The translations under genes and the position numbers were made by a program. From Crambe crambe (taxonomy: Eukaryota > Porifera > Demospongiae > Poecilosclerida > Crambeidae), in NCBI GenBank assembly GCA_963924555.1, contig OZ004588.1, positions 5,518,001 through 5,582,000 on the forward strand: a DNA stretch of 64,000 nucleotides, written 5' to 3'. The notes under the pieces are model-generated. The model searched no databases. It was not told where the DNA came from and worked only from the letters and a program-made list of their open reading frames with translations. Below, piece after piece: positions 1 to 64,000 of this stretch (position 1 is its first letter; every line of letters begins with the position of its first letter).

Positions 1-1187
1 CAGAGTCCTTTCCTGCAGTATCATCCCACGAAAATTCATCCAGCACGATGCAGTCACCTTGTTTTTGTGAAACATTGGATGAGGTTCCACCTCCCACACA
101 GGAAGTGCCTTCAGAAGATATTTCTTAATGATGTGAAGAAGAGGAAGATCGGTCAGATAATGTTGGAGAGAAGGGTTGAGGTGACTGAAATTGCTGGGTA
201 ACACCACCGGAAGGATGAGGAGTTGCTGGATGCGAAAACCGGTGAGACAGCAGCTTAAAAGATGATTGCTGAGCTGATGGCTGCATGTGAGTTGATGACA
301 GCTGAACTGATAACAACTGGGTATTGGAGTGGTATAAGTTGATGGCTGGAAGTTGTCCGTTGAATCAGACTGGAAATTATGAGAAGGTTGGGAATAGGTT
401 GGACTGAACGGCTGAATGTTTAGTCGAGATGACTGTGAGTGGACTGCATGGGTATTGAGTCGAGATGTTTGGGAAGAGACTGCTGTCACCCTGAGATTGC
501 TGTGAATAAACTGGAGTTAGTTCATTGTGTAATAGAGATGATTGGGATGAAAGAACAGACTGGAGGAGCTGAGTTGAAGGCCTGAGAATACCAGACATTT
601 GCTGGCTGAGAATTAAGCTGAGACTTAGTTGCTGTAGGAATGAGTGAGGCTTGGGAACAAAGATTGAAGGGCAGTTGCTGTAAAAGTTGCTGAAACAAAC
701 CTGGAGAAGATGAAAAGTTGGGCAACTGATATGACTGAGTCTGAGGCTGAAGTGGCAACTATGATTGTGATTGGTGAAGAAATTGGAGTCATTGTTGAGG
801 TGAATTAAGTTAATGGGAGATTGATATTGAGAGAGAAGAGCGGTAGCTTGTGATTGCTGTTGTAAAACCATACTTGTCAATAGAGTCAATAGTTGACCTT
901 GCTGTTCAAGAAGCCGAGAAACTATGGAGAGAGAAAAAAAGATGCATAGCAATCTCCAAATGAGACATCACATACGTACAACTTAGTCACCATGGATCTT
1001 CACAAATGCCTTTGGAGCATATCCACTTAACTTCCCCCAAAATAAGCTCCAAAATCAATAATTTATCCTAGATATGCATGCTTACTGAATATGTTGTCAC
1101 CTCCAGGAATGCCAACTGTGTTGTCACCTGCAGGAATGCTTGATGTGTTATCACCTAGAGAAACTGTTGGCTGTTCCACAGTTGCTC
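1..1187 (-). CDS. Q/S-rich gene, 3' part, frame disrupted (partial)
   Basis: Family not recognised. A likely exon at 1187..1086 lies between a CAG acceptor and a GTAAGC donor and encodes three degenerate nine-residue repeats ending in GDN (SLGDN, IPAGDN, IPGGDN). It ends in phase 1. The next exon starts at 921 after a pyrimidine tract and CATAG, and its phase matches (RLLEQQGQLL...). From there to about 128 the text reads as Gln/Ser/Pro-rich protein, but the open frame changes several times: one frame to about 770, another to about 560, the first again to 490, a third to 330, then the first again. A further exon at 123..1 follows a good pyrimidine tract and reads CIVLDEFSWDDTAGKDS off the window edge. 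Either the gene is decaying, or indels or unseen small introns break it. Low-complexity DNA can mimic Q/S-rich protein in all frames, so the middle part is uncertain. Confidence 0.4.
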
Positions 1188-1240
1188 CTGCATACGAAAC
1201 ATTGTAATACTATATTGGCCAAGAAATCCCTGCACAGAAT

Positions 1241-1403
1241 ACAGTGAATTGCAAGTTGGTGTCCAAATGTAAAGCACAAATTGACTGCAATAAAAACTTG
1301 CACCTATTGAGGAAAAGCCACACATCTATTCAGGAACAGCCTCAAGTTTACACAGCTCCTTTAGATTTTGCATCTTTTGGACAACCAACTTGCAATTCAC
1401 TGT
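1241..1403. mobile_element. Short foldback element (MITE-like), 163 bases
   Basis: The ends are inverted copies (ACAGTGAATTGCAAGTTGGT and its complement) matching over about 24 bases with one single-base gap. There is no coding capacity. It sits just upstream of the GDN-repeat exon, so probably in an intron of the Q/S-rich gene. Its terminal sequence resembles that of the neighbouring element at 1411. Confidence 0.6.
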
Positions 1404-1410
1404 AAGGTAG

Positions 1411-1590
1411 TACTGTAGATTTCAGGATGGTTGTCCATAAGGAATGAGAAATAGGTAGTGGCTTACAAGGACCTAAGAAACCTGATCCTTTTATGTCCTA
1501 TTCAATCCATACAGTTGTGTAAACCATAGGACAAATTGTATCCACCTATTCCCCAAACCTTCCTGACAACCAACCTGCAATGGACAGTAG
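1411..1590. mobile_element. MITE-like repeat, copy 1 of a two-copy family
   Basis: Begins TACTGTAGATTTCAGGATGG and ends with an imperfect inverted copy of the same (CTGCAATGGACAGTA). A second copy in the same orientation lies at 40594..40746, in intron 1 of the DNAJC9 gene. This copy carries about 27 extra bases in the middle. Confidence 0.7.
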
Positions 1591-1935
1591 TGCTCTCACA
1601 ATTATATACACAGTATAGACATCAAAGGTCTGGCATGCAATGACTAAAACAACAGCGGTGAGACATAGCTTTAGCTCTCATGCATGCACTCACAACTTAG
1701 CACACTCATGCAATGGCTTCATTATGCATGCATGTATGATGTATGGTCAACAACCTTTCCTTTTCTTCTGATGAGCAATACTCCCTGAAGCTAAAAATTA
1801 GAGAGCAAAGATATAATTATAGGTCATCTTGGCATAATGTCAACAAAACCCACCCAATTCCCACAACTTGACTACCACAAAGGCAGAGCTAGAGAATATA
1901 TTATACATTAATTAGAGGTCAATTATGCTTCAGTC

Positions 1936-1940
<5 letters not shown>

Positions 1941-2019
<79 letters not shown>
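1941..2019. repeat. (GA)n microsatellite
   Basis: About 79 bases of uninterrupted GA repeat. Confidence 0.98.
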
Positions 2020-2022
<3 letters not shown>

Positions 2023-2208
2023 AAGTTTTACTACATACTGAAATCATCTTCAGTGCACTTTTGCTTTAAAATAATCTCCTATTATATTCAGCAAGTCTCT
2101 TGCAGTAACTTTCATTCCAAACAAGTCCAGTTCCTTCTGAACGGTTCAACCACAGAGTAACACACATCAGCAGGAAAGCCTATAGCAACCACATGAATCC
2201 TAATAAAT

Positions 2209-2451
2209 TGATAGTACTTGAGAAAAGGGGTCTTATGGAGCAATAATTAAAAACAGAGTTATAAGCTCTTAATCTGGAGATTTATAATTATGGTTTTTAA
2301 ATCAAAGACCATTAATTTTTGTTCCTAAGTTATACTTAATTGAATTTTACATCTCATGTACATTTTATAATTATGTAGCTTGTAAACTTTACATGTGTTT
2401 AACAGCTTTTAATGTTTTGCGTGATAAGACCCCTTTTCTCAAGTACTATCA
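2209..2451. mobile_element. MITE with perfect 28-base terminal inverted repeats
   Basis: 2209-2236 (TGATAGTACTTGAGAAAAGG...) is repeated exactly, inverted, at 2424-2451. The 187-base AT-rich interior has no open frame. No clear target duplication was seen, so the superfamily is not assigned. Confidence 0.85.
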
Positions 2452-3308
2452 CTGTATTGTGGGAGTAAAATAATTATGGAATGACTATGATCAGAGGCAG
2501 TGTTCTCCCTAAATAATATTATTAGTGAAGGAATAGGGTTGGTTATACATATCAAAGGGTATTTGTGGTAAATCAGCATTCTATTGACCACATCAAAGGC
2601 TTGAAGGCGTTGAGGGGCTGAGGGATTGTATAGATATTCCTTGTAAGTTTCTGGGAGGGGAAGGTATTAAATATTGAGAGCAGCTTCTATGATAACTCTT
2701 CATAGCATGTATATGTGACTATGAAGTGCTATGCAACCAGTTTGGTCAAAGCATGACTCTGGTGAACAAACAAACAAAAAAATGGAATAATAAGCTTGGA
2801 GCCGGTTAAGTGGTTGGCTATGGCAGTCCCAAGGGAGCCAGCTGCTACCACAACATCATCATAGTCATCCCTGGGATAAAAGCAAAGGATATGACAGTCC
2901 CTGCATGACTCATGCTTTGATGAAGATTCCTTTAGTAAAACCTGGATTAGAGACCACCCTATTCAGAGAGAACTATAGAGCAGAATATAGAGCAGAATAT
3001 TTTTGCTGTACAGATTTCCACACAACCAACATCTTTGGAGTTCTTATAATTTCATAATTGCTGCAATCATGACCAATCATGGAGTATTTTGGTGTAGCAG
3101 TGTGTTACAACTACACCTATAACAGCTAGCTAGTAAGGAGCTACAAAATGTCTGGATCCAGCATGAAGTTAGTTTGCTTATACAAGTGCTAGAATACCAG
3201 AAAGTTTAGATTATAATTATAGAGAAAACATTCAGCAGCTAGCTACTACTTAACTATAGGGGTAAGGTAGTTATAGCCTATAGTTTGAAGCTGCTACTAT
3301 AGGGGTAA

Positions 3309-3694
3309 GCAGGCGTGTAGCCAGGGAGGGGCTCAGGGGGCTGAGCACCCCCTTTGAGCTGCACCGGATGTGTAAATAGCTAGCTAATTATTAACAGACC
3401 AAGATTTACCGATCTACGTACTTACTAATAATTTTCTCCCAGATCCACCAAGCTCAAATTGAGCTTGACTATCTTGTTTTATAGCTAACTACTTCTGCTA
3501 ACACTATAGCTAGTTACTATTAGTTCAAAGGTCGACTAATGATAATTGACATCAAGTGGGCGCAGTTTATCTAAAAAGGTGTAGTTAGTGGGAGAGTGGG
3601 TGTGGCTAGGTAAAAATGTTTCCATGCCCAAGCACGCAGATATTTCTTTTCTTGCTAAGCACCCTCTATGATAAAATCCTGGCTACGCACCTAC
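3309..3694. mobile_element. MITE-like element with GTAGCCAGG termini
   Basis: Left end GCAGGCGTGTAGCCAGGGA; the right end TCCTGGCTACGCACCTAC is its imperfect inverse. No coding potential. It is flanked by diverged direct copies of a TTATAGCCTATAG(T/C)TTGAAGC unit at about 3270 and 3877. Confidence 0.55.
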
Positions 3695-4057
3695 ACATCT
3701 CTGGTACTGTAGCCATGCCAAGCTTGCTAAGGGTGTGGCAGTACCAAAGACATAATTCATTTATGCCTCAGTGCAGTTCTGATTGATCATTAATCGCTTC
3801 ACTTGGCAAAGCTGTTAGCTAGTAGCTAATGTACTGCATGCATGTAACATACGTATAAGTGGGGCTTCAAAGGTGGTTATAGCCTATAGCTTGAAGCTGC
3901 TATTGTGCATTATAGAAATATAAATCTACGTAGCTCAATCACTTATGTGCATGTATTATTACCAATCCATCAATTTTAGGATGATAGCTGGCTATCCTGT
4001 GAGGTTAAAGTTTTCATGGATTTGTGGTATTGTATTGAAAGCCAGATATAATTAATA

Positions 4058-4199
4058 CTTATTGCACACTCCTGCGTTGAATATCATAATTTATTACTAC
4101 CCGAGGTGGGAATATTTCACGAGGCCGTAGGCCCGAATGAAATATACCCAACCGAGGGTAGTAATAAATCTGATATTCAACAAAGGAGTGTGCAATAAG
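4058..4199. mobile_element. Palindromic foldback element
   Basis: Two inverted arms of about 60 bases (CTTATTGCACACTCC...TTTATTACTACCC and complement) around a loop of about 20 bases. The arms differ at several sites. An open frame through it is a by-product of the palindrome. Confidence 0.75.
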
Positions 4200-4423
4200 C
4201 ATTTTATTATATATATAAGTGGGTTCTACAGTTTCCAGCCAGGCGGCTACATATGCCGTGTAGGAAGTTGTAATTGAACCTGTAATACTTACCACGAAGC
4301 ACTTAAATAAGCCTATCAGCCCACCAGACCTACAAGCAACTAAGATAAGCCAATGCACTTTGACAAACTGCTGTAGAATTCAATCAAGCTTGCCTATCAT
4401 CTTCAGAAATGTCGGCCAAAAAC

Positions 4424-4785
4424 TAGTCTGGCATAGCACCACCCACCGACTTGAGTAGGTGGTCTGGTGACATACAATACAACGAGTTGTGCCAGTGGAT
4501 TCTACTGCGCATGTGCGTTACTAACAGGAAGTGTCGTAGGAAGCGGTATTATAATTAGCCAGTGACATTACAGTTGTCATAGTTATTCTTAATTTAATTG
4601 GCAGGTGCAATTTTAGCGTGCGAACTTACAGGAAAGGCGCCAAGTGTTTGCGTAATTTTACGTCATTAAACATCATATAATGATATTCATTGATTTAGCT
4701 GGTTTCCTGCTAAACGGCACAACTCGTTGTATTGTATGTCACCAGACCACATACTCAAGTCGGTGGGCGGTGCTATGCCAGACTA
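4424..4785. mobile_element. Mutator-like MITE with 9-base target duplication
   Basis: Terminal inverted repeats of about 70 bases (TAGTCTGGCATAGCACCACC...) differ at only two positions. The element is flanked on both sides by the perfect 9-base direct repeat GCCAAAAAC (4415-4423 and 4786-4794). Long TIRs with a 9-base duplication are typical of Mutator/MULE elements. The interior encodes nothing. Little divergence between the arms suggests a recent insertion. Confidence 0.85.
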
Positions 4786-4986
4786 GCCAAAAACGTTACC
4801 AGGCTAGTCTGCGCATGCATAGATGAGGCGTTGAATAATGCCTGAATTATTCAACGGTAACAGACCAATCAGATTGCTTGAATCCACGTACATATATTAT
4901 AATTACCTCAGTAAGGCAAAGCGGGGGTTCTCCAAATGGTCAAATATTTCCAAAACTCCTCAGGCTAAGTAGATTAGTATATGTAA

Positions 4987-5143
4987 TAGGTGGGTTAGTT
5001 CCGCTATTTACGTAGGTAAAATAGGGTTCTGAAATTGTCTGTGGTTGCCAAAATCGTGCGAGCGAAGCGAGTACAAAATGGCAACCTAAGGACAATTTCA
5101 GAACCCTATTTTACCCAAAATAGCACAACTGACCCACCTACTA
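4987..5143. mobile_element. Palindromic foldback element
   Basis: Arms of about 50 bases: AGGTGGGTTAGTT...AAAATAGGGTTCTGAAATTGTC and its inverse at 5091-5143, around a core containing GCGAGCGAAGCGAG. No coding potential. Confidence 0.7.
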
Positions 5144-5959
5144 GGGCAATGTACAACATTTGAGTCACAGTGAGCGAGCGAGCGAGCAAGTATTCCTATA
5201 GGCGTTTGTGCTGATAGCTATTCATTTGTGCTTTCAGAAGATTTTGATGCAGTTTTATATGTAAGTGGCAGGCAGCTGCATACATAGAAAACTGTAATGC
5301 TTGCCTCAAAGCACTTAGATAAGCCTAGTGCTTACAAGCCACTTAAATAATTAAGCCTTGAGCCTGCTGCCCAAAAGGCTGTAGAAATGTTGAGCTGATA
5401 GTTGATTTGTGCTTTGCTGTTGAGTTATGTAAGTAGCAGGCAGCTGCATGCATAGACACAAAGCACTTAGTGTCTACTATCCACCATGCTATATACAAAG
5501 CGATGTAGATCAATCAAGCAATTACAATTGGAGCATGCGCATAAATGCACGCGCAGTGCGCTACTATTGCACGAGGTACGTATGCCTGGGGCATTTTGGA
5601 GTGTAGACATAGATATATATATTTAAAATTTCAATGAGTCATGACCTGAGAGTCAGCTCACTCGCTTCGCTCGCTCGCTGCAATCACATGCTAATAGTTA
5701 TACAAATAGCTAAAGTAGTAGCAGGAATAAGGCCACAGCATAGCTAGCCTTGTAGTTGTAGTTGGTTGTTGTTTTCTTTTCGTAGCTATATAGTAGTTAG
5801 TGGTTGTTCTTTGTATGTAAAGGCAATTACATGCATGCACATAAACACAGAGCACTAGTAGCCCACTATTAATATTATTACAAACATATTATAGCCGGCC
5901 CACTATTACAGATTGCAGTAATTGTCTATAGTTTACTATACAATAAACTATTATAATAA
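5144..5959. other. Gene-free stretch with diverged local duplication
   Basis: No gene seen. A unit containing GGCAGGCAGCTGCAT(A/G)CATAGA occurs near 5265 and 5430. GCGAGC-rich words occur near 5170 and 5660 (complement). Confidence 0.5.
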
Positions 5960-6359
5960 TACCGTATGGGTAGATATTTTCGAGGAATTGAATTTCATGA
6001 ATATTAGATTATAGGATTTTAATTTCACTTTGCAATAATTATATCGCTTGTGCGCAGTGTAAAAAAAAATGTGATGGTGAGCAGCTGGAAGGTTGACCAG
6101 TTTTAGTTACCCTTCAATGGTTACGTCTATAGGAAGCTTCAGATGACGAAGTTCTGCTGTTTTGAAAGCGAAGTTCTGAAGCGAAGTTCTGAAATACTTG
6201 TAGAGAGCACATCTGGAAAGATCGAGGTCAAAGTACTCCATAATGACTAATGCGCATTAGGCTATTGATTTTTTTCTAAGGTTAAAAATTCCGTTGAAAT
6301 GCAAAGTGATCGCGAAAACCATGAAATTAAATCCCTTGAAAATATCTACCCATACGGTA
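5960..6359. mobile_element. Non-autonomous element with TACCGTAT termini
   Basis: Ends TACCGTATGGGTAGATATTTT and the inverse AAAATATCTACCCATACGGTA match over at least 21 bases. The termini resemble those of the autonomous pogo-like element at 20297 (shared TACCGTAT and ATTTTCGAGG), so this 400-base element may be mobilised by that transposase type. Small open frames inside are not convincing. Confidence 0.75.
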
Positions 6360-7403
6360 ATTATCCTCCAACATGGAGCTCAGAAGTCTCAGAAATGTTC
6401 GAAATCTATTAAATTACAGCAAATGACAGAGCCTATTCTGACACTTATTCATCAATTCAAGTTTACAGTGAAGGCAATCTCTTACACTAGTTACATCCAT
6501 CAAGGGGAGGGGCTGGGGCTTATTAAGTAATAGCCAGACCTTATTGCCATCCTGTGAGGTTATCACGCTTCACAGCTACTTCAAATCCCAGGTAAATTCC
6601 ATCTGCGAATGGGCGTTGGCTTAAGACAAAGCTGCAATCCAAAACAGAATATCATGATATTTAACTTGCTAAGCCTGCAACAGAGTTGCACCAACACATA
6701 CATACCAACCATCCAGATTTCCCTATTGGGTGTCAAATCCAGACATCCAGGAAATGACAGAAAAATCCAGGGATTATGCCTATGTGCTCTTAATAGGTTA
6801 GATAATGGCTACATTACCAGATTCTGCCTTGAAGCCTATGTTTGCATGTATCCGAGATACATCAACATAACATTTATTCATATTAAATTAATTTCATCCA
6901 GGGAAATAAATTCAAATCCAGGGAAAAAATATCCCAGATCCAGAGAAGTGTCTTGAGGGGGTTGGTAAGTATGCCAACAGTTAGTAAGGATGACCATGGC
7001 ATGACTATATACTTGGTGCTTCGGATACTTAAGTAGAATGATATCTGATCAATCTCTCACCGTTGTTCTCCATTTCGGTTGTACACCTTCACCTAGTCTG
7101 GCGGCACCGACCCTTTACCTCCTTTTTCTTGTGGTAAAGGGTCGGCGCAGGCAGACCACGGTGGTACATGGTTGCTAAAGGGTCGGCGTTCATTTATATT
7201 ATTATGGGCCGGCCGGCCGGCTCCAGCTGTTTCCTTTCATGGCACTTGCAGTCTATGCGCAGACTAGCTTATCGCACTCTTAATTTTTTATTAACTCTAG
7301 GGGGTGGGGCTCGGGTTTCATGTCAGTAACCCATCAAACCAAAGGGTTTCGTAGATATTATATATAAGTCATTATGCCACAGGTTGTTTTTTTTTTAAAC
7401 TGT
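6360..7403. other. Gene-free stretch; one 13-base-stem hairpin
   Basis: No supported gene; an open frame at 6609-6956 has no recognisable protein character. A perfect hairpin CCGACCCTTTACC / GGTAAAGGGTCGG sits at 7107-7145, and the AAAGGGTCGGCG part recurs once at about 7177. Confidence 0.5.
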
Positions 7404-8273
7404 TTACTGGAAGCCTCCAGCATTTTTGGTCACCCAGGTCTTCAGATTTGTAGGATCCTCTCCTGTTATTTGCTTATAGAGTCCAGGATCTACCTTTTCC
7501 AGTGCAGGGCTGCCTGAATCAATCAATTTGAGCGCCCAAAACATCAAATCCACTAGCCACTCTTCAATTCCCTGGCCAAGCATTGCCTGTTTAGTAGCTT
7601 CATAAGGCACTCGAACATATTCGACATCCTTCTTCAAAACATCTTGAAAAGCCTTAGCAACATCATAGTAAGAATGACGATCACTTGCTATATTCAGAGT
7701 CTCATTGGCATACTTCATAGGATTGACTAGTATTTCTGCCACTGCTTTTCCAGCATCTTCCACTACCACTGTTGAATATGACTTTTCTGGATCAACTGGA
7801 TTGAAAATCTTTCCTTGGCTCACTATAGAATCTTTAAACGCCCAGTAATTCTCCATAAAAAATGGCAGAATAACTACCGTATAAGGAACACCCAACTTGG
7901 GAATTTCACCATCAACTTGTGGACCCTCACCATGACGATCACGACCAATAGCTACAATGTGTTTGACTCCAGCTTTCTTTGCTTCCTCAGCTGTAGCCAT
8001 AACCACTTCAACATCATTCTCAACAGGTGGTGTAACAATGAAAAGAACATGGACACCTTGTAAAGTTTCACTTAGACTTGCATCTCCCATTGTTGCTCGG
8101 ACAACTTGCACTCCTGGAAGATTTCTGATTTTCTCAGCCTTCTCATGATCAGGGTTTCGAACTCCAGCCCTGATCTCGACCTTCTCAGCATACTTGGACG
8201 ATAAGGCGGCAACTGTAGCAAACCCAATATTCCCAGAAGCTCCTGTTACAAATAGTACGGGTTTGGCAGACAT
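7404..8273 (-). CDS. NmrA-like NAD(P)-binding protein, paralogue 1
   Basis: A 289-residue intronless member of the NmrA-like atypical short-chain dehydrogenase family: a Rossmann fold that binds NAD(P) and acts as redox sensor or reductase; substrate unknown. The N-terminus has the beta strand and glycine motif VTGASGNIG (about residues 9-17), followed by RAGVR (cofactor phosphate region) and GVQVVRATMGD. The C-terminal tail ITGEDPT.LKTWVTKNAGGFQ is shared with the three plus-strand paralogues. Between about residues 107 and 130 it is shorter than they are and lacks their RQFAEIE motif, reading GRDRHGEGPQ instead, so substrate or partner choice probably differs. It is divergent from the other three, facing away over about 2.1 kb. 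The start is the first Met before the conserved SAKPVLFVTG. Confidence 0.9.
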   Translation of the reverse strand: MSAKPVLFVTGASGNIGFATVAALSSKYAEKVEIRAGVRNPDHEKAEKIRNLPGVQVVRATMGDASLSETLQGVHVLFIVTPPVENDVEVVMATAEEAKKAGVKHIVAIGRDRHGEGPQVDGEIPKLGVPYTVVILPFFMENYWAFKDSIVSQGKIFNPVDPEKSYSTVVVEDAGKAVAEILVNPMKYANETLNIASDRHSYYDVAKAFQDVLKKDVEYVRVPYEATKQAMLGQGIEEWLVDLMFWALKLIDSGSPALEKVDPGLYKQITGEDPTNLKTWVTKNAGGFQ

Positions 8274-10395
8274 CTTGCAGCTACTATTGTGCTAATGGCA
8301 TCGTTGAAACCGGAAGTATAGATTAATTGAAGTGGGCGTGGGTCTACATGAAATACCTTTGATAGCTACACAGTACAAAAGAGTGCTGTGACAGTGCTGA
8401 CAGTAGCTAAGCCTACAACTAGTGCAGGACAATCAGGATCTGTCAGTCATATTTTGCTGTGGACATTGACTAGCGTCATTTTGATGGTCCAACCCTTTAC
8501 GTTAGCTGCATGTCCTTACTTTATCAGGCTCAATATGGCCTCCCACGATACTATATTTGTAATTTACAGCTTCAAAGTAGCTACCTGTTTCAAAATCCAA
8601 ATTTGTTCTAGAGTCTTATTGACAGCTGCATGGCCATGCACTATAATGAAGCATAGCTATAAATAATCGATTAATGGAATGATTTCATTGTTATATATAG
8701 CTAGCAAATGTGCATGCACAATCTCTCCCCCACCTCTGTATAGCTAATAATGGAGTCTATGTACTTGGACATGCACACACCTCCAAGGGTTAATTATGTA
8801 ACTAGCTATGTGTGTCATGGAAATAAAACAATCATACGTAGGTAAATGCGGACCAATAATTAATAATTTTACTTTATGTATAATTATTATGATGAAAAGT
8901 AAATATGCAGGCTCAATATGGCACCTCCCACGGGCCAGGATGATATGTAATTTACCAGCTTCAAAGTAGCTACCTGTTTCTTCCTTTAAAAGTTTGCACT
9001 GAGGAACACAATTTTGGTCAAATTTTACTGAAACAAGTTCTAGAGTCAGTCTTATTGACAGCTGGCCATGCATTAATGAAGCATAGTTAATATTGATTGA
9101 TGGAATGGTTTCATTGTGGTACAGCTAGCAAATGTGCATGCACAATCTCTTCCCCACCTCTGTATAATAATGGAGTCATATCAGCCTATGTACGTGGACA
9201 TGCACACACCTCCAAGGGTTAATTATAGTTATGTAGTCATGGAAATAAAACAATTGTAAGTAAATGCAGACAAAACCGTTTTGTCGAAGAACTTGTTGAG
9301 TGGAGCTATAGGCACAACTTTAGTGGCATGAAAATAATTAAGCTTATTAGCTAGTGGCATAAAATTTATTATTCAACAGCTCACAAGAAAGATCAAACAC
9401 GTAGATTACTGATAATACGTATGAATTAAGAATTAGCTATGTCTGGCAAAAGTACGAGGCTAGTAAAATCCCCCAAAATAACAGTATTGATCACTATTGG
9501 AATTAAGCTGCCATGCAGAGGAGCTATCACTGTTTGGGATTCACTGACTTAAAAAAAAAAACAACTATTAGCTGATTATTCCACAGACTTCTCAGTTTTC
9601 AGTTTCATGTACTGTAACGACTAGCTAATTAATATAGTGGAAAGTATTTTTTTTTAATCGGGGCCATACACAGAATGTTCAGTGTAATTTTCATAAATTT
9701 GGCACGGTAGATAACTGAAGTAGCAAAAAAATTAATGCTGTATGACATACCTGACTAGCTAGCATTATTATTCCTTCCAGTAATTTTTATTAACCTCAGT
9801 GAAGCCAATCAACAGCTATGCCAATTAACCTTCAGGTGCAGCAATCAAGGCTTTTGTGGTAGCTCAGTACAGTCTGATTCACGAGACTAGTAGCTCAGTA
9901 GCTCACAGTCTGGCTGCAGCACTATAATCGACAGTTACCCCATGTATAGGACTATCTCTTCAGTAACTACTGTGTCTCGAAATTAACATGAATATTGAAT
10001 TGCCCTGACTCTTCCATCAATTAATAATTAGCTATCATGCACAATTACGTAGATGGGAGGGGAGCTGGCTGTTGGATGAACATTGGTAGCATATTTGAAG
10101 TGTGGATATCGTTTAATTTGATGACAGTTTGCTGACTTGTAGCTAGCTATAGACTCTAATGACATTAATTTTTGCTGACTTGTATAACTAGCAGTCAGCA
10201 TATTAACTGTAGACATACACAAAGTATTATAGTCTCCACCAATGACTGCCAGCTGTATAATAGTAGCTTTATAGAGAGTAGGTCACCTATTTATAAAGCA
10301 AGAAAAGATTATCATACATATATGCAGTGTCATTAAACTTCAACTCTTCAACTTCTCATAGCAAACAGTGACTAGCAAGATCATTCAGCAGAATC
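8274..10395. other. Intergenic region between divergent NmrA-like genes
   Basis: No gene seen. It holds the tandem duplication at 8527-9272 and otherwise AT-rich unique sequence. Promoters of the NmrA-like genes on either side should lie here; no specific site can be named. Confidence 0.5.
8527..9272. repeat. Tandem segmental duplication, two diverged copies of about 340-360 bases
   Basis: Copy 1 (8527-about 8855) and copy 2 (8910-9272) both run from GGCTCAATATGG through CTTCAAAGTAGCTACCTG, GCATGCACAATCTCT and CACACCTCCAAGGGTTAATT to GGAAATAAAACAA. Indels separate them. No coding frame is conserved between the copies. Confidence 0.8.
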
Positions 10396-11280
10396 ATGTC
10401 CAAACCAATTGTTTTCGTAATTGGAGCTACTGGTAACATTGGCGCTGCAACTGTTACAGCCCTATCGTCCAAGTATGCTGACAAAGTTGACATCAGGGCT
10501 GGAGTTCGAAGTCTCGAGAAGGCTGATAAAATCAGGAATCTCCCAGGAGTTCAAGTGGTTCAAGCTACAATGGGGGATGAAAAATTAAGTGAAACTCTAC
10601 AAGGAGTTGACACTCTGTATGTGGTCACACCATCTACAAAGAATCGTGCTGAATTGACCATAGCTACAGCTGAACAAGCAAAGAAAGCTGGCGTAAAGCA
10701 TATCGGTGTTGTCAGTGTTCCATCGGCTGATACCACTGATATCATAATAGGACGCCAGTTTGCAGAAATCGAAAAAAAAGTCACCGAGTTGGGTGTTCCG
10801 TATATATTCATCCGTCTACCATCCTTCAATGAGAATTACTGGGTATTCAAAGATACTATTAAAGGTGATGGAGCTATTTTCAGTCCTGTTGATCCGGAAA
10901 AGCCATATACAACTGTAGCAGGTGAAGATGCAGGAAAAGCATCAGCAGAGATTTTAGTCAACCCTACAAAATATGCCAACAAGACCCTGACTATCGTGAG
11001 TGATCGGCACACCTTCAATGATGCTGTCAAGGTTTTTGGAGATATTTTGAAGAAAGAGATCAAATATGTCCAAGTGCCATATGAAGCCACTAAGCAGGCA
11101 CTGATTGGTAAAGGAGTTGATGAATGGCAGGTGACAGTGTTCCTCGAGTTCTATAAAATGATCGATGCAGGAGATCCTATTGTTGTGGAAGTAGATTTTG
11201 GACTCTATAAGCAAATAACAGGAGAGGATCCTACAGACCTGAAGACCTGGGTGATCAAAAATGCTGCGGGCTTCCAATAA
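10396..11280 (+). CDS. NmrA-like NAD(P)-binding protein, paralogue 2
   Basis: A 294-residue intronless protein, first of three tandem plus-strand copies. Rossmann motif VIGATGNIG at about residues 8-16, then RAGVRS and GVQVVQATMGD. A middle IGRQFAEIE segment, an EDAGKASAEILVNPTKYAN segment and a C-terminal TGEDPTDLKTW tail are shared with its neighbours. Expected to be a soluble NAD(P)-binding oxidoreductase or redox sensor; the reaction cannot be read from sequence. The first 100 residues are nearly identical to those of paralogue 3, while residues of about 105-165 differ at roughly half the positions. The gene ends 201 bases before paralogue 3. The leader ending TTCAGCAGAATC before ATG resembles that of the next gene (TTCAGCAGGATC), so the duplicated unit included upstream sequence. 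Confidence 0.93.
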   Translation: MSKPIVFVIGATGNIGAATVTALSSKYADKVDIRAGVRSLEKADKIRNLPGVQVVQATMGDEKLSETLQGVDTLYVVTPSTKNRAELTIATAEQAKKAGVKHIGVVSVPSADTTDIIIGRQFAEIEKKVTELGVPYIFIRLPSFNENYWVFKDTIKGDGAIFSPVDPEKPYTTVAGEDAGKASAEILVNPTKYANKTLTIVSDRHTFNDAVKVFGDILKKEIKYVQVPYEATKQALIGKGVDEWQVTVFLEFYKMIDAGDPIVVEVDFGLYKQITGEDPTDLKTWVIKNAAGFQ

Positions 11281-11481
11281 AGAGAGAACCTAATAGCTCA
11301 TAATTTACAACAATGAAAAATTATATGCGCATGTGCTGATGATCTTTACCTAGCTACGAGCGCGCGGATTTTGCCATTATCATTGTTAATGTCATGTTGT
11401 TGACGTGTAGTGCCACACCCAATTATTGATCATCAAAGATCCACTGCACGATCTCTATAACTCTAATTCTTCAGCAGGATC

Positions 11482-12363
11482 ATGTCCAAACCAGTTGTTT
11501 TTGTAATTGGAGCTACTGGTAGCATTGGTGCTGCAACCGTTACAGCCTTATCGTCCAAGTATGCTGACAAAGTTGATATCAGGGCTGGAGTTCGGAGTCC
11601 AGAAAAGGCTGATAAAATCAGGAATCTCCCAGGAGTTCAAGTGGTTCAAGCTACAATGGGGGATGAAAAATTAAGTGAAACTCTACAAGGAGTTGACACT
11701 TTGTATGTGGTCACGCCACCTACAATAAATCGAGCAGAACTGGCCATAGGTACAGCTGAACAAGCAAAGAAAGCTGGCGTAAAACATATTGGTGTTGTCA
11801 GTATTGCAATTGATGATAAGGATAAGATTACGTTTCAACGCCAGTTTGCAGAAATCGAAAAGGAAGTCTCCAAGACGGGTCTTTCATATACATTTATCCG
11901 TTTACCAGCCTTCATCGATAATTATTGGGCATTGAAAGATATGATAGCAGGTGGAACTATTTACAGCTCTGTCGATCCACAAAAGCCGTTCATAGCTGTG
12001 GCAGCTGAAGATGCAGGGAAAGCATCAGCAGAGGTTTTAGTCAACCCTACAAAATATGCCAACAAGACCCTGACTATTGTGAGTGATCGTCACAGCTACA
12101 ATGATGTCGTTACAGTTTTTGGAGATGTTTTGAAGAAAGAAATCAAGTATGTTCAAGTGCCATATGAAGCCACTAAGCAGGCACTGATTGGTAATGGACT
12201 CCCTGAATGGCAGGTAGATGCGATGCTTGAGCTCTACAAACTGATAGATGCAGGAGATCCTGCCATTATGAACGCAGATTTTGGACTCTACAAGCAAATA
12301 ACAGGAGAGGATCCTACAGATCTGAAGACCTGGGTGACCAAAAATGCTGGAGGCTTCCAATAA
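11482..12363 (+). CDS. NmrA-like NAD(P)-binding protein, paralogue 3
   Basis: A 293-residue intronless tandem copy. Glycine motif VIGATGSIG, RAGVRSPEKADK, and the same ordered motifs as paralogue 2. The middle segment reads FQRQFAEIEKEVSKTG, and the hypervariable stretch just before it (IAIDDKDKI) differs fully from the neighbour. The C-terminus ends TWVTKNAGGFQ. A young duplicate of paralogue 2 on N-terminal identity; the alternation of near-identical and strongly diverged blocks suggests either selection on the substrate pocket or gene conversion. Function assigned only at family level. Confidence 0.93.
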   Translation: MSKPVVFVIGATGSIGAATVTALSSKYADKVDIRAGVRSPEKADKIRNLPGVQVVQATMGDEKLSETLQGVDTLYVVTPPTINRAELAIGTAEQAKKAGVKHIGVVSIAIDDKDKITFQRQFAEIEKEVSKTGLSYTFIRLPAFIDNYWALKDMIAGGTIYSSVDPQKPFIAVAAEDAGKASAEVLVNPTKYANKTLTIVSDRHSYNDVVTVFGDVLKKEIKYVQVPYEATKQALIGNGLPEWQVDAMLELYKLIDAGDPAIMNADFGLYKQITGEDPTDLKTWVTKNAGGFQ

Positions 12364-12733
12364 AGAAATAACCTGTAGACTCAGATAATGTTTAGCATTT
12401 TACAAAACTAGCTTAGATCTAATTGTAATAGGTGTGTGTAGCTATTAGTATAATTTTAATCTGATTTTTTATAGAGCTACACAAAATATTCCATGTGATC
12501 CACATTGCTCTGCAGCAAGTGTTAATCACATCACAAAGTGTGAAGGAATTTTAATGAGATTCATAAATGTTGATTAAAAATATTGAACTCTAGCTTGATG
12601 CAAAGGATTCAGAACTAATTTAGGAACTTCGATAGCAAACTTAGATATAGCTGGCAGCATCGAGCACCTCAAGTATCATCTCTGACAATCTCACAACAAT
12701 AAATTATGACCATGTGCATGCGCAGCTATAAAC

Positions 12734-13624
12734 TTGAAGATGATCAAACCCGTAGTCTTTGTGATTGGGGCCACCGGCAACATTGGTTTCGCTACACTTG
12801 CGAGCTTATCGTCCAAGTATGCTGACAAGGTCCAGATCAGGGCTGGAGTTCGAAACCCTGATCACGAGAAGACTGAAAGAATTAGATATTTCCCAGGAGT
12901 GCAAGTTGTCCAGGCAACAATGGGAGATGCAAGACTAAGTGAAACTTTACAAAATATTGATATCCTTTACATAATCACACCAAATGCTGAGAATCGTGTT
13001 GAATTGGTACTATCTACAGCTGAACAAGCCAAGAAAGCTGGAGTGAAACACATTGCAGTTGTTACCATTCCGCCTTCAGATTATACCATATTTGGACGCC
13101 AGTGCTTAGAAATAGAAGGAAAAATCTCCAAATTGGGTGTCCCTTATACTTTCATTCGTTTACAAATTCTCACCGAAAGTTTCTTGGCATTCAGGGATTC
13201 AATAGTAGGCCAGGGAACCATTTACAGCCCTATCGATCCTGAAAAACCATTCCTGATATTGGCAGCTGAAGATGCAGGAAAAGCAGCTGCAGAGATTTTA
13301 ACCAACCCTACAAAATACACCAACAAGTCTGTTTATGTTGTGAGCGACCGTCACACTTACAATGACGTTGTCAAGATTTTTGGGATTGTTTTGAAGAAAG
13401 AAATCAAGTTTGTGCGAGTTAGCTATGAAGCTGCTGAACAGGCTATGATTGGTCAAGGGCATCCCAAGTGGCATGTGGATGGGCTCCTTGAGGTTTTTAA
13501 ATTGATCGATGCAGGAGATCCAATCATGGAAAAGGCAGATCTCGGACTCTATAAGAAAATAACAGGAGAGGATCCTACAGATTTGAAGACCTGGGTGACC
13601 AAAAATGCTGAAAGTTTCCAATAA
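12734..13624 (+). CDS. NmrA-like NAD(P)-binding protein, paralogue 4
   Basis: A 296-residue intronless protein, the most diverged of the tandem three. Rossmann motif VIGATGNIG follows MKMIKPVVF; either of the two Met codons could start it. It shares RAGVRNPDHEK with paralogue 1, on the other side of the cluster, which suggests those two keep the older state. The middle motif is FGRQCLEIEGK. The stop lies 94 bases from the stop of the convergent KANSL2 gene. Confidence 0.92.
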   Translation: MKMIKPVVFVIGATGNIGFATLASLSSKYADKVQIRAGVRNPDHEKTERIRYFPGVQVVQATMGDARLSETLQNIDILYIITPNAENRVELVLSTAEQAKKAGVKHIAVVTIPPSDYTIFGRQCLEIEGKISKLGVPYTFIRLQILTESFLAFRDSIVGQGTIYSPIDPEKPFLILAAEDAGKAAAEILTNPTKYTNKSVYVVSDRHTYNDVVKIFGIVLKKEIKFVRVSYEAAEQAMIGQGHPKWHVDGLLEVFKLIDAGDPIMEKADLGLYKKITGEDPTDLKTWVTKNAESFQ

Positions 13625-13718
13625 GAGTTTGGAAATATAATAATGCTGATAACTATAACCTTATACATAGCTAGACATTCATTTTACACTACTTTTTTGA
13701 AATTGTCCTACTTTATTA

Positions 13719-16700
13719 TCAAGACAAGGTATCTATTGATGCCAATTCTATTGTGTTAGTTGAATTATCCTCATCTGTGGGGGGTTTAATGTTATCACAG
13801 TGTCCCCCGCAGAGTAAAGGGTCTAGATATTTAGGAATGGGATTGGTACACTGCATTCCTGATGGGTAGATGTAAGAGCACTTCGTGTAGAGATGCTGTT
13901 TGTCGTCGTCACAGATATCTGATTATGCAGTCAAGGCATTAACCAAATTGAATGAAAAATTAGTGACATTATTGAATTAGGGGAGTCTGTAACCTCCCGA
14001 TGTTTATCCCAAAAGATAGAGAGCATTAGGTATTAAGTTAGGACACACCTATAACAGAAGGGAAACATTTCAAAGCTGGCTTTTTGAGCTGCCTGCATTG
14101 GGAAAAATAGTAATTACACGCCACATTTATACAACTACATGCCACATTATATAATTACATGCAATTCCATGCCACATTTATACAACTACATGCCACATTT
14201 TATACAATTACATGCCACATTTAATATAATTATATGCCATATTTTATATAATTACATGCCATATTTTATATAATTACATGCCATATTTTATATAATTACA
14301 TGCCACATTTTATATAATTACATGCCACATTTTATACAATTACATGCCACATTTTATACAATTACATGCCACATGCCACATTTTATATCAGGAAGAGGTT
14401 ATGGGTTGGCAATTAGGTTACAGTCATAAATGTGGCAACCAGAATTCTCCAGTGTGCAGGAGTCAGTCTCATAATGTTCAACAATTTGGAGAGAAAAAAA
14501 TGCCATGTGTGAAATAGCCTTCCTAAAGTGATCCATTCGGGGAATTTTATGTAGCTGGACATTATACCACATAAAAGATGATTCTTTATAAAGAGCACTG
14601 GTAAGAATATTACAGTTTTAAAAAAACTCCCTTAATTAAATGAAAGATACGTCTTGAGCATTTATTAGAGAATGGCAGGGATTTGTTATCACAGCTCAGG
14701 TTGTTACAGTGACGAAAACTCTGAGAGAAATGATGGTGTTGTTTCATCAAATACTGGTAGTGTGTCCTATGTATGTCTCCTCTTGGATCTTTCTTCAAAT
14801 AGTCCAGGCTTGCCGTCAGCCGTTTCTGTCTGAGCTTGCGTTCAAGTAAGGCTTCTTCACCCGATTTCCTCCGATAGTGTCTATTTGCAACGTCTTCTGC
14901 TCGCTTGCTACGTAATATCCGTGCACCTGGAAATGATGAATGGAGAACTTATCAATCAACGTGGACACTCAGAGCTAGAAATAAGTTGGTCATTATAAAG
15001 ATTTGGTCAGACATTCAGTATCCTGTAATACTTAAAACTCTGAAATTTGGTCAAGAAATGGTCGGAAAATGATCAGTGGCCAGCAGTTATTTCTAGTTCT
15101 AGAAAAGTGTTCCAACCAGAGAGGTACAGTGAAACCTCCGAATAAAGGACACTCCAAATAAGGATAACCTCTAAATAAAGGACACTCCAAATAAGGAATA
15201 AAGGACACTCCAAATAAGGATAACCTCTAAAAAAGGACACTCCAAATAAGGAATAAAGGACACTCCAAATAAGGATAACCTCAGACACTTGTTGAGGACC
15301 AACCATTACCGCATTTTTAACCTCTATAATAAAAAACACCTCTCTACAATGGGTCCCAACTTGTCCATTATTGGGAGGTTCCAAGTGCTAGTGAATATTA
15401 GAGGAGTGTAGTAATTGGGTTATTGTTTGGGAAGGGGGTGGGGTTATTAACCAGGGGAAGGCTATGCTTTGGGAGGGAGGGGGGGTTACTAACCAGGGGA
15501 GGGGATCCAACCAGGGGTAGGGCTATCGTTTGGGGTTACTGAGGGCTAGCTATTGTATGGGGGGGTTACTAACCAGGTTTTCGTCTCCTATTCTCATACT
15601 GCCACTGAAGGAGGAATTGTCGTCTTTTTTCCTGGAGGGTGTGGCTTAAGTGATCCAACTGTCCTACATAGAGGTCCCTTAGATGAACAAGCTTCTCTCG
15701 GTACACTCTGTATGCTTCCTCTTCTGTCCACACCTCAGCATCTCTATGTTATTGGGGGGATAGTTTTTCTTGGTGAAACAAACTTAGTAACTAGCCCATA
15801 CCAATTAGATTTTATGTTGCTCGGGCAAAAATATGCTGACTGATGGGTAGGTAGGTCGGTTTGAAAATGATAATGATAATAACTAGGAAAGTTTAGACAT
15901 GTCAAGACTGATGGACAAAATGTGATGGAGGAAATGAATACTGTCATAAATGAAGTTTGGCCGAAAGCTCGATACTGAGGTAGTAAAAAGCAATTTGAAA
16001 ATTTCCACAGTAATCATCATAGTACTTTCAGGCCTCACTACCCAATATTGCAATGCAGAAATTAGGTGTGCTTTATCTAGAGTATCATTATTGAATGCAA
16101 TCCTGATTTTAGTGGGTCAATAGGGCCCGAGCGACATAAAATCGTATTGGTATGGCCCTACTTTTACAGAATGAACTTTATTCAAAGATATTTAAGACCT
16201 TGCCATTTGGTAAGGTAAAGCTATCCAGTGGGGTCAAAAGTCTTATTCTAGCTGGATGTAGAAGAGACATATTTCTATGACACTGCCAGGGTTTCATCTA
16301 CTGGGGGTGCAGGGGGGAAGCTTCCCCCCCCCCCCCCCCAAAATAATTCATGAAAAATACTTAGTTACAAGCAGCCATAGCTACATGTTATATCATTAGT
16401 TTTAGAGTTTTTTTCTCCTACCAGTGATACAATCTAAATCTTCTGAATTCAGCACATTATTCTTAGCTACCATTAGCTAATATCCCAAAGTAGTATAATA
16501 ACATGCAGTACCTATAAAAGTGGGTGTGGTCAAGGATTCCAAGGAGTCCTTCCCCCCCCAAACAAAAAATCCTAGATGAAACCCTGACTGCTTACCCAAG
16601 AGGCGAGTCGTATCCTTCCATTAATTCCGCGTCACTTTCATTCTCTCCTTTCCATATCGCTCCAGCAGAAAGACCACTCAATTCACCACACATATTATGA

Positions 16701-16732
16701 GTACCGCGGCTAGAACTGCCTGCATTTGCCAT
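13719..16732 (-). CDS. KANSL2: KANSL2 homologue (NSL histone acetyltransferase complex subunit 2)
   Basis: Four exons: 16732..16596, 15743..15574, 14926..14651, 13918..13719. All splice sites are GT-AG, phases agree, and the total is 783 bases or 260 residues. KANSL2 is a nuclear subunit of the NSL complex, which carries the KAT8 acetyltransferase. Exon 2 encodes the charged helix EEAYRVYREKLVHLRDLYVG matching the human EEVALIMREKLIRLQSLYI region. Exons 3-4 encode a C3Hc3H zinc finger: C..LSC.NKSLPFSNKC, a His-Ile restored exactly at the exon 3/4 join, then YTKCSYIYPSG.QC and CGGHC. The human protein is about 490 residues and has an additional N-terminal finger, not found here; it may be lost or encoded by an unseen upstream exon. 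The stop is followed within three bases by AATAAA. Introns hold minisatellites and a MITE. Confidence 0.85.
14115..14388. repeat. 22-base minisatellite in KANSL2 intron 3
   Basis: About 11 units of ACATGCCA(C/T)ATTTTATATAATT with small variations. It lies between exons 3 and 4 of KANSL2. Confidence 0.92.
15130..15285. repeat. Tandem repeat of AAAGGACACTCCAAATAAGG
   Basis: Six or so units, alternating with GATAACCTCTAA, in KANSL2 intron 2. A second G-rich local repeat (GGGGTTACTAACCAGGGG) runs from about 15417 to 15573, up to the exon 2 donor. Confidence 0.85.
16287..16586. mobile_element. hAT-like MITE in KANSL2 intron 1
   Basis: A 300-base element with ends CAGGGTTTCATCTA and TAGATGAAACCCTG. 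It includes a run of about 14 C. ACTGC flanks it on both sides, but no 8-base duplication is intact. On the gene strand it begins about nine bases after the exon 1 splice junction, immediately next to the GTAAGC donor. Confidence 0.7.
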
Positions 16733-16825
16733 CCTCTTGCTTTTAGTTTATTTTTGAACTAGCCTAGCGCGCGCGCCTATAGGCTCTATCGACCCTTTTC
16801 CCACTGTGTGGGATCGTAATCCTCA

Positions 16826-16840
16826 GCGCGCATGCGCAGC
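16826..16840. promoter_or_regulatory. Candidate NRF1-type palindromic site upstream of KANSL2
   Basis: GCGCGCATGCGCAGC contains the palindrome GCGCATGCGC, close to the animal NRF1 consensus, about 95 bases upstream of the KANSL2 start codon. Position and sequence fit a core-promoter element; function is inferred. Confidence 0.45.
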
Positions 16841-17475
16841 AGGGTTATACTATAGGGTGTTATACACCATTTATGGTTGCACATTGTTGGTGAAGGTACA
16901 CCTATTGCTCTGTAGAGCTCTAGCTATGATGTAACTATAAGACTGTGACTATCTTTGCAACAACTCTTGAAGATCAAGCTTCTTGTGCACTGAGGCTAGC
17001 TAACTCTGAATAGTGCCCCTTGATTTTGAACTTCCTAAAACTTACTGGAGATTGTCAGCAGAATCAGACAATGATGAGCGATTGATCTAGCCCTCTGAAG
17101 GTGGCATGTACACCAGAGATGAAGTTTTGAAAAGCAAGTTGTAAAGCTAAGCAGCTTTATGTTTTGTGTGGACACAACAATCATTCGGAATTACCCCAAC
17201 CCAACCAATTTTTGAGTGCCTTTATTCTTGGCTCTATACAATAATTTGATCCATGAAACTTTCACTGCTAGTTAGAGAAAAGATTCAACTTTCATCTGCA
17301 CTTTACAGCATGTTTCTATCTGCTCCCTGTCAGAAATAACCATTTTCCCGAAAAAATATTCAGAATTAGGCTACCCTGACTTACCTTATGAACGAATTTT
17401 GTTAAATTGCAGCTCTACAAGAAGACCAGATAGAGTGTAAACCAGATTATATATAATTATTATGTTCATTGTTAT

Positions 17476-17924
17476 ACAAGTGAATGCAAAAAATTTCTTC
17501 GAAATAAAAATGTGAAGTAGGGATGCTATTATAACTGCAGCTTCATTATGAAAACCAAGTACTGCAGCATCGAAGCAGTATGGCCCAAAAATCTAGCTGG
17601 AATATGTATTATAACTGCATGCAAGAGAGTGAACTTAGTGAAGTGACCCTTACCCATCATCAAGTACGAGATACTATTCCTACTTCACTCCCTTGGCCCT
17701 TGATCATGGGAGTGAAGTAGGAATAGTATCTTGTACTTGATGATGGGTAAGGGTCACTTCACTAAGTTCACTCTCTTGCATGCAGTTATGATACATATTC
17801 CAGCTCGATTTTTGGGCCATACTGCTTCGATGCTGCAGTACTTGGTTTTCATAATGAAGCTGCAGTTATAATAGCATCCCTACTTCACATTTTTATTTCG
17901 AAGAAATTTTTTGCATTCACTTGT
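17476..17924. repeat. Large foldback: two 217-base arms, 15-base loop
   Basis: Arm 17476-17692 is repeated inverted at 17708-17924 with only a handful of mismatches. A transcript from either strand would form a hairpin of over 200 base pairs. A diverged copy of the outer arm (CTATCCCTACTTAACCTTTT...) lies at 18362-18432. No coding frame. Confidence 0.92.
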
Positions 17925-19579
17925 TTGCATTCTTTTTCTTTGTGATTATGAAAATTGATAGACACTAAAGGCTTCCTTGATTGAACTAAATTTATTTAAT
18001 GATCAGTATTTCATTCTGTTCAGGGAGGAGAGTTTGAAGGATGATCATCTGCAGTGTAATGGAGTACTGAAAGGAGTGAACATTTTAAAAAGTGAACAGC
18101 ATTAGCTAATTGTTACATATGTGATCACTGAAATAATTATTGAGATGGTACGTATGTCTTGCTTGAGGGAGGAGTATGGGGAGTTTATGCATTTGGTGTA
18201 GTGATCATAATAGTGGATGCCATCAAATGGCCACATCCTGTGCAGGTGTTATATGAGGAGAACTGCTATTAATTGCCCCACCCCTTTTATGAGGTAATAT
18301 CGCGAAGATTTTTTTCATACGAGGCTGCAGCACATTATAGATAGCCCAGATAGATTTTAGGCTATCCCTACTTAACCTTTTTATTTGAAGAAATTTTTTA
18401 CGCTCACTTGTTTCTATCCTTTTTCTTAGTGCTTGAAGTTGAATGAGGGAGGCTACAGTACAGTACTATACGAAGCCAGCTCTACATAAACCTCTTTTGT
18501 AGGTACATACAGTGTCTCTGGTTGAAGAATTTGTTTAGCTATTTAAGTTTTGTTGATATAAAACTTTACAGCAACAGCAATGTAAATGACATGTACACGG
18601 CATGGTGAAGTGAGCTGACTACACTACAGCCAAGTACTGGCTATAATGCTACTATAGGATGAGCATCTGTACTGTAATTCAGCAAGGAGTGACTGGAACA
18701 TCATCAGATAATGAATGAAGACCTTGGCTATAGCTAAACTTAAGCTTACGTGGCTCCGCCCATAAGCCCCGCCCCCTTCAAAATGGCGTAGAAAGATTAG
18801 CAGCTGTGTTCCGAGTGCTATCGAATAGTGAAGTAGAGCCTTAGTCAAAACTAATAGCAAAAGATCAGCCTCTAGGTGCCGCTCTAACAGATGGCCAAAG
18901 CAGAATTTTGATGACTATAGCCAGTAAGTCGGTACGTCGATCTTATTATTATTATTATAAAGAAAAAGAACGAAAAGTCAATTTTAGAACTCGTTTTTTT
19001 CTTATGTTGGCGAATGAATTTTTGGCTTTTGAACATTCTCCTCTCTTCTTTGTAGATATAATAATTCACTGTAGCCTTCTGAGAACCTGTAGAGTAAGGG
19101 TAGAAGAGAAAGAAGAGTTTTTAGTTTATACTGTCCTATGGACTTTGACCTGCCATCCCTACTTAGAGAGTGCTACCGCACTCTCTGATAGTTTGTGTTT
19201 ATCAAAGGGTCCAGACTGCAATAGTAAATAAATTTTGGTTGGGTATACTGGTAGCTAGATGACTTCTTGGTTAGGCACTGTTTTAGATGTTTGAGGTCGT
19301 CCAAGTGCCCATTAATAAAGAGATATGTACATCCATTACACGATATCTCCAATTTCCATTCCCAGGTGATGCTCAAATGCTATACGACTGAGCAAATAAC
19401 ATTAAATATCTCACTATCTAGCTTTAATTATTTATCATATAATTCTATGAAAAGGAAGAAAAGTGTGCAGGAACCGTGCAACTTCTGCTGCAAGGTGGCC
19501 AATCTTCAGGAATGAAGAACTCCTCTCACCAATGCAGTTGACTACACTTCTTATTTGCCTATCTGCATACCCTCTGCAC
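17925..19579. other. Gene-free stretch
   Basis: Holds the partial foldback-arm copy at 18362-18432 and several small open frames without recognisable character. A minus-strand frame at 19376..19173 looks slightly protein-like (WEWKLEISCNGCTYLFING) but has no splice context that could be confirmed. Confidence 0.4.
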
Positions 19580-20046
19580 TAGGCCTTGACAAAATTTGCT
19601 TTTTTCCCTGCCTATTTTGCTTTGCTTTTATGCTTGATTAATCTACCTATTTTGCTTTCCTATTCACCCATTTTGCTCCCTCTTTCACCCATTTTGCTTT
19701 CTTTTTGCATACTGTAATTAAAATGCAGGCACAAACAAGGTTGTATTGCAACATAACAGAGAGTTCCAGGTAGTCTTCCAAAGATGACTGCTGCTGAGCT
19801 GTAGAATTGAAAAGATTCTCTTGGGTGCAGCAGAAGATGGCTGGACTAACAGGAAGTAGATCTTGAAGTGGAAGATCTAGATCGTAGAAGTAATTAGCAG
19901 GAAGCAATCCAGAAAGTCAAAGTTCATTCTTGGCCCATTTTGCTTTTTTTGACAAAATTGGTAGCCCATTTTGCTTGCAGAATTGCTTTTTTCTTCTGGC
20001 TGCCCATTTTGCTCAAATTTTGCTAAGCAAATTTTGTCAAGGCCTA
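19580..20046. mobile_element. hAT-like MITE with 8-base target duplication
   Basis: A 467-base element with perfect 22-base inverted termini (TAGGCCTTGACAAAATTTGC...) and perfect 8-base direct flanks CTCTGCAC at 19572-19579 and 20047-20054. The interior carries seven or more copies of a CCCATTTTGCT-like unit in both halves, possibly subterminal transposase-binding repeats. Confidence 0.88.
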
Positions 20047-20451
20047 CTCTGCACTGCCAGAAGTCTTCCATTATTATAATATTATCTGCAGATCTGAGCG
20101 CTGCATTAATAATTTTAGGGGGCATGGCTTGAGACTAGATACACCATAGATACACGTAATGGTTATTTAGGTCAAGGGTATACAGGTCAAGGTACATTTT
20201 AGGCCTAAAATTAGTGGTCAAGAAGTTCGATGTTGTAATCGATTCGGAATTCGATTTTGTTGCAGAATATCGATTCCAAATTCATTTTTTATCGACTACC
20301 GTATAGCGCTCTATTTTCGAGGCACTTTATTTTCGAGGTTTTCGCGGATTTTGCTCAAAACACGAAAATTATGCCCTCGAATTTTTTTACCTTCCACGTG
20401 TTATGTATGCGCGTGCGCAATGCGTAAACTGTATTTGCAGCTGTTCAAATC

Positions 20452-21894
20452 ATGTCTCTCTATCGTTATTTTAGCTCTAAGCCAAAGCAACATACTAATC
20501 CACTACCAGATCCTTGTGGCACACTGTCACTGACAGTTCCCTCTTCTTCTATAGAAGCAGCGAATTCCAAAGTTTCTACCGCGCTAAAGCAGGGATCTAC
20601 CACCGGCACCAGAGGGCCATACTCTAGATATTCTGCAGAAAAACGGGCTGAAATTGCAAGAAGAGCAGCAGAACATGGTGTAGCCTCCACTGTACGTTAT
20701 TACGCTGGCAAATTGTCGGATCCTTTGAAGGAAAGTAGCATTCGTACGTGGAGGAATGCCTATATTGCTGAGCTAGAGAAGAACAAAAAAGATTTGAAGG
20801 ATGATTTGATAGTAAAGAAGTTACCCGAAAAGAAAAGAGGACGTCCCTACCTCATAGGAGAAAAGCTTGAAATGCAGGTCAGGGCTTATTTGCAAACCCT
20901 TAGAGCAAATGGTGGTGTTGTCAACACATCAATAGCAATCGGTTGTGCTGAAGGGATTATAATGAACGAAGATAGTAATCTCCTTGCTTCCAATGGCGGC
21001 CACATAATCTTGAGTAAACATTGGGGCAAGCATCTTTTAAGTCGCATGGGTTTTGTTAAGCGTAGGGCAAATACCAAGGCAAAGATTACTGTCGAGGACT
21101 TTGAAGCAGTGAAGGCACAGTTTTTAATTGATATAAAAGCAGTTGTTGAATTTGATGAGATCCCTCATGAATTGATCATAAACTGGGATCAAACTGCTAT
21201 TCATTATGTTCCTGTTGGTTCATGGACTATGGAAAAAGAAGGGAGTAAGCGAGTGGAAATTGTGGGGGTGGATGATAAGCGGCAAATTACAGCTGTATTT
21301 GCGGGATCTCTTACAGGAGACTACCTCCCTCCCCAGCTTATATACAAAGGCACTACCAAACGTTGCCTTCCAACAGTCCAGTTTCCCTCAAAATGGCACA
21401 TTACACACAGCCATAACCACTGGGCAAATGAACAAACAATGAAAGACTACATTAAGAAGATCTTGCTACCATACATTATTGAGAAGCGGAAGGAACTCAA
21501 ACTTTCAGCAGACTATCCTGCACTGGTACTGTATGATAACTTCACTGGTCAAGGGACACAAGAGCTTTTTGATATTCTACAGTCAAACAATATCAATGTT
21601 GTTATAATTCCTGCTAATTGCACAGATAGACTACAGCCTCTTGATGTAAGCGTCAACAAACCTGCAAAGGAGTTTTTGCGTAAGCAATTTCATACGTGGT
21701 ATGCAGAACAAATTTGCAAACAGTTGCAGCAGAAAGACGGATCCAAAGTTTTACCCATTGATCTTAAATTAAGCACCATGAAGCCCTTAGGAGCTCAGTG
21801 GATGATCAAGCTTCAAGATTTTCTAATGTCGAATCCAGATTTTCTCCAGAATGGATTTAGAGAAGTTGGGATTACAGACTGTCTCTCAAATTAA
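20452..21894 (+). CDS. DDE superfamily transposase (pogo/Tigger/jerky type)
   Basis: A 480-residue uninterrupted frame. Residues 58-110 form a helix-rich DNA-binding region (SAEKRAEIARRAAEHGV...IRTWRNAY), followed by the basic KKRGRPY. The DDE_1 catalytic core follows: INWDQTAI (Asp246), LVLYDNFTGQG (Asp362) and TDRLQPLDVSVNKP (Asp398). The protein should bind the termini and catalyse cut-and-paste transposition. The start at MSLYRYF lies 155 bases inside the left end; no in-frame upstream Met is needed. Length and spacing fit the family, and no damage is visible, so it may be active. Confidence 0.93.
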   Translation: MSLYRYFSSKPKQHTNPLPDPCGTLSLTVPSSSIEAANSKVSTALKQGSTTGTRGPYSRYSAEKRAEIARRAAEHGVASTVRYYAGKLSDPLKESSIRTWRNAYIAELEKNKKDLKDDLIVKKLPEKKRGRPYLIGEKLEMQVRAYLQTLRANGGVVNTSIAIGCAEGIIMNEDSNLLASNGGHIILSKHWGKHLLSRMGFVKRRANTKAKITVEDFEAVKAQFLIDIKAVVEFDEIPHELIINWDQTAIHYVPVGSWTMEKEGSKRVEIVGVDDKRQITAVFAGSLTGDYLPPQLIYKGTTKRCLPTVQFPSKWHITHSHNHWANEQTMKDYIKKILLPYIIEKRKELKLSADYPALVLYDNFTGQGTQELFDILQSNNINVVIIPANCTDRLQPLDVSVNKPAKEFLRKQFHTWYAEQICKQLQQKDGSKVLPIDLKLSTMKPLGAQWMIKLQDFLMSNPDFLQNGFREVGITDCLSN

Positions 21895-21973
21895 ACTGGT
21901 AGCTATATGGTAGTATTTTATGTTGTTACCCTAACAATAGCCATTCATGATTCAAATTAAAATGATAATTATT

Positions 21974-22270
21974 TTAAATTTTAAGTGTTGGAAATAATAA
22001 CATAACCTTTTCGTCAAAACACTTAACTAAATGAGTTCTCATTTCTCCCTGATTAAACTCCTGCGAACCTGGGTCTATTCCAAAGGCGATTGCAGTAGCC
22101 ATAGCAATTGCGAATAGTCCACAATCTACACCTCCCCTCTGCCTTTGAACTGCAATCATCTTGGTGGATGTTGTTCCAAACAGGTTACTGATGACTTCAG
22201 TGGTTGCATTGTCAATATTGCTATATATCGAGTCATACACACATACCAGACCATCTTTAGTAATCCTCGA
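21974..22270 (-). pseudogene. Truncated Ulp1/C48-type cysteine protease fragment
   Basis: The 88-residue frame at 22240..21974, extendable in frame to about 22270, reads GLVCVYDSIYSN...VQRQRGGVDCGLFAIAMATA. VYDS and DCGLFAIA match the Asp and catalytic Cys regions of Ulp1-like peptidases, which many animal DNA transposons carry. The part with the catalytic His is absent, because the terminal inverted repeat begins a few dozen bases upstream. This is probably a captured or clipped protease 3' end with no activity alone. Confidence 0.7.
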
Positions 22271-22346
22271 AAATTATTCCGCGAAATAATTTCGAAATAG
22301 CTATCCTCGAAATATTAGTGCCTCGAAAATAGAGCGCTATACGGTA

Positions 22347-24339
22347 CATCTATCAGTAGCGATTCCGGAAGCCATACATTTCCTGAAACTTTGGCCGGCC
22401 AGCGCAGCCTGACGGTTATAGAAGCGCTTGATGTTTAGATATCACTAGCTAGCTTATAATAAGGCCTACCTGCTGGTGTGGGTTAACCAAGGAACAGGTG
22501 AAGCACATAGATGTTATACAGATTTACCGTTTTCCCCATATAAATCTCCATAGAACTAAAAATCAACGGCGCTAACTGTGAACATAACACACTGGTTCAT
22601 TTGGTGTTTGAGTAGTTAGTACATTTATTAAGCTGCTGCTGGATATGAGTTAAGCGTTCATGTGTTGATTGATCTTTGAGATAGAGCTAGTTATATGTGG
22701 GCAGGTCTAGCTTCCGGAATCACTACTCAGTCTAATCGCCAGCGTTGGCGAGGCCCATAGGGCTAATACAACTTTAATTGCACAGACACGCACTTTTATC
22801 ACTCACCAGTTTACGGAAGTATCCGGAGAGAGTATTTGTGGTCAAATTCACTTCTTTTAGTTGTAGTGCCGAGATTTTCCCTTTACAGAAGGCATAAAGC
22901 TGCCTGTAGCTGCACCTTGCACGGTACTAACTCCACTATAATTTTTATAGCAAATGCAGCTGCACGTGCGAAGCAGCTGCTACATTTTTGTGGTCTTTGA
23001 TGTTGTGATAATCAATCGTGTTGTGGGCTGTGACATTTGTATTTCACACTTCCTGCCACTACTTCGAAGGTATGTAGAGCTCCTCCTATTATAAGTGGCA
23101 TGTTATGCGTAATAAAATTAACTGTCCATTAGTGCATGTCTGTAATACAGCCTTTGCTTTATAGAGCCTTTGAATGCTACTCATAGCTTGAAGCTATACT
23201 GTTCATTGAATATAAGGCCACTATTTATAGAATGATTGTTTCCTGTCCACCGCCCGCGTATTGAAAATGTCACCGCATCAAAAAATATTATTACTGCCTA
23301 GCGAGCGCCTGCCATTGCTCATGCGCGCAGTAGAGCGCGCACATTTGGCTTCACGTACATGCAGCTCTTTTTGGGAAAGCCCGTGGTGAATGACTAGTCT
23401 CGCGGGGCGCGAGACTAGTGAATGATGAAGACAGGACCCTTGAGACAAACAACGAAGCAGTAATAGAATAATTATAATAACCGCCCGCCCGCAGCACTTG
23501 TGGATGTTTTCTTGGACAGGAAACTAGGATTCTATAAATAGTGGCCTAATGGCCTACTGAATAAGAATGGTGTGTTGATATTAGCTATTAGCTAGCAGTA
23601 GTCCATCCAAATCTTTTACTATAGCTATACACACACTATAGCAATGACAACCCTTGCCCATGGACCATGTCACTCTGTAAGCAGTGATCATTCAGATACA
23701 CACTTAAAAATATTGATTGACTATTAATCATCATGGGACACTTTCAGACACGGATACCTCTGCCAGGCTTCCATGAAGCAAATCAAAACGAAAACCCTTA
23801 GCTAACATTAAAAATTTCCATCCTTGATGGCTGCCCAACCAAGCAGGTAGCTACGAACAGAAACAATTTATTGTATTCAGAACTGTAAAAAACTGACATA
23901 CAGCACCACCAATCTTTTAATACCCCAGGCCAACCCCAGATAAGGTTGATATTCTCTCTTGATAGGTACAGATGTGTACCACATACGTTTGATACTATTA
24001 TGTTTCCTGGGAGTAAGATTTTCATCCTAAAGATGCTATAGGTTCCTGAATCAGAATGCCCTTATCTCTCTTTGAACACTATCACAGAAGAGCTACTACC
24101 ACACTTAATGTCTGTACTCCTTTTTCATGGGATCGGGAATACCAGTTTTCTCTCTACATTCTATTATTTTTCTCCTTCATCAATAATGAAACACTGTGTG
24201 GTTCACTAGGACAAGTGACAGCAGATCCTGCCTCCCCTTCCCTCCGACTTGTTGGCTTTGGATATTTTAGAGTATATTTATCCAATCTTCACCAATCACC
24301 CTCTTTTATTCAATGAAATCAGAGTCTCTCCATGACTCG
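22347..24339. other. Gene-free stretch around a Harbinger-like MITE
   Basis: No gene supported. AT-rich unique sequence apart from the MITE at 23216-23546. Frames at 23798-24025 (minus) and 24056-24316 (plus) lack supporting features. Confidence 0.45.
23216..23546. mobile_element. PIF/Harbinger-like MITE with internal palindrome
   Basis: Termini GGCCACTATTTATAGAAT and ATTCTATAAATAGTGGCC are inverse, extending imperfectly to about 33 bases (TTTCCTGTCC). Flanks are TAA on both sides, the 3-base duplication usual for PIF/Harbinger. Inside, a perfect 12-base-stem hairpin ACTAGTCTCGCG / CGCGAGACTAGT lies at about 23393-23420. Confidence 0.82.
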
Positions 24340-25042
24340 CACTATCATCAGGAGAACAGTGTGGGAGTGAGCAGACATGACCATGCCCTCTACCGAAGCT
24401 CTAAAGCTCCACTGGAATCGCTCCCTGTGGTATTAGAGATGTGGCATCATGCAACTTCCACCGACATTGATCTTCCAGGTAAGTTAGCTGTTTGAGAAAT
24501 GTAATTAAGATTCGATTTCTAGCTCACTGACACACATACATTTACCTATATAGCTGGAAATGGTTGGATGGAAAAGTCCAAAGTGTCTTAGACGTTCCTG
24601 AAAACATGGCAAGAGTTCAGGATTTTGTTTCAATGGGTGTGGCTGAAAATTGACATGCATACAAATGTGGACCAGGATGCAAGTGTGTCAACTGTTTAAA
24701 TAGCTATGACAACAGTCTCAATCATCCTGAAGCAGTGATGGAGCTGTAAACATTGATGGACTTCAGAAACAGAATGAAGAATTGATAGGAGATAATATAG
24801 AGAGTGATGAAGAACATGAACTAAATGAAAGACAGGATGAATGGGTGTGACATTTGCATTTTGCAATACTTACATCCACAAAATTGCTACTGTATATTAT
24901 ACAAGCAATGCTACACAGGATCCAGCTAGAATCTGAAGTGTCCACTGCTAGGAACGAAAGTTCTAGCAAGAAACACTATGACGTGATGAAACTAGCCAAG
25001 CAACAGAGGCAACATATAGCTGAATTTTCTGCCTGTTTATAG
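24340..25042 (+). pseudogene. Remnant of a gene with a CXC-type cysteine motif
   Basis: An exon-like stretch ends at 24478 with CCAG|GTAAGT and encodes APLESLPVVLEMWHHATSTD. After a short intron, from about 24554, text reads KVQSVLDVPENMARVQDFVS, a TGA stop, then YKCGPGCKCVNCLN (24660-24703). That cluster resembles Tesmin/TSO1-like CXC motifs, also found in proteins of animal transposons. After another frame change come acidic residues (NEELIGDNIESDEEHELNER). A third frame, near 24936-25040, encodes SEVSTARNESSSKKHYDVMK. Two or more frame changes and an internal stop imply decay. The identity of the parent gene is uncertain. Confidence 0.5.
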
Positions 25043-25330
25043 CTTGCAACAATGTTTACTGTGCAGTAATACTTACCTAGGTTTCATCTTTAGCAGAAAG
25101 TGCTCTCCATATTGCTTCTTCGGCTTCTAAGAGGCAGTTACAGTCCATACAAAACACCCGCACAATTTCTGTTTTTCGACTACAATTTATGACGTCATCG
25201 CTAATACGTGGTAATTAATTACGTCCACTGGCGATTAGACTGTACTATCAGTATTTTTGGCGGATTCCGCGTTCCATAGTCGAGTCGCGGGTGTCAGGAC
25301 AGTGCGTATTGGAGTGACAACCCCGGAGAC

Positions 25331-26779
25331 ATGAGTCCACTGAAAGCCTTTTTTCTTCTGCTCTGTCTCATCATGACTGTGCTGCTCATCAGTTTATACT
25401 CGTACAAACATTCACCACTAACTGTTTCAAGGAAGACAGGTGTGATGAATGTGGAGAAGACAGAGTTCATGTCAAGTTCTGTTCCCCTGCAATCGCAATC
25501 GCGAAGTACAACAAACAAACACAGTATTGGAGGTAAGGATGGAACTGCTGTATCAACGAATGCGACAGTCAAGGGTGCTCCAAAACCATATGTGAGAGAT
25601 AAACTCGAACTCACTAAGCTTCATTGGACTTCACTCTATGGCAAAGGTGAGAAGGATAGTTATCACTTTTTCGCTGCTTACTATGATGGTCGAGCATCAG
25701 CTCCTGATAGACCAGTTGTGATTGTGCTTGGTTATGTCAGGAGAAATGTCGCTGCTATAAAATTGTATTGTCTCTTCAAATTTACAAATGGAAGTGAAAC
25801 TTGTTTAAAGCAACCTGCAGAAGAAAAGATTTTAAACTGCTATAATCATAATGCACTTGGAAGGCAACACCTTTGTAAGATGAGCACTACTAAAGAGCCT
25901 CCAATTTCCATAAGGATGAGCACTAAGAGCAGTTGTGAGCTAGCGTCCAATTCAGGAGAAATACCAGTACAGAATCGTCTTAGTGGTGCGAAGGTCAAGG
26001 TAAAGAAATTTGGGGTGTGTTTAGGAGGACCAGTGGTGCAAAAGGATAATACTACTCTCCAAAAACTTGTCCAATTCATTGAAATGAACCGAGTCCTAGG
26101 TGCTGAAGTGATTTACTTCTACATCAATCAGATGCAGATACACTCTGATGTTCTTAAGTATATACTGGAACACTACTCCTCTGATATAGTCCGTGTGATT
26201 GAGTGGAAGAAATTCAAGCCGTGGAATCCTTTACATTACTACGGCCAGCTCCTAATCATGAATGACTGCTTGCTGAGAAATATGTACGAAGTTGAGTACA
26301 TAGTAATGAATGACCTCGATGAAATAATTCTACCCATGAAACACAACAATTGGAGAGAAATGCTAAGCTTCCATGACAGCAAGAAATATGCTAGTTACAC
26401 ATTTCAAAATAGATTTTTACTAGATAGTCCACGTCCTTCAACACCTCTTCAGCTATCAAATAACTGTATAGCTGGTCTACAGGTTCCAATGTATTTTACA
26501 AGAAGAACAATGCATCCATGCCGCAATCCTGGTGACCGTACTAAATTCATAGTGCGACCTCGAATTGCATTACAACCTGCAGTACATGGTATGTGCACGA
26601 GCATTGGTGGTTACATCACAGGTTATAAGGCTCCTGCACACTTGGGCATCAATGCACACTATCGAGATGGAATCCCCAAGAAATGTCAAAAACAGACTGG
26701 AAACTTCAAACAAGTGAATGTGGCAATGAAATTTGCCAGCAGAATTATCAGGAATATGTGTGCTCACTATCATGACTAG
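25331..26779 (+). CDS. Glycosyltransferase family 92 protein (type II membrane)
   Basis: A 482-residue single-exon gene. A short cytoplasmic start and hydrophobic anchor (FFLLLCLIMTVLLISLY, residues 7-23) precede a Ser/Thr-rich stem (about 25-90) and a lumenal domain of the Glyco_transf_92 (formerly DUF23) type. The GT-A core has VCLGGPVVQKDNTT, LVQFIEMNRVLGAEVIYFYI and the metal-binding DLDE at 328-331 within YIVMNDLDEIILPM. The family transfers galactose to N-glycan cores in nematodes and is Golgi-located; donor and acceptor here are not known. The domain is complete to the C-terminal HYRDG and a Cys pair. The start has only a short leader before it and no competing upstream Met. Confidence 0.9.
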   Translation: MSPLKAFFLLLCLIMTVLLISLYSYKHSPLTVSRKTGVMNVEKTEFMSSSVPLQSQSRSTTNKHSIGGKDGTAVSTNATVKGAPKPYVRDKLELTKLHWTSLYGKGEKDSYHFFAAYYDGRASAPDRPVVIVLGYVRRNVAAIKLYCLFKFTNGSETCLKQPAEEKILNCYNHNALGRQHLCKMSTTKEPPISIRMSTKSSCELASNSGEIPVQNRLSGAKVKVKKFGVCLGGPVVQKDNTTLQKLVQFIEMNRVLGAEVIYFYINQMQIHSDVLKYILEHYSSDIVRVIEWKKFKPWNPLHYYGQLLIMNDCLLRNMYEVEYIVMNDLDEIILPMKHNNWREMLSFHDSKKYASYTFQNRFLLDSPRPSTPLQLSNNCIAGLQVPMYFTRRTMHPCRNPGDRTKFIVRPRIALQPAVHGMCTSIGGYITGYKAPAHLGINAHYRDGIPKKCQKQTGNFKQVNVAMKFASRIIRNMCAHYHD

Positions 26780-28630
26780 CTTTATAGTTTACATGTTCAG
26801 GAAGTAGCTGTGGTATAGTAAGCTTACGTAAGAACGCGTGTTAGTCCAATTAGCCACATAGTTGGCTAGAGGTATGCGCGGGTAATTCGAGCCAAGCCAT
26901 GTTATCAAGTTCTTTTCTCGTCATTTTTGCTCTCATGCCTGCCATGACTCTCCCTGGACTTCTGCCCTATTCTACTGGACAAGCCCCAGAGAGGTAGGGT
27001 AGTTCAGCTGACATCTCAAGCCTGCTCCTTTTTTTCCTGATCCCAGAGCAACTCCTGGAGGGTTTAGCAATGATTATTCTGTATGTTCTGTATGGGCTAA
27101 ACTGCCGGGAAGATTAGCAGTGATTCGAGTGCATGAGTTAAACCTGAAAATGTGACTTCTCATTGATTCTATCGATCTAGTTAGCTAAAGATTCTGTGAT
27201 TCAGTTTTCTAGTTAGCTAAACTATTCTATAATTCATATTTCTTAGTTTTTAACCAGCAGTTACTCGCGTAAGCTAGCTAACTTACTCGAGAATCAGTAG
27301 CACCTGGCAGCCATTGTTGTACATTGTTGCTCTATCGCGCGCACTACCTTCCTTGTGGTGAATGGCAGCTCCATACTTTGCTTATGACTGGTAAGGAATT
27401 GGTCCTTATAAAAAGTATCATCATAAATCTCGGATAATTAGCTAGCTGCTGGTGTTTGAAATTTTGAAATTGGTCAAGCAAGTTATCGCGGATATATAAT
27501 AAAGAAGGTCAAGGTGAACGCAAATAGACTTTAGAATTTTTTGGATAATTATGTAACAATGGCATGAATGCTGGCTCATGAGGGGGCGGGGGTTTGGGTG
27601 ATAGGTAAGGGGTAACTTAACTCACTTGTTTGTAAGTTTTACTGCATGAGGTATAAGGCTAGATTTAGGACAGATGAACCACACTATGCATACCATGCAT
27701 TCAACCATCATGAAGCATGAGCATACCGGTGTCAAAACCAGTATGTTATTATCAGCAGTATTACTGCAATTGTATTACACACTATTATTACCAGCACCAT
27801 GTTTACATTGTTATTCACTACCAATGTCATAAAGATTTAACTTTAATTTGAGTTGTTGACCTACAGTGTTTCCCACTACCTTGCCCACTATCTGAGTAGG
27901 AAGCTAGGTATAGCAGTCACATGCAGAAGCCATAAAGAGGAGGAAATACAGCTAGCAGATCAGAGTCAGGGGGGGTCGGACAAGCTTTTCGCGAAATTGG
28001 CTCGCAAAGCTTTGCAAGAATAGACGCGCAGTAAAGAATGGTTGGAATGTAATTAACCTGATGTTTGATAGGCTGTTTCTCCAGCTTTAAGCGTTTGTAG
28101 ATGATTTTACCTTGGCACAAGAAAGATCTAGTAAGCTAGTTGCTAGAAAGCAAACCAGTTTTAGCTGGGCTTTGAAATTCAGTTAGCAATTAAGCTTTTT
28201 CTGAATCTCCAAAAGAGGACGGGGATGGATTAGGTTCAGTCGATTTTCAGAAATCTACCTGTTAGATCTATCTACAGTCCAATTCAAGTTCATTCAAAGC
28301 GTACACATCTCGAGGAATAGCAACTTCAAAAAATGTATTGAAATTCTAGCGATTTTACAATTTGGGCCCAGTTGGTGGGGTCAAAGGTCAGCATTTAACC
28401 CTTTCAACCAGATGGCTTTCCCATGACTTTGGCGGGAATTTCAGCTATGCTATTGAGAACCAAGAGGCCCATGCTGTAGCCAGGATTTTATGGCTCAGGA
28501 GGACCTCAAAGATTAATTATAATGTTACTCAGCTATTAAGGTATTTTCAATGCTAATACGAACTATATCAATTCAGCAAACTAGTGCAAGTGACTAAGCT
28601 ATATATATTTCCATCAAAGGGGGGAGCCCA
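26780..28630. other. Gene-free stretch
   Basis: No gene, RNA gene or clear repeat structure recognised. Small open frames at 27917-28120 and 28362-28556 have no supporting features. The left end of the P-type transposon may lie here, but its inverted repeat was not found. Confidence 0.4.
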
Positions 28631-29725
28631 TTGAGTCGCCTGCTGGCTACAGGCCTGTCTATCCCTCCCACAAAACACCAGAAGGGATCAGAGGAGGTTG
28701 ATTTGGGCATTGCAAATTATCCAGAGGTTCCCATCTCACAGCTAAAGGTAAAGAAATTCTTGACAAGGTATCAAGTGGAGAGAAGGAGAAGGGAGCTTTT
28801 AGTAACTTCAGTTCAGAGATGTTAAAGTATTTGAGGGCCAGGGTCAAATCCACTGCTGATAAGTATAAGTCTAATAGCAGGAAGAGGGAACGTTTGTGGA
28901 CAGATTTTCATACCCTGGCAACATCAGAGCAAAAGCTTGCATCTCTATGGACAGAGTTACTTACAAATTTAGGTTTAAGTGCTAGTGTTGATGATGATCC
29001 ATTTTTAGAACAGTCACTATATACAGAGATCCACCAGGCTGTTGTCAAGGAATATTTTGAACATACACATATTACAGGAAATGATGGGTCGGTCACAAAA
29101 AAAAGTATTGATAGTATTTTAACTGATGAACTTAATATTCTGCGGTATGCATGTGGATATGTAGCACGGAACTTGTTGAAGCGTTATGAAAAGCAGTCTG
29201 GAGAGGTAGCGCAGCAGTATGTCACCTGTTTAGGTGAAATGGCAGTTGAAGGAGAGGGTGACGATGTTCTTGCATATACCAAAATATGGCTTGAGAAGGT
29301 AAATAGAGGGGGTCTTTTCCCCTTGAGTGATGAAGCATTTTGTTTCTTTGTTGAAATAGAATTGTGTGTTCGTACATATTTACCCCAGCATATGCTAAAA
29401 ACACAGTGATAAAGAAGCATTTAAGAAGAATGTACATAGCAAAATTTTGGAAGATGAGGATGTGTTGTTTTATTGGGATATAGTTTCGCAAGACATAGAT
29501 GAGCCAATGGATGCAGAAGTACTGTTATAAGAAATTATCAAGTTATGGGTTACTATTAGAGGATATTCTATAGCTGGTCACTGGATGGAGGTACATAAAA
29601 AGAAAGAAAAGAGTAATGTTCAGAAGTCAAAAAGTTTAAGGAAAACATTGTGTAGACAAGTGGACTCAGATAGTAAACAAATAGATTCACATACCATTGA
29701 ACAAGATAATTCAGATCATTGTTAG
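28631..29725 (+). pseudogene. Transposon accessory ORF, convergent to the P-type transposase
   Basis: The longest intact frame, 28819..29409, encodes 196 residues (SKRKRERLW-like basic start; ILRYACGYVARNLLKRYEKQ). The protein continues in another frame from about 29405 (KEAFKKNVHSKILEDEDVLF) to a stop at 29725, with an in-frame TAA at 29528-29530 before EIIKLWVTIRGYSIAGHWME. An earlier segment, 28631-28825, is in a different frame again and may be a separate exon. The end, with IRGYS..GHWME followed by KSKSLRK, resembles an accessory protein of animal DNA transposons as I remember it; function unknown. It ends 15 bases before the transposase stop on the other strand. At least one stop and one frameshift make it inactive as read. 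Confidence 0.55.
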
Positions 29726-29740
29726 TGTTACAAAATGTGA

Positions 29741-32458
29741 CTATTGACGAGTAATCTTTACTCGTTTGCGTTTGGGGAGTGGTGTATTATCAATTTGGGG
29801 AGGCTCTTTGAATAATCTCTTTCGGCTACAATTTCCTCTAACAGGGTCAAGAGCTTGTGACTTCTGTATCCTAAGGGCTGCAGAATTATCAACACACTGT
29901 TGTATTGTAGGGTTGTCATTTCGACCACCCCGAGCCCTCTGTTGTCCGAAATAGTTCTCGAGGGGGTCTTGAGAGAATCTCTCGCTTAGTACAAAGAGAC
30001 CATCCTCTTGGGAGAGCAAGTACTTAGCCATTTCCACAAATGACATAACTACAAATCAACAGAGTATCTAATAACCATGTACAGAAGATACTGCATGTAC
30101 CTGTAATGTGGATGCCCTCAAAAGTTTCCCTGCTTAGCATCATTTTGTATCGTTCCGTAGAATTCAAATCCTTGTATGTTTCAGTGTACTTCTTCCAATC
30201 ATCAAGATATTTCAAGAATAACCACTGCAAAAACAAAAACAAAAATTAGAATACAGAATAGAGGTCAGTTGGAGGTTCCTGATTTTACCAGAGACATATT
30301 ACCTATTGTGTATACTCACATCAAATCTTTCATCATCAGGACTAAAATATGGCTTGAGGTCTGGTTTTCTTTTTAGTACCCACTCATTCATGCTCCTAAC
30401 ATTTAGGCAGTCAAAGAAACGATCCATCATTAACACGAATTTTTGTGTTTCTTTTGTATCAGGATTCTTGAAATAGGCTTAAAAAAAAAAAAATGCATCA
30501 CTCACACTCTTGCTCAAAACCTAAAAATTAATTGTATGATGTCACACAGTAATTATAATTAGAAGCAGTTATAACTTACTTGTGCTGCAAGGTCTACTCT
30601 CATTCTAGAATACGATGTCAGGTCTAAATGTTCTCTCTTCAATTTCGGCAAAAATGTCAACCCACAGGAACTAGCTTGTACTTCAGAGATTGCATCATAC
30701 AGATCCCATAGCTGCTTCCATGTAATAAACTTCCCATTAAGCTACACAAAAGGAGTTTAATCTAAACTATGGATATCATACTATATAAGAGGTTACCTGC
30801 ATCAAGCGAGTGCCATTCACTCCTGAGTGGGACCAACAGTTTATAGCTGTTTTTATAAGATGGGGTGGATCTGCCACAAAATACAGTGACCGACCATCAT
30901 GAGAGTAACGATTTTTGGTCTTGTAGATGGGGGTTGATTTTGATTTCTTGCCATGTAGCCGAAAAAAATTCCTGTTTGAGCTGCCTCCATCAGCAGTAAT
31001 GGACAACACTTTGATTCCACTGGCTTCTAGACGACAAATTGCCTCCCACACTATTGGCCACACAGCTTCACCTGTTACTCCACAAGTGGCAAAATGAGCA
31101 TAAGGGAAATTGAGTTTGAACATGATTCCTCGTACCATCAATGTCAAAAGTTGCTTAGCCACTTCTGGCTGTAGATCATTTTCAAGTCGAAGCAAATCAT
31201 CATTTATATCCCCAAGGGATGTGAAACCAAAGAATATTTTTTGTATACTAGTCCCTCTTTTACTTTCATTTCATCTAGCAGAAGGGCTACAAATTTTCTT
31301 GAGTCAGGAAGAGATAATTTACTTACTTCATCATACAACTGCTGATTGACTTCATGTTGAAAACCTACTGAGTTAGTAAAATAATGGGTATAATCAAACA
31401 GAGTTCGCTCCGATGGTAATTTAATGAACCCACTTGTCCTGAGAGCATGGTAAGATGAGCTAGATAACAGTTTGAGATTAAGGCACCACTTAATGATAAC
31501 TGGATGCCAACGGACACTTTTGCTGTCACTAGAAGTGGCTGCTTTTAGTTGCTCTTCCCAAAAGAGCCTTGCAAAACTCCCATCGGGGTATGCATCTGCT
31601 ACTTTCTGATGACTATCACGCATAATTGAAATCAAATCTGACTCAAAATGTTTATCAAGATTTTTTCCTTGGCCAGTCAGTTTCTTTACCTTGTTACTCA
31701 AACTGAGAGCAGTCAGTTCAGCTTTTCGTAACCTAGACCTTAGTTTTTCAATTTTGGCACTTTTCTCGGGAGTATTAAGATAACGTTCATTAGTGTACAT
31801 GGAAGTAGAACTAGGGGTAGACACTCGTGCATTCCACCGATGATACATAGAACGTAATGTTGATCTATACTTGGTACAAGCTGGACATTTTACAGACTTC
31901 GTTAAAAGCTCACATGCACTTGTGCGAATAGTTTCTGAGTACTCATTTCCACTAAACTCAACAGGCATACTATCCAGCATGGCAGCTACTGAACCATCAG
32001 GTGAACATATCTTCCCTTTTTTTAGCTTTAATCATGCTAACAAAATTTTGATCCGGTTGTCCAGGGCAAATTTTCAAACTATCAACAGTGCAGATAAGAT
32101 TATTTAGTGATTCAGAATCCAGGGTCATAGGGAAGGAATGCAGAACATTACACATAGCTGGTGTAAGTTTATGATTATACAAATATAGTGACCATGAGAG
32201 ATGGGAATCAATGGTAAGACTAAATATGATCCGTAGGGGTTGAGAGCTACTACCGCTTGCATGAGAAATCTTACAAAATTGCAACTTTCCCATACCATCT
32301 GAGCTGCGATTGCTCCACTCCCTGGGCAAGACAAGAGTAGAAGCAAGTTGAGCTAGTGCTTGATCTTCTTGATCAGACTGCTTTTGACGCTGCATTCGTA
32401 TCTCCTTTTCCTTCTTTTTACGGTGCTGAAATCCCTTCTTTCGTGGCATAGCTGTCAA
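29741..32458 (-). pseudogene. P-element/THAP9-type transposase, frameshifted
   Basis: Pieces: 32458..32024; 32017..31243; 31237..30797; exons 30741..30580, 30477..30320, 30224..30101 and 30048..29741. It encodes an RNase H-like P-type transposase: FVALLLDEMKVKEGLVY (first Asp), GFTSLGDINDDLLRLE, ITADGGSSNRNFFRLHG, DPPHLIKTAINCW, a GTP-region counterpart (LNGKFITWKQLWDL...RMRVDLAAQ) and the C-terminal SQDPLENYFGQQRARGGRND. No THAP zinc finger was seen at the start, which instead is basic (PRKKGFQHRKKKEKE). Two frameshifts lie in homopolymers, the T7 at 32017-32023 and the T6 at 31237-31242. They may be true mutations or sequencing errors. Introns have good splice sites; the join into the 30477 exon is one base out of phase. 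Confidence 0.8.
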
Positions 32459-32880
32459 TATATATCACATGATACGACAGGTTTATAGTTGTTGAATACA
32501 AATGCTAAATATGGTAGATAAAATATAGAGCTTGTTTAATCAGGAGGGGTAATGACAGATCATAACACTTTTAGCCTTATTTATACCAAAAACCCACAGA
32601 AAAACCAACAGAAGGGTCCAGAGAGTTTCTAGTACATTTCATACATTAGAACATCATCATAGCTACTAGTATTAGTGATACAAGGCTAGCTAACTAACTG
32701 CCAATTTTATACATGGAAAACCATACCTTACTCTGGCATCTAACCCTCCTAAACTGGTAAATAACTTCCACTGGACCGATTCTTCTGCTTCAAACTGACA
32801 AAAGACACTTAGACTAGAGCCCACTACTTATTGGGGTTCAAAGTTGCTTTCTCATAAGCCTGTATACTAGCTGTGTATAG

Positions 32881-34531
32881 CCATAGATATAAGATGTTTA
32901 CGGGATTGGAAACGGATCACGTGCTCTCGTTAGCAACTAACAACCGAGGCGCGTTGACAGCTGAATGACATAGCACTTTTGTCAAAGTTGCTGTTCTGAC
33001 AAGATCCGTGAGGTAAGACTTATGCCAATGATACTATAATACACTAGGGCATAGATTTACTGTATGAAATAAATTTTAGCTCAGATTTTCAAGTTTATTC
33101 CTACAAATACTACTGTGGTGGTTAATGGGACTGTAATCCCTCTCACGCTTGATGAAATCAATTGCTGTTGCCCATTTTCTGATCAAAAGGCATGTAAACT
33201 TTAGCTACATGGAATAGTAATGTTAGTTTTTGTATTAGCTGACATAGGGTAGGTGTGGGTATTATGAGTCAGCTAAGTATTGTTGCTCTTTTCTTGGAAA
33301 TGGACTATCTTAGAATCCTGAAAATTGCTCCAGATATAAAATAGGTTATGTAGAACTAATGTGTGGAGAAAGTAATAAAAATATTGCATCTTGTAGATAG
33401 GAGTTATGATCTTACATAACATACTCAGGAAGGTATTATGAGTCATAGGTATGAATTATGAGTCGCTGGCTTGATTTTTGTCTCTAAAAATTGATGATGT
33501 AGCTAAGATTTCTACAAAATAAAAATAATAATCTTAGATTACTTTAAAATTCATTTTTTACTCCATTTTGTGGCATCATTGCTTCCCTGCGCTTTTTTTA
33601 TTCAGATTGGTTACGATTGTACCCATTTTTAAACTTCTCATTTAAGATTATGTTTATGCATGAATAAGGCATTTTCTGGATGATTTTATTTGATCAAAAG
33701 ACCAAAAAAATGATTAAGTTTTCATATCTAAAGTATCAACTCTTGTAGATTCTTATCAAGTGGTGAACCCATAATAGGGACTGACTCATAATACCCACAC
33801 CTACCCTATATTGTCTCTAGCATTTGCAAGTGGTGTTAAAACTGTAGTCCCTCTCCCAAGAAATAGATTAACAATATTGCAACTGTATTAGTAATTTCAG
33901 GGAAAGGATAGAACAGTAAATGGAATTGGCGCATTTGTTTTCTATACAATAGTCATCCTATGGAGATGGCAAGCTTACTATATTTCCCCCCTAATATCCA
34001 TAGGGTCCACAGGACAGCTGACTGAGCCGAATTCTTGAGATGGATGGTGTCAAAATCCAACAGCCAAAAGCTGGAAGTATTGCAATAATGTTGATGAGGG
34101 AGAACTGAGCAGAAACTGGCGGATAACTTTGGGGCAAAATTATCTAGCTATAATAATAATGAATTTAGGTCTAATTTTAATACCAAAAGTCATTCTGGCC
34201 TTTCTTTCAAATCAATCACATAAAATTAATGTATAATGAGCAATGATAGGTACTCACAAGGAAAAAAGTTATGAATAATTAATAACTTCCTTCCTCACTC
34301 TCCAACTTCAACTCTCTGACTCTTCACTTCTTCAATACCTTCCCCTTAGCTTACTTGTACTATTCTGTGAGCTGTAGGGGCAGAACATCACTTTAACTGC
34401 CTTGAAAGGAGTGAATATTGATCTCCTTTCACGGCCATTAATATAATTAATGCTGCATGCGCGTGCGCATCTGTCAACGCGCCTCGGTTGTGTATGTTTA
34501 ATAACATCCGTTTCCAATCCTTTATCTATGG
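32881..34531. mobile_element. 1.65 kb element with long imperfect inverted termini
   Basis: Left end 32881-32960 and right end 34471-34531 share, inverted, CCATAGATA, GGATTGGAAACGGAT and ACAACCGAGGCGCGTTGACAG, with an insertion of about 11 bases in the left arm and a different spacer in each. The interior holds another complete MITE. No transposase frame inside, so non-autonomous. Its right end lies about 90 bases beyond the TRIM stop codon. Confidence 0.65.
33244..33809. mobile_element. MITE with perfect 29-base termini, nested
   Basis: ATAGGGTAGGTGTGGGTATT... at 33244-33272 is repeated exactly, inverted, at 33781-33809. Extra copies of the ATTATGAGTC core occur at about 33434 and 33457. 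No coding potential. It sits inside the larger TIR element, implying sequential insertion. Confidence 0.85.
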
Positions 34532-34620
34532 TGTGATCAATCAACCCCAATAAATTACATAACAAGAATAGCTACCTACTGTATAATGTTCTTGGTAAAG
34601 GATAAAATAATGTTCAGGCT

Positions 34621-36048
34621 TTATCTTGGGAAATGTGCATGTACATGACGTTCAAAATCTTGTTGAGGTACTCTTCCAGGGAATTTAGTGTTGCAGATGG
34701 GACATGACCTCTCCTGTGAACAAGCATTTGCTATCAGCGTGTCTTGCTGCACCGTTTGCTCCAATTTTGCCTTCTCTTTGACCAGGCCTGAATTAGTTGC
34801 ATGCAGCTCTGTCAATTCCATGACCACAGCATCAAGATAAGCCTGCTGTTCATCTAACTTTGCTGTCTTGTTGTGAACAACTTTATCATGCTTATCTTTA
34901 TGCATATCCTTATGGTTTTCATTGGTCAGTTTAGGATCAATACCTTCAGTTATTATAGCATTGGTCTTCAACAGCTGCTTCAGGTCCTTGGCACAGTTCA
35001 CCTTCACCTTTATGTTTACTGGCTTGAGATTTTTCCTGTCCTTGCAATGTTCTTTGATCTCTTTCTCTATGCGACTCTTGATCTCAGCATGCATGCACAT
35101 AATCTCATCATTAGAAGAATGTTTGACAAACTGTTCCGTATATTCAATCACACTTTGGACAACTACACAAGAAGTGGACACACTCTTTTCTTGGACAGAG
35201 AGATGCTTCAACTTCTCTGTCACTTTGAATGCAGCCTCTTTCAACAGTTCTTTCCGATGGTTTTCGATTATCCGTTGAAGTTCATCAAAGGAGCCATTGA
35301 TGTCATTGGCCATAGATTCCCCCCGAGCCTCTATCTCACATTTGGTGGATTTTATCTCCTCAACGGCACGTGACAAATCCATCTTAACTTCCTTGAGAGG
35401 GTCCAACTGCTTGATCAGCTTCTTCTTCATCTCAGGAGCAGATTTTTTGATGAATTTATGGTTGTGACCAGAATGGTCCTCGATGGTGCAGTCACGACAG
35501 ATGAGACAATTACAATCGAAGCAGTAAATCTTCATCACTTCATCATGTTCTTTGCACACTTGAAGTGGTGGTTCTTCCATGATGATCTCTTTAGCTCCTT
35601 CTTTCAATTCAATTAGAGAAGCAATCTTGTGCCCAGCAAACACCTTCATTCTGTGATGAGATTCGATACACTTCTCACAGACAAAGAGAGCACACTGTCG
35701 ACAAAAACCTTTGGCCTTGTCCCCAGAACACATTTCACACTTGGCTTCCACCTTGCTGTGAGCTTGCTCCAGCTTGGAGTGCACTGATTTCATGCGATTG
35801 ACAAAGAAAGCTGTTGGAAGCTCATCCACATTGCCTTGGGGGAGAGTAGTATTTTTACGACACTCAGGACAAGAGAATGGCTTGTCGAGGCCAGTCCTCA
35901 GGGTCAGTCTGTGGACACACTGCTTGCAGTAGTAATGGAGACAAGGAAGGACCTTGGGCTCGGTGTAGTGATCGTGACATATAGCACACGTGATCTCCTT
36001 CTCAAGATCTTCCACACTTTTCTCAACTACATCCACACGTTCAGCCAT
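34621..36048 (-). CDS. TRIM-type RING E3 ligase with C-terminal TAX1BP1/CALCOCO-like zinc finger
   Basis: A 475-residue single-exon protein. RING finger at about 21-63 (CAIC...PCLHYYCKQC...CPEC); B-box-like fingers at about 104-141 (CEMC...CEKCIESHH) and 165-197 (CKEHDEVMKIYCFDCNCLIC); a long coiled coil at about 205-440. The last 27 residues are CPICNTKFPGRVPQQDFERH followed by VHAHFPR. That gives C-x2-C-x15-H-x3-H, the spacing and key residues of the ubiquitin-binding fingers of TAX1BP1 and NDP52. TRIM proteins transfer ubiquitin; the terminal finger would add ubiquitin or cargo binding, as in selective-autophagy receptors (inference). No NHL, PRY-SPRY or filamin domain follows. The start is the first Met after an in-frame-free leader. 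Head to head with DNAJC9, 759 bases apart. Confidence 0.88.
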   Translation of the reverse strand: MAERVDVVEKSVEDLEKEITCAICHDHYTEPKVLPCLHYYCKQCVHRLTLRTGLDKPFSCPECRKNTTLPQGNVDELPTAFFVNRMKSVHSKLEQAHSKVEAKCEMCSGDKAKGFCRQCALFVCEKCIESHHRMKVFAGHKIASLIELKEGAKEIIMEEPPLQVCKEHDEVMKIYCFDCNCLICRDCTIEDHSGHNHKFIKKSAPEMKKKLIKQLDPLKEVKMDLSRAVEEIKSTKCEIEARGESMANDINGSFDELQRIIENHRKELLKEAAFKVTEKLKHLSVQEKSVSTSCVVVQSVIEYTEQFVKHSSNDEIMCMHAEIKSRIEKEIKEHCKDRKNLKPVNIKVKVNCAKDLKQLLKTNAIITEGIDPKLTNENHKDMHKDKHDKVVHNKTAKLDEQQAYLDAVVMELTELHATNSGLVKEKAKLEQTVQQDTLIANACSQERSCPICNTKFPGRVPQQDFERHVHAHFPR

Positions 36049-36807
36049 AACTTGCTATCTAATGACAAAATAGCTATGGGTAAGAAAGAAAAAAAGTGTG
36101 ACACTTTGCCATACCTTTTAAAATAATATAGCAGATCTTCCACGATCGACACTGACAAGGATACGCCCTAAACATAGTGCTCTAGTACACATGCGCACGT
36201 GTTAAATAATGGGTGGGGCTTGTTTTTGCTTTCTGATTGTTCTTTTTGCAAATTAAGTCAATATTATCAGCAAAAAAAAAAAAAAAAAAAAAAACATCAA
36301 AAAACAACTACAACAGTCTCCGGTCATGATTATGTGTATGTCCTAAGGAACTGCCCTTTTAGTAGAAGAACCATCACCCTGTCCCCCCTTGGACCTCCCG
36401 ATGAGACTATGACTATGAGCCTTAGGACATGAGGTCATCACAGGGAGGAGTGCAGTCGAGATGATCTCGTACCAACAATATAGAATGTAGTCGTTTGATC
36501 GGTGGGTAGGACTTGATTTGGCACTATTAGAAGGGATGTGGTGATTAGGGAGAGAGGTGAGGGAGTGTGCAGGGGGCAGTCTGGGAATTCTTCCTTTGAC
36601 TTTCAGAAGGGTCAAGGACATAGTACACAAGTGTCCACTAGGAGTGATCTCTTGGTGGGAGACAGAAGCTGGACTAACCAAGAATAGCTTATCATGTGAT
36701 CACTTCTAACAGCCCGCGCGTCGCGTAATTGGCGGGAAGGAAAAGGGTCGCCAAAGAGAAAATCTTTCAGCATTGAGAGTAAGCTGCTCAGCTAACCAGA
36801 CTACAGT
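36049..36807. promoter_or_regulatory. Divergent intergenic region between TRIM and DNAJC9 genes
   Basis: Likely holds both promoters. It contains a run of about 23 A (36272-36294) and a G/C-rich stretch with GCGCGTCGCG just upstream of DNAJC9. No TATA box is evident at a convincing position. Open frames here are not supported. Confidence 0.4.
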
Positions 36808-39800
36808 ATGTCCTCATTTCTGGACACCGTGGAGTCTCAGTTTGGGAGTAAGAACTTGTATATAGTCCTAGGTGTGGAGAAGAGTGCTTCAGAGAATGAG
36901 CTACGTCGAGCCTATCATCGCCTCTCTCTGAAAGTCCATCCCGACAGAGCTGAGCCAGAAGAAGTGGACCAAGCCACTCAAAAGTTCCAGGTGAGGGTGG
37001 TATTGGTGGTATACATGATTACTATAGTAGCACCACATTATAAGTCAGGGGTGTGTTGCACTTATGTTATAGAGATATGGCTATGACCTGAAGGTTCAAG
37101 TACAGTGCCTCACATGTAATGCAATTGCGTTGGTGTGCAACCATTTTGCTTAGTGAGGATGATTCCCAATTTAGGTGACAATATGTCACCCGAGTTCCAA
37201 TGATTATCTCGCCTGATAAACATACCTACACACCATGAGTATTAATTAAAGAGAGGATTACCCATTGCAATTCAACATCAAGTTTCAGGTGTGGATTGTA
37301 ACACTAGTAGCCATCCCAGGGTCTAAAATCACAGGGGGAAGGATCAAAAACTGAGTTCAAGGCTACCTACCTACAGGGCCTGGGGGTACAAAGTATTCTA
37401 TAACTGAATTGCTGTTCAATTAAAGATACTACTGAGCTAAACAGTACTAGTTCTATGTTGACAGTTGTAGAAATCTGGTATGTTATATATTGTCCACTCA
37501 AGAGAGAGAATTATAGTTCTCTTTTCTGTTATAATTATGGGACAGCATCCACTCTTCTTCACTGTGCATGTCTCGCTGAGAAAGAGTGTCATTAAGGCTC
37601 TGCTCATATGGAACTTCAGTAGACCTTCCCAGCGTCCTTCTAAAGAATGGAAGTACTTGAGTTAGCTTCCTTCGGAATATCTGATTGTGCCAGATCTTAG
37701 CAAGGAGCAGGAATGGGATGTAGATTAAGGGAACAAATCCAATCAAAGCACATACTGCTATGGAGAAGTGAATGCTCTGTGGCGATTTGATTCCAGCTGT
37801 CATTATGCACAGAACAGAGGTATACCAAGAAGCCAGGATCAATACAAACCCAACATCAACTGTGTTATATACAGAATGCTGTCTCCTGTAAGGTTTGGTT
37901 GTCAGAAGCACAAGTGCCAAAATCAGAAGTAGAATCGTTGAAATTCCATAGAAATAACCGTTTAGAGTGAATGCATATGTCAGGAATAGAGTGATTCTCA
38001 TTATTAGGAAAGTGACTGAAAAATAGCGACAATCATATTTTCCCTCTACAACTCCATCCTTGTAACTGCCTTGGAAAGAGTCTATGAATATCCGAAGAAC
38101 TTGCCAGTTTCCACAGAGCTTTTGAAAGATTTTTAAAGGATAGAGGAGAAGGAGCAATAGTGGAAGAATTAGGAAGAAAAAAGACACAAAGAGAGCCAGA
38201 ATGCCGTAAGGAAGGTGCTCTGTCCCAAAATATTTGAAATCAGCATCATAGTAGAGATATAAGCCAACCTTTTCGCCTTTGGTATTGTATGCCAGTGTTG
38301 GGACTAATAAGTCAAATGAAACGCTCAGAAATTTCACGTGAGATAAGGTAAGAAAACTGGCAAAGACATCAATGATCGATGCCTTAGCATCATCAATTTT
38401 CCTCCGGAATCGAATGTGACATTTTCTAAATGGCATCCATAGGATAACCAGAGGTAAGCACCCACGTGCGTGTAGCTGTATCAGTGCGTAAGCCAGAACC
38501 ACTAGACAGAGAGGATACACTGCAATCACATAATCCAAGGCCAAAACTTGCAGCGTGTTGATGTTTAGGCAAATCGGGGGCAGGAAAGTACGGAAAAAGT
38601 CTAAATTCCACACTCCATATAAGGCAAGGACTGCTTTAGTTGCATACAAGTTGTTTGGGTGATATTTTAAAGTGGAGAAAACAATTCGTATATTTGCTGG
38701 AATGGAAAAAATCTGTGCAAAGAAGATGTAGGCCGTCATTTTCGGTGAAGTTGCATTCACACGAAATAGAAGAATGAAGAGGAAGAATATCGTGAGAGGC
38801 AGAAAAGTGACAATCAAGTATGTTATCCAGCTACGAAGTCCAGACTCTGAGCACTCTATACACTTCATGTCATATGAGTAAGCTGAAGGCTGGAATCCAT
38901 CCTTGCATCCTCCACATAACCTTCCTGTTCTCTCAAAGTTTCCGCACATCACCTCATCCAAGTATGAAGCATTCAGAGGCATCTTGTGGTAGAGCATGTC
39001 GAGTTTGTAAGACTTATTATTGTTCTCACAGTTGTAGAAACAAGCACCAGCTATCGTCCCGAAATCCTCATCGTAAGTCATACAGTAGCAATCCATAATG
39101 GCATTTTCTTGTCTGTTATCTTCATCCTGACACCTTATGATGCCTCCCAAGTCGTCTCCACACTCACATTTGGAAGTGAGTTGATTAAATACAAACCATG
39201 GCATTGGGCTGCAAGTTTGATTGGTATCTTCAGCCACTGGGCCAGGCATGGAATCTTCAGCCACTAGGCCAAGCATGCCAGGCATGGAATCTTCAGCCAC
39301 TGGGTCAGGCCTGGAATCTTCAGTCACTGGGCCAGACCTGGAATCTCCAGCCACTATTGGGTCATCAGGCTTGGAATCTTCAGCTGCTGGGTCAGGCCTG
39401 GAGTTTTCAGGTACCACCAAACTGGAGGTGGCCTGAGAAGAATGCATTGCAGAGAGCAGTAATACTAAAGATGCAATATTGTTTCTGAAATTCACCATCT
39501 TCATCATGCACTTAGTATGAAAACAGCTTCACTGTACACAGCTAGAACATGAAGGGATATTACCTTGTACACGGATATTGAGAGGTGTTTATTATTGATA
39601 GCTAATGTATGTATACTAGCAAATAAATTTACTTTCTATGTGAAGAAATCCACCCACATGCAAGTTTGTTATTGGTAGTCTCTATTCAGTGGACTGGAAT
39701 GGACTGGACTAGACTACTGGATTGTCCAATTTAGCCACAAAATTCATTTTCAATAAGCTCAAAACTATAACCTGGATAATATTTCAGCATAGAAGCAAAG

Positions 39801-41495
39801 GGTTTCATGTAGAACAGCTGTGACTACATCGGGGCTTTGGCTCCTTGATGTCATGGCACTGCTAATAAACTATTTTAGCTAGAATAATTATTTACTCATC
39901 AAAAACCAGCTGTGCTCCTGTCCCAGAGGGAGCAGCTATTCTATTAGCTATGTCCTATGTACCCCATACTCTGGCTATACCTATTCTCATAGCATGGATC
40001 GGAAGGGAAGATAATGTATACAATCGTAAGCTACTCCATTGCTACGTAAGTTCCCTTATAAGAATTCTTCAGCAGATAAGACACGTGTTTGAACTTCCAG
40101 CTGAGAAGTCCATAGCTATAGCTTGTCTGTGTGCGTAAAAAATGGGCAAGAAATAACAATAATATCATGAAGATAAATATCATGAAGATAATGTCACCCT
40201 TCACAAATATATAGCATACATGTGGAACCCCTAATGTGGACACCATGAAATCAGGACACTGTATAATCTCAGGATGCTTTGTTTAGTCCCAATGCAATGG
40301 TATTATTATTTCACCCCTCAAATCTGGACACCACTCTATTCAGGACACTTTTTCTAAGTCCCAGAAGTCTTCATAATTATACATTTGGGGTACTTTGCTT
40401 GGACACTAATAGCCATTTTCGTAGAGGTCATCCCAGTAGTCCAGTCCAGTCCAGTCCACTGAATAGAGACTACCCTTTATTGTACAGTGATCTTGCAGCT
40501 TCCTTTTTAAGTAGCCCAACTCCAAAGCCACAGGTAAGTCCTTTGAAAAGAGGTTATGTAAATTTTGGTTTGGTGTTCTGCAATCCACTGTACTACTGTA
40601 GATTTCAGGATGGTTGTCCATATAAGGAATGAGAAATAGGTAGTGGCTTACAAGGACCTGATCCTTTCCTGTCCATGCAGTTGTGTAAACCATAGAACAA
40701 AATGTATTCCCAAAACTTCCTGACAACTCACCTGCAATGGACAGTATAAGTGAAACCATAGCCTTCATCAAAGGCATCTATTGCGGTACATACATTCTTC
40801 CGGTTCTATCCTTTGCGGTTAACGGTTTGATAAGGTGACATGAACGGCTAAAGCTTCACTTGCCACAAATACTTTGCATTTCCCTAGTAGTTTCATTGCC
40901 ATGAACATGTTATACAGGTGCTTGGTAAGATCTATTCCATTTTGTGTGACAAAGACAAGCGACTCATTTACGATGAAGAAGGAGTGGTTGATGAAGAAGA
41001 TGATGCTCTTTTCAGACAAGTAAGAGTATATATAACCTAGAAACCTTAAGAGAGGTTTCCAGGTTCAGTTTATATTAGCTAGCAGTGTGGTTTGGTTCCT
41101 TTGAAAAATGTCCCTATTCGGGAGGTTTTTTTGTATTGCTGAATATAGAGAGTTCACTAACCCAGGCCTGCTCTTTTCGCAGGGGAAAAGTGAGCCTGAG
41201 TATGGTACTCCTGCTATGATCTTATACTCATGAAAATTATTTAGCAAAACCATCAAAAATTTTGTGGTATCTCACAGTGTGTGTTCATAAAATATCTAGG
41301 ATCGAGACTGGATGGAATATTGGAGACTTCTTTTTCAGAAGGTGACGATTGGGGACATTGAGAAGTTTGAGGAGACTTACAAAGGGTCAGAGGAGGAGAG
41401 AGACACACTCAAGTCAGTTTATCTGGAGAAGGAAGGAGACATGAATGCCATTTTAGAAGAAGTGAGGGAATTGCAAATCAAGTAACTATAACATA

Positions 41496-41563
<68 letters not shown>

Positions 41564-42580
41564 TGTATACTACTATATATACTGCAATAATTTATGATAA
41601 TTGCGTGAAATAAAATGTACTAGGTGCTCTGTGCTTCTTTGGATGACGAGCCACGTTTTCGGGAAATAATTTCAAAATGGATAGCTGAAAAGGAGGTTCC
41701 TTCGTTCCCGGCATTTGTGAAAGAGAGTGAGAGCAAGAGGATGCTAAGAAAGAGGAAATTTGAAGGGGAGGCCAAAGAAGCAGAAGAAGCTCTGAAGAAG
41801 ATTGCTACTGATGCAAGTATGTGTATAGCTATAACATTGTATCATTTGTGTGCATGACATGTACGTATGACATTGTGATTGTGCATAATGATATTGTATT
41901 GTAAGGTAATTCCAAGCAGTTCAAGCTTATGAGCTCTATTTGAAAGACAATTGAGCTCAGAAGTCTCAGTAATTTCAGCTTTTCGGATTTACCTTACATA
42001 ATGCATATGACATTGTATCCAAAAATGTTTGGTCACACCCATTGATTTAAGGCAGCAAGTTAGTGGATGCAAATGTGTAGTCATAGAAATTGGACAAGTG
42101 TGTGAATGATGGCGAATGGTGGAGAACCTATAGAGCCTCATATTTAGCTTTTCTCCTGCTCCGGGCTGAGCAGAAACCTTGTTACTGTTGTTAGTGCATG
42201 ACTGGTACAGTATCTCTAGCTGGTACATATTCAGTGGACCCTCAGATCATGTAGCAGCGATAGTGAGTCCTTCTTCAGTGTAGCTATCCACATAGCATAG
42301 GTTGATAAAGTGTGTTTTCCCAGATGGAGGAGAGAGCAGTCTCACTGCAATGATCAAAGCAAGGCAGAAGACTCGCTCTGAACACTTGGGTGACTTCTTC
42401 AATGCCTTGGAGGAGAAGTACTGTCATAAGGACAAGGAGGAGGAGGAAGAAGAAGAGGACAACAGCCTTGCCCCTGCCCCCAAGAGGAAGAAGAATAGAG
42501 CATCAAAATCAGCAGCTAAAGGAGCTGGCACAAGCAGTAGCAGCAAGGGAAAAGGAGGACGTCGCAAAAAGAAAAAGTAG
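36808..42580 (+). CDS. DNAJC9: DNAJC9 homologue (J-domain histone H3-H4 co-chaperone)
   Basis: Five exons: 36808-36990, 40918-41019, 41300-41461, 41624-41816, 42324-42580. Phases agree, total 897 bases, 298 residues (human 260). DNAJC9 binds histone H3-H4 and recruits HSP70 in the nucleus. Exon 1 holds the J domain start (LYIVLGVEKSASENELRRAY) with the HPD motif in LKVHPDRAEP; exon 2 completes it (VLGKIYSILCDKDKRLIYDE). Exons 3-4 encode DRDWMEYWRLLF, FEETYKGSEEE and VLCASLDDEPRFREI, matching the human histone-binding region. Exon 5 ends in an acidic run (KEEEEEEED) and a Lys-rich tail, longer than in human. Intron 1 is 3.9 kb and contains a complete gene on the other strand. AATAAA-like signals lie near 42670. 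Confidence 0.93.
37498..39507 (-). CDS. Cys-rich multi-pass membrane protein nested in DNAJC9 intron 1
   Basis: A 669-residue single-exon protein of a family I do not recognise by name. An N-terminal hydrophobic stretch after Met (IASLVLLLSAMHSSQATS) looks like a signal peptide. Next come about seven degenerate copies of a (R/K)PDP.AEDS unit (residues about 35-95), then a Cys-rich ectodomain (about 97-220) ending ERTGRLCGGCKDGFQPSAYS and CIECSESGLRSW, with several N-glycosylation sequons. Seven to nine hydrophobic segments follow from about 222 (ITYLIVTFLPLTIFFLFILLF, trimmed here) to about 610. The C-terminal tail is Ser/Asn-rich with SEEEW and a Tyr motif. It is probably a cell-surface receptor or channel-like protein. 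The whole gene lies inside the DNAJC9 intron, opposite strand. Confidence 0.8.
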   Translation of the reverse strand: MMKMVNFRNNIASLVLLLSAMHSSQATSSLVVPENSRPDPAAEDSKPDDPIVAGDSRSGPVTEDSRPDPVAEDSMPGMLGLVAEDSMPGPVAEDTNQTCSPMPWFVFNQLTSKCECGDDLGGIIRCQDEDNRQENAIMDCYCMTYDEDFGTIAGACFYNCENNNKSYKLDMLYHKMPLNASYLDEVMCGNFERTGRLCGGCKDGFQPSAYSYDMKCIECSESGLRSWITYLIVTFLPLTIFFLFILLFRVNATSPKMTAYIFFAQIFSIPANIRIVFSTLKYHPNNLYATKAVLALYGVWNLDFFRTFLPPICLNINTLQVLALDYVIAVYPLCLVVLAYALIQLHARGCLPLVILWMPFRKCHIRFRRKIDDAKASIIDVFASFLTLSHVKFLSVSFDLLVPTLAYNTKGEKVGLYLYYDADFKYFGTEHLPYGILALFVSFFFLILPLLLLLLYPLKIFQKLCGNWQVLRIFIDSFQGSYKDGVVEGKYDCRYFSVTFLIMRITLFLTYAFTLNGYFYGISTILLLILALVLLTTKPYRRQHSVYNTVDVGFVLILASWYTSVLCIMTAGIKSPQSIHFSIAVCALIGFVPLIYIPFLLLAKIWHNQIFRRKLTQVLPFFRRTLGRSTEVPYEQSLNDTLSQRDMHSEEEWMLSHNYNRKENYNSLS
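39674..40474. mobile_element. 800-base element with inverted termini of about 45 bases
   Basis: GGTAGTCTCTATTCAGTGGA... at the left matches the inverse ...TCCACTGAATAGAGACTACC at the right, with a GGACT-repeat core of slightly different length. It lies in DNAJC9 intron 1 upstream of the nested gene. No transposase frame. Confidence 0.75.
40594..40746. mobile_element. MITE-like repeat, copy 2 of the 1411 family
   Basis: Begins TACTGTAGATTTCAGGATGG like the copy at 1411-1590 and matches it through GGAATGAGAAATAGGTAGTG and TTCCTGACAAC. Shorter by about 27 bases. Confidence 0.75.
41496..41558. repeat. (CT)n microsatellite in DNAJC9 intron 3
   Basis: About 60 bases of CT repeat between exons 3 and 4. 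Confidence 0.95.
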
Positions 42581-42757
42581 CCATTTCAGATTCATAATAT
42601 AAACACATGCAATCTATTCCATACAGCAGGCAGTTTAATTCCCTTCATACCACACAATTATATTATGTAATAATAAATTATTATACAATAAAAAGTAAAT
42701 TAAACCATAAGTTTTCCTTTTTTAATTCCTCTCTGCTGCTAGCTCTGCAATAAAAAT

Positions 42758-45040
42758 CTATATAAATTTCTTCTTCTTCTTCTTTGATTTGTTTTTATTC
42801 TCTTCTAATTTCCTCTCTAGTGCTGCTCTCCTGTGCTGTTCACTATCCTAACATACAAAATCACCAAACAAAAATGATTTAATTCATACTGACCAGGAGG
42901 CTATAAGTACATAGCCATGGTAATAGAGAAAGGTGATTTATGATTTTAATACAGTGGAACCCCTAAATGTGGTCTCCTGAAATGCAAAACCTATAACATG
43001 TATAATACATGTATATACAGGATCCCTTTGCAACAGTCATGCTTTATATACATATACTTGAGTAGCTATACTTCAAAAGTTCGAATTTCACATTCCAAAC
43101 TTCTGCCAATTTGTTTTGTATAATGTTATATAGACTATCTCTACACCAAATTTCCTGACCACTGCCATATATATATAGTAGTCATGAGAAAACTGAAATG
43201 TGTCTAAGAAGCCTTCACCACTGTGAGAGTTTGTACATGCATACATGACATACTTGCAGTGGAGATTCCTCTAGTGGAGGTGGTGGTCTTTTAGCCGCTG
43301 GGGATGATGTGGGTGATTTTTGTGCTTGTGATGGAGGGATAGAAGGAAGGAGGGAAGCAGGAATCTTGGCCGCCCATGTTCCTGTGGTGCCAGAAGCTTC
43401 AAGACCTGCAGGATCCATCGCTGGGTTTTCTATATTATAGAAAGAGGAAAATTGAATCCTGAATAATACAAAACCCCTCTGAACACAGACACTCATGGGA
43501 TCAGCTGATCAGAAACTGATTAGAGAGGTGTCCTTGATTAACAAGATTTCCTTATTTCAGGACTTGTATGGCTCTTGTGGGGTGGGGCATGAGGTATAAG
43601 GCCACACCCTTGTTCTCCTCCTACCCAAGCCCTTGTGGGGCAGGGTACAAGGTAAGGCTCTAGCCCTCCTACCCAAGCTCTTGTGGGGTGGGGTACGAGG
43701 TCTACACTCCCTACCAGATTACAGAGAAGCCATATACCAGTACTACGCATCACTCACCATCTTTGTTAGCTATCCATCTCTTGAGCATGGTGATGTCCTT
43801 ATATAGTCGTTGACAGGATGGATCAGAAAAGATATCAACGTCCAACTGCCCCGTCTCCTCAAATCCTGACGAGGTGATCATTTCGTTCTCAAATCCCTTG
43901 AGGGAAAATGGTGCAGTCTCCAAGTATTCTATGGAATACAGCAGGATTCAAGAATATAACCTCTAAGTAAATGCTTGACCAGAGGTTCCACTGTAATGCC
44001 AGAGCTGAGTCAGTAAAGGTTTACTGAACTACCCAGCTAGTTGGTAAAAGGGTTTGATAACAAAGATCATAATATGATCTATCCACACTCCCATGCAAGC
44101 CAAACACCTTGATCACCGAACAGCCAGCCAAGTCCAGCTACGTATGTGCAGTGTATTATGATACAACTAAAGTCTGAAATATAGGTAAGGACAATAATCC
44201 TCTTGCGACTGGAACATCGACTCTTTGCTTTTGCACGTACAAGATAAAATATACTGCTGCAGGGCCAAATATCAGTTGACCTGATATTTGACCTGATTTC
44301 TAACACTTGCTATACTTCAAATCAACAGGAAAATACCCAGGGATAATTCTAACAGACGAATTTAATGTTTGGCTGCATTATAATTGGTTGACCTCATGAT
44401 CCAATTGCCTGGGTGGGGTGGGATGGGATGTACATGTAATACATACATGTATACTCACTTCTGGTGACTCGATGGCCCTGGTCTTTGAAGTCCTGGATTT
44501 CCTTGTCTTTCCTTACCAGGATCTCGCACAGCTCCTGTTGTCTTCGCTGGAGCTCCCCCACCATCGTCAGCAGAGGCACCACAAGCTGAGATGACAGCTA
44601 CAGTAAGGGTAAGGGGGAGGGAGAAAGAGTGGGAGTGGGAGGGAGGAGAGGGGGAGGGAGAGGAGGGAGGAGAGGGGGAGGGAATGGGAGAGGGGGAGGG
44701 AGGGAGTGGGAGAGGGGAGGGAATGGGAGAGGGGAAGGGAGGGGAGGGGAGGGAGTGGGAGAGGGAGAGAGAGGGGAGGGAGGGAGTGGAGAGAGGGGAG
44801 GGAGGGAGTGGGAGGGAGGGAGTGGGAGAGGGGGTGAGTGTATGAGGGATGAATGATAATATTATATACAGGCAGGTACATATTAGTGAGAGATTTAATT
44901 ATATCTCATAACCACCATATTTTAAAACAATACTAAGTACATTAATACTCGACTTAGTCTAACTGCTAGTGAGTATTTCTTCAGTGATAAAATAAACAGC
45001 TTTTAGAAAAAGAAAGTTTCATTATATGTATGTATGTATG

Positions 45041-45074
<34 letters not shown>

Positions 45075-48000
45075 TGTATGTATGTATGTATGTATGTATG
45101 TATGTATGTAGGTTGTGCTTATAGGCAAGAGTGTTAAAGTAAGGCTCACAAAAACAGGATATTTTCCCCAGACAATTTATTCATTAATCCTATCACTTTC
45201 TGCCCCAAAATTTCTCAATTATAACAAAACTGCAGTTAGTTGACCTGATACTTGATAGCATAGCACATACTGAATTTAATCATCAGCTATAATTGTAATG
45301 ACCAACAGGAAAATGGCCAGCCAAACCATGCCCACTTGTCCTGTCAGACTGGTAACTATACATACATTTGATAGTGTGTTAATTAATGCACACCCTGGTC
45401 TGAGTGTATGCACCTACACAGTACGTATATTATGAGTATTCTCCTAGTGAGAAGCCAGCCACCAGTAATGATGATGAGGGGCATAGGGGGAAGAACTGAA
45501 TTAAGACATAATGGCAAGACATAAGGCATAGGGGGAAGAACTGAAGGCATAGTGGCAAGACATACGGCATAGGAGGAAGAATTGAAGGCATAGTGGCCCG
45601 CTATACCTTTATTAAGATGCCTTGGGAACATCATGATGGACTACGAATAACTAATTATGTAGGACAATTGCCCATTGTATGTAGAGAGGTGTCCTCTCTA
45701 CAGAGGTTTATCGCTCTAATGATTGGGTCTCAAGGAAGTGTCAGAAGTTTTATTCAGAACATTGTAGGTTTCACTGTCCATATATGTCTATATGTACTAG
45801 TGGAGGTTGTGATTATGACTCTAACTGAATATGCCTCTAATTTGTAATGTTATTACGACCTGCAGCTTAATATGAGCATTTGGTATGATAATCACTCCAA
45901 AGTGTACATTTCACTTCACTTCCACACTATATAGAGTGTGAACCATGAATAGATAAGTAGCACTAATATCCCAAGCGTGGGCAGAGACCAAATGGCCACG
46001 GTGTGATTTATAAGTACAATGCCCGTCGTCATGAACGACAGGCAATATAACAGAGTCATATTTCCCGTCGTCCATGGAAACAAACATTAATCTCAAGAAA
46101 GCATGGCTGCTAGAGCATCAAGTTAGCCTAGTCTATCTATACTCATCTTAGCTAGCTCTATATAGCAGGATATAAAATAGGTAGAACATGGGTGCCATGG
46201 GTTTCATGGCTTATAAACGACCCTCGCCCTCCGGGTGTGCCCTCGGGCTTGGGTTATTTATAATCCATAAAACCCTGGCACCTATGTTCTAATTACTGCG
46301 TATTCAGAGTCTCCCCTAGCTGTACTTTCAAACAGGGTGCTTAAGTATATTCATGAGAATATGATTCAATTAGTGCCATAGACCTAGCCCACTTTCTTTG
46401 AAGTTCTATATCCAAACAGGGTGGCCCGCCCTGCATTTAGTATACTGGGGGAACACTGCGTATTAAGCACAGATCAGTGTAAAGAGAGATGCTCAAGATC
46501 GAAGAAGCTGCTACATTAGAACACAAGTATATGAGATACGCACATAAAAATGTAAAATCCTTCAGTGGATTCTCTAGCATACCTTAAGCACTATTAATTA
46601 TGCCTTCAAGTATATCAACCCTTTGATAGAATGCTGATTAAATACAAATACCCTTTTGATGTATGAAACCACCCCTATTCCTTAACTTCACTAATATTTT
46701 AGGGAGAACACTGCCTAGTGTTGGCTTGCCCCAATTATTTCAATGTAAAATGCGTACCTATAGACCCATAAAGTAGTGAAAAAGACCATTTCTCTAGCAA
46801 GGCCACTCCACCATGTCCCAACAGCACCTATTCCAGCTATTTCAACCTCCCTAGAGATACCACTCCACATGTCCCAACAGTATGTTGACCTTGATACAGG
46901 CAGAGGAAACAAAGGGAACAACTTAGTACTCTTCACCCATACACTGTACTTCCTCCCAGGGCAGCTGGAATCTAACATCATACTCCGGTGTTTACATCCA
47001 GTAAGCGTCTAGCTCAAAAACCAATTATTAGTGAATTACCCAGTTTCCTGACGTTTTCACAGCTAGTATTTGCAGGATATAACTGATTACACATCTTCCA
47101 CTGCAGGATATTCCTGACAACTAGTATTTCTTTCCAATGCTAGATTCCACTGCCAGAATATACTTGAATACATGCTTAATTTCCTGACATTGACAACTAG
47201 TATTTGCAGGATATACTGAATACACACTTTCTAATGGTGAATCGACTACTTCCACTATGTATTCAGTATATCCTGCAAATACTGCTAATAGTGTAGCAGG
47301 CAACAGTGGAAGAATCCACTAGTATTTGCAGGATATACTGAATAGGGTAACCAACAGTGGAAGAATCCACTAGTATTTGCAGGATATACTGAATAGGGTA
47401 ATCAACAGTAGAAGAATCCACTAATATTTGCAGGATATACTGAATAGCTGAATAGGGTAAATATTGTATCAAGCAACAGTGGAAGAATCCATTACTTGCA
47501 TATATTTAGGTGGGAAGGAAAGTTGCTATTTTACTGTTTCATGATACCCTCCCTAACACACCTTGTCAAGACTACACTTCTTACAAATGAACTTCCAGTC
47601 CAATGGCAGTGAAGTGAGCATTGTTTGAATGGTGAGGGTGACCTCTTCAGGAAAACTGCTTGGAGGAGGGATGGGCGTGGCATGTGGAGGGTGTGTTTGT
47701 GTAATGCTGGACTGGGGTTGCGAGGTGAGGATGTACGTGGCCTGGGCTTGCTGGCATTCCAAGTGAGAAGAGAGAGTGTTTTGAAGGATAGACAAAGGAG
47801 CCTCCACTTTGGGATTAAGTTTCTGAAATGTATTGAATAATAATGATTATGGAGGTGTGGCAAATATATAAACCACACCCACAAATTCCAATCATATTGG
47901 ATACTAGACACCTTTGGTGTGTGGGAAGTTCTACCTTTAATCTCTCCAAAACTTTGCTCGCTTCAATACTCTCTTCCCAAACTGCACAGCTGTCTGAGAG

Positions 48001-48147
48001 CATCACGTGATAACCAGCATCATCAAACAGGCCTTTGACGAGGTACTTTCTTCCTTCGCCATCTTTTTCACTCGTTCCTAGTGTGATCACCCTCCAGGGC
48101 TGCGTCTGCAACCTGGGACGAGGCTCCCTCCTCCAAGCAATAGCCAT
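42758..48147 (-). CDS. NHEJ1: XLF / NHEJ1 homologue (non-homologous end-joining factor)
   Basis: Six exons: 48147..47935, 47822..47562, 44597..44459, 43928..43758, 43429..43254, 42847..42758. GT-AG sites, consistent phases, total 1,050 bases, 349 residues (human 299). XLF pairs with XRCC4 to bridge DNA ends for ligase IV. The head domain begins QPWRVITLG, aligning with human QPWAWLQLA, then YHVMLSDSCAVWEE. The exon 2/3 join gives LPLDWKFICKKC...SSQLVVPLL, aligned without gaps to the human LPFYWNFHC...SQHLIRPL. The coiled-coil start LCEILVRKDKEIQDFKDQG matches ATLLHMKDLEIQDYQESG. Exon 5 is Pro/Ser-rich linker. Exon 6 ends KSKKKKKKFI, a basic tail with a terminal aromatic residue that fits the XLF Ku-binding motif. 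Intron 2 is 3.0 kb of mostly repeats. The gene ends 177 bases from the end of DNAJC9. Confidence 0.92.
44599..44835. repeat. Polypurine tract (GGGAGA-like), about 235 bases
   Basis: Almost pure G/A on the plus strand, units like GGGAGGGAGTGGGAGAGG, in XLF intron 2 just upstream of exon 3. Many G-runs of three or more give quadruplex potential. Open frames on both strands here are artefacts of composition. Confidence 0.95.
45024..45110. repeat. (TATG)n microsatellite
   Basis: About 20 units of TATG in XLF intron 2. Confidence 0.95.
45480..45598. repeat. Short tandem repeat GGCATAGGGGGAAGAA...
   Basis: Three to four diverged units with GGCATAG(G/T)GG and GAACTGAA/GCAAGACATA parts in XLF intron 2. 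Confidence 0.75.
46309..46452 (+). repeat. Dispersed repeat family A, copy 1
   Basis: Characterised by TTTCAAACAGGGTGCTTAAG, GACC(T/C)AGCCCAC(C/T)TT and ATCCAAACAGGGTGG ... CCCTGCATTTAGT. Other copies: 54291-54415 (+), 58331-58425 (+), 58618-58722 (-). This one is in XLF intron 2. Confidence 0.8.
46798..46882 (+). repeat. Dispersed repeat family B, copy 1
   Basis: GGCCACTCCACCATGTCCCA, then ACAGCACCTATTCCAGCTAT and TTCAACC. Multiple copies in both orientations occur at 54890-55275. Confidence 0.8.
47065..47490. repeat. 51-base tandem repeat in XLF intron 2
   Basis: Clear units from 47301 (CAACAGTGGAAGAATCCACT...GGATATACTGAATAGGG), degenerate units upstream to about 47065. Because 51 is a multiple of three, a spurious repetitive frame is open on the minus strand. 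Confidence 0.9.
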
Positions 48148-48745
48148 AGCGGTGGAAACTTATTGCACACTAATTAATGCCCACCAACTAATAAACCACA
48201 CCCCATGCATAATAGGTCATGAATTTAGTTGGATATCATGTCCGATTGGTTCAATTAGGACATCTTTAATGCATGGCTATATTGTCGACGTCATTCCAGC
48301 CAGATGACTGTTAAGGATGCATGCTACTACTGAAGTCAGAAGGTCTAAACTGTTTTGGAAAGTGAGTAAGCTTTAAGCTAAGTTGTAGCTTGACAGAGAT
48401 CTAGTTTAGGATTCAATCGGTTTGAGTTGTGAGTTCACTTTGCTCAAGGAGTCAGAAGATCTGACAGTGAAGGTGCGTTTTAATAAAGCTTGTATTCGAT
48501 CGTAGGTTTGCGAGCACTGATACAGCCGTGTAAAAGTTTATTTGAAGTCGAGACTCCCTTCTGACAGAAGTCTCGATCAGACGTTCAAGCCCTCGGGTTC
48601 CTAAGACCACCTCGCCTTCAGGGCCAATTATCCTTTGTCTGTCACACCATCATAGCTAATTGCATTTACTTCTGGAACAGACTCCAATACAAGGCTTATT
48701 GCACAGTAGCTGGAAGAACCAGGAATTCGTTCTCACAAAATATTA
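48148..48745. promoter_or_regulatory. Bidirectional promoter region of XLF and AGAP
   Basis: About 600 bases between the divergent start codons. An inverted CCAAT box (ATTGG at 48245-48249) lies about 100 bases upstream of the XLF start. No gene within. Transcription starts are not determined. Confidence 0.5.
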
Positions 48746-50105
48746 ATGATAAATTCACCATTCATGGATTCCGAAGAGAGTTGTATCCAGGAGGCCATTG
48801 CCCAGTTCTACTCCTTCTTTGGGCAGATGCAGAGTCTCAAGAATGATATAGAACAACTGAACGATTTGGACGATGTGACGAGGAACAGGATCATGTACCA
48901 GTTGGACAATATTGAGAGTGAGTCACAGGCTGTTGTGTGTCAGTTATCGTAGCCGAGGTTCTGTCTCTCTATTATAGTCTGGCTACATCGCTAGGCTCTA
49001 GCAATAGTAATGTCTCGGTCTTGCCAATATCATGTAGTACTGCCTCACCAGTAGTACTGTGTTACCAATAGTGCTATCTTACCAATAGCACTGTTAGTAC
49101 GTCTCACCAACAGTACTGTGTTACCAATAGCAGTGCTGTCTTACCAACAGTATGTCTCACCAACAGTACTGTCTTACCAATAGCAGTGCTGTCTTACCAA
49201 TAGCAGTGCTGTCTTGCCAACAGTACATCTCACCAACAGTACTGTCTTACCAATAGCCAATAGCACTATCTTACCAATATGTTGTACTGTCTCACCAATA
49301 ATACTGTCTTACGTCCTACCAACAGCACTGTCTTACTAACAGTACTATCTTACCAATGGCCAATGGCATTGTCTCAGCCTCACCAACAGTACTGTCTTAC
49401 CAATGGCCAAATAGTACTGTCTCACCAATAGTACAATAGTACTGTCTTGTAGTATCATCTCACCAATAGTACTGTCTTAGCTGCAGTGCATTAGTCACTT
49501 GTATATAAGGAAAGGCACTTTGTACCGTGGGTCTAATAAAAGCACTGTTGAGATAAATACACAGCTGGTATGCTACTAATTGTGGTGTTGTTGTAGAGTG
49601 GGCTTTATTTCTAGTCTCTGCTATTATTTGAGGATGATAGTAATGAATACACAGAAACACAGAAGCATTGTGTTGGGCCTAAGGGTATTCTTCACAAGAA
49701 GTCATGTTGATATTCCGTAGGATATTTTTAAGGAGTATTGGTGGAGATCAAGGCATTTCACTATGTAGCACCAATGTGTATAATGTAGCCAGCCCAGTCT
49801 GTGATTTGTAAGCTGGGGTCAAAGGTCTATCGGTTTTTTATGAACCCTTTGAGGTACTAACTGAGATTAATTTTATAGTTAGCGCATCTAAATTCTCATG
49901 TTCATATTGCTGTTCCTACTGTCCACTTTGTTCCACTTGTTCCACTTTACAACAATGGTGGCCTATTTGTACTTTGTACCCTAGCTGTCTGCATTGTGAG
50001 GAGTAACAATGTGGACTCCATAAGCCTATTTGTACTTTGTACCCTAGCTATTATAGAAATAAGTGTGCTGCTATATGGACATCTTGATCTAATCCTAAAA
50101 GTGTC

Positions 50106-50169
<64 letters not shown>

Positions 50170-53100
50170 ATGTACTGCACAATGGAACTATTAGACTTGA
50201 TCCTGGAAAAAAAAAAACACCCCTGAGTGATATTTTCTCTGTCCCATCACCCCAGAATTGAGGACACCTAGCTCTCTAACCGGGAGAGATGCCTGAGTTT
50301 AGCTGGAGGGCTGTGTAGTTTGCAAGCTATATGGACATGTGTGAGGGATGGTAACTGCTGGTCTCTGCTCTGTTGGTCAAGAATTAATATTGAGGAAGTT
50401 GGTTATAGTAACTCGTTAATGTGAGAAGTGAACGTGAATCTATTCATTTAGACTAAAAGTCTTCTTCCAAAGTGTTTGTTTTTGATAAACATTCTAAAAA
50501 TTTTATCTTGGTCTGCCTCTTTTAATCTCTGTTGCTAGTCAACTGTTTTCATAGCAAGTGATCAGTAGCTTGATATGAACAGTGTGCGGTTAGGACAGCA
50601 ATAGACCAAGAGATTAATATGTTTTCCTAGCTAAGATATATATATGCCTCTCGTTTTTTTGAGTCTGTACTTCTTCTGTTTGAAGTACGCAAGTGACTAT
50701 GTAAGTCATGACAATTTGAATTCCAAATCCACACATCAATATATCAAGGGGAAAAAAAGTTATGCTAAATAAAAAGGCCATGTAGGGTTAGTCTGTGCTT
50801 TTACCTATAGGAATAAACATCAAAATGCTGCCTATATCAGTATGTAGTCACTATTAAAAGTAATTCACAGATGTGACTTTGTACCACTCTGAAGCTTCAC
50901 ACATGATTTATCAGAGCTAGAAATACGATGTGATAGGTCATTAAGCGTACATTATCAGTGCTACAGAGCCAATCTGATTGGGTCATTAAGCAAATTAGGT
51001 TGGACATCCCATACTGCTAAGACACTGAAATTTGGTAGGCGCATGGAATGGTTGGAAAATGACCATGAACCAAGAACAATTTCTGGTGTGCATACATACA
51101 TACATACATACATACATACATACACTTTATGTCTGTACGTATGTATGCATGCATGTGAATGAGTGACTACATGTGGGGACAAAGGTGCGTCGTACCTCGC
51201 CATATGCCCCTTGCAAGTGGAGCACACAACCACTACATCTAATTGTTTTCAATGGCCTGTTCAGGGACAAAGTGGCCAACTCGTATAGTTTGCGGCACTT
51301 GCTTGAAATGCTCTCGACATGGTTCCCCCTCAGGATGACATTTGGTGGAAAAGAGGAACAGGAAAAAAAATGTCTAATTAGATAAGAAATTTTACTAATT
51401 TCAAGGAAGAAAGTGATCAGTTCTTGACCAGTGGAACTTCAGGGCATGCACTAACACTCTATAACTAATTACAATTCATTAATGTGTTATTTTTGGGTCA
51501 AATAACGAGTATGCATCTTGAAGGATGGGGAAGATCGCATGAGGTATCGTATGTCAATTGTGCCATGCAATTATAGTGCAATTCGAAGCTGTACTTGAAG
51601 GACACTTGGGGGCCCAGTGTCCTGATTGAGGTTTCCACTCTTCAAACGTTCAATTTGTATCAGCAGTACCTTGAAATTTTGTCCCTAATAGGAAGGTTTA
51701 AGTTCCACTATATAAACAATAGCTAAAATACATGCTACATATCTGACCAAATTACTCTTGAAGCACAAAAGCAAGAAGGTTCCTTGTTTAGGTCTCAAAG
51801 TGTGAGATGTAAAGAACTGTTTATGAGCGTACAAACCAAAGATGCTGCCAAGCATTCTTCAAACAAAACAGCTGTTCCCCATCTAGTTAGTTCTTGTGAA
51901 GAGGTCATGATGAAACCATGGTTACCTCTAATTATTGCAGTCTCTGAACTTTCAAGGAGTGTCACAGAAAGATACAAAAAAGCAACAACCAAGTGTTGAT
52001 AATTTTGATCTCTGATCTTCAAGGAATACCACCGGAAGTAGAACTTCCATAAAAAAATGTATTATGCTACCTTTCTCAATTCTTTACCAAATCAGCAGAG
52101 AGCTGATCAACCATTGTATGAGCTGGTTTTTGGTTAAGAACTGAGTAAACGATCAATGTATCAGGTGGATGAACACAATAGTTCGATCTCTGATCCAATT
52201 ACCTCGTTTCCCTAGCTACTATATTTCTGTGTTTGTAAATAATTGTGAGTAGCAATGTTGTCATGTTGTTGACTCCAACTGCTTAAGCAGAAAGTTTAAT
52301 CTTTTGAGTCTCCAGGGCCTCCAACAAGCTCAGGTCTCAGCTCCAACAAGCCCTGAAGCCCTTGTTGGAGGATTCTATTATGCCTTCCTTTGAATGTGAG
52401 GATAGAGCGTAGGAGAGGAAGACCTGATCGATTATTATTAGATGCAAAGGAAATATATATAAGTCCGACACAGAACAAAGTAACAGCAGTTTCTGTGAAC
52501 AAACATCAAAATTATGCTGCCTTCAATAATAATCCCTACATCACTGCCTAAACACTTTTACACTGACATGAACAATTAAATCAGGCAGTGATGTAGGGAT
52601 TATTATTGAAGGCAGCATAATTTTGATATATTTGTTCACAGAAACTGCTACAGACCAACCCTACATGGCCTTTTTATTTAGCATAATTTTTTTCCTTTCA
52701 TATTAACTATTATTCAAGTGAAACCTTTCTGCTATTGCATACAATCATGACATAGCCATAAACAAGCCACAATCAGCTTTGGTCAAGGTAATGTGGGTGC
52801 ACATGCAATACACATTTAATTCAATGGAGTTCATGCCAGCGTTTTGTTTCCTGCTTTGGCTGTTTACCAAAACTAAGTATGCTGGCAGAATGTGCCAACC
52901 CCTATGGCTATGCCATCAAAAGTCATGTGATTGGTTGTAATCGACCCTCCACCAGGTACTAGTTAAGTTTCATGATTCATTTGCAGTTATTCATTTTTGA
53001 CCCCGTGGATATAAATTCCCTTATTTGGATTGTAATATGCGTAGCATGCATGTGTGACAGTCGAGGGTAGAAATCAAACTTTATTCATGCTTCTACTTTT

Positions 53101-53841
53101 GAAAAATTTTTTTTGAAAGGCAGAAAATTTTATTTTAAAGCATCAGTCATGACAAAAGTAAACTTTAAAAAAAAACGTGAATAAAGTTTGATTTCTACCC
53201 TCAACTGTCACATGTGCATGTCTCATTCAGATGTATGTGTATGAGGGGACCAGGTACATGCATACACCAACACAGTGCACATGTAGACTTTTAACTTTGC
53301 CAAGCATGTAGCCTTAAATTCCAAGTATTAATGCTCTAGCAATAATAATTAGTATTATTCTATGCTATTGTTTGGAGCTGGGACATGTCATGGAGTGTTG
53401 TACCATGTCTGCTTGCTAAGGCATTGTGGCAAGCGAAGCTTTAGCTGAATGATGTCACCTTAAAATTGCAAGGAACAGAACCAGAAGAATGTATGATATT
53501 ATATACTAGTGTATGTTTCAGACTTCAAGTTTCATACATGACAGATCAGAGTGTCCTGCTCTGTACTTAGTGTCAAAGGTCATAAATAGATGAGCTCTAT
53601 TTAGAGTGTCTAGCCAATGTTCTGTACATGGTATCAAAGGTCAGAAATAGATGAACTCTATTTAGAGTGTCCAGCCAATGTTCTGTACATGTATCAAAGG
53701 TCATAATTGATGAGCTCTAATTAGAGTATCCAGCCAATATGCTCTGTGCAGTATCAAATAGATACATTAGAGCATCCAGGTCGACCATGCAACTGACTGT
53801 GCACTTCAACTGGATGACTTCCTGTACTACTTAATTCATGA

Positions 53842-53925
<84 letters not shown>

Positions 53926-55566
53926 TCCCCACATTCTATTCAGAAGTGATAATTTTTCTATGTTCTTTTGTGTACATGTCGGCTCCATACATGTCGTAAA
54001 CAGATATTATGCAATTATGGATTGCTAAGTTGTTGTTTTTCAGCAGTAATTGTTGTTTTTGTCACATGTCAGATAAACTTTTACAGATTTTGATTGGTTG
54101 CTTTTAATGATGATGTGCAGCTGTGGTGGTGATACTCACAGGCTTCTGATATTAAATCATTTTCTCAAATATGTGTCAATGAAGTATCTTGTCAAATTAC
54201 ATCAAACATATCTAAACATGTAAATATCAATGGAGTTATGAACAAGAAAAAATAGCTCAAACACATCTCTTCAGTCATACGTACGATTCCAGAATCTCCT
54301 TTCAAACAGGGTGCTTAAGTATATGCATGAGAATATAATCCATAGACCCAGCCCACCTTTTTTGAAGTTCTATATCCAAACAGGGTGGCCCGCCCTGCAT
54401 TTAGTGTACTGAGGAAAGATTTCTCAAAAGTGTTATGCTTGATCCCTTGGATTAGTGCTACAACTACAACTGTCTCAATTATTTCAAATTTCAGAACCAG
54501 CTCATAGTTTTAAAATGTGAAAATTTGGTCAAGAAATAAGAAAGTTAGAGCAGATATAAAGAATGATCAAGGGCCTTAAGTGAATGTAAACGGGATCCCT
54601 TGCAGTTCTGCTGTGTTTATAGAGCCTCGGTGTTGACACAGTCCATGTATGTTGTCCCTGCCACAGTGTTGATGGACCAGCCCTTTGGTCATGCCACTTG
54701 TTGACAATGCGAGGGAAAAACACACGTTACTGCAGTGTATTGTAAACCTTTCATTCCTTCTGAAGTTTCTGTTTGGTTATAATCGTTGCAGCAGTGGATG
54801 GAGTCCCTCACAGTGAGAGCTAGAGGACTCCGCTTATGTTACATGCGTATATGGTGCTATGCTGTGCTTCAAACCTAACCATAAGAAAGGAGAGACATGA
54901 TGGAGTGGCCTTAATAGAGAGATGGTATCTTTAGGGAGGGTTGAAATAGCTGGAATAGGTGCTGTTAGGACATGGTGGAGTGGCCACTCCACCATGTCCT
55001 AACAGCACCTCCCTAAAGAGACCACCTCTCTATTAAGGCCACTCCACCATGTCCCAACAGCACCTATTCCTCCACCATGTCCCAACAGCACCTATTCCAG
55101 CTATTTCAACCCTCCCTAAAGAGACCACCACTCTATTAAGGCCATGGATGCATATAGCTGGAATTGGAGCATCTAACTCTCGAGCTATTAAGGCTACTCC
55201 ACCATGTCCCATTGGCAGTTACTCTAACCTCCCTAAAGAGACCACCTCACTATTAAGAACACCTCTCTAGGTAGCTTGACCTTTGACCCAGTGGTAATGG
55301 AATGCTTGTGATTATTTAAAAGTGTGCATGTGGCTCTTAATGAATATAATTCAGGTCCCATTATGAGGTGGCACTCAATGAATACATTTTTGTGGTGTTT
55401 ACTGAATATATAATTGATGATAAGAAACATATCATGTTTCATGTAATAAATGTTCATATTAAATTAATTTCTTGCAATACAGCTAGATATGTTGCAGAGA
55501 GAGAGAGAGAGGGAGTTTTTAAACATTGAGCTATGTAGACTAGTCCTTAAAATAGCAATATTGTAG

Positions 55567-55641
<75 letters not shown>

Positions 55642-55687
55642 AACATTGAGCTATGTAGACTAGTCCTTAAAATAGTAATATTGTAGG

Positions 55688-55735
<48 letters not shown>

Positions 55736-58700
55736 AGCCCTTAAAATGACATTCCTCCATTTGAAAGGTGCTTTGATTATCTTGTTGTTAGACTGGATGT
55801 TCAAAGTCATCTGCTTGTTAGTGAACAGAGGAAATGATGGAACTGCAACCAGCACACATGCAGTACACACTTCATGTTGTTTCACTCAAACACTTGGGGG
55901 TGTACTTTGTGTGTATTGCCTCCTTCAAGTATTCCTTGAAGTATTCACTTCTTATGATCATTCGCTATATCTGCTCTTCTTAAGCTGATCAACCACTGTT
56001 TGTCGTTGTTGTTGTTTTTGAAATTTGAAGATTGTTGGTGATCAAAGGATCATTTTTCCGTATAATGCCCCCACCTAACAACTCGCCTGCCTATACTTAC
56101 ATACGTAGCTCCCCTGATCCTTTCCCTCTATGAACTGTGAACTGGTTCCTTCTTGCCTGCATGAGCTGGTACGTAAGTTCAATATATAACAGCCCAACAT
56201 ATCTCCCCATTTTCCAGTCATCCAATTCCTATAAACAGTTGCATATGTACATGGCAAAATTAAAAGTATAATTATGTGACAGTCGAGGGTAGAAATCAAA
56301 CGTAATTCATGCTTTTTACTTTTGTTTTGACAAACTTCAATACACACTATATAATATAAACTATAAACGACTGCAATAATGCATGATGTGATCTGATTTG
56401 AACAGCAGTGCCTGAGTTTAAAAGGCAGAAACTTTTATTGTAAAGCATCGGTCATGACAAAGTCACATATTTATGCGCATTTTCACTTGATACCCTTGCT
56501 CATTCATTATAACCTTCTCAATTCTTAACCAAATTTCAAAAATCAGCTCACAAAGTGGGTGATCAGCTCTCCTGGTGGTCAAGAATTGAGAAGGGATTGT
56601 CATCTACAGTTGTACTGTCATGTATTGATTGCATATAGGGAAGATACGTGTGTACATACAGCATCTGTTTACCATTTATGGTTGCCACAACTTCAAGCCA
56701 TAGCTACGTAGCTGTGTTGTTGTACTGTTGCCAAGCAACTGAGTTAATATATTGGTACCGATGAACAAGGTGCTACTATGTGTGAGCCTCCCTGAGTTTC
56801 TTTCATGTGGTGCATGCCTCTGTGTGCATACATATGTGATTCTAAGGTCTCTGAGATTCTTAGAAGAAGGTTTGATATGCTCTGTTCTTTTGATGTGTAA
56901 GTGATAAACCAGTTTTGTGGTAACCTGTTGCTTAGTTTGATCAAGGTATATTCTACACTTATAAATAGGCACATCAAAATATTTGCTTTACCTCCCCTGA
57001 AAATATCGAAGTAAATATTTTTATACAAAAAATCTTCCCCCATGAAAATTACCTAGCAATTTTTTTTCTAATTAAGATGAACTTTTAATATTAGTCAATT
57101 GGAGTAACAAAAGATTCTTTTGTAGCACTAATTAGAGTTAGAACAAGGGCCTTGGATTCTTTAATTAGATCGAGTGTTTGCGTGGTTTTGCTATAATTAG
57201 AACAAGTGGTTTGGCAATGATATTACAAGAGTTAAGGACCTCTAAAAAAGGTCCTTTGTGCTCAGTAATGGAATTGCATACACCAGAATAAAGCCACAGT
57301 CTCCAATTAACTTGCCAGTTGCCCCTGGTAACTACTGTGCATTAATTGTGTTGCTTATGAAATTGGTTACCCTTTACCAGTTATCTTTAGATCTCGAGTA
57401 GAAAGTAAAGGTACGAGGATAACCCTGTTATTAATAATCTTAAGATAATGATGATCTCAACCCTTATCTCAGCAATCACATGTAGGAAGCCTAGGAAGCA
57501 AGTTAGCAAGGTCTAGACATGAAAAAAAAAAAAGAAAAAAAAAAAAGGGTTTGGTATCCAAGATTGGATCATACCATGGTAGTACCAACACAGTATTCAT
57601 GCCAAAATTCCCTGCTATCAATATATTGATATGTAGGAAGCCATATCTCCCTAAGAAGCATGGTGCAGAAAAGGTCCTCGATCAGATCATACCTTTACTG
57701 ATATGGTTTTACCAATACAGTATTCATGCAGCAGTCGGCCCTATTGGAATCCCATTACCACACTAGAAAAGGGTTTGGTATCCTTGATTAGATTAAACTC
57801 CTCATACCTCCTCATACCTTTACTAATATGGTACTACCAACACGGTATTCATGCAGCAATTGCTCTATAAGAAGCCCATTCCCAACTATGTAGTAACACT
57901 GTGTGCATGTGAATAGTTTTGCCTGCATGGTCAATAACATGGATCCTCTGACGGGATTTCTGTTGGCAAAACACTGTTGCTGCAGGTATACATGCACGGC
58001 ATATTTCTGTGAAATAAGAGTTGGTGGCATTACTAAATAAATACATTCACATGTGTACCAGCATGTGGTGTAATATCACTGTGTGATGCGATACGAAACT
58101 ATTTTGAACTTTAACCTTAAGGACTTCTTGACACTGTAGCTCCTTCATGGTGGTAGCCTTGGGGCTATGTTTAGTGCAGAGATACGTGACATTGGGATTC
58201 CAAACTGCATGATGAAAATTGGCTGATTGAGTTGACATGTAGTATTAAATAAAAACCCTTGATAACTTGCGTAGTTGTCACATAAATGCTGTATAAGAAT
58301 TGATGAATTTATATAATGGTTGTACACAGAGTCTTTCTTTCAAACATACAATATGCCATAGACCCAGCCCACTTTCTTATTTATCCAAACAGGGTGGTTG
58401 GCTTCCCTGCATTTAGTGCACTGTGAAAACATTGGGGTACATGTACTCTGCACTGTTTTAAAGAATTGTGCTAATTTTGCTGCTGCATAAAAGGATCAAG
58501 CATAAGCAAGATTTGGTTGGAAATCCTATATAAAACATTGACGTTTGGTTGTCAATGATCAGTTAATTGGAATGGCAGCTGTGTTATGTATGCTTGGAGC
58601 TTGAAGTACAAAGTGATTGCAGTATACTAGATGCAGGGCAGGCCACCCTGTTTGGAAAGAAAGTGGGCTGGGTCTATATTATGGCAATGAATATACTTAG

Positions 58701-61099
58701 GGTGGCACCCTATTTGAAAGTACCACAACAATCAATATGATGTCAATAGTGATGTTTCTGGTACCTGTTGATAAAGTCAGCCAAAGGAAACACTGCAGCA
58801 CTACAAAGCAAAAGTAGACTGAAAATGAAACTGAAATTATGTACAAGAGTATTAGAAACTTTCTTTCTTTTTTTTTGACATCCCTCCATTGTCCCCCTCA
58901 CCTCTCTCCTTTTCCTCCCTCCCCTCTCCCTCCCATCCCTTCCCTCTCCCTCACATCTGCTCCCATCCCCTTCCCCCTTCCTCCCCCTCCTCCCATCCCT
59001 TCCACTCCTCTCCCCTTCCCTCCCTCCCCCCACTCCCCCTTCCCCCTCCCATCCTCCCCCCAACTTCTTCCTTTCCCCTCCCATCCCCTCCTCTCCTTCC
59101 CCTCCCATCCTCCTCCCCCCACTCCCACTCCCCCTTCCCATCCTCCCCCCCAACTTCTTCCTTTCCCCCTCCCATCCCCTCCTCCCCTCCCATCCCCTCC
59201 TCTCCTTCCCCCTCCCATCCTCCTCCCCCCCACTCCCACTCCCCCTTCCCCCTCCCATCCTCCCCTTCCCCTCCCATCCCCTCTTCTCTCCTTCCCCTTC
59301 TCCCCTTCCCCCCTCTCCCTCCTCCCTCCCCTCCAAACCTCTTAACCAATCTAATCTTCCATCCTGATGTTGTGGTGACCACCACTTCATGAAACAAGCC
59401 AGTACAGTATTGGGTGGGGCTTGAGGATCCACCCTCTGTGAAAACAGGAAATCTGTTCCAAAGACCTTGGGTGCAGCTTATCTTCATGTCAGACCTACCA
59501 GTCAAAGGATTGCTAGTCTTGGTGTCTTGATCAAAGGGAAGTTAGCTTAGTTACAAATTTCAAAACAGCATTGAAGTGTTATCTGAGGACTAGCTGGCTC
59601 ACGGATGTTACCCAATTAGATCCACGGTCATAATCTAATCTCGTTCAGACATCTACATGAGAGAGTTAAGATTTCAGACTTAGTTTTTTTTTTCCGTGCG
59701 ATTTCTTTTGCATTTTGTGTGTGTGTGAAAAACACACATGTTCAATTTCACATTGAAAATTCCATCTCAGCATTTGAAGTGTTTTTTTTTTCCCCTCCAT
59801 TGGCAGCATATTTAGAAAGAGTTGAGGTTGGTAGTATGAAAAATGAGAAGAGAATGTTTTGGAAACATGTACACATGTACTAATGGATTGCTGTATCTCT
59901 GCTGCTACTGGTTTTTATACTGTACTGAGGTTGAAAAAAAAAGGGGTTGTTTTGCAAACACAAGGTATGTTGACTAGTGGTTCTGCATATTTCATAGAAA
60001 GTGTGGAATAATGGCATTCAATTCTGTTATAGATTTTTTGATAAACTGTTATTAGTATGGGATTAGCTCATGGGGATTTTTTTTTTTTTTTTTTTTTTTT
60101 GATAAAGCCAAGAAAAAGTCACTTGTTTGTGCTCCACTTCCTGATAAAAAATAAAACTGTTGTGGTGTTTGTGTGATGTAATCTACTATTACACATACAA
60201 CAATGTGATCTGCCGTATTAGGAGGGCAATTCCCTGTTAGAACTAGTGCTAATTGAGAGCTTGCATGATCTCAATTCACAAATGAATATTCATATTTGCT
60301 GGTTTGGTGGTGTAGCAAGTATGACACCCTTATCAGATCAAACAATAATTGCACAATCCCCTCCCCATGTTTGGCTCACTATATAGAGTCAAGCACACTC
60401 ATAAAAGTATCATTTCCTAGCAAAAAAAAAAAAAAGAGATAGAAATATTTGCCAATCTTTTTAGTTTAGCGAGCGTTTGTTTCTTTTCTAGCAGTTGTTA
60501 GTGCTCTAAATAAGTCTGTAGTGTTATCACCAACTCAAATCGATTAGCATTTTGCCAGCCTGTTAAAATTGAAGTTAATATCGAAGGACGCCCTGCTTGC
60601 TGTTCCTTTGAGATGTGTTCATTATAAGTTATTCATGGACTCTTTGCTGACTGCTCGAGTTCTCTGTGCTACTTTCTTGACCTCTGGTTGGAGTGAGGGC
60701 AGTTTAAAGAAAGAAAAAGAATGCAAGCAGCGAAAGGAAAGTAAGACAAGAAAAGAAAGGAAGAAAAATTCTAACTATGATCATGTAGTTTGTGTATTTA
60801 ATACTTATTTGTTTAAAATTGCATATGTACTGATAACATACGAATGTACTGATAACATACGAATGTCCTAACAATATCATTATCAGGACAAATTATGATG
60901 TGGCCATGCAGAATGCAAAACGTCTGGTCAAAGCTGAGAAGCTGTAGTGTACTGCTCTGCAACATTAATAATTAGCGGTCCTTATTATAAACCTGCAATT
61001 TTGCATCATTTTATGATCCTAATTATGCTTTAAGAATTAGTGTTACTGTCTTTCTTTTTTTTTTTTCTTTTTTTTGCATTGAAAAGTTTATTATTATTA

Positions 61100-61137
<38 letters not shown>

Positions 61138-62709
61138 TATGCATTGCATCACACATGGTGTGTCTATCCTCCATGTCTTCTTGTATATGTGTAGGAGAGT
61201 ATAAAGGCAGTCAAGAATGGTTCATGACGAGAGATGTCCAAGATGTCAGAGTTGTAAGTAAAAATATTTATAAAACAAACACAATTTTATTGGCCTCTAT
61301 TATTTATACAATATTGGTAGCAGAACATAATTATTTCTATTTCAAGATGGTTATTTTACCGCCTGTTTCCCGCTTTATTCCTTTACACATTATATAATCT
61401 AGCTGCCTTGGGCACTATTACTTAGAAAATCGTAGTCAATATGCACATACTGAAAGGACATTCTGACCCAGTACATGCACATGCATATTATATGCATGTG
61501 CTGGTGCTGACATTGTGTGCATGGAACAAGTGAATGGCATATGAATGTGTATGAATGTACATGGCATATGAATGTTGAATGTGCATGGCATATGAATGTT
61601 GAATGTGCATGGCATATGAAGGCATTATGCATCTATTTTTTCAGTCTTGGTTCTGAAATGGTACATATCATGTATCATACACTATGTGCATTGTATGTAA
61701 TCTGTTAAAAGAATATGCATGTTGATTTCATGTGATTGTGTGAATCATTTTGAGTATTTCTCATCTTATCCATATATACGTAGGGTGTGGTGGGGTCAGA
61801 GTTCAGTTTAAAGACAGCAGTGGTGAGTCTCTTCGTGGAGGGAGTACTGGAGATTGAAGGAGATGAAAAAGGTGAGAATTTCAGTCATACATAATATTAT
61901 GTACATTGCACATTTCTCTCTCCTCTCTCTGCATGAGCTAAGACGAGGGATTTGGACCACATTTCCCTCCTCTTGCCCCCAAAATCCATGCCATGTCCCC
62001 ATTCTTTCCTCCCCCTCCAGCTCTCCCTTGAGGTTTAGAATATGTGAGGGTATTTTTCTCCCTCCTCTCCTTTGTCTTTTAGAGTTTGTTGCTATGCATA
62101 TGGTAGTCTTCACTATAGACAAATCTATTTGGTTCTAGTCAGTTTTTCCACCCCTTGCTATCCACTCTATCCACTTTCTATTGTGTCTTACAATATCGAT
62201 TTTAAGTTATGGGAACGAGGTTTTTTCTAGCAAAGCATATAATTCCTGTCATTCCTATTCCCTTTGCACTGTAAAGGTCGGAAGCATATTCCACCCTTTA
62301 TATTCAATTTCAACCTTTTTTTAAACAAAAATATCATTAAAAAATTTTTCTTGTGGTTTTGCTCAGTAATCAAAACATATTTCTCCATCATTTTATATCC
62401 TTTTTTCTGTGTGTAAATGGAAGTTTATACTAATGCTGAAGAGGAGGTGTAGGCAAGGGGGAAAAAATACTTAAAAATTGAAACTAAAAATATTCCATAA
62501 AAGTCAAAACATTCCAATGTATTTATTTTATGTTTTTTTCCTTATTTTCTGGGAATGCAGCTGTTCAGGGGTATTCTGTGTAGGTATCATGGGAGTATCA
62601 GGATGTGGGTGGTTGGGTTTTTGGAATAGACATGGGGGTATATTTAAAATGTTTTCTCTACTTAATGGGCTAAGTCTAAGATTTATTTTCAAACTACTCC
62701 CTCCAGAAA

Positions 62710-62800
<91 letters not shown>

Positions 62801-63322
62801 AGTTGAGCTTTGTTCATACAAATTGCAAAGACGTCTAATCAGTATGAGATGAAGACCACTTCACCATGTCCCAACCTTGTCCCTTGATCATTCACTCTAA
62901 CTACAATTCTTAACCAAACTTCTAGTTTAATGTATCAACAGAGAGCTGATTATCCACTCTCTCTGCTGGTGTTTGAAATTTGAAATTTGGTTAAGAATTG
63001 AGAAAGTTATAGCAGTTATAGTGAATGATCAAGGGGGAAGGTGAATGCTTTAGTAGTGGAGGTTCGTAATACTTACTATGTACTAGTACTTATTTACATA
63101 ATGGATATGTGTGATTTTCCTCCGACTATTATGGGGCTCCATTGTTATTAAAATGATATCTCTACTGCAGATGGACGTTCCAAGAGTAAAATCACAGTCG
63201 ATGGACGCTGCAAGTTGTTGCTGATTCGGGAGGAGACGGGCTGCCCCACCCCTCAGCTTAGTCAGTGGGCCGACGTGCTACTGCTTGTCTTTAGTTATGC
63301 CGACATCGACAGTTTGAAACAG
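48746..63322 (+). CDS. AGAP-type Arf GAP, N-terminal exons with GTPase-like domain (partial)
   Basis: Four exons: 48746-48917, 61195-61253, 61784-61871, 63171-63322. Phases agree; the gene continues past the right edge after donor GTACAG. AGAP (centaurin-gamma) proteins carry a GTPase-like domain, a PH domain, an ArfGAP domain and ankyrin repeats, and act on Arf in endosomal traffic. Exon 1 encodes the N-terminal helix (EAIAQFYSFFGQMQSLKNDI); the exon 1/2 join gives IEREYKGSQEWFMTRDVQDV, aligning without gaps to human AGAP1 IEDAFVNSQEWTLSRSVPEL. Exon 3 starts the GTPase fold (GVVGSEFSLKTAVVSLFVEG), where the P-loop reads GSEFSLKT instead of GxxxxGK(S/T). Exon 4 has ITVDGRCKLLLIREETG and WADVLLLVFSYADIDSLKQ. 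Intron 1 is 12.3 kb and repeat-rich. Met at 48764 is an alternative start. Confidence 0.88.
49030..49490. repeat. Degenerate tandem repeat of CAACAGTACTGTCTTACCAA
   Basis: More than 15 imperfect units of about 13-26 bases, containing (A/C)AGTACTGTCT(C/T)ACCAATAG, starting about 110 bases inside AGAP intron 1. Confidence 0.85.
50109..50167. repeat. (GA)n microsatellite
   Basis: About 59 bases of GA repeat in AGAP intron 1. Confidence 0.97.
50748..52697. mobile_element. Candidate 1.95 kb TIR element in AGAP intron 1
   Basis: GTTATGCTAAATAAAAAGGC...CATGTAGGGTTAGTCTG at 50759-50795 is repeated inverted at 52651-52689 with one or two mismatches; A-rich flanks extend the match to about 45 bases. 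The interior includes a CATA microsatellite at about 51086 and no transposase frame. The right end abuts a separate foldback at 52485-52649. Confidence 0.5.
52485..52649. repeat. Foldback with 65-base arms
   Basis: AGCAGTTTCTGTGAACAAAC...CATCACTGCCT (52485-52549) is inverted at 52583-52649 with a two-base insertion, separated by a 33-base loop. Confidence 0.88.
53053..53212. mobile_element. Foldback element family C, copy 1
   Basis: TGTGACAGTCGAGGGTAGAA...ACTTTATTCA and its inverse (one mismatch) bound a 160-base element. A partial copy occurs at 56275-56466. Confidence 0.85.
53572..53775. repeat. Tandem repeat of about 60 bases, three to four units
   Basis: Units contain TATCAAAGGTCATAAATAGA, TGA(G/A)CTCTATTTAGAGTGTC and CAGCCAATGTTCTGTACATG. 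Confidence 0.88.
53844..53922. repeat. (CT)n microsatellite
   Basis: About 79 bases of CT repeat in AGAP intron 1. Confidence 0.97.
54291..54415 (+). repeat. Dispersed repeat family A, copy 2
   Basis: Matches the copy at 46309, including TTTCAAACAGGGTGCTTAAG and AACAGGGTGGCCCGCCCTGC. Confidence 0.8.
54890..55275. repeat. Dispersed repeat family B, palindromic cluster
   Basis: An inverted copy (54890-54980: GGAGTGGCCTTAATAGAGAG ... TAGGTGCTGTTAGGACATGG) abuts three to four direct copies (CCACTCCACCATGTCC..AACAGCACCTATTCC), giving a strong snap-back structure near 54972. Confidence 0.85.
55495..55733. repeat. Compound (GA)n arrays with duplicated spacer
   Basis: Three GA tracts (55495-55511, 55571-55634, 55691-55733) are separated by duplicated spacers GTTTTTAAACATTGAGCTAT...TTGTAGATAGAG. 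Confidence 0.95.
56275..56466. mobile_element. Foldback element family C, partial diverged copy
   Basis: Left end TGTGACAGTCGAGGGTAGAA as at 53053, and an interior block AAAGGCAGAAACTTTTATTG...CATGACAAA as in copy 1, separated by about 75 unrelated bases. The right terminus is lost. Confidence 0.7.
57546..57860. repeat. Local repeat GGTTTGGTATCC / CAATACAGTATTCATGC
   Basis: Three diverged copies of a unit with GGGTTTGGTATCC, TCATACC and ACCAACAC(A/G)GTATTCATGC, preceded by an A-rich run at about 57520-57546. Confidence 0.75.
58331..58722. repeat. Two family A copies in opposite orientation
   Basis: A plus copy at 58331-58425 and a minus copy at 58618-58722 form an inverted pair around about 190 bases (CATAGACCCAGCCCACTTTC and inverse). 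The arrangement suggests that family A sequences are element termini. Confidence 0.75.
58867..59337. repeat. Polypyrimidine C/T tract, about 470 bases
   Basis: Nearly pure C/T on plus, with imperfect units such as CTTCCCCTCCCATCC and CCCCCAACTTCTTCC. The minus strand is G-rich with dense G-runs. Frames of 113-229 residues open on both strands are composition artefacts. Confidence 0.95.
61089..61136. repeat. (ATT)n microsatellite
   Basis: About 16 units of TTA/ATT, ending about 60 bases before AGAP exon 2. Confidence 0.95.
61532..61625. repeat. Tandem repeat ATGAATGT(G)TGAATGTGCATGGCAT
   Basis: Four or so units of about 24 bases in AGAP intron 2. Confidence 0.85.
62711..62799. repeat. Compound (GA)n(GT)n(GA)n microsatellite
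   Basis: GA, then about 12 GT units, then GA again, in AGAP intron 3. Confidence 0.97.
62878..63045. mobile_element. Foldback element with CTTGATCATTCACT termini
   Basis: CTTGATCATTCACTCTAAC and ATTCTTAACCAAA at the left pair with TTTGGTTAAGAATTGAG and GTGAATGATCAAG at the right. Related diverged fragments occur near 15036, 52078, 54508 and 56518 (AATTTGGT(T/C)AAGAA and complement). Confidence 0.7.
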
Positions 63323-64000
63323 GTACAGATTGGAAAGGGGGTGTGGACATGTTTGGCCACCAAATTGCTGCTGGTATTACTGCCATTACATGTTATAGTT
63401 TGCAACATAAAGCAAAATAGATACCATACCTAATGTTACAGTTAGTAATCAAATTTGTATGCTGTAATTAATTTTTTATGATTTTCATGTTGTTGTTTTT
63501 TGTTTGTTTGTTTGTTTGTTTTTGAACAACAAAATAAGTATAATATGGTTATGTTGATGCATGCATTCATGCACCTGCACTGCATAGGTCCCTTTCAATC
63601 TCAAATTCTTGAAACCAAAGGAAATTAACACAGCTATGCTATACAATTGGCCATATTGTAAGAATTGTGTACAAGTTCTCAATAATAATCCCATACAATT
63701 CCTAAGTAGCCCTAGGGGGAGGAGGCTGGGGGAAACCACGTCGTTTGTATTACGCTGGCCATAAGAGGGAAATTGCCCTTTTACTGTTTTCATAACAATT
63801 CTTGCAATAAACCACAACCAGTAGCCCAAGGTACTAATAATATGTGCATACTCCATAATAGTTCACATAATTTATCATAATTATAGTGCAAAATTTTCGT
63901 GGTTTTGCAAATATTGATGTGTGAACTATATAAATTCCCTTTATTCTCGTGTATTTTTTTCAAACCACAAAATCCACAAAAAAATTTACTCACGAAAATA
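63323..64000. other. AGAP intron 4, to the window edge
   Basis: No further exon found. A GTTT run at about 63500-63522. The last 110 bases (TTTTCGTGGTTTTGCAAAT ... ACTCACGAAAATA) look like the left part of an inverted-repeat element cut by the edge. Confidence 0.4.

Follow-up and report, generated by a model that had tools for sequence, protein, structure and literature searches.

What does a TRIM protein do with the zinc finger of an autophagy receptor? The question is raised by one gene in the sponge Crambe crambe, which lies on the reverse strand of the 64,000-nucleotide stretch of contig OZ004588.1 analysed here (the window). An earlier note, made from the letters of the window, had read the gene as a TRIM ligase ending in a finger of the TAX1BP1/NDP52 type where another C-terminal domain would usually stand, and had proposed for it a one-protein role in selective autophagy or antimicrobial tagging. 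Using domain searches, structure prediction and a comparison with the rest of the genome, we find that the gene is, by its sequence relationships, a fusion whose two parent types are both present in the same genome. That the fusion gene is real we regard as virtually certain, whereas its function can be given only as a set of readings of graded likelihood.

Domain make-up of the fusion protein

The gene is a single open frame of 1,428 bp with no internal stop (Table 1). Its N-terminal part matches the solved structures of TRIM3, TRIM2 and TRIM28, and Pfam recovers the RING and both B-boxes (PF00643 gives 55.3 bits over two stretches). The region that follows is assigned as a coiled coil by homology, aligning with TRIM28/TRIM25 up to residue 282 and being homologous to the same region of the paralogues; the full-length predicted structure, with a pLDDT of 44, is unusable, this region included. 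The intact RING-B-box-B-box-coiled-coil protein of the earlier note is borne out, the coiled coil by homology. No filamin or NHL domain and no SKICH domain (PF17751) was found in the protein by Pfam at E <= 1. By its domains, the protein is therefore a TRIM (RING and B-boxes found directly, the coiled coil from homology alone), falls outside subfamily C in its present form, lacking filamin and NHL, and is not a CALCOCO receptor, lacking SKICH, yet carries a CALCOCO-derived finger.

Table 1. Positions in the window of the fusion gene, its parts and its upstream flank
Feature	Position	Strand	Basis or remarks
Fusion gene ORF, TRIM RBCC + CALCOCO/TAX1BP1 C-terminus	34621..36048	(-)	475 aa, single open frame
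CALCOCO/TAX1BP1-derived DNA	34621..34898	(-)	86% identity to G000:C11 donor, one in-frame 15-nt gap
Autophagy-receptor-type ubiquitin-binding finger (predicted), residues 447-475	34624..34710	(-)	PF18112; ligands C449, C452, H468, H472; Q462/E466 conserved
Junction, 33 nt	34899..34931	(-)	About 15 nt resembling TRIM filamin start, then about 15 nt filler (read from sequences)
TRIM-filamin-NHL-derived DNA, residues 1-372	34932..36052	(-)	92% to C10:7087154-7088283; 91% to C10:7106426-7107555
TRIM coiled-coil region, about residues 200-345, limits approximate	35014..35451	(-)	Homology
B-box 2, residues 163-198	35455..35562	(-)	PF00643, best stretch 163-198
B-box 1, residues 104-142	35623..35739	(-)	PF22586 29.6 bits (cut-off 27.0)
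RING finger, residues 20-66	35851..35991	(-)	PF13445 30.8 bits (cut-off 25.2); PDB TRIM3/TRIM2; ligand pattern complete
Short conserved upstream element, common to C10 TRIM 5' flanks	36182..36225	(-)	DNA comparison
5' flank, homologous to C10 TRIM upstream DNA (79%)	36292..36669	(-)	DNA comparison

The C-terminal finger, C-x2-C-x15-H-x3-H at residues 449-472, had been placed by the earlier note at 34621-34701, which is the right site but misses about one codon on the cysteine side. In a whole-protein Pfam scan, residues 447-473 score 30.4 bits (5.1e-7) with PF18112, 'Autophagy receptor zinc finger-C2H2', whose cut-off is 23.2; the last 33 residues scanned alone reach 35.2 bits (1.6e-8). Ordinary, DNA-binding C2H2 models score lower and do not reach their cut-offs (zf-C2H2_4 at 13.4 against 27, zf-met at 12.5 against 21.2), so the outcome that the earlier note had named as refuting, an ordinary C2H2 finger, did not arise. 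When 200,000 sequences of 40 letters were drawn at random with the composition of the protein, 31 contained the bare pattern. Among solved relatives of the tail, searched with a query differing at one residue outside the finger, the TAX1BP1 fingers are best (E 1.5e-10), those of FAAP20 and NDP52 being much weaker. In structure prediction, the tail is modelled at a pLDDT of 80.5 (the finger at about 70) and its top Foldseek match is the ubiquitin-bound UBZ2 of TAX1BP1 (54% identity, rmsd 1.5 Å over 26 columns), with an E-value of 0.21 that is weak, as are the fold matches of the tail overall. The glutamine and glutamate that contact ubiquitin are invariant across the fusion protein, the donor and both human TAX1BP1 fingers, where mutating the two together is reported to abolish ubiquitin binding (PMC4599966). 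We consider it quite likely, judging from these residues and profiles, that the finger binds ubiquitin.

Two parent genes in one genome

Both halves were traced by searching the genome to which the window belongs, 143 Mb in 119 contigs. The fusion protein has at least 92 matches there, and 59 of the 92 listed lie in stop-free open frames of at least 700 aa, 54 of these at 43% identity or more (hand count). The five best listed, the window itself aside, are 85-88% identical over residues 1-373 to 1-381. One paralogue was scanned and carries a RING, B-boxes, a filamin domain (62.3 bits) and NHL repeats (67.8 bits); in 20 further regions the TRIM frames of at least 450 aa show, by eye, a coiled coil followed by filamin-type sequence, the longer ones ending in NHL-type repeats. 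In a tree of the fusion RBCC and 22 paralogues taken from the 92 listed matches, the fusion groups with the copy at C10:7087k (bootstrap 84). The TRIM genes of this genome form a large expansion, many of them clustered, on C10, C5, C17, C14, C20, C11 and other contigs.

The tail has a different source. Residues 385-475, 91 residues comprising a coiled coil and the finger, have one other good match in the genome, at C11:6153423-6153791(-), about 0.6 Mb away; 253 of 293 DNA columns are identical, the match stops at the stop codon, and no significant match to the donor was found past it. The PF18112 finger itself was found at two places in the 143-Mb genome, the donor and the fusion. In the donor, whose exon structure is read from open frames, an upstream exon carries SKICH (PF17751, 98.6 bits), with TAX1BP1 as its best solved relative (8.9e-28), and a long exon ends in the same finger (35.0 bits); by these features it is a CALCOCO/TAX1BP1 homologue with SKICH, a coiled coil and one finger. 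The donor thus has the animal CALCOCO layout and the TRIM copies have the TRIM-NHL layout, and for that reason we take the fusion as the derived form. The earlier note's reading, a TAX1BP1/NDP52-type finger on a TRIM where the usual C-terminal domain would stand, is supported, and the DNA of that finger is a copy from the resident CALCOCO/TAX1BP1 gene. The extent of the graft, coiled coil as well as finger, and the presence of both parents in one genome are new beyond the earlier note.

Beside the donor, at about 6162800-6221200 on C11 (L045, L046, L047), lie three similar SKICH-bearing genes, two with long coiled-coil-like frames, in none of which the PF18112 finger was found. They are a local expansion of CALCOCO-like genes.

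What the graft left behind bears on the role first proposed for the gene, in which one protein would be a complete selective-autophagy or antimicrobial factor, tagging cargo and also bringing it to the autophagosome. Only the C-terminal 278 nt of the fusion derive from the donor, so the SKICH exon and the region after SKICH, the place of the cLIR, were left behind, and SKICH is the domain reported to bind FIP200 in TAX1BP1 and NDP52 (PMC9582228). An autophagy-receptor finger on a TRIM E3 is what such a factor would carry, TRIMs have been described as scaffolds for autophagy, binding BECN1-ULK1 (PMC10790450), and the protein has one canonical LIR-like match, FDEL at residue 254. Since this FDEL falls within the TRIM coiled coil and recurs in six of the seven NHL-bearing paralogues compared, it did not come with the graft. 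With the SKICH exon not transferred, a complete one-chain receptor is improbable, and the earlier proposal is weakened to that degree.

Junction and surroundings

The homology to TRIM genes extends upstream of the frame into the 5' flank, so the TRIM part was most likely duplicated at the DNA level together with its flank, rather than retrocopied. Four C10 paralogues have, directly before their start codon, about 200 bp that the fusion gene lacks (window 36048-36290), so the promoter or leader of the fusion gene may not work.

Could two genes have been misjoined in the assembly or in the gene model? The join is read from the assembly. A misjoin should match its sources almost exactly, whereas DNA divergence from the nearest parent is 8% for the TRIM half and 14% for the tail, which argues against an assembly chimera; one open frame spans the junction, and the locus lies inside a 7.66-Mb contig. 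We consider an artefact scarcely credible.

Several neighbours are observed in the window. A repeated element with terminal inverted repeats (32881-34520), found at more than 40 other genomic places at 92-97% identity, ends about 100 bp past the stop of the fusion gene, and a second inverted-repeat insert (33244-33809) is nested inside it. An ORF at 31204-31980, ending 2.6 kb past the same stop, has a below-cut-off match to a TNP-like RNase H transposase (PF21787, 20.1 bits vs 24.6). The window also contains a DDE_1 transposase-like ORF (20452-21894, 55.8 bits), a glycosyltransferase family 92 ORF (25331-26779, 93.2 bits), a small local family of four similar ORFs of 289-294 aa (7404-13624; the one scanned is NmrA-like, 102.3 bits) and, at 37498-39507, a 669-aa ORF in which several stretches look hydrophobic by eye and for which Pfam gave no match at E <= 0.001.

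Age and constraint

Against its nearest paralogue, the fusion RBCC has a dN of 0.054 and a dS of 0.197; the tail against the donor (91 codons) has a dN of 0.058 and a dS of 0.273, with silent changes in 10 codons and an altered residue in another 10. The two dS values, given without error bars, are similar, as expected of one event. Three-point estimates for the fusion's RBCC branch have medians over 36 pairs of 0.039 (dN) and 0.122 (dS), and the six pairs of lowest dS give a dN/dS of 0.28-0.41, a range qualified by the fact that part of this branch may predate the fusion. In the finger, the residue is changed in 2 of 28 codons, the zinc ligands and the Q/E pair being untouched.

These values bear on a second alternative, a young chimeric gene that is unexpressed or as yet functionless. 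The fusion was found at one place in the one genome searched (an IMG/VR scan returned no relatives), its 5' leader is shortened, and the repeated element lies close to its stop. The signal of selection in the tail alone is also weak: under neutral drift, 10 or fewer changed codons have a P of 0.05-0.08, and of 0.03-0.05 when the lack of a stop is included. A cruder test, in which all 25 tail changes are placed at random, gives a P of 0.0012, on which we do not lean because constraint on the donor's own branch is included. The whole ORF speaks more clearly, with no stop where the neutral model expects a mean of 4.1-5.5 (P 0.013-0.004), which argues against long neutral drift. That 1,428 bp carry neither stop nor frameshift although the nearest parents are 0.2-0.27 away in synonymous distance, with changes sparing the zinc and ubiquitin-contact residues, makes a functionless chimera unlikely.

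Comparison with known systems

The fusion shares with the CALCOCO/TAX1BP1 receptors (TAX1BP1, NDP52) a C-terminal coiled coil and UBZ-type finger, copied from the genome's own member of the family, and differs from them in lacking SKICH and the following stretch and in having a RING, B-boxes and a TRIM coiled coil in front. With TRIM subfamily C (TRIM2/3/71/32; filamin and/or NHL), it shares an RBCC copied from the genome's expanded filamin-NHL TRIMs, but the receptor tail stands where filamin and NHL domains stood.

E3 ligases of the RAD18 type, laid out as RING, UBZ4 and SAP without B-boxes, likewise hold a RING and a ubiquitin-binding zinc finger (predicted in the fusion) in one chain, whereas the finger here is of the TAX1BP1 type. 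Membership in that family was rejected: the RING reaches 25.9 bits with the rad18 model TIGR00599 (cut-off 175.05), over residues 11-66 only.

In TRIMCyp, which arose through a retrotransposed CypA, the fused partner replaces the C-terminal recognition domain. The TRIM subfamily and the partner differ from those seen here, and the fusion gene is a DNA-level copy with its 5' flank. As an event, TRIMCyp is by analogy the nearest parallel, a TRIM (TRIM5, joined to cyclophilin A in primates and rodents) united with part of another cellular gene (PMC6677749). Among the tails named for human TRIMs are SPRY, FN3, COS, NHL, filamin, PHD-bromo, MATH, ARF and Exo III, and TRIM evolution is described there as the joining of the tripartite module to few types of C-terminal domain (PMC2533329). 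A literature search limited to text, with animal protein databases outside its scope, found no TRIM with a UBZ or TAX1BP1-type finger.

The functional neighbour is TRIM32, a TRIM-NHL ligase reported to cooperate in trans with the CALCOCO receptors TAX1BP1 and NDP52 (PMC5595311, PMC10404268). There, two proteins meet, TAX1BP1 binding depending on the NHL domain; in the fusion, one chain carries the receptor tail in the place of NHL.

A proposed function

As the best explanation of the whole, we favour, tentatively and at nearly an even chance, a fusion gene encoding a TRIM E3 that is recruited by ubiquitin and amplifies ubiquitin coats for a separate CALCOCO receptor. The proposed steps are:

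(i) A DNA copy of a TRIM-filamin-NHL gene was stripped of filamin and NHL and received from the resident CALCOCO/TAX1BP1 gene its 91 C-terminal residues.

(ii) The product, if expressed, would most likely be an E3 ligase of the TRIM type, with ubiquitin recognition in place of its former target recognition. An active E3 is rather likely.

(iii) The TRIM coiled coil, presumably dimerising, would probably make the finger multivalent, and the finger would dock the protein on structures already carrying ubiquitin.

(iv) The RING could then add further ubiquitin, making the protein a feed-forward amplifier of ubiquitin coats, a role that we see as possible rather than probable.

(v) An intact, separate CALCOCO protein may then read these coats and link them to autophagy.

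The mammalian literature touches this explanation from both sides. TRIM32 is reported to increase ubiquitin and NDP52 on intracellular bacteria (PMC10404268). In mouse, its NHL domain is required for TAX1BP1 binding in selective autophagy, and its role with TAX1BP1 is independent of E3 activity (PMC5595311), which counts against an amplifier. So does the loss of five residues at the 15-nt gap, which would shift the register of the coiled coil.

The same protein might instead interfere with its relatives, either pairing through the TRIM coiled coil with intact TRIM-filamin-NHL paralogues or using the finger to compete against CALCOCO for ubiquitin and myosin VI; in both cases it would restrain or redirect them. 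Its RBCC has up to 88% protein identity to long paralogues, 59 of the 92 listed matches lie in stop-free frames of at least 700 aa (hand count), filamin, NHL and SKICH are all absent, and the ubiquitin and myosin VI sites are reported to overlap on the human TAX1BP1 fingers (PMC4599966). An inhibitor would not need the complete RING ligands and two B-boxes that have been kept, and we hold this interference, too, to be unlikely.

Returning to the ubiquitin-recruited E3, the writer and reader of ubiquitin that the earlier note saw in one chain stand as a prediction from kept zinc ligands and the Q/E pair. That they form a working single-chain writer-reader in cell-autonomous immunity or cargo clearance, with NHL replaced by TAX1BP1's ubiquitin-binding tail, is doubtful.

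Significance

Were that writer-reader true, a partnership in trans would have become one protein, by a TRIMCyp-like swap of recognition aimed at the ubiquitin coat. As a candidate 'find ubiquitin, add ubiquitin' enzyme in a single chain, the fusion could also be used ready-made in building tools. Because both parents lie in the same genome, the fusion, its TRIM parent and its receptor parent are directly comparable. If a TRIM has gained the ubiquitin reader of an autophagy receptor, this would be a new kind of TRIM tail and would bear on whether TRIM-NHL ligases and CALCOCO receptors share one pathway in other animals, as in mammals.
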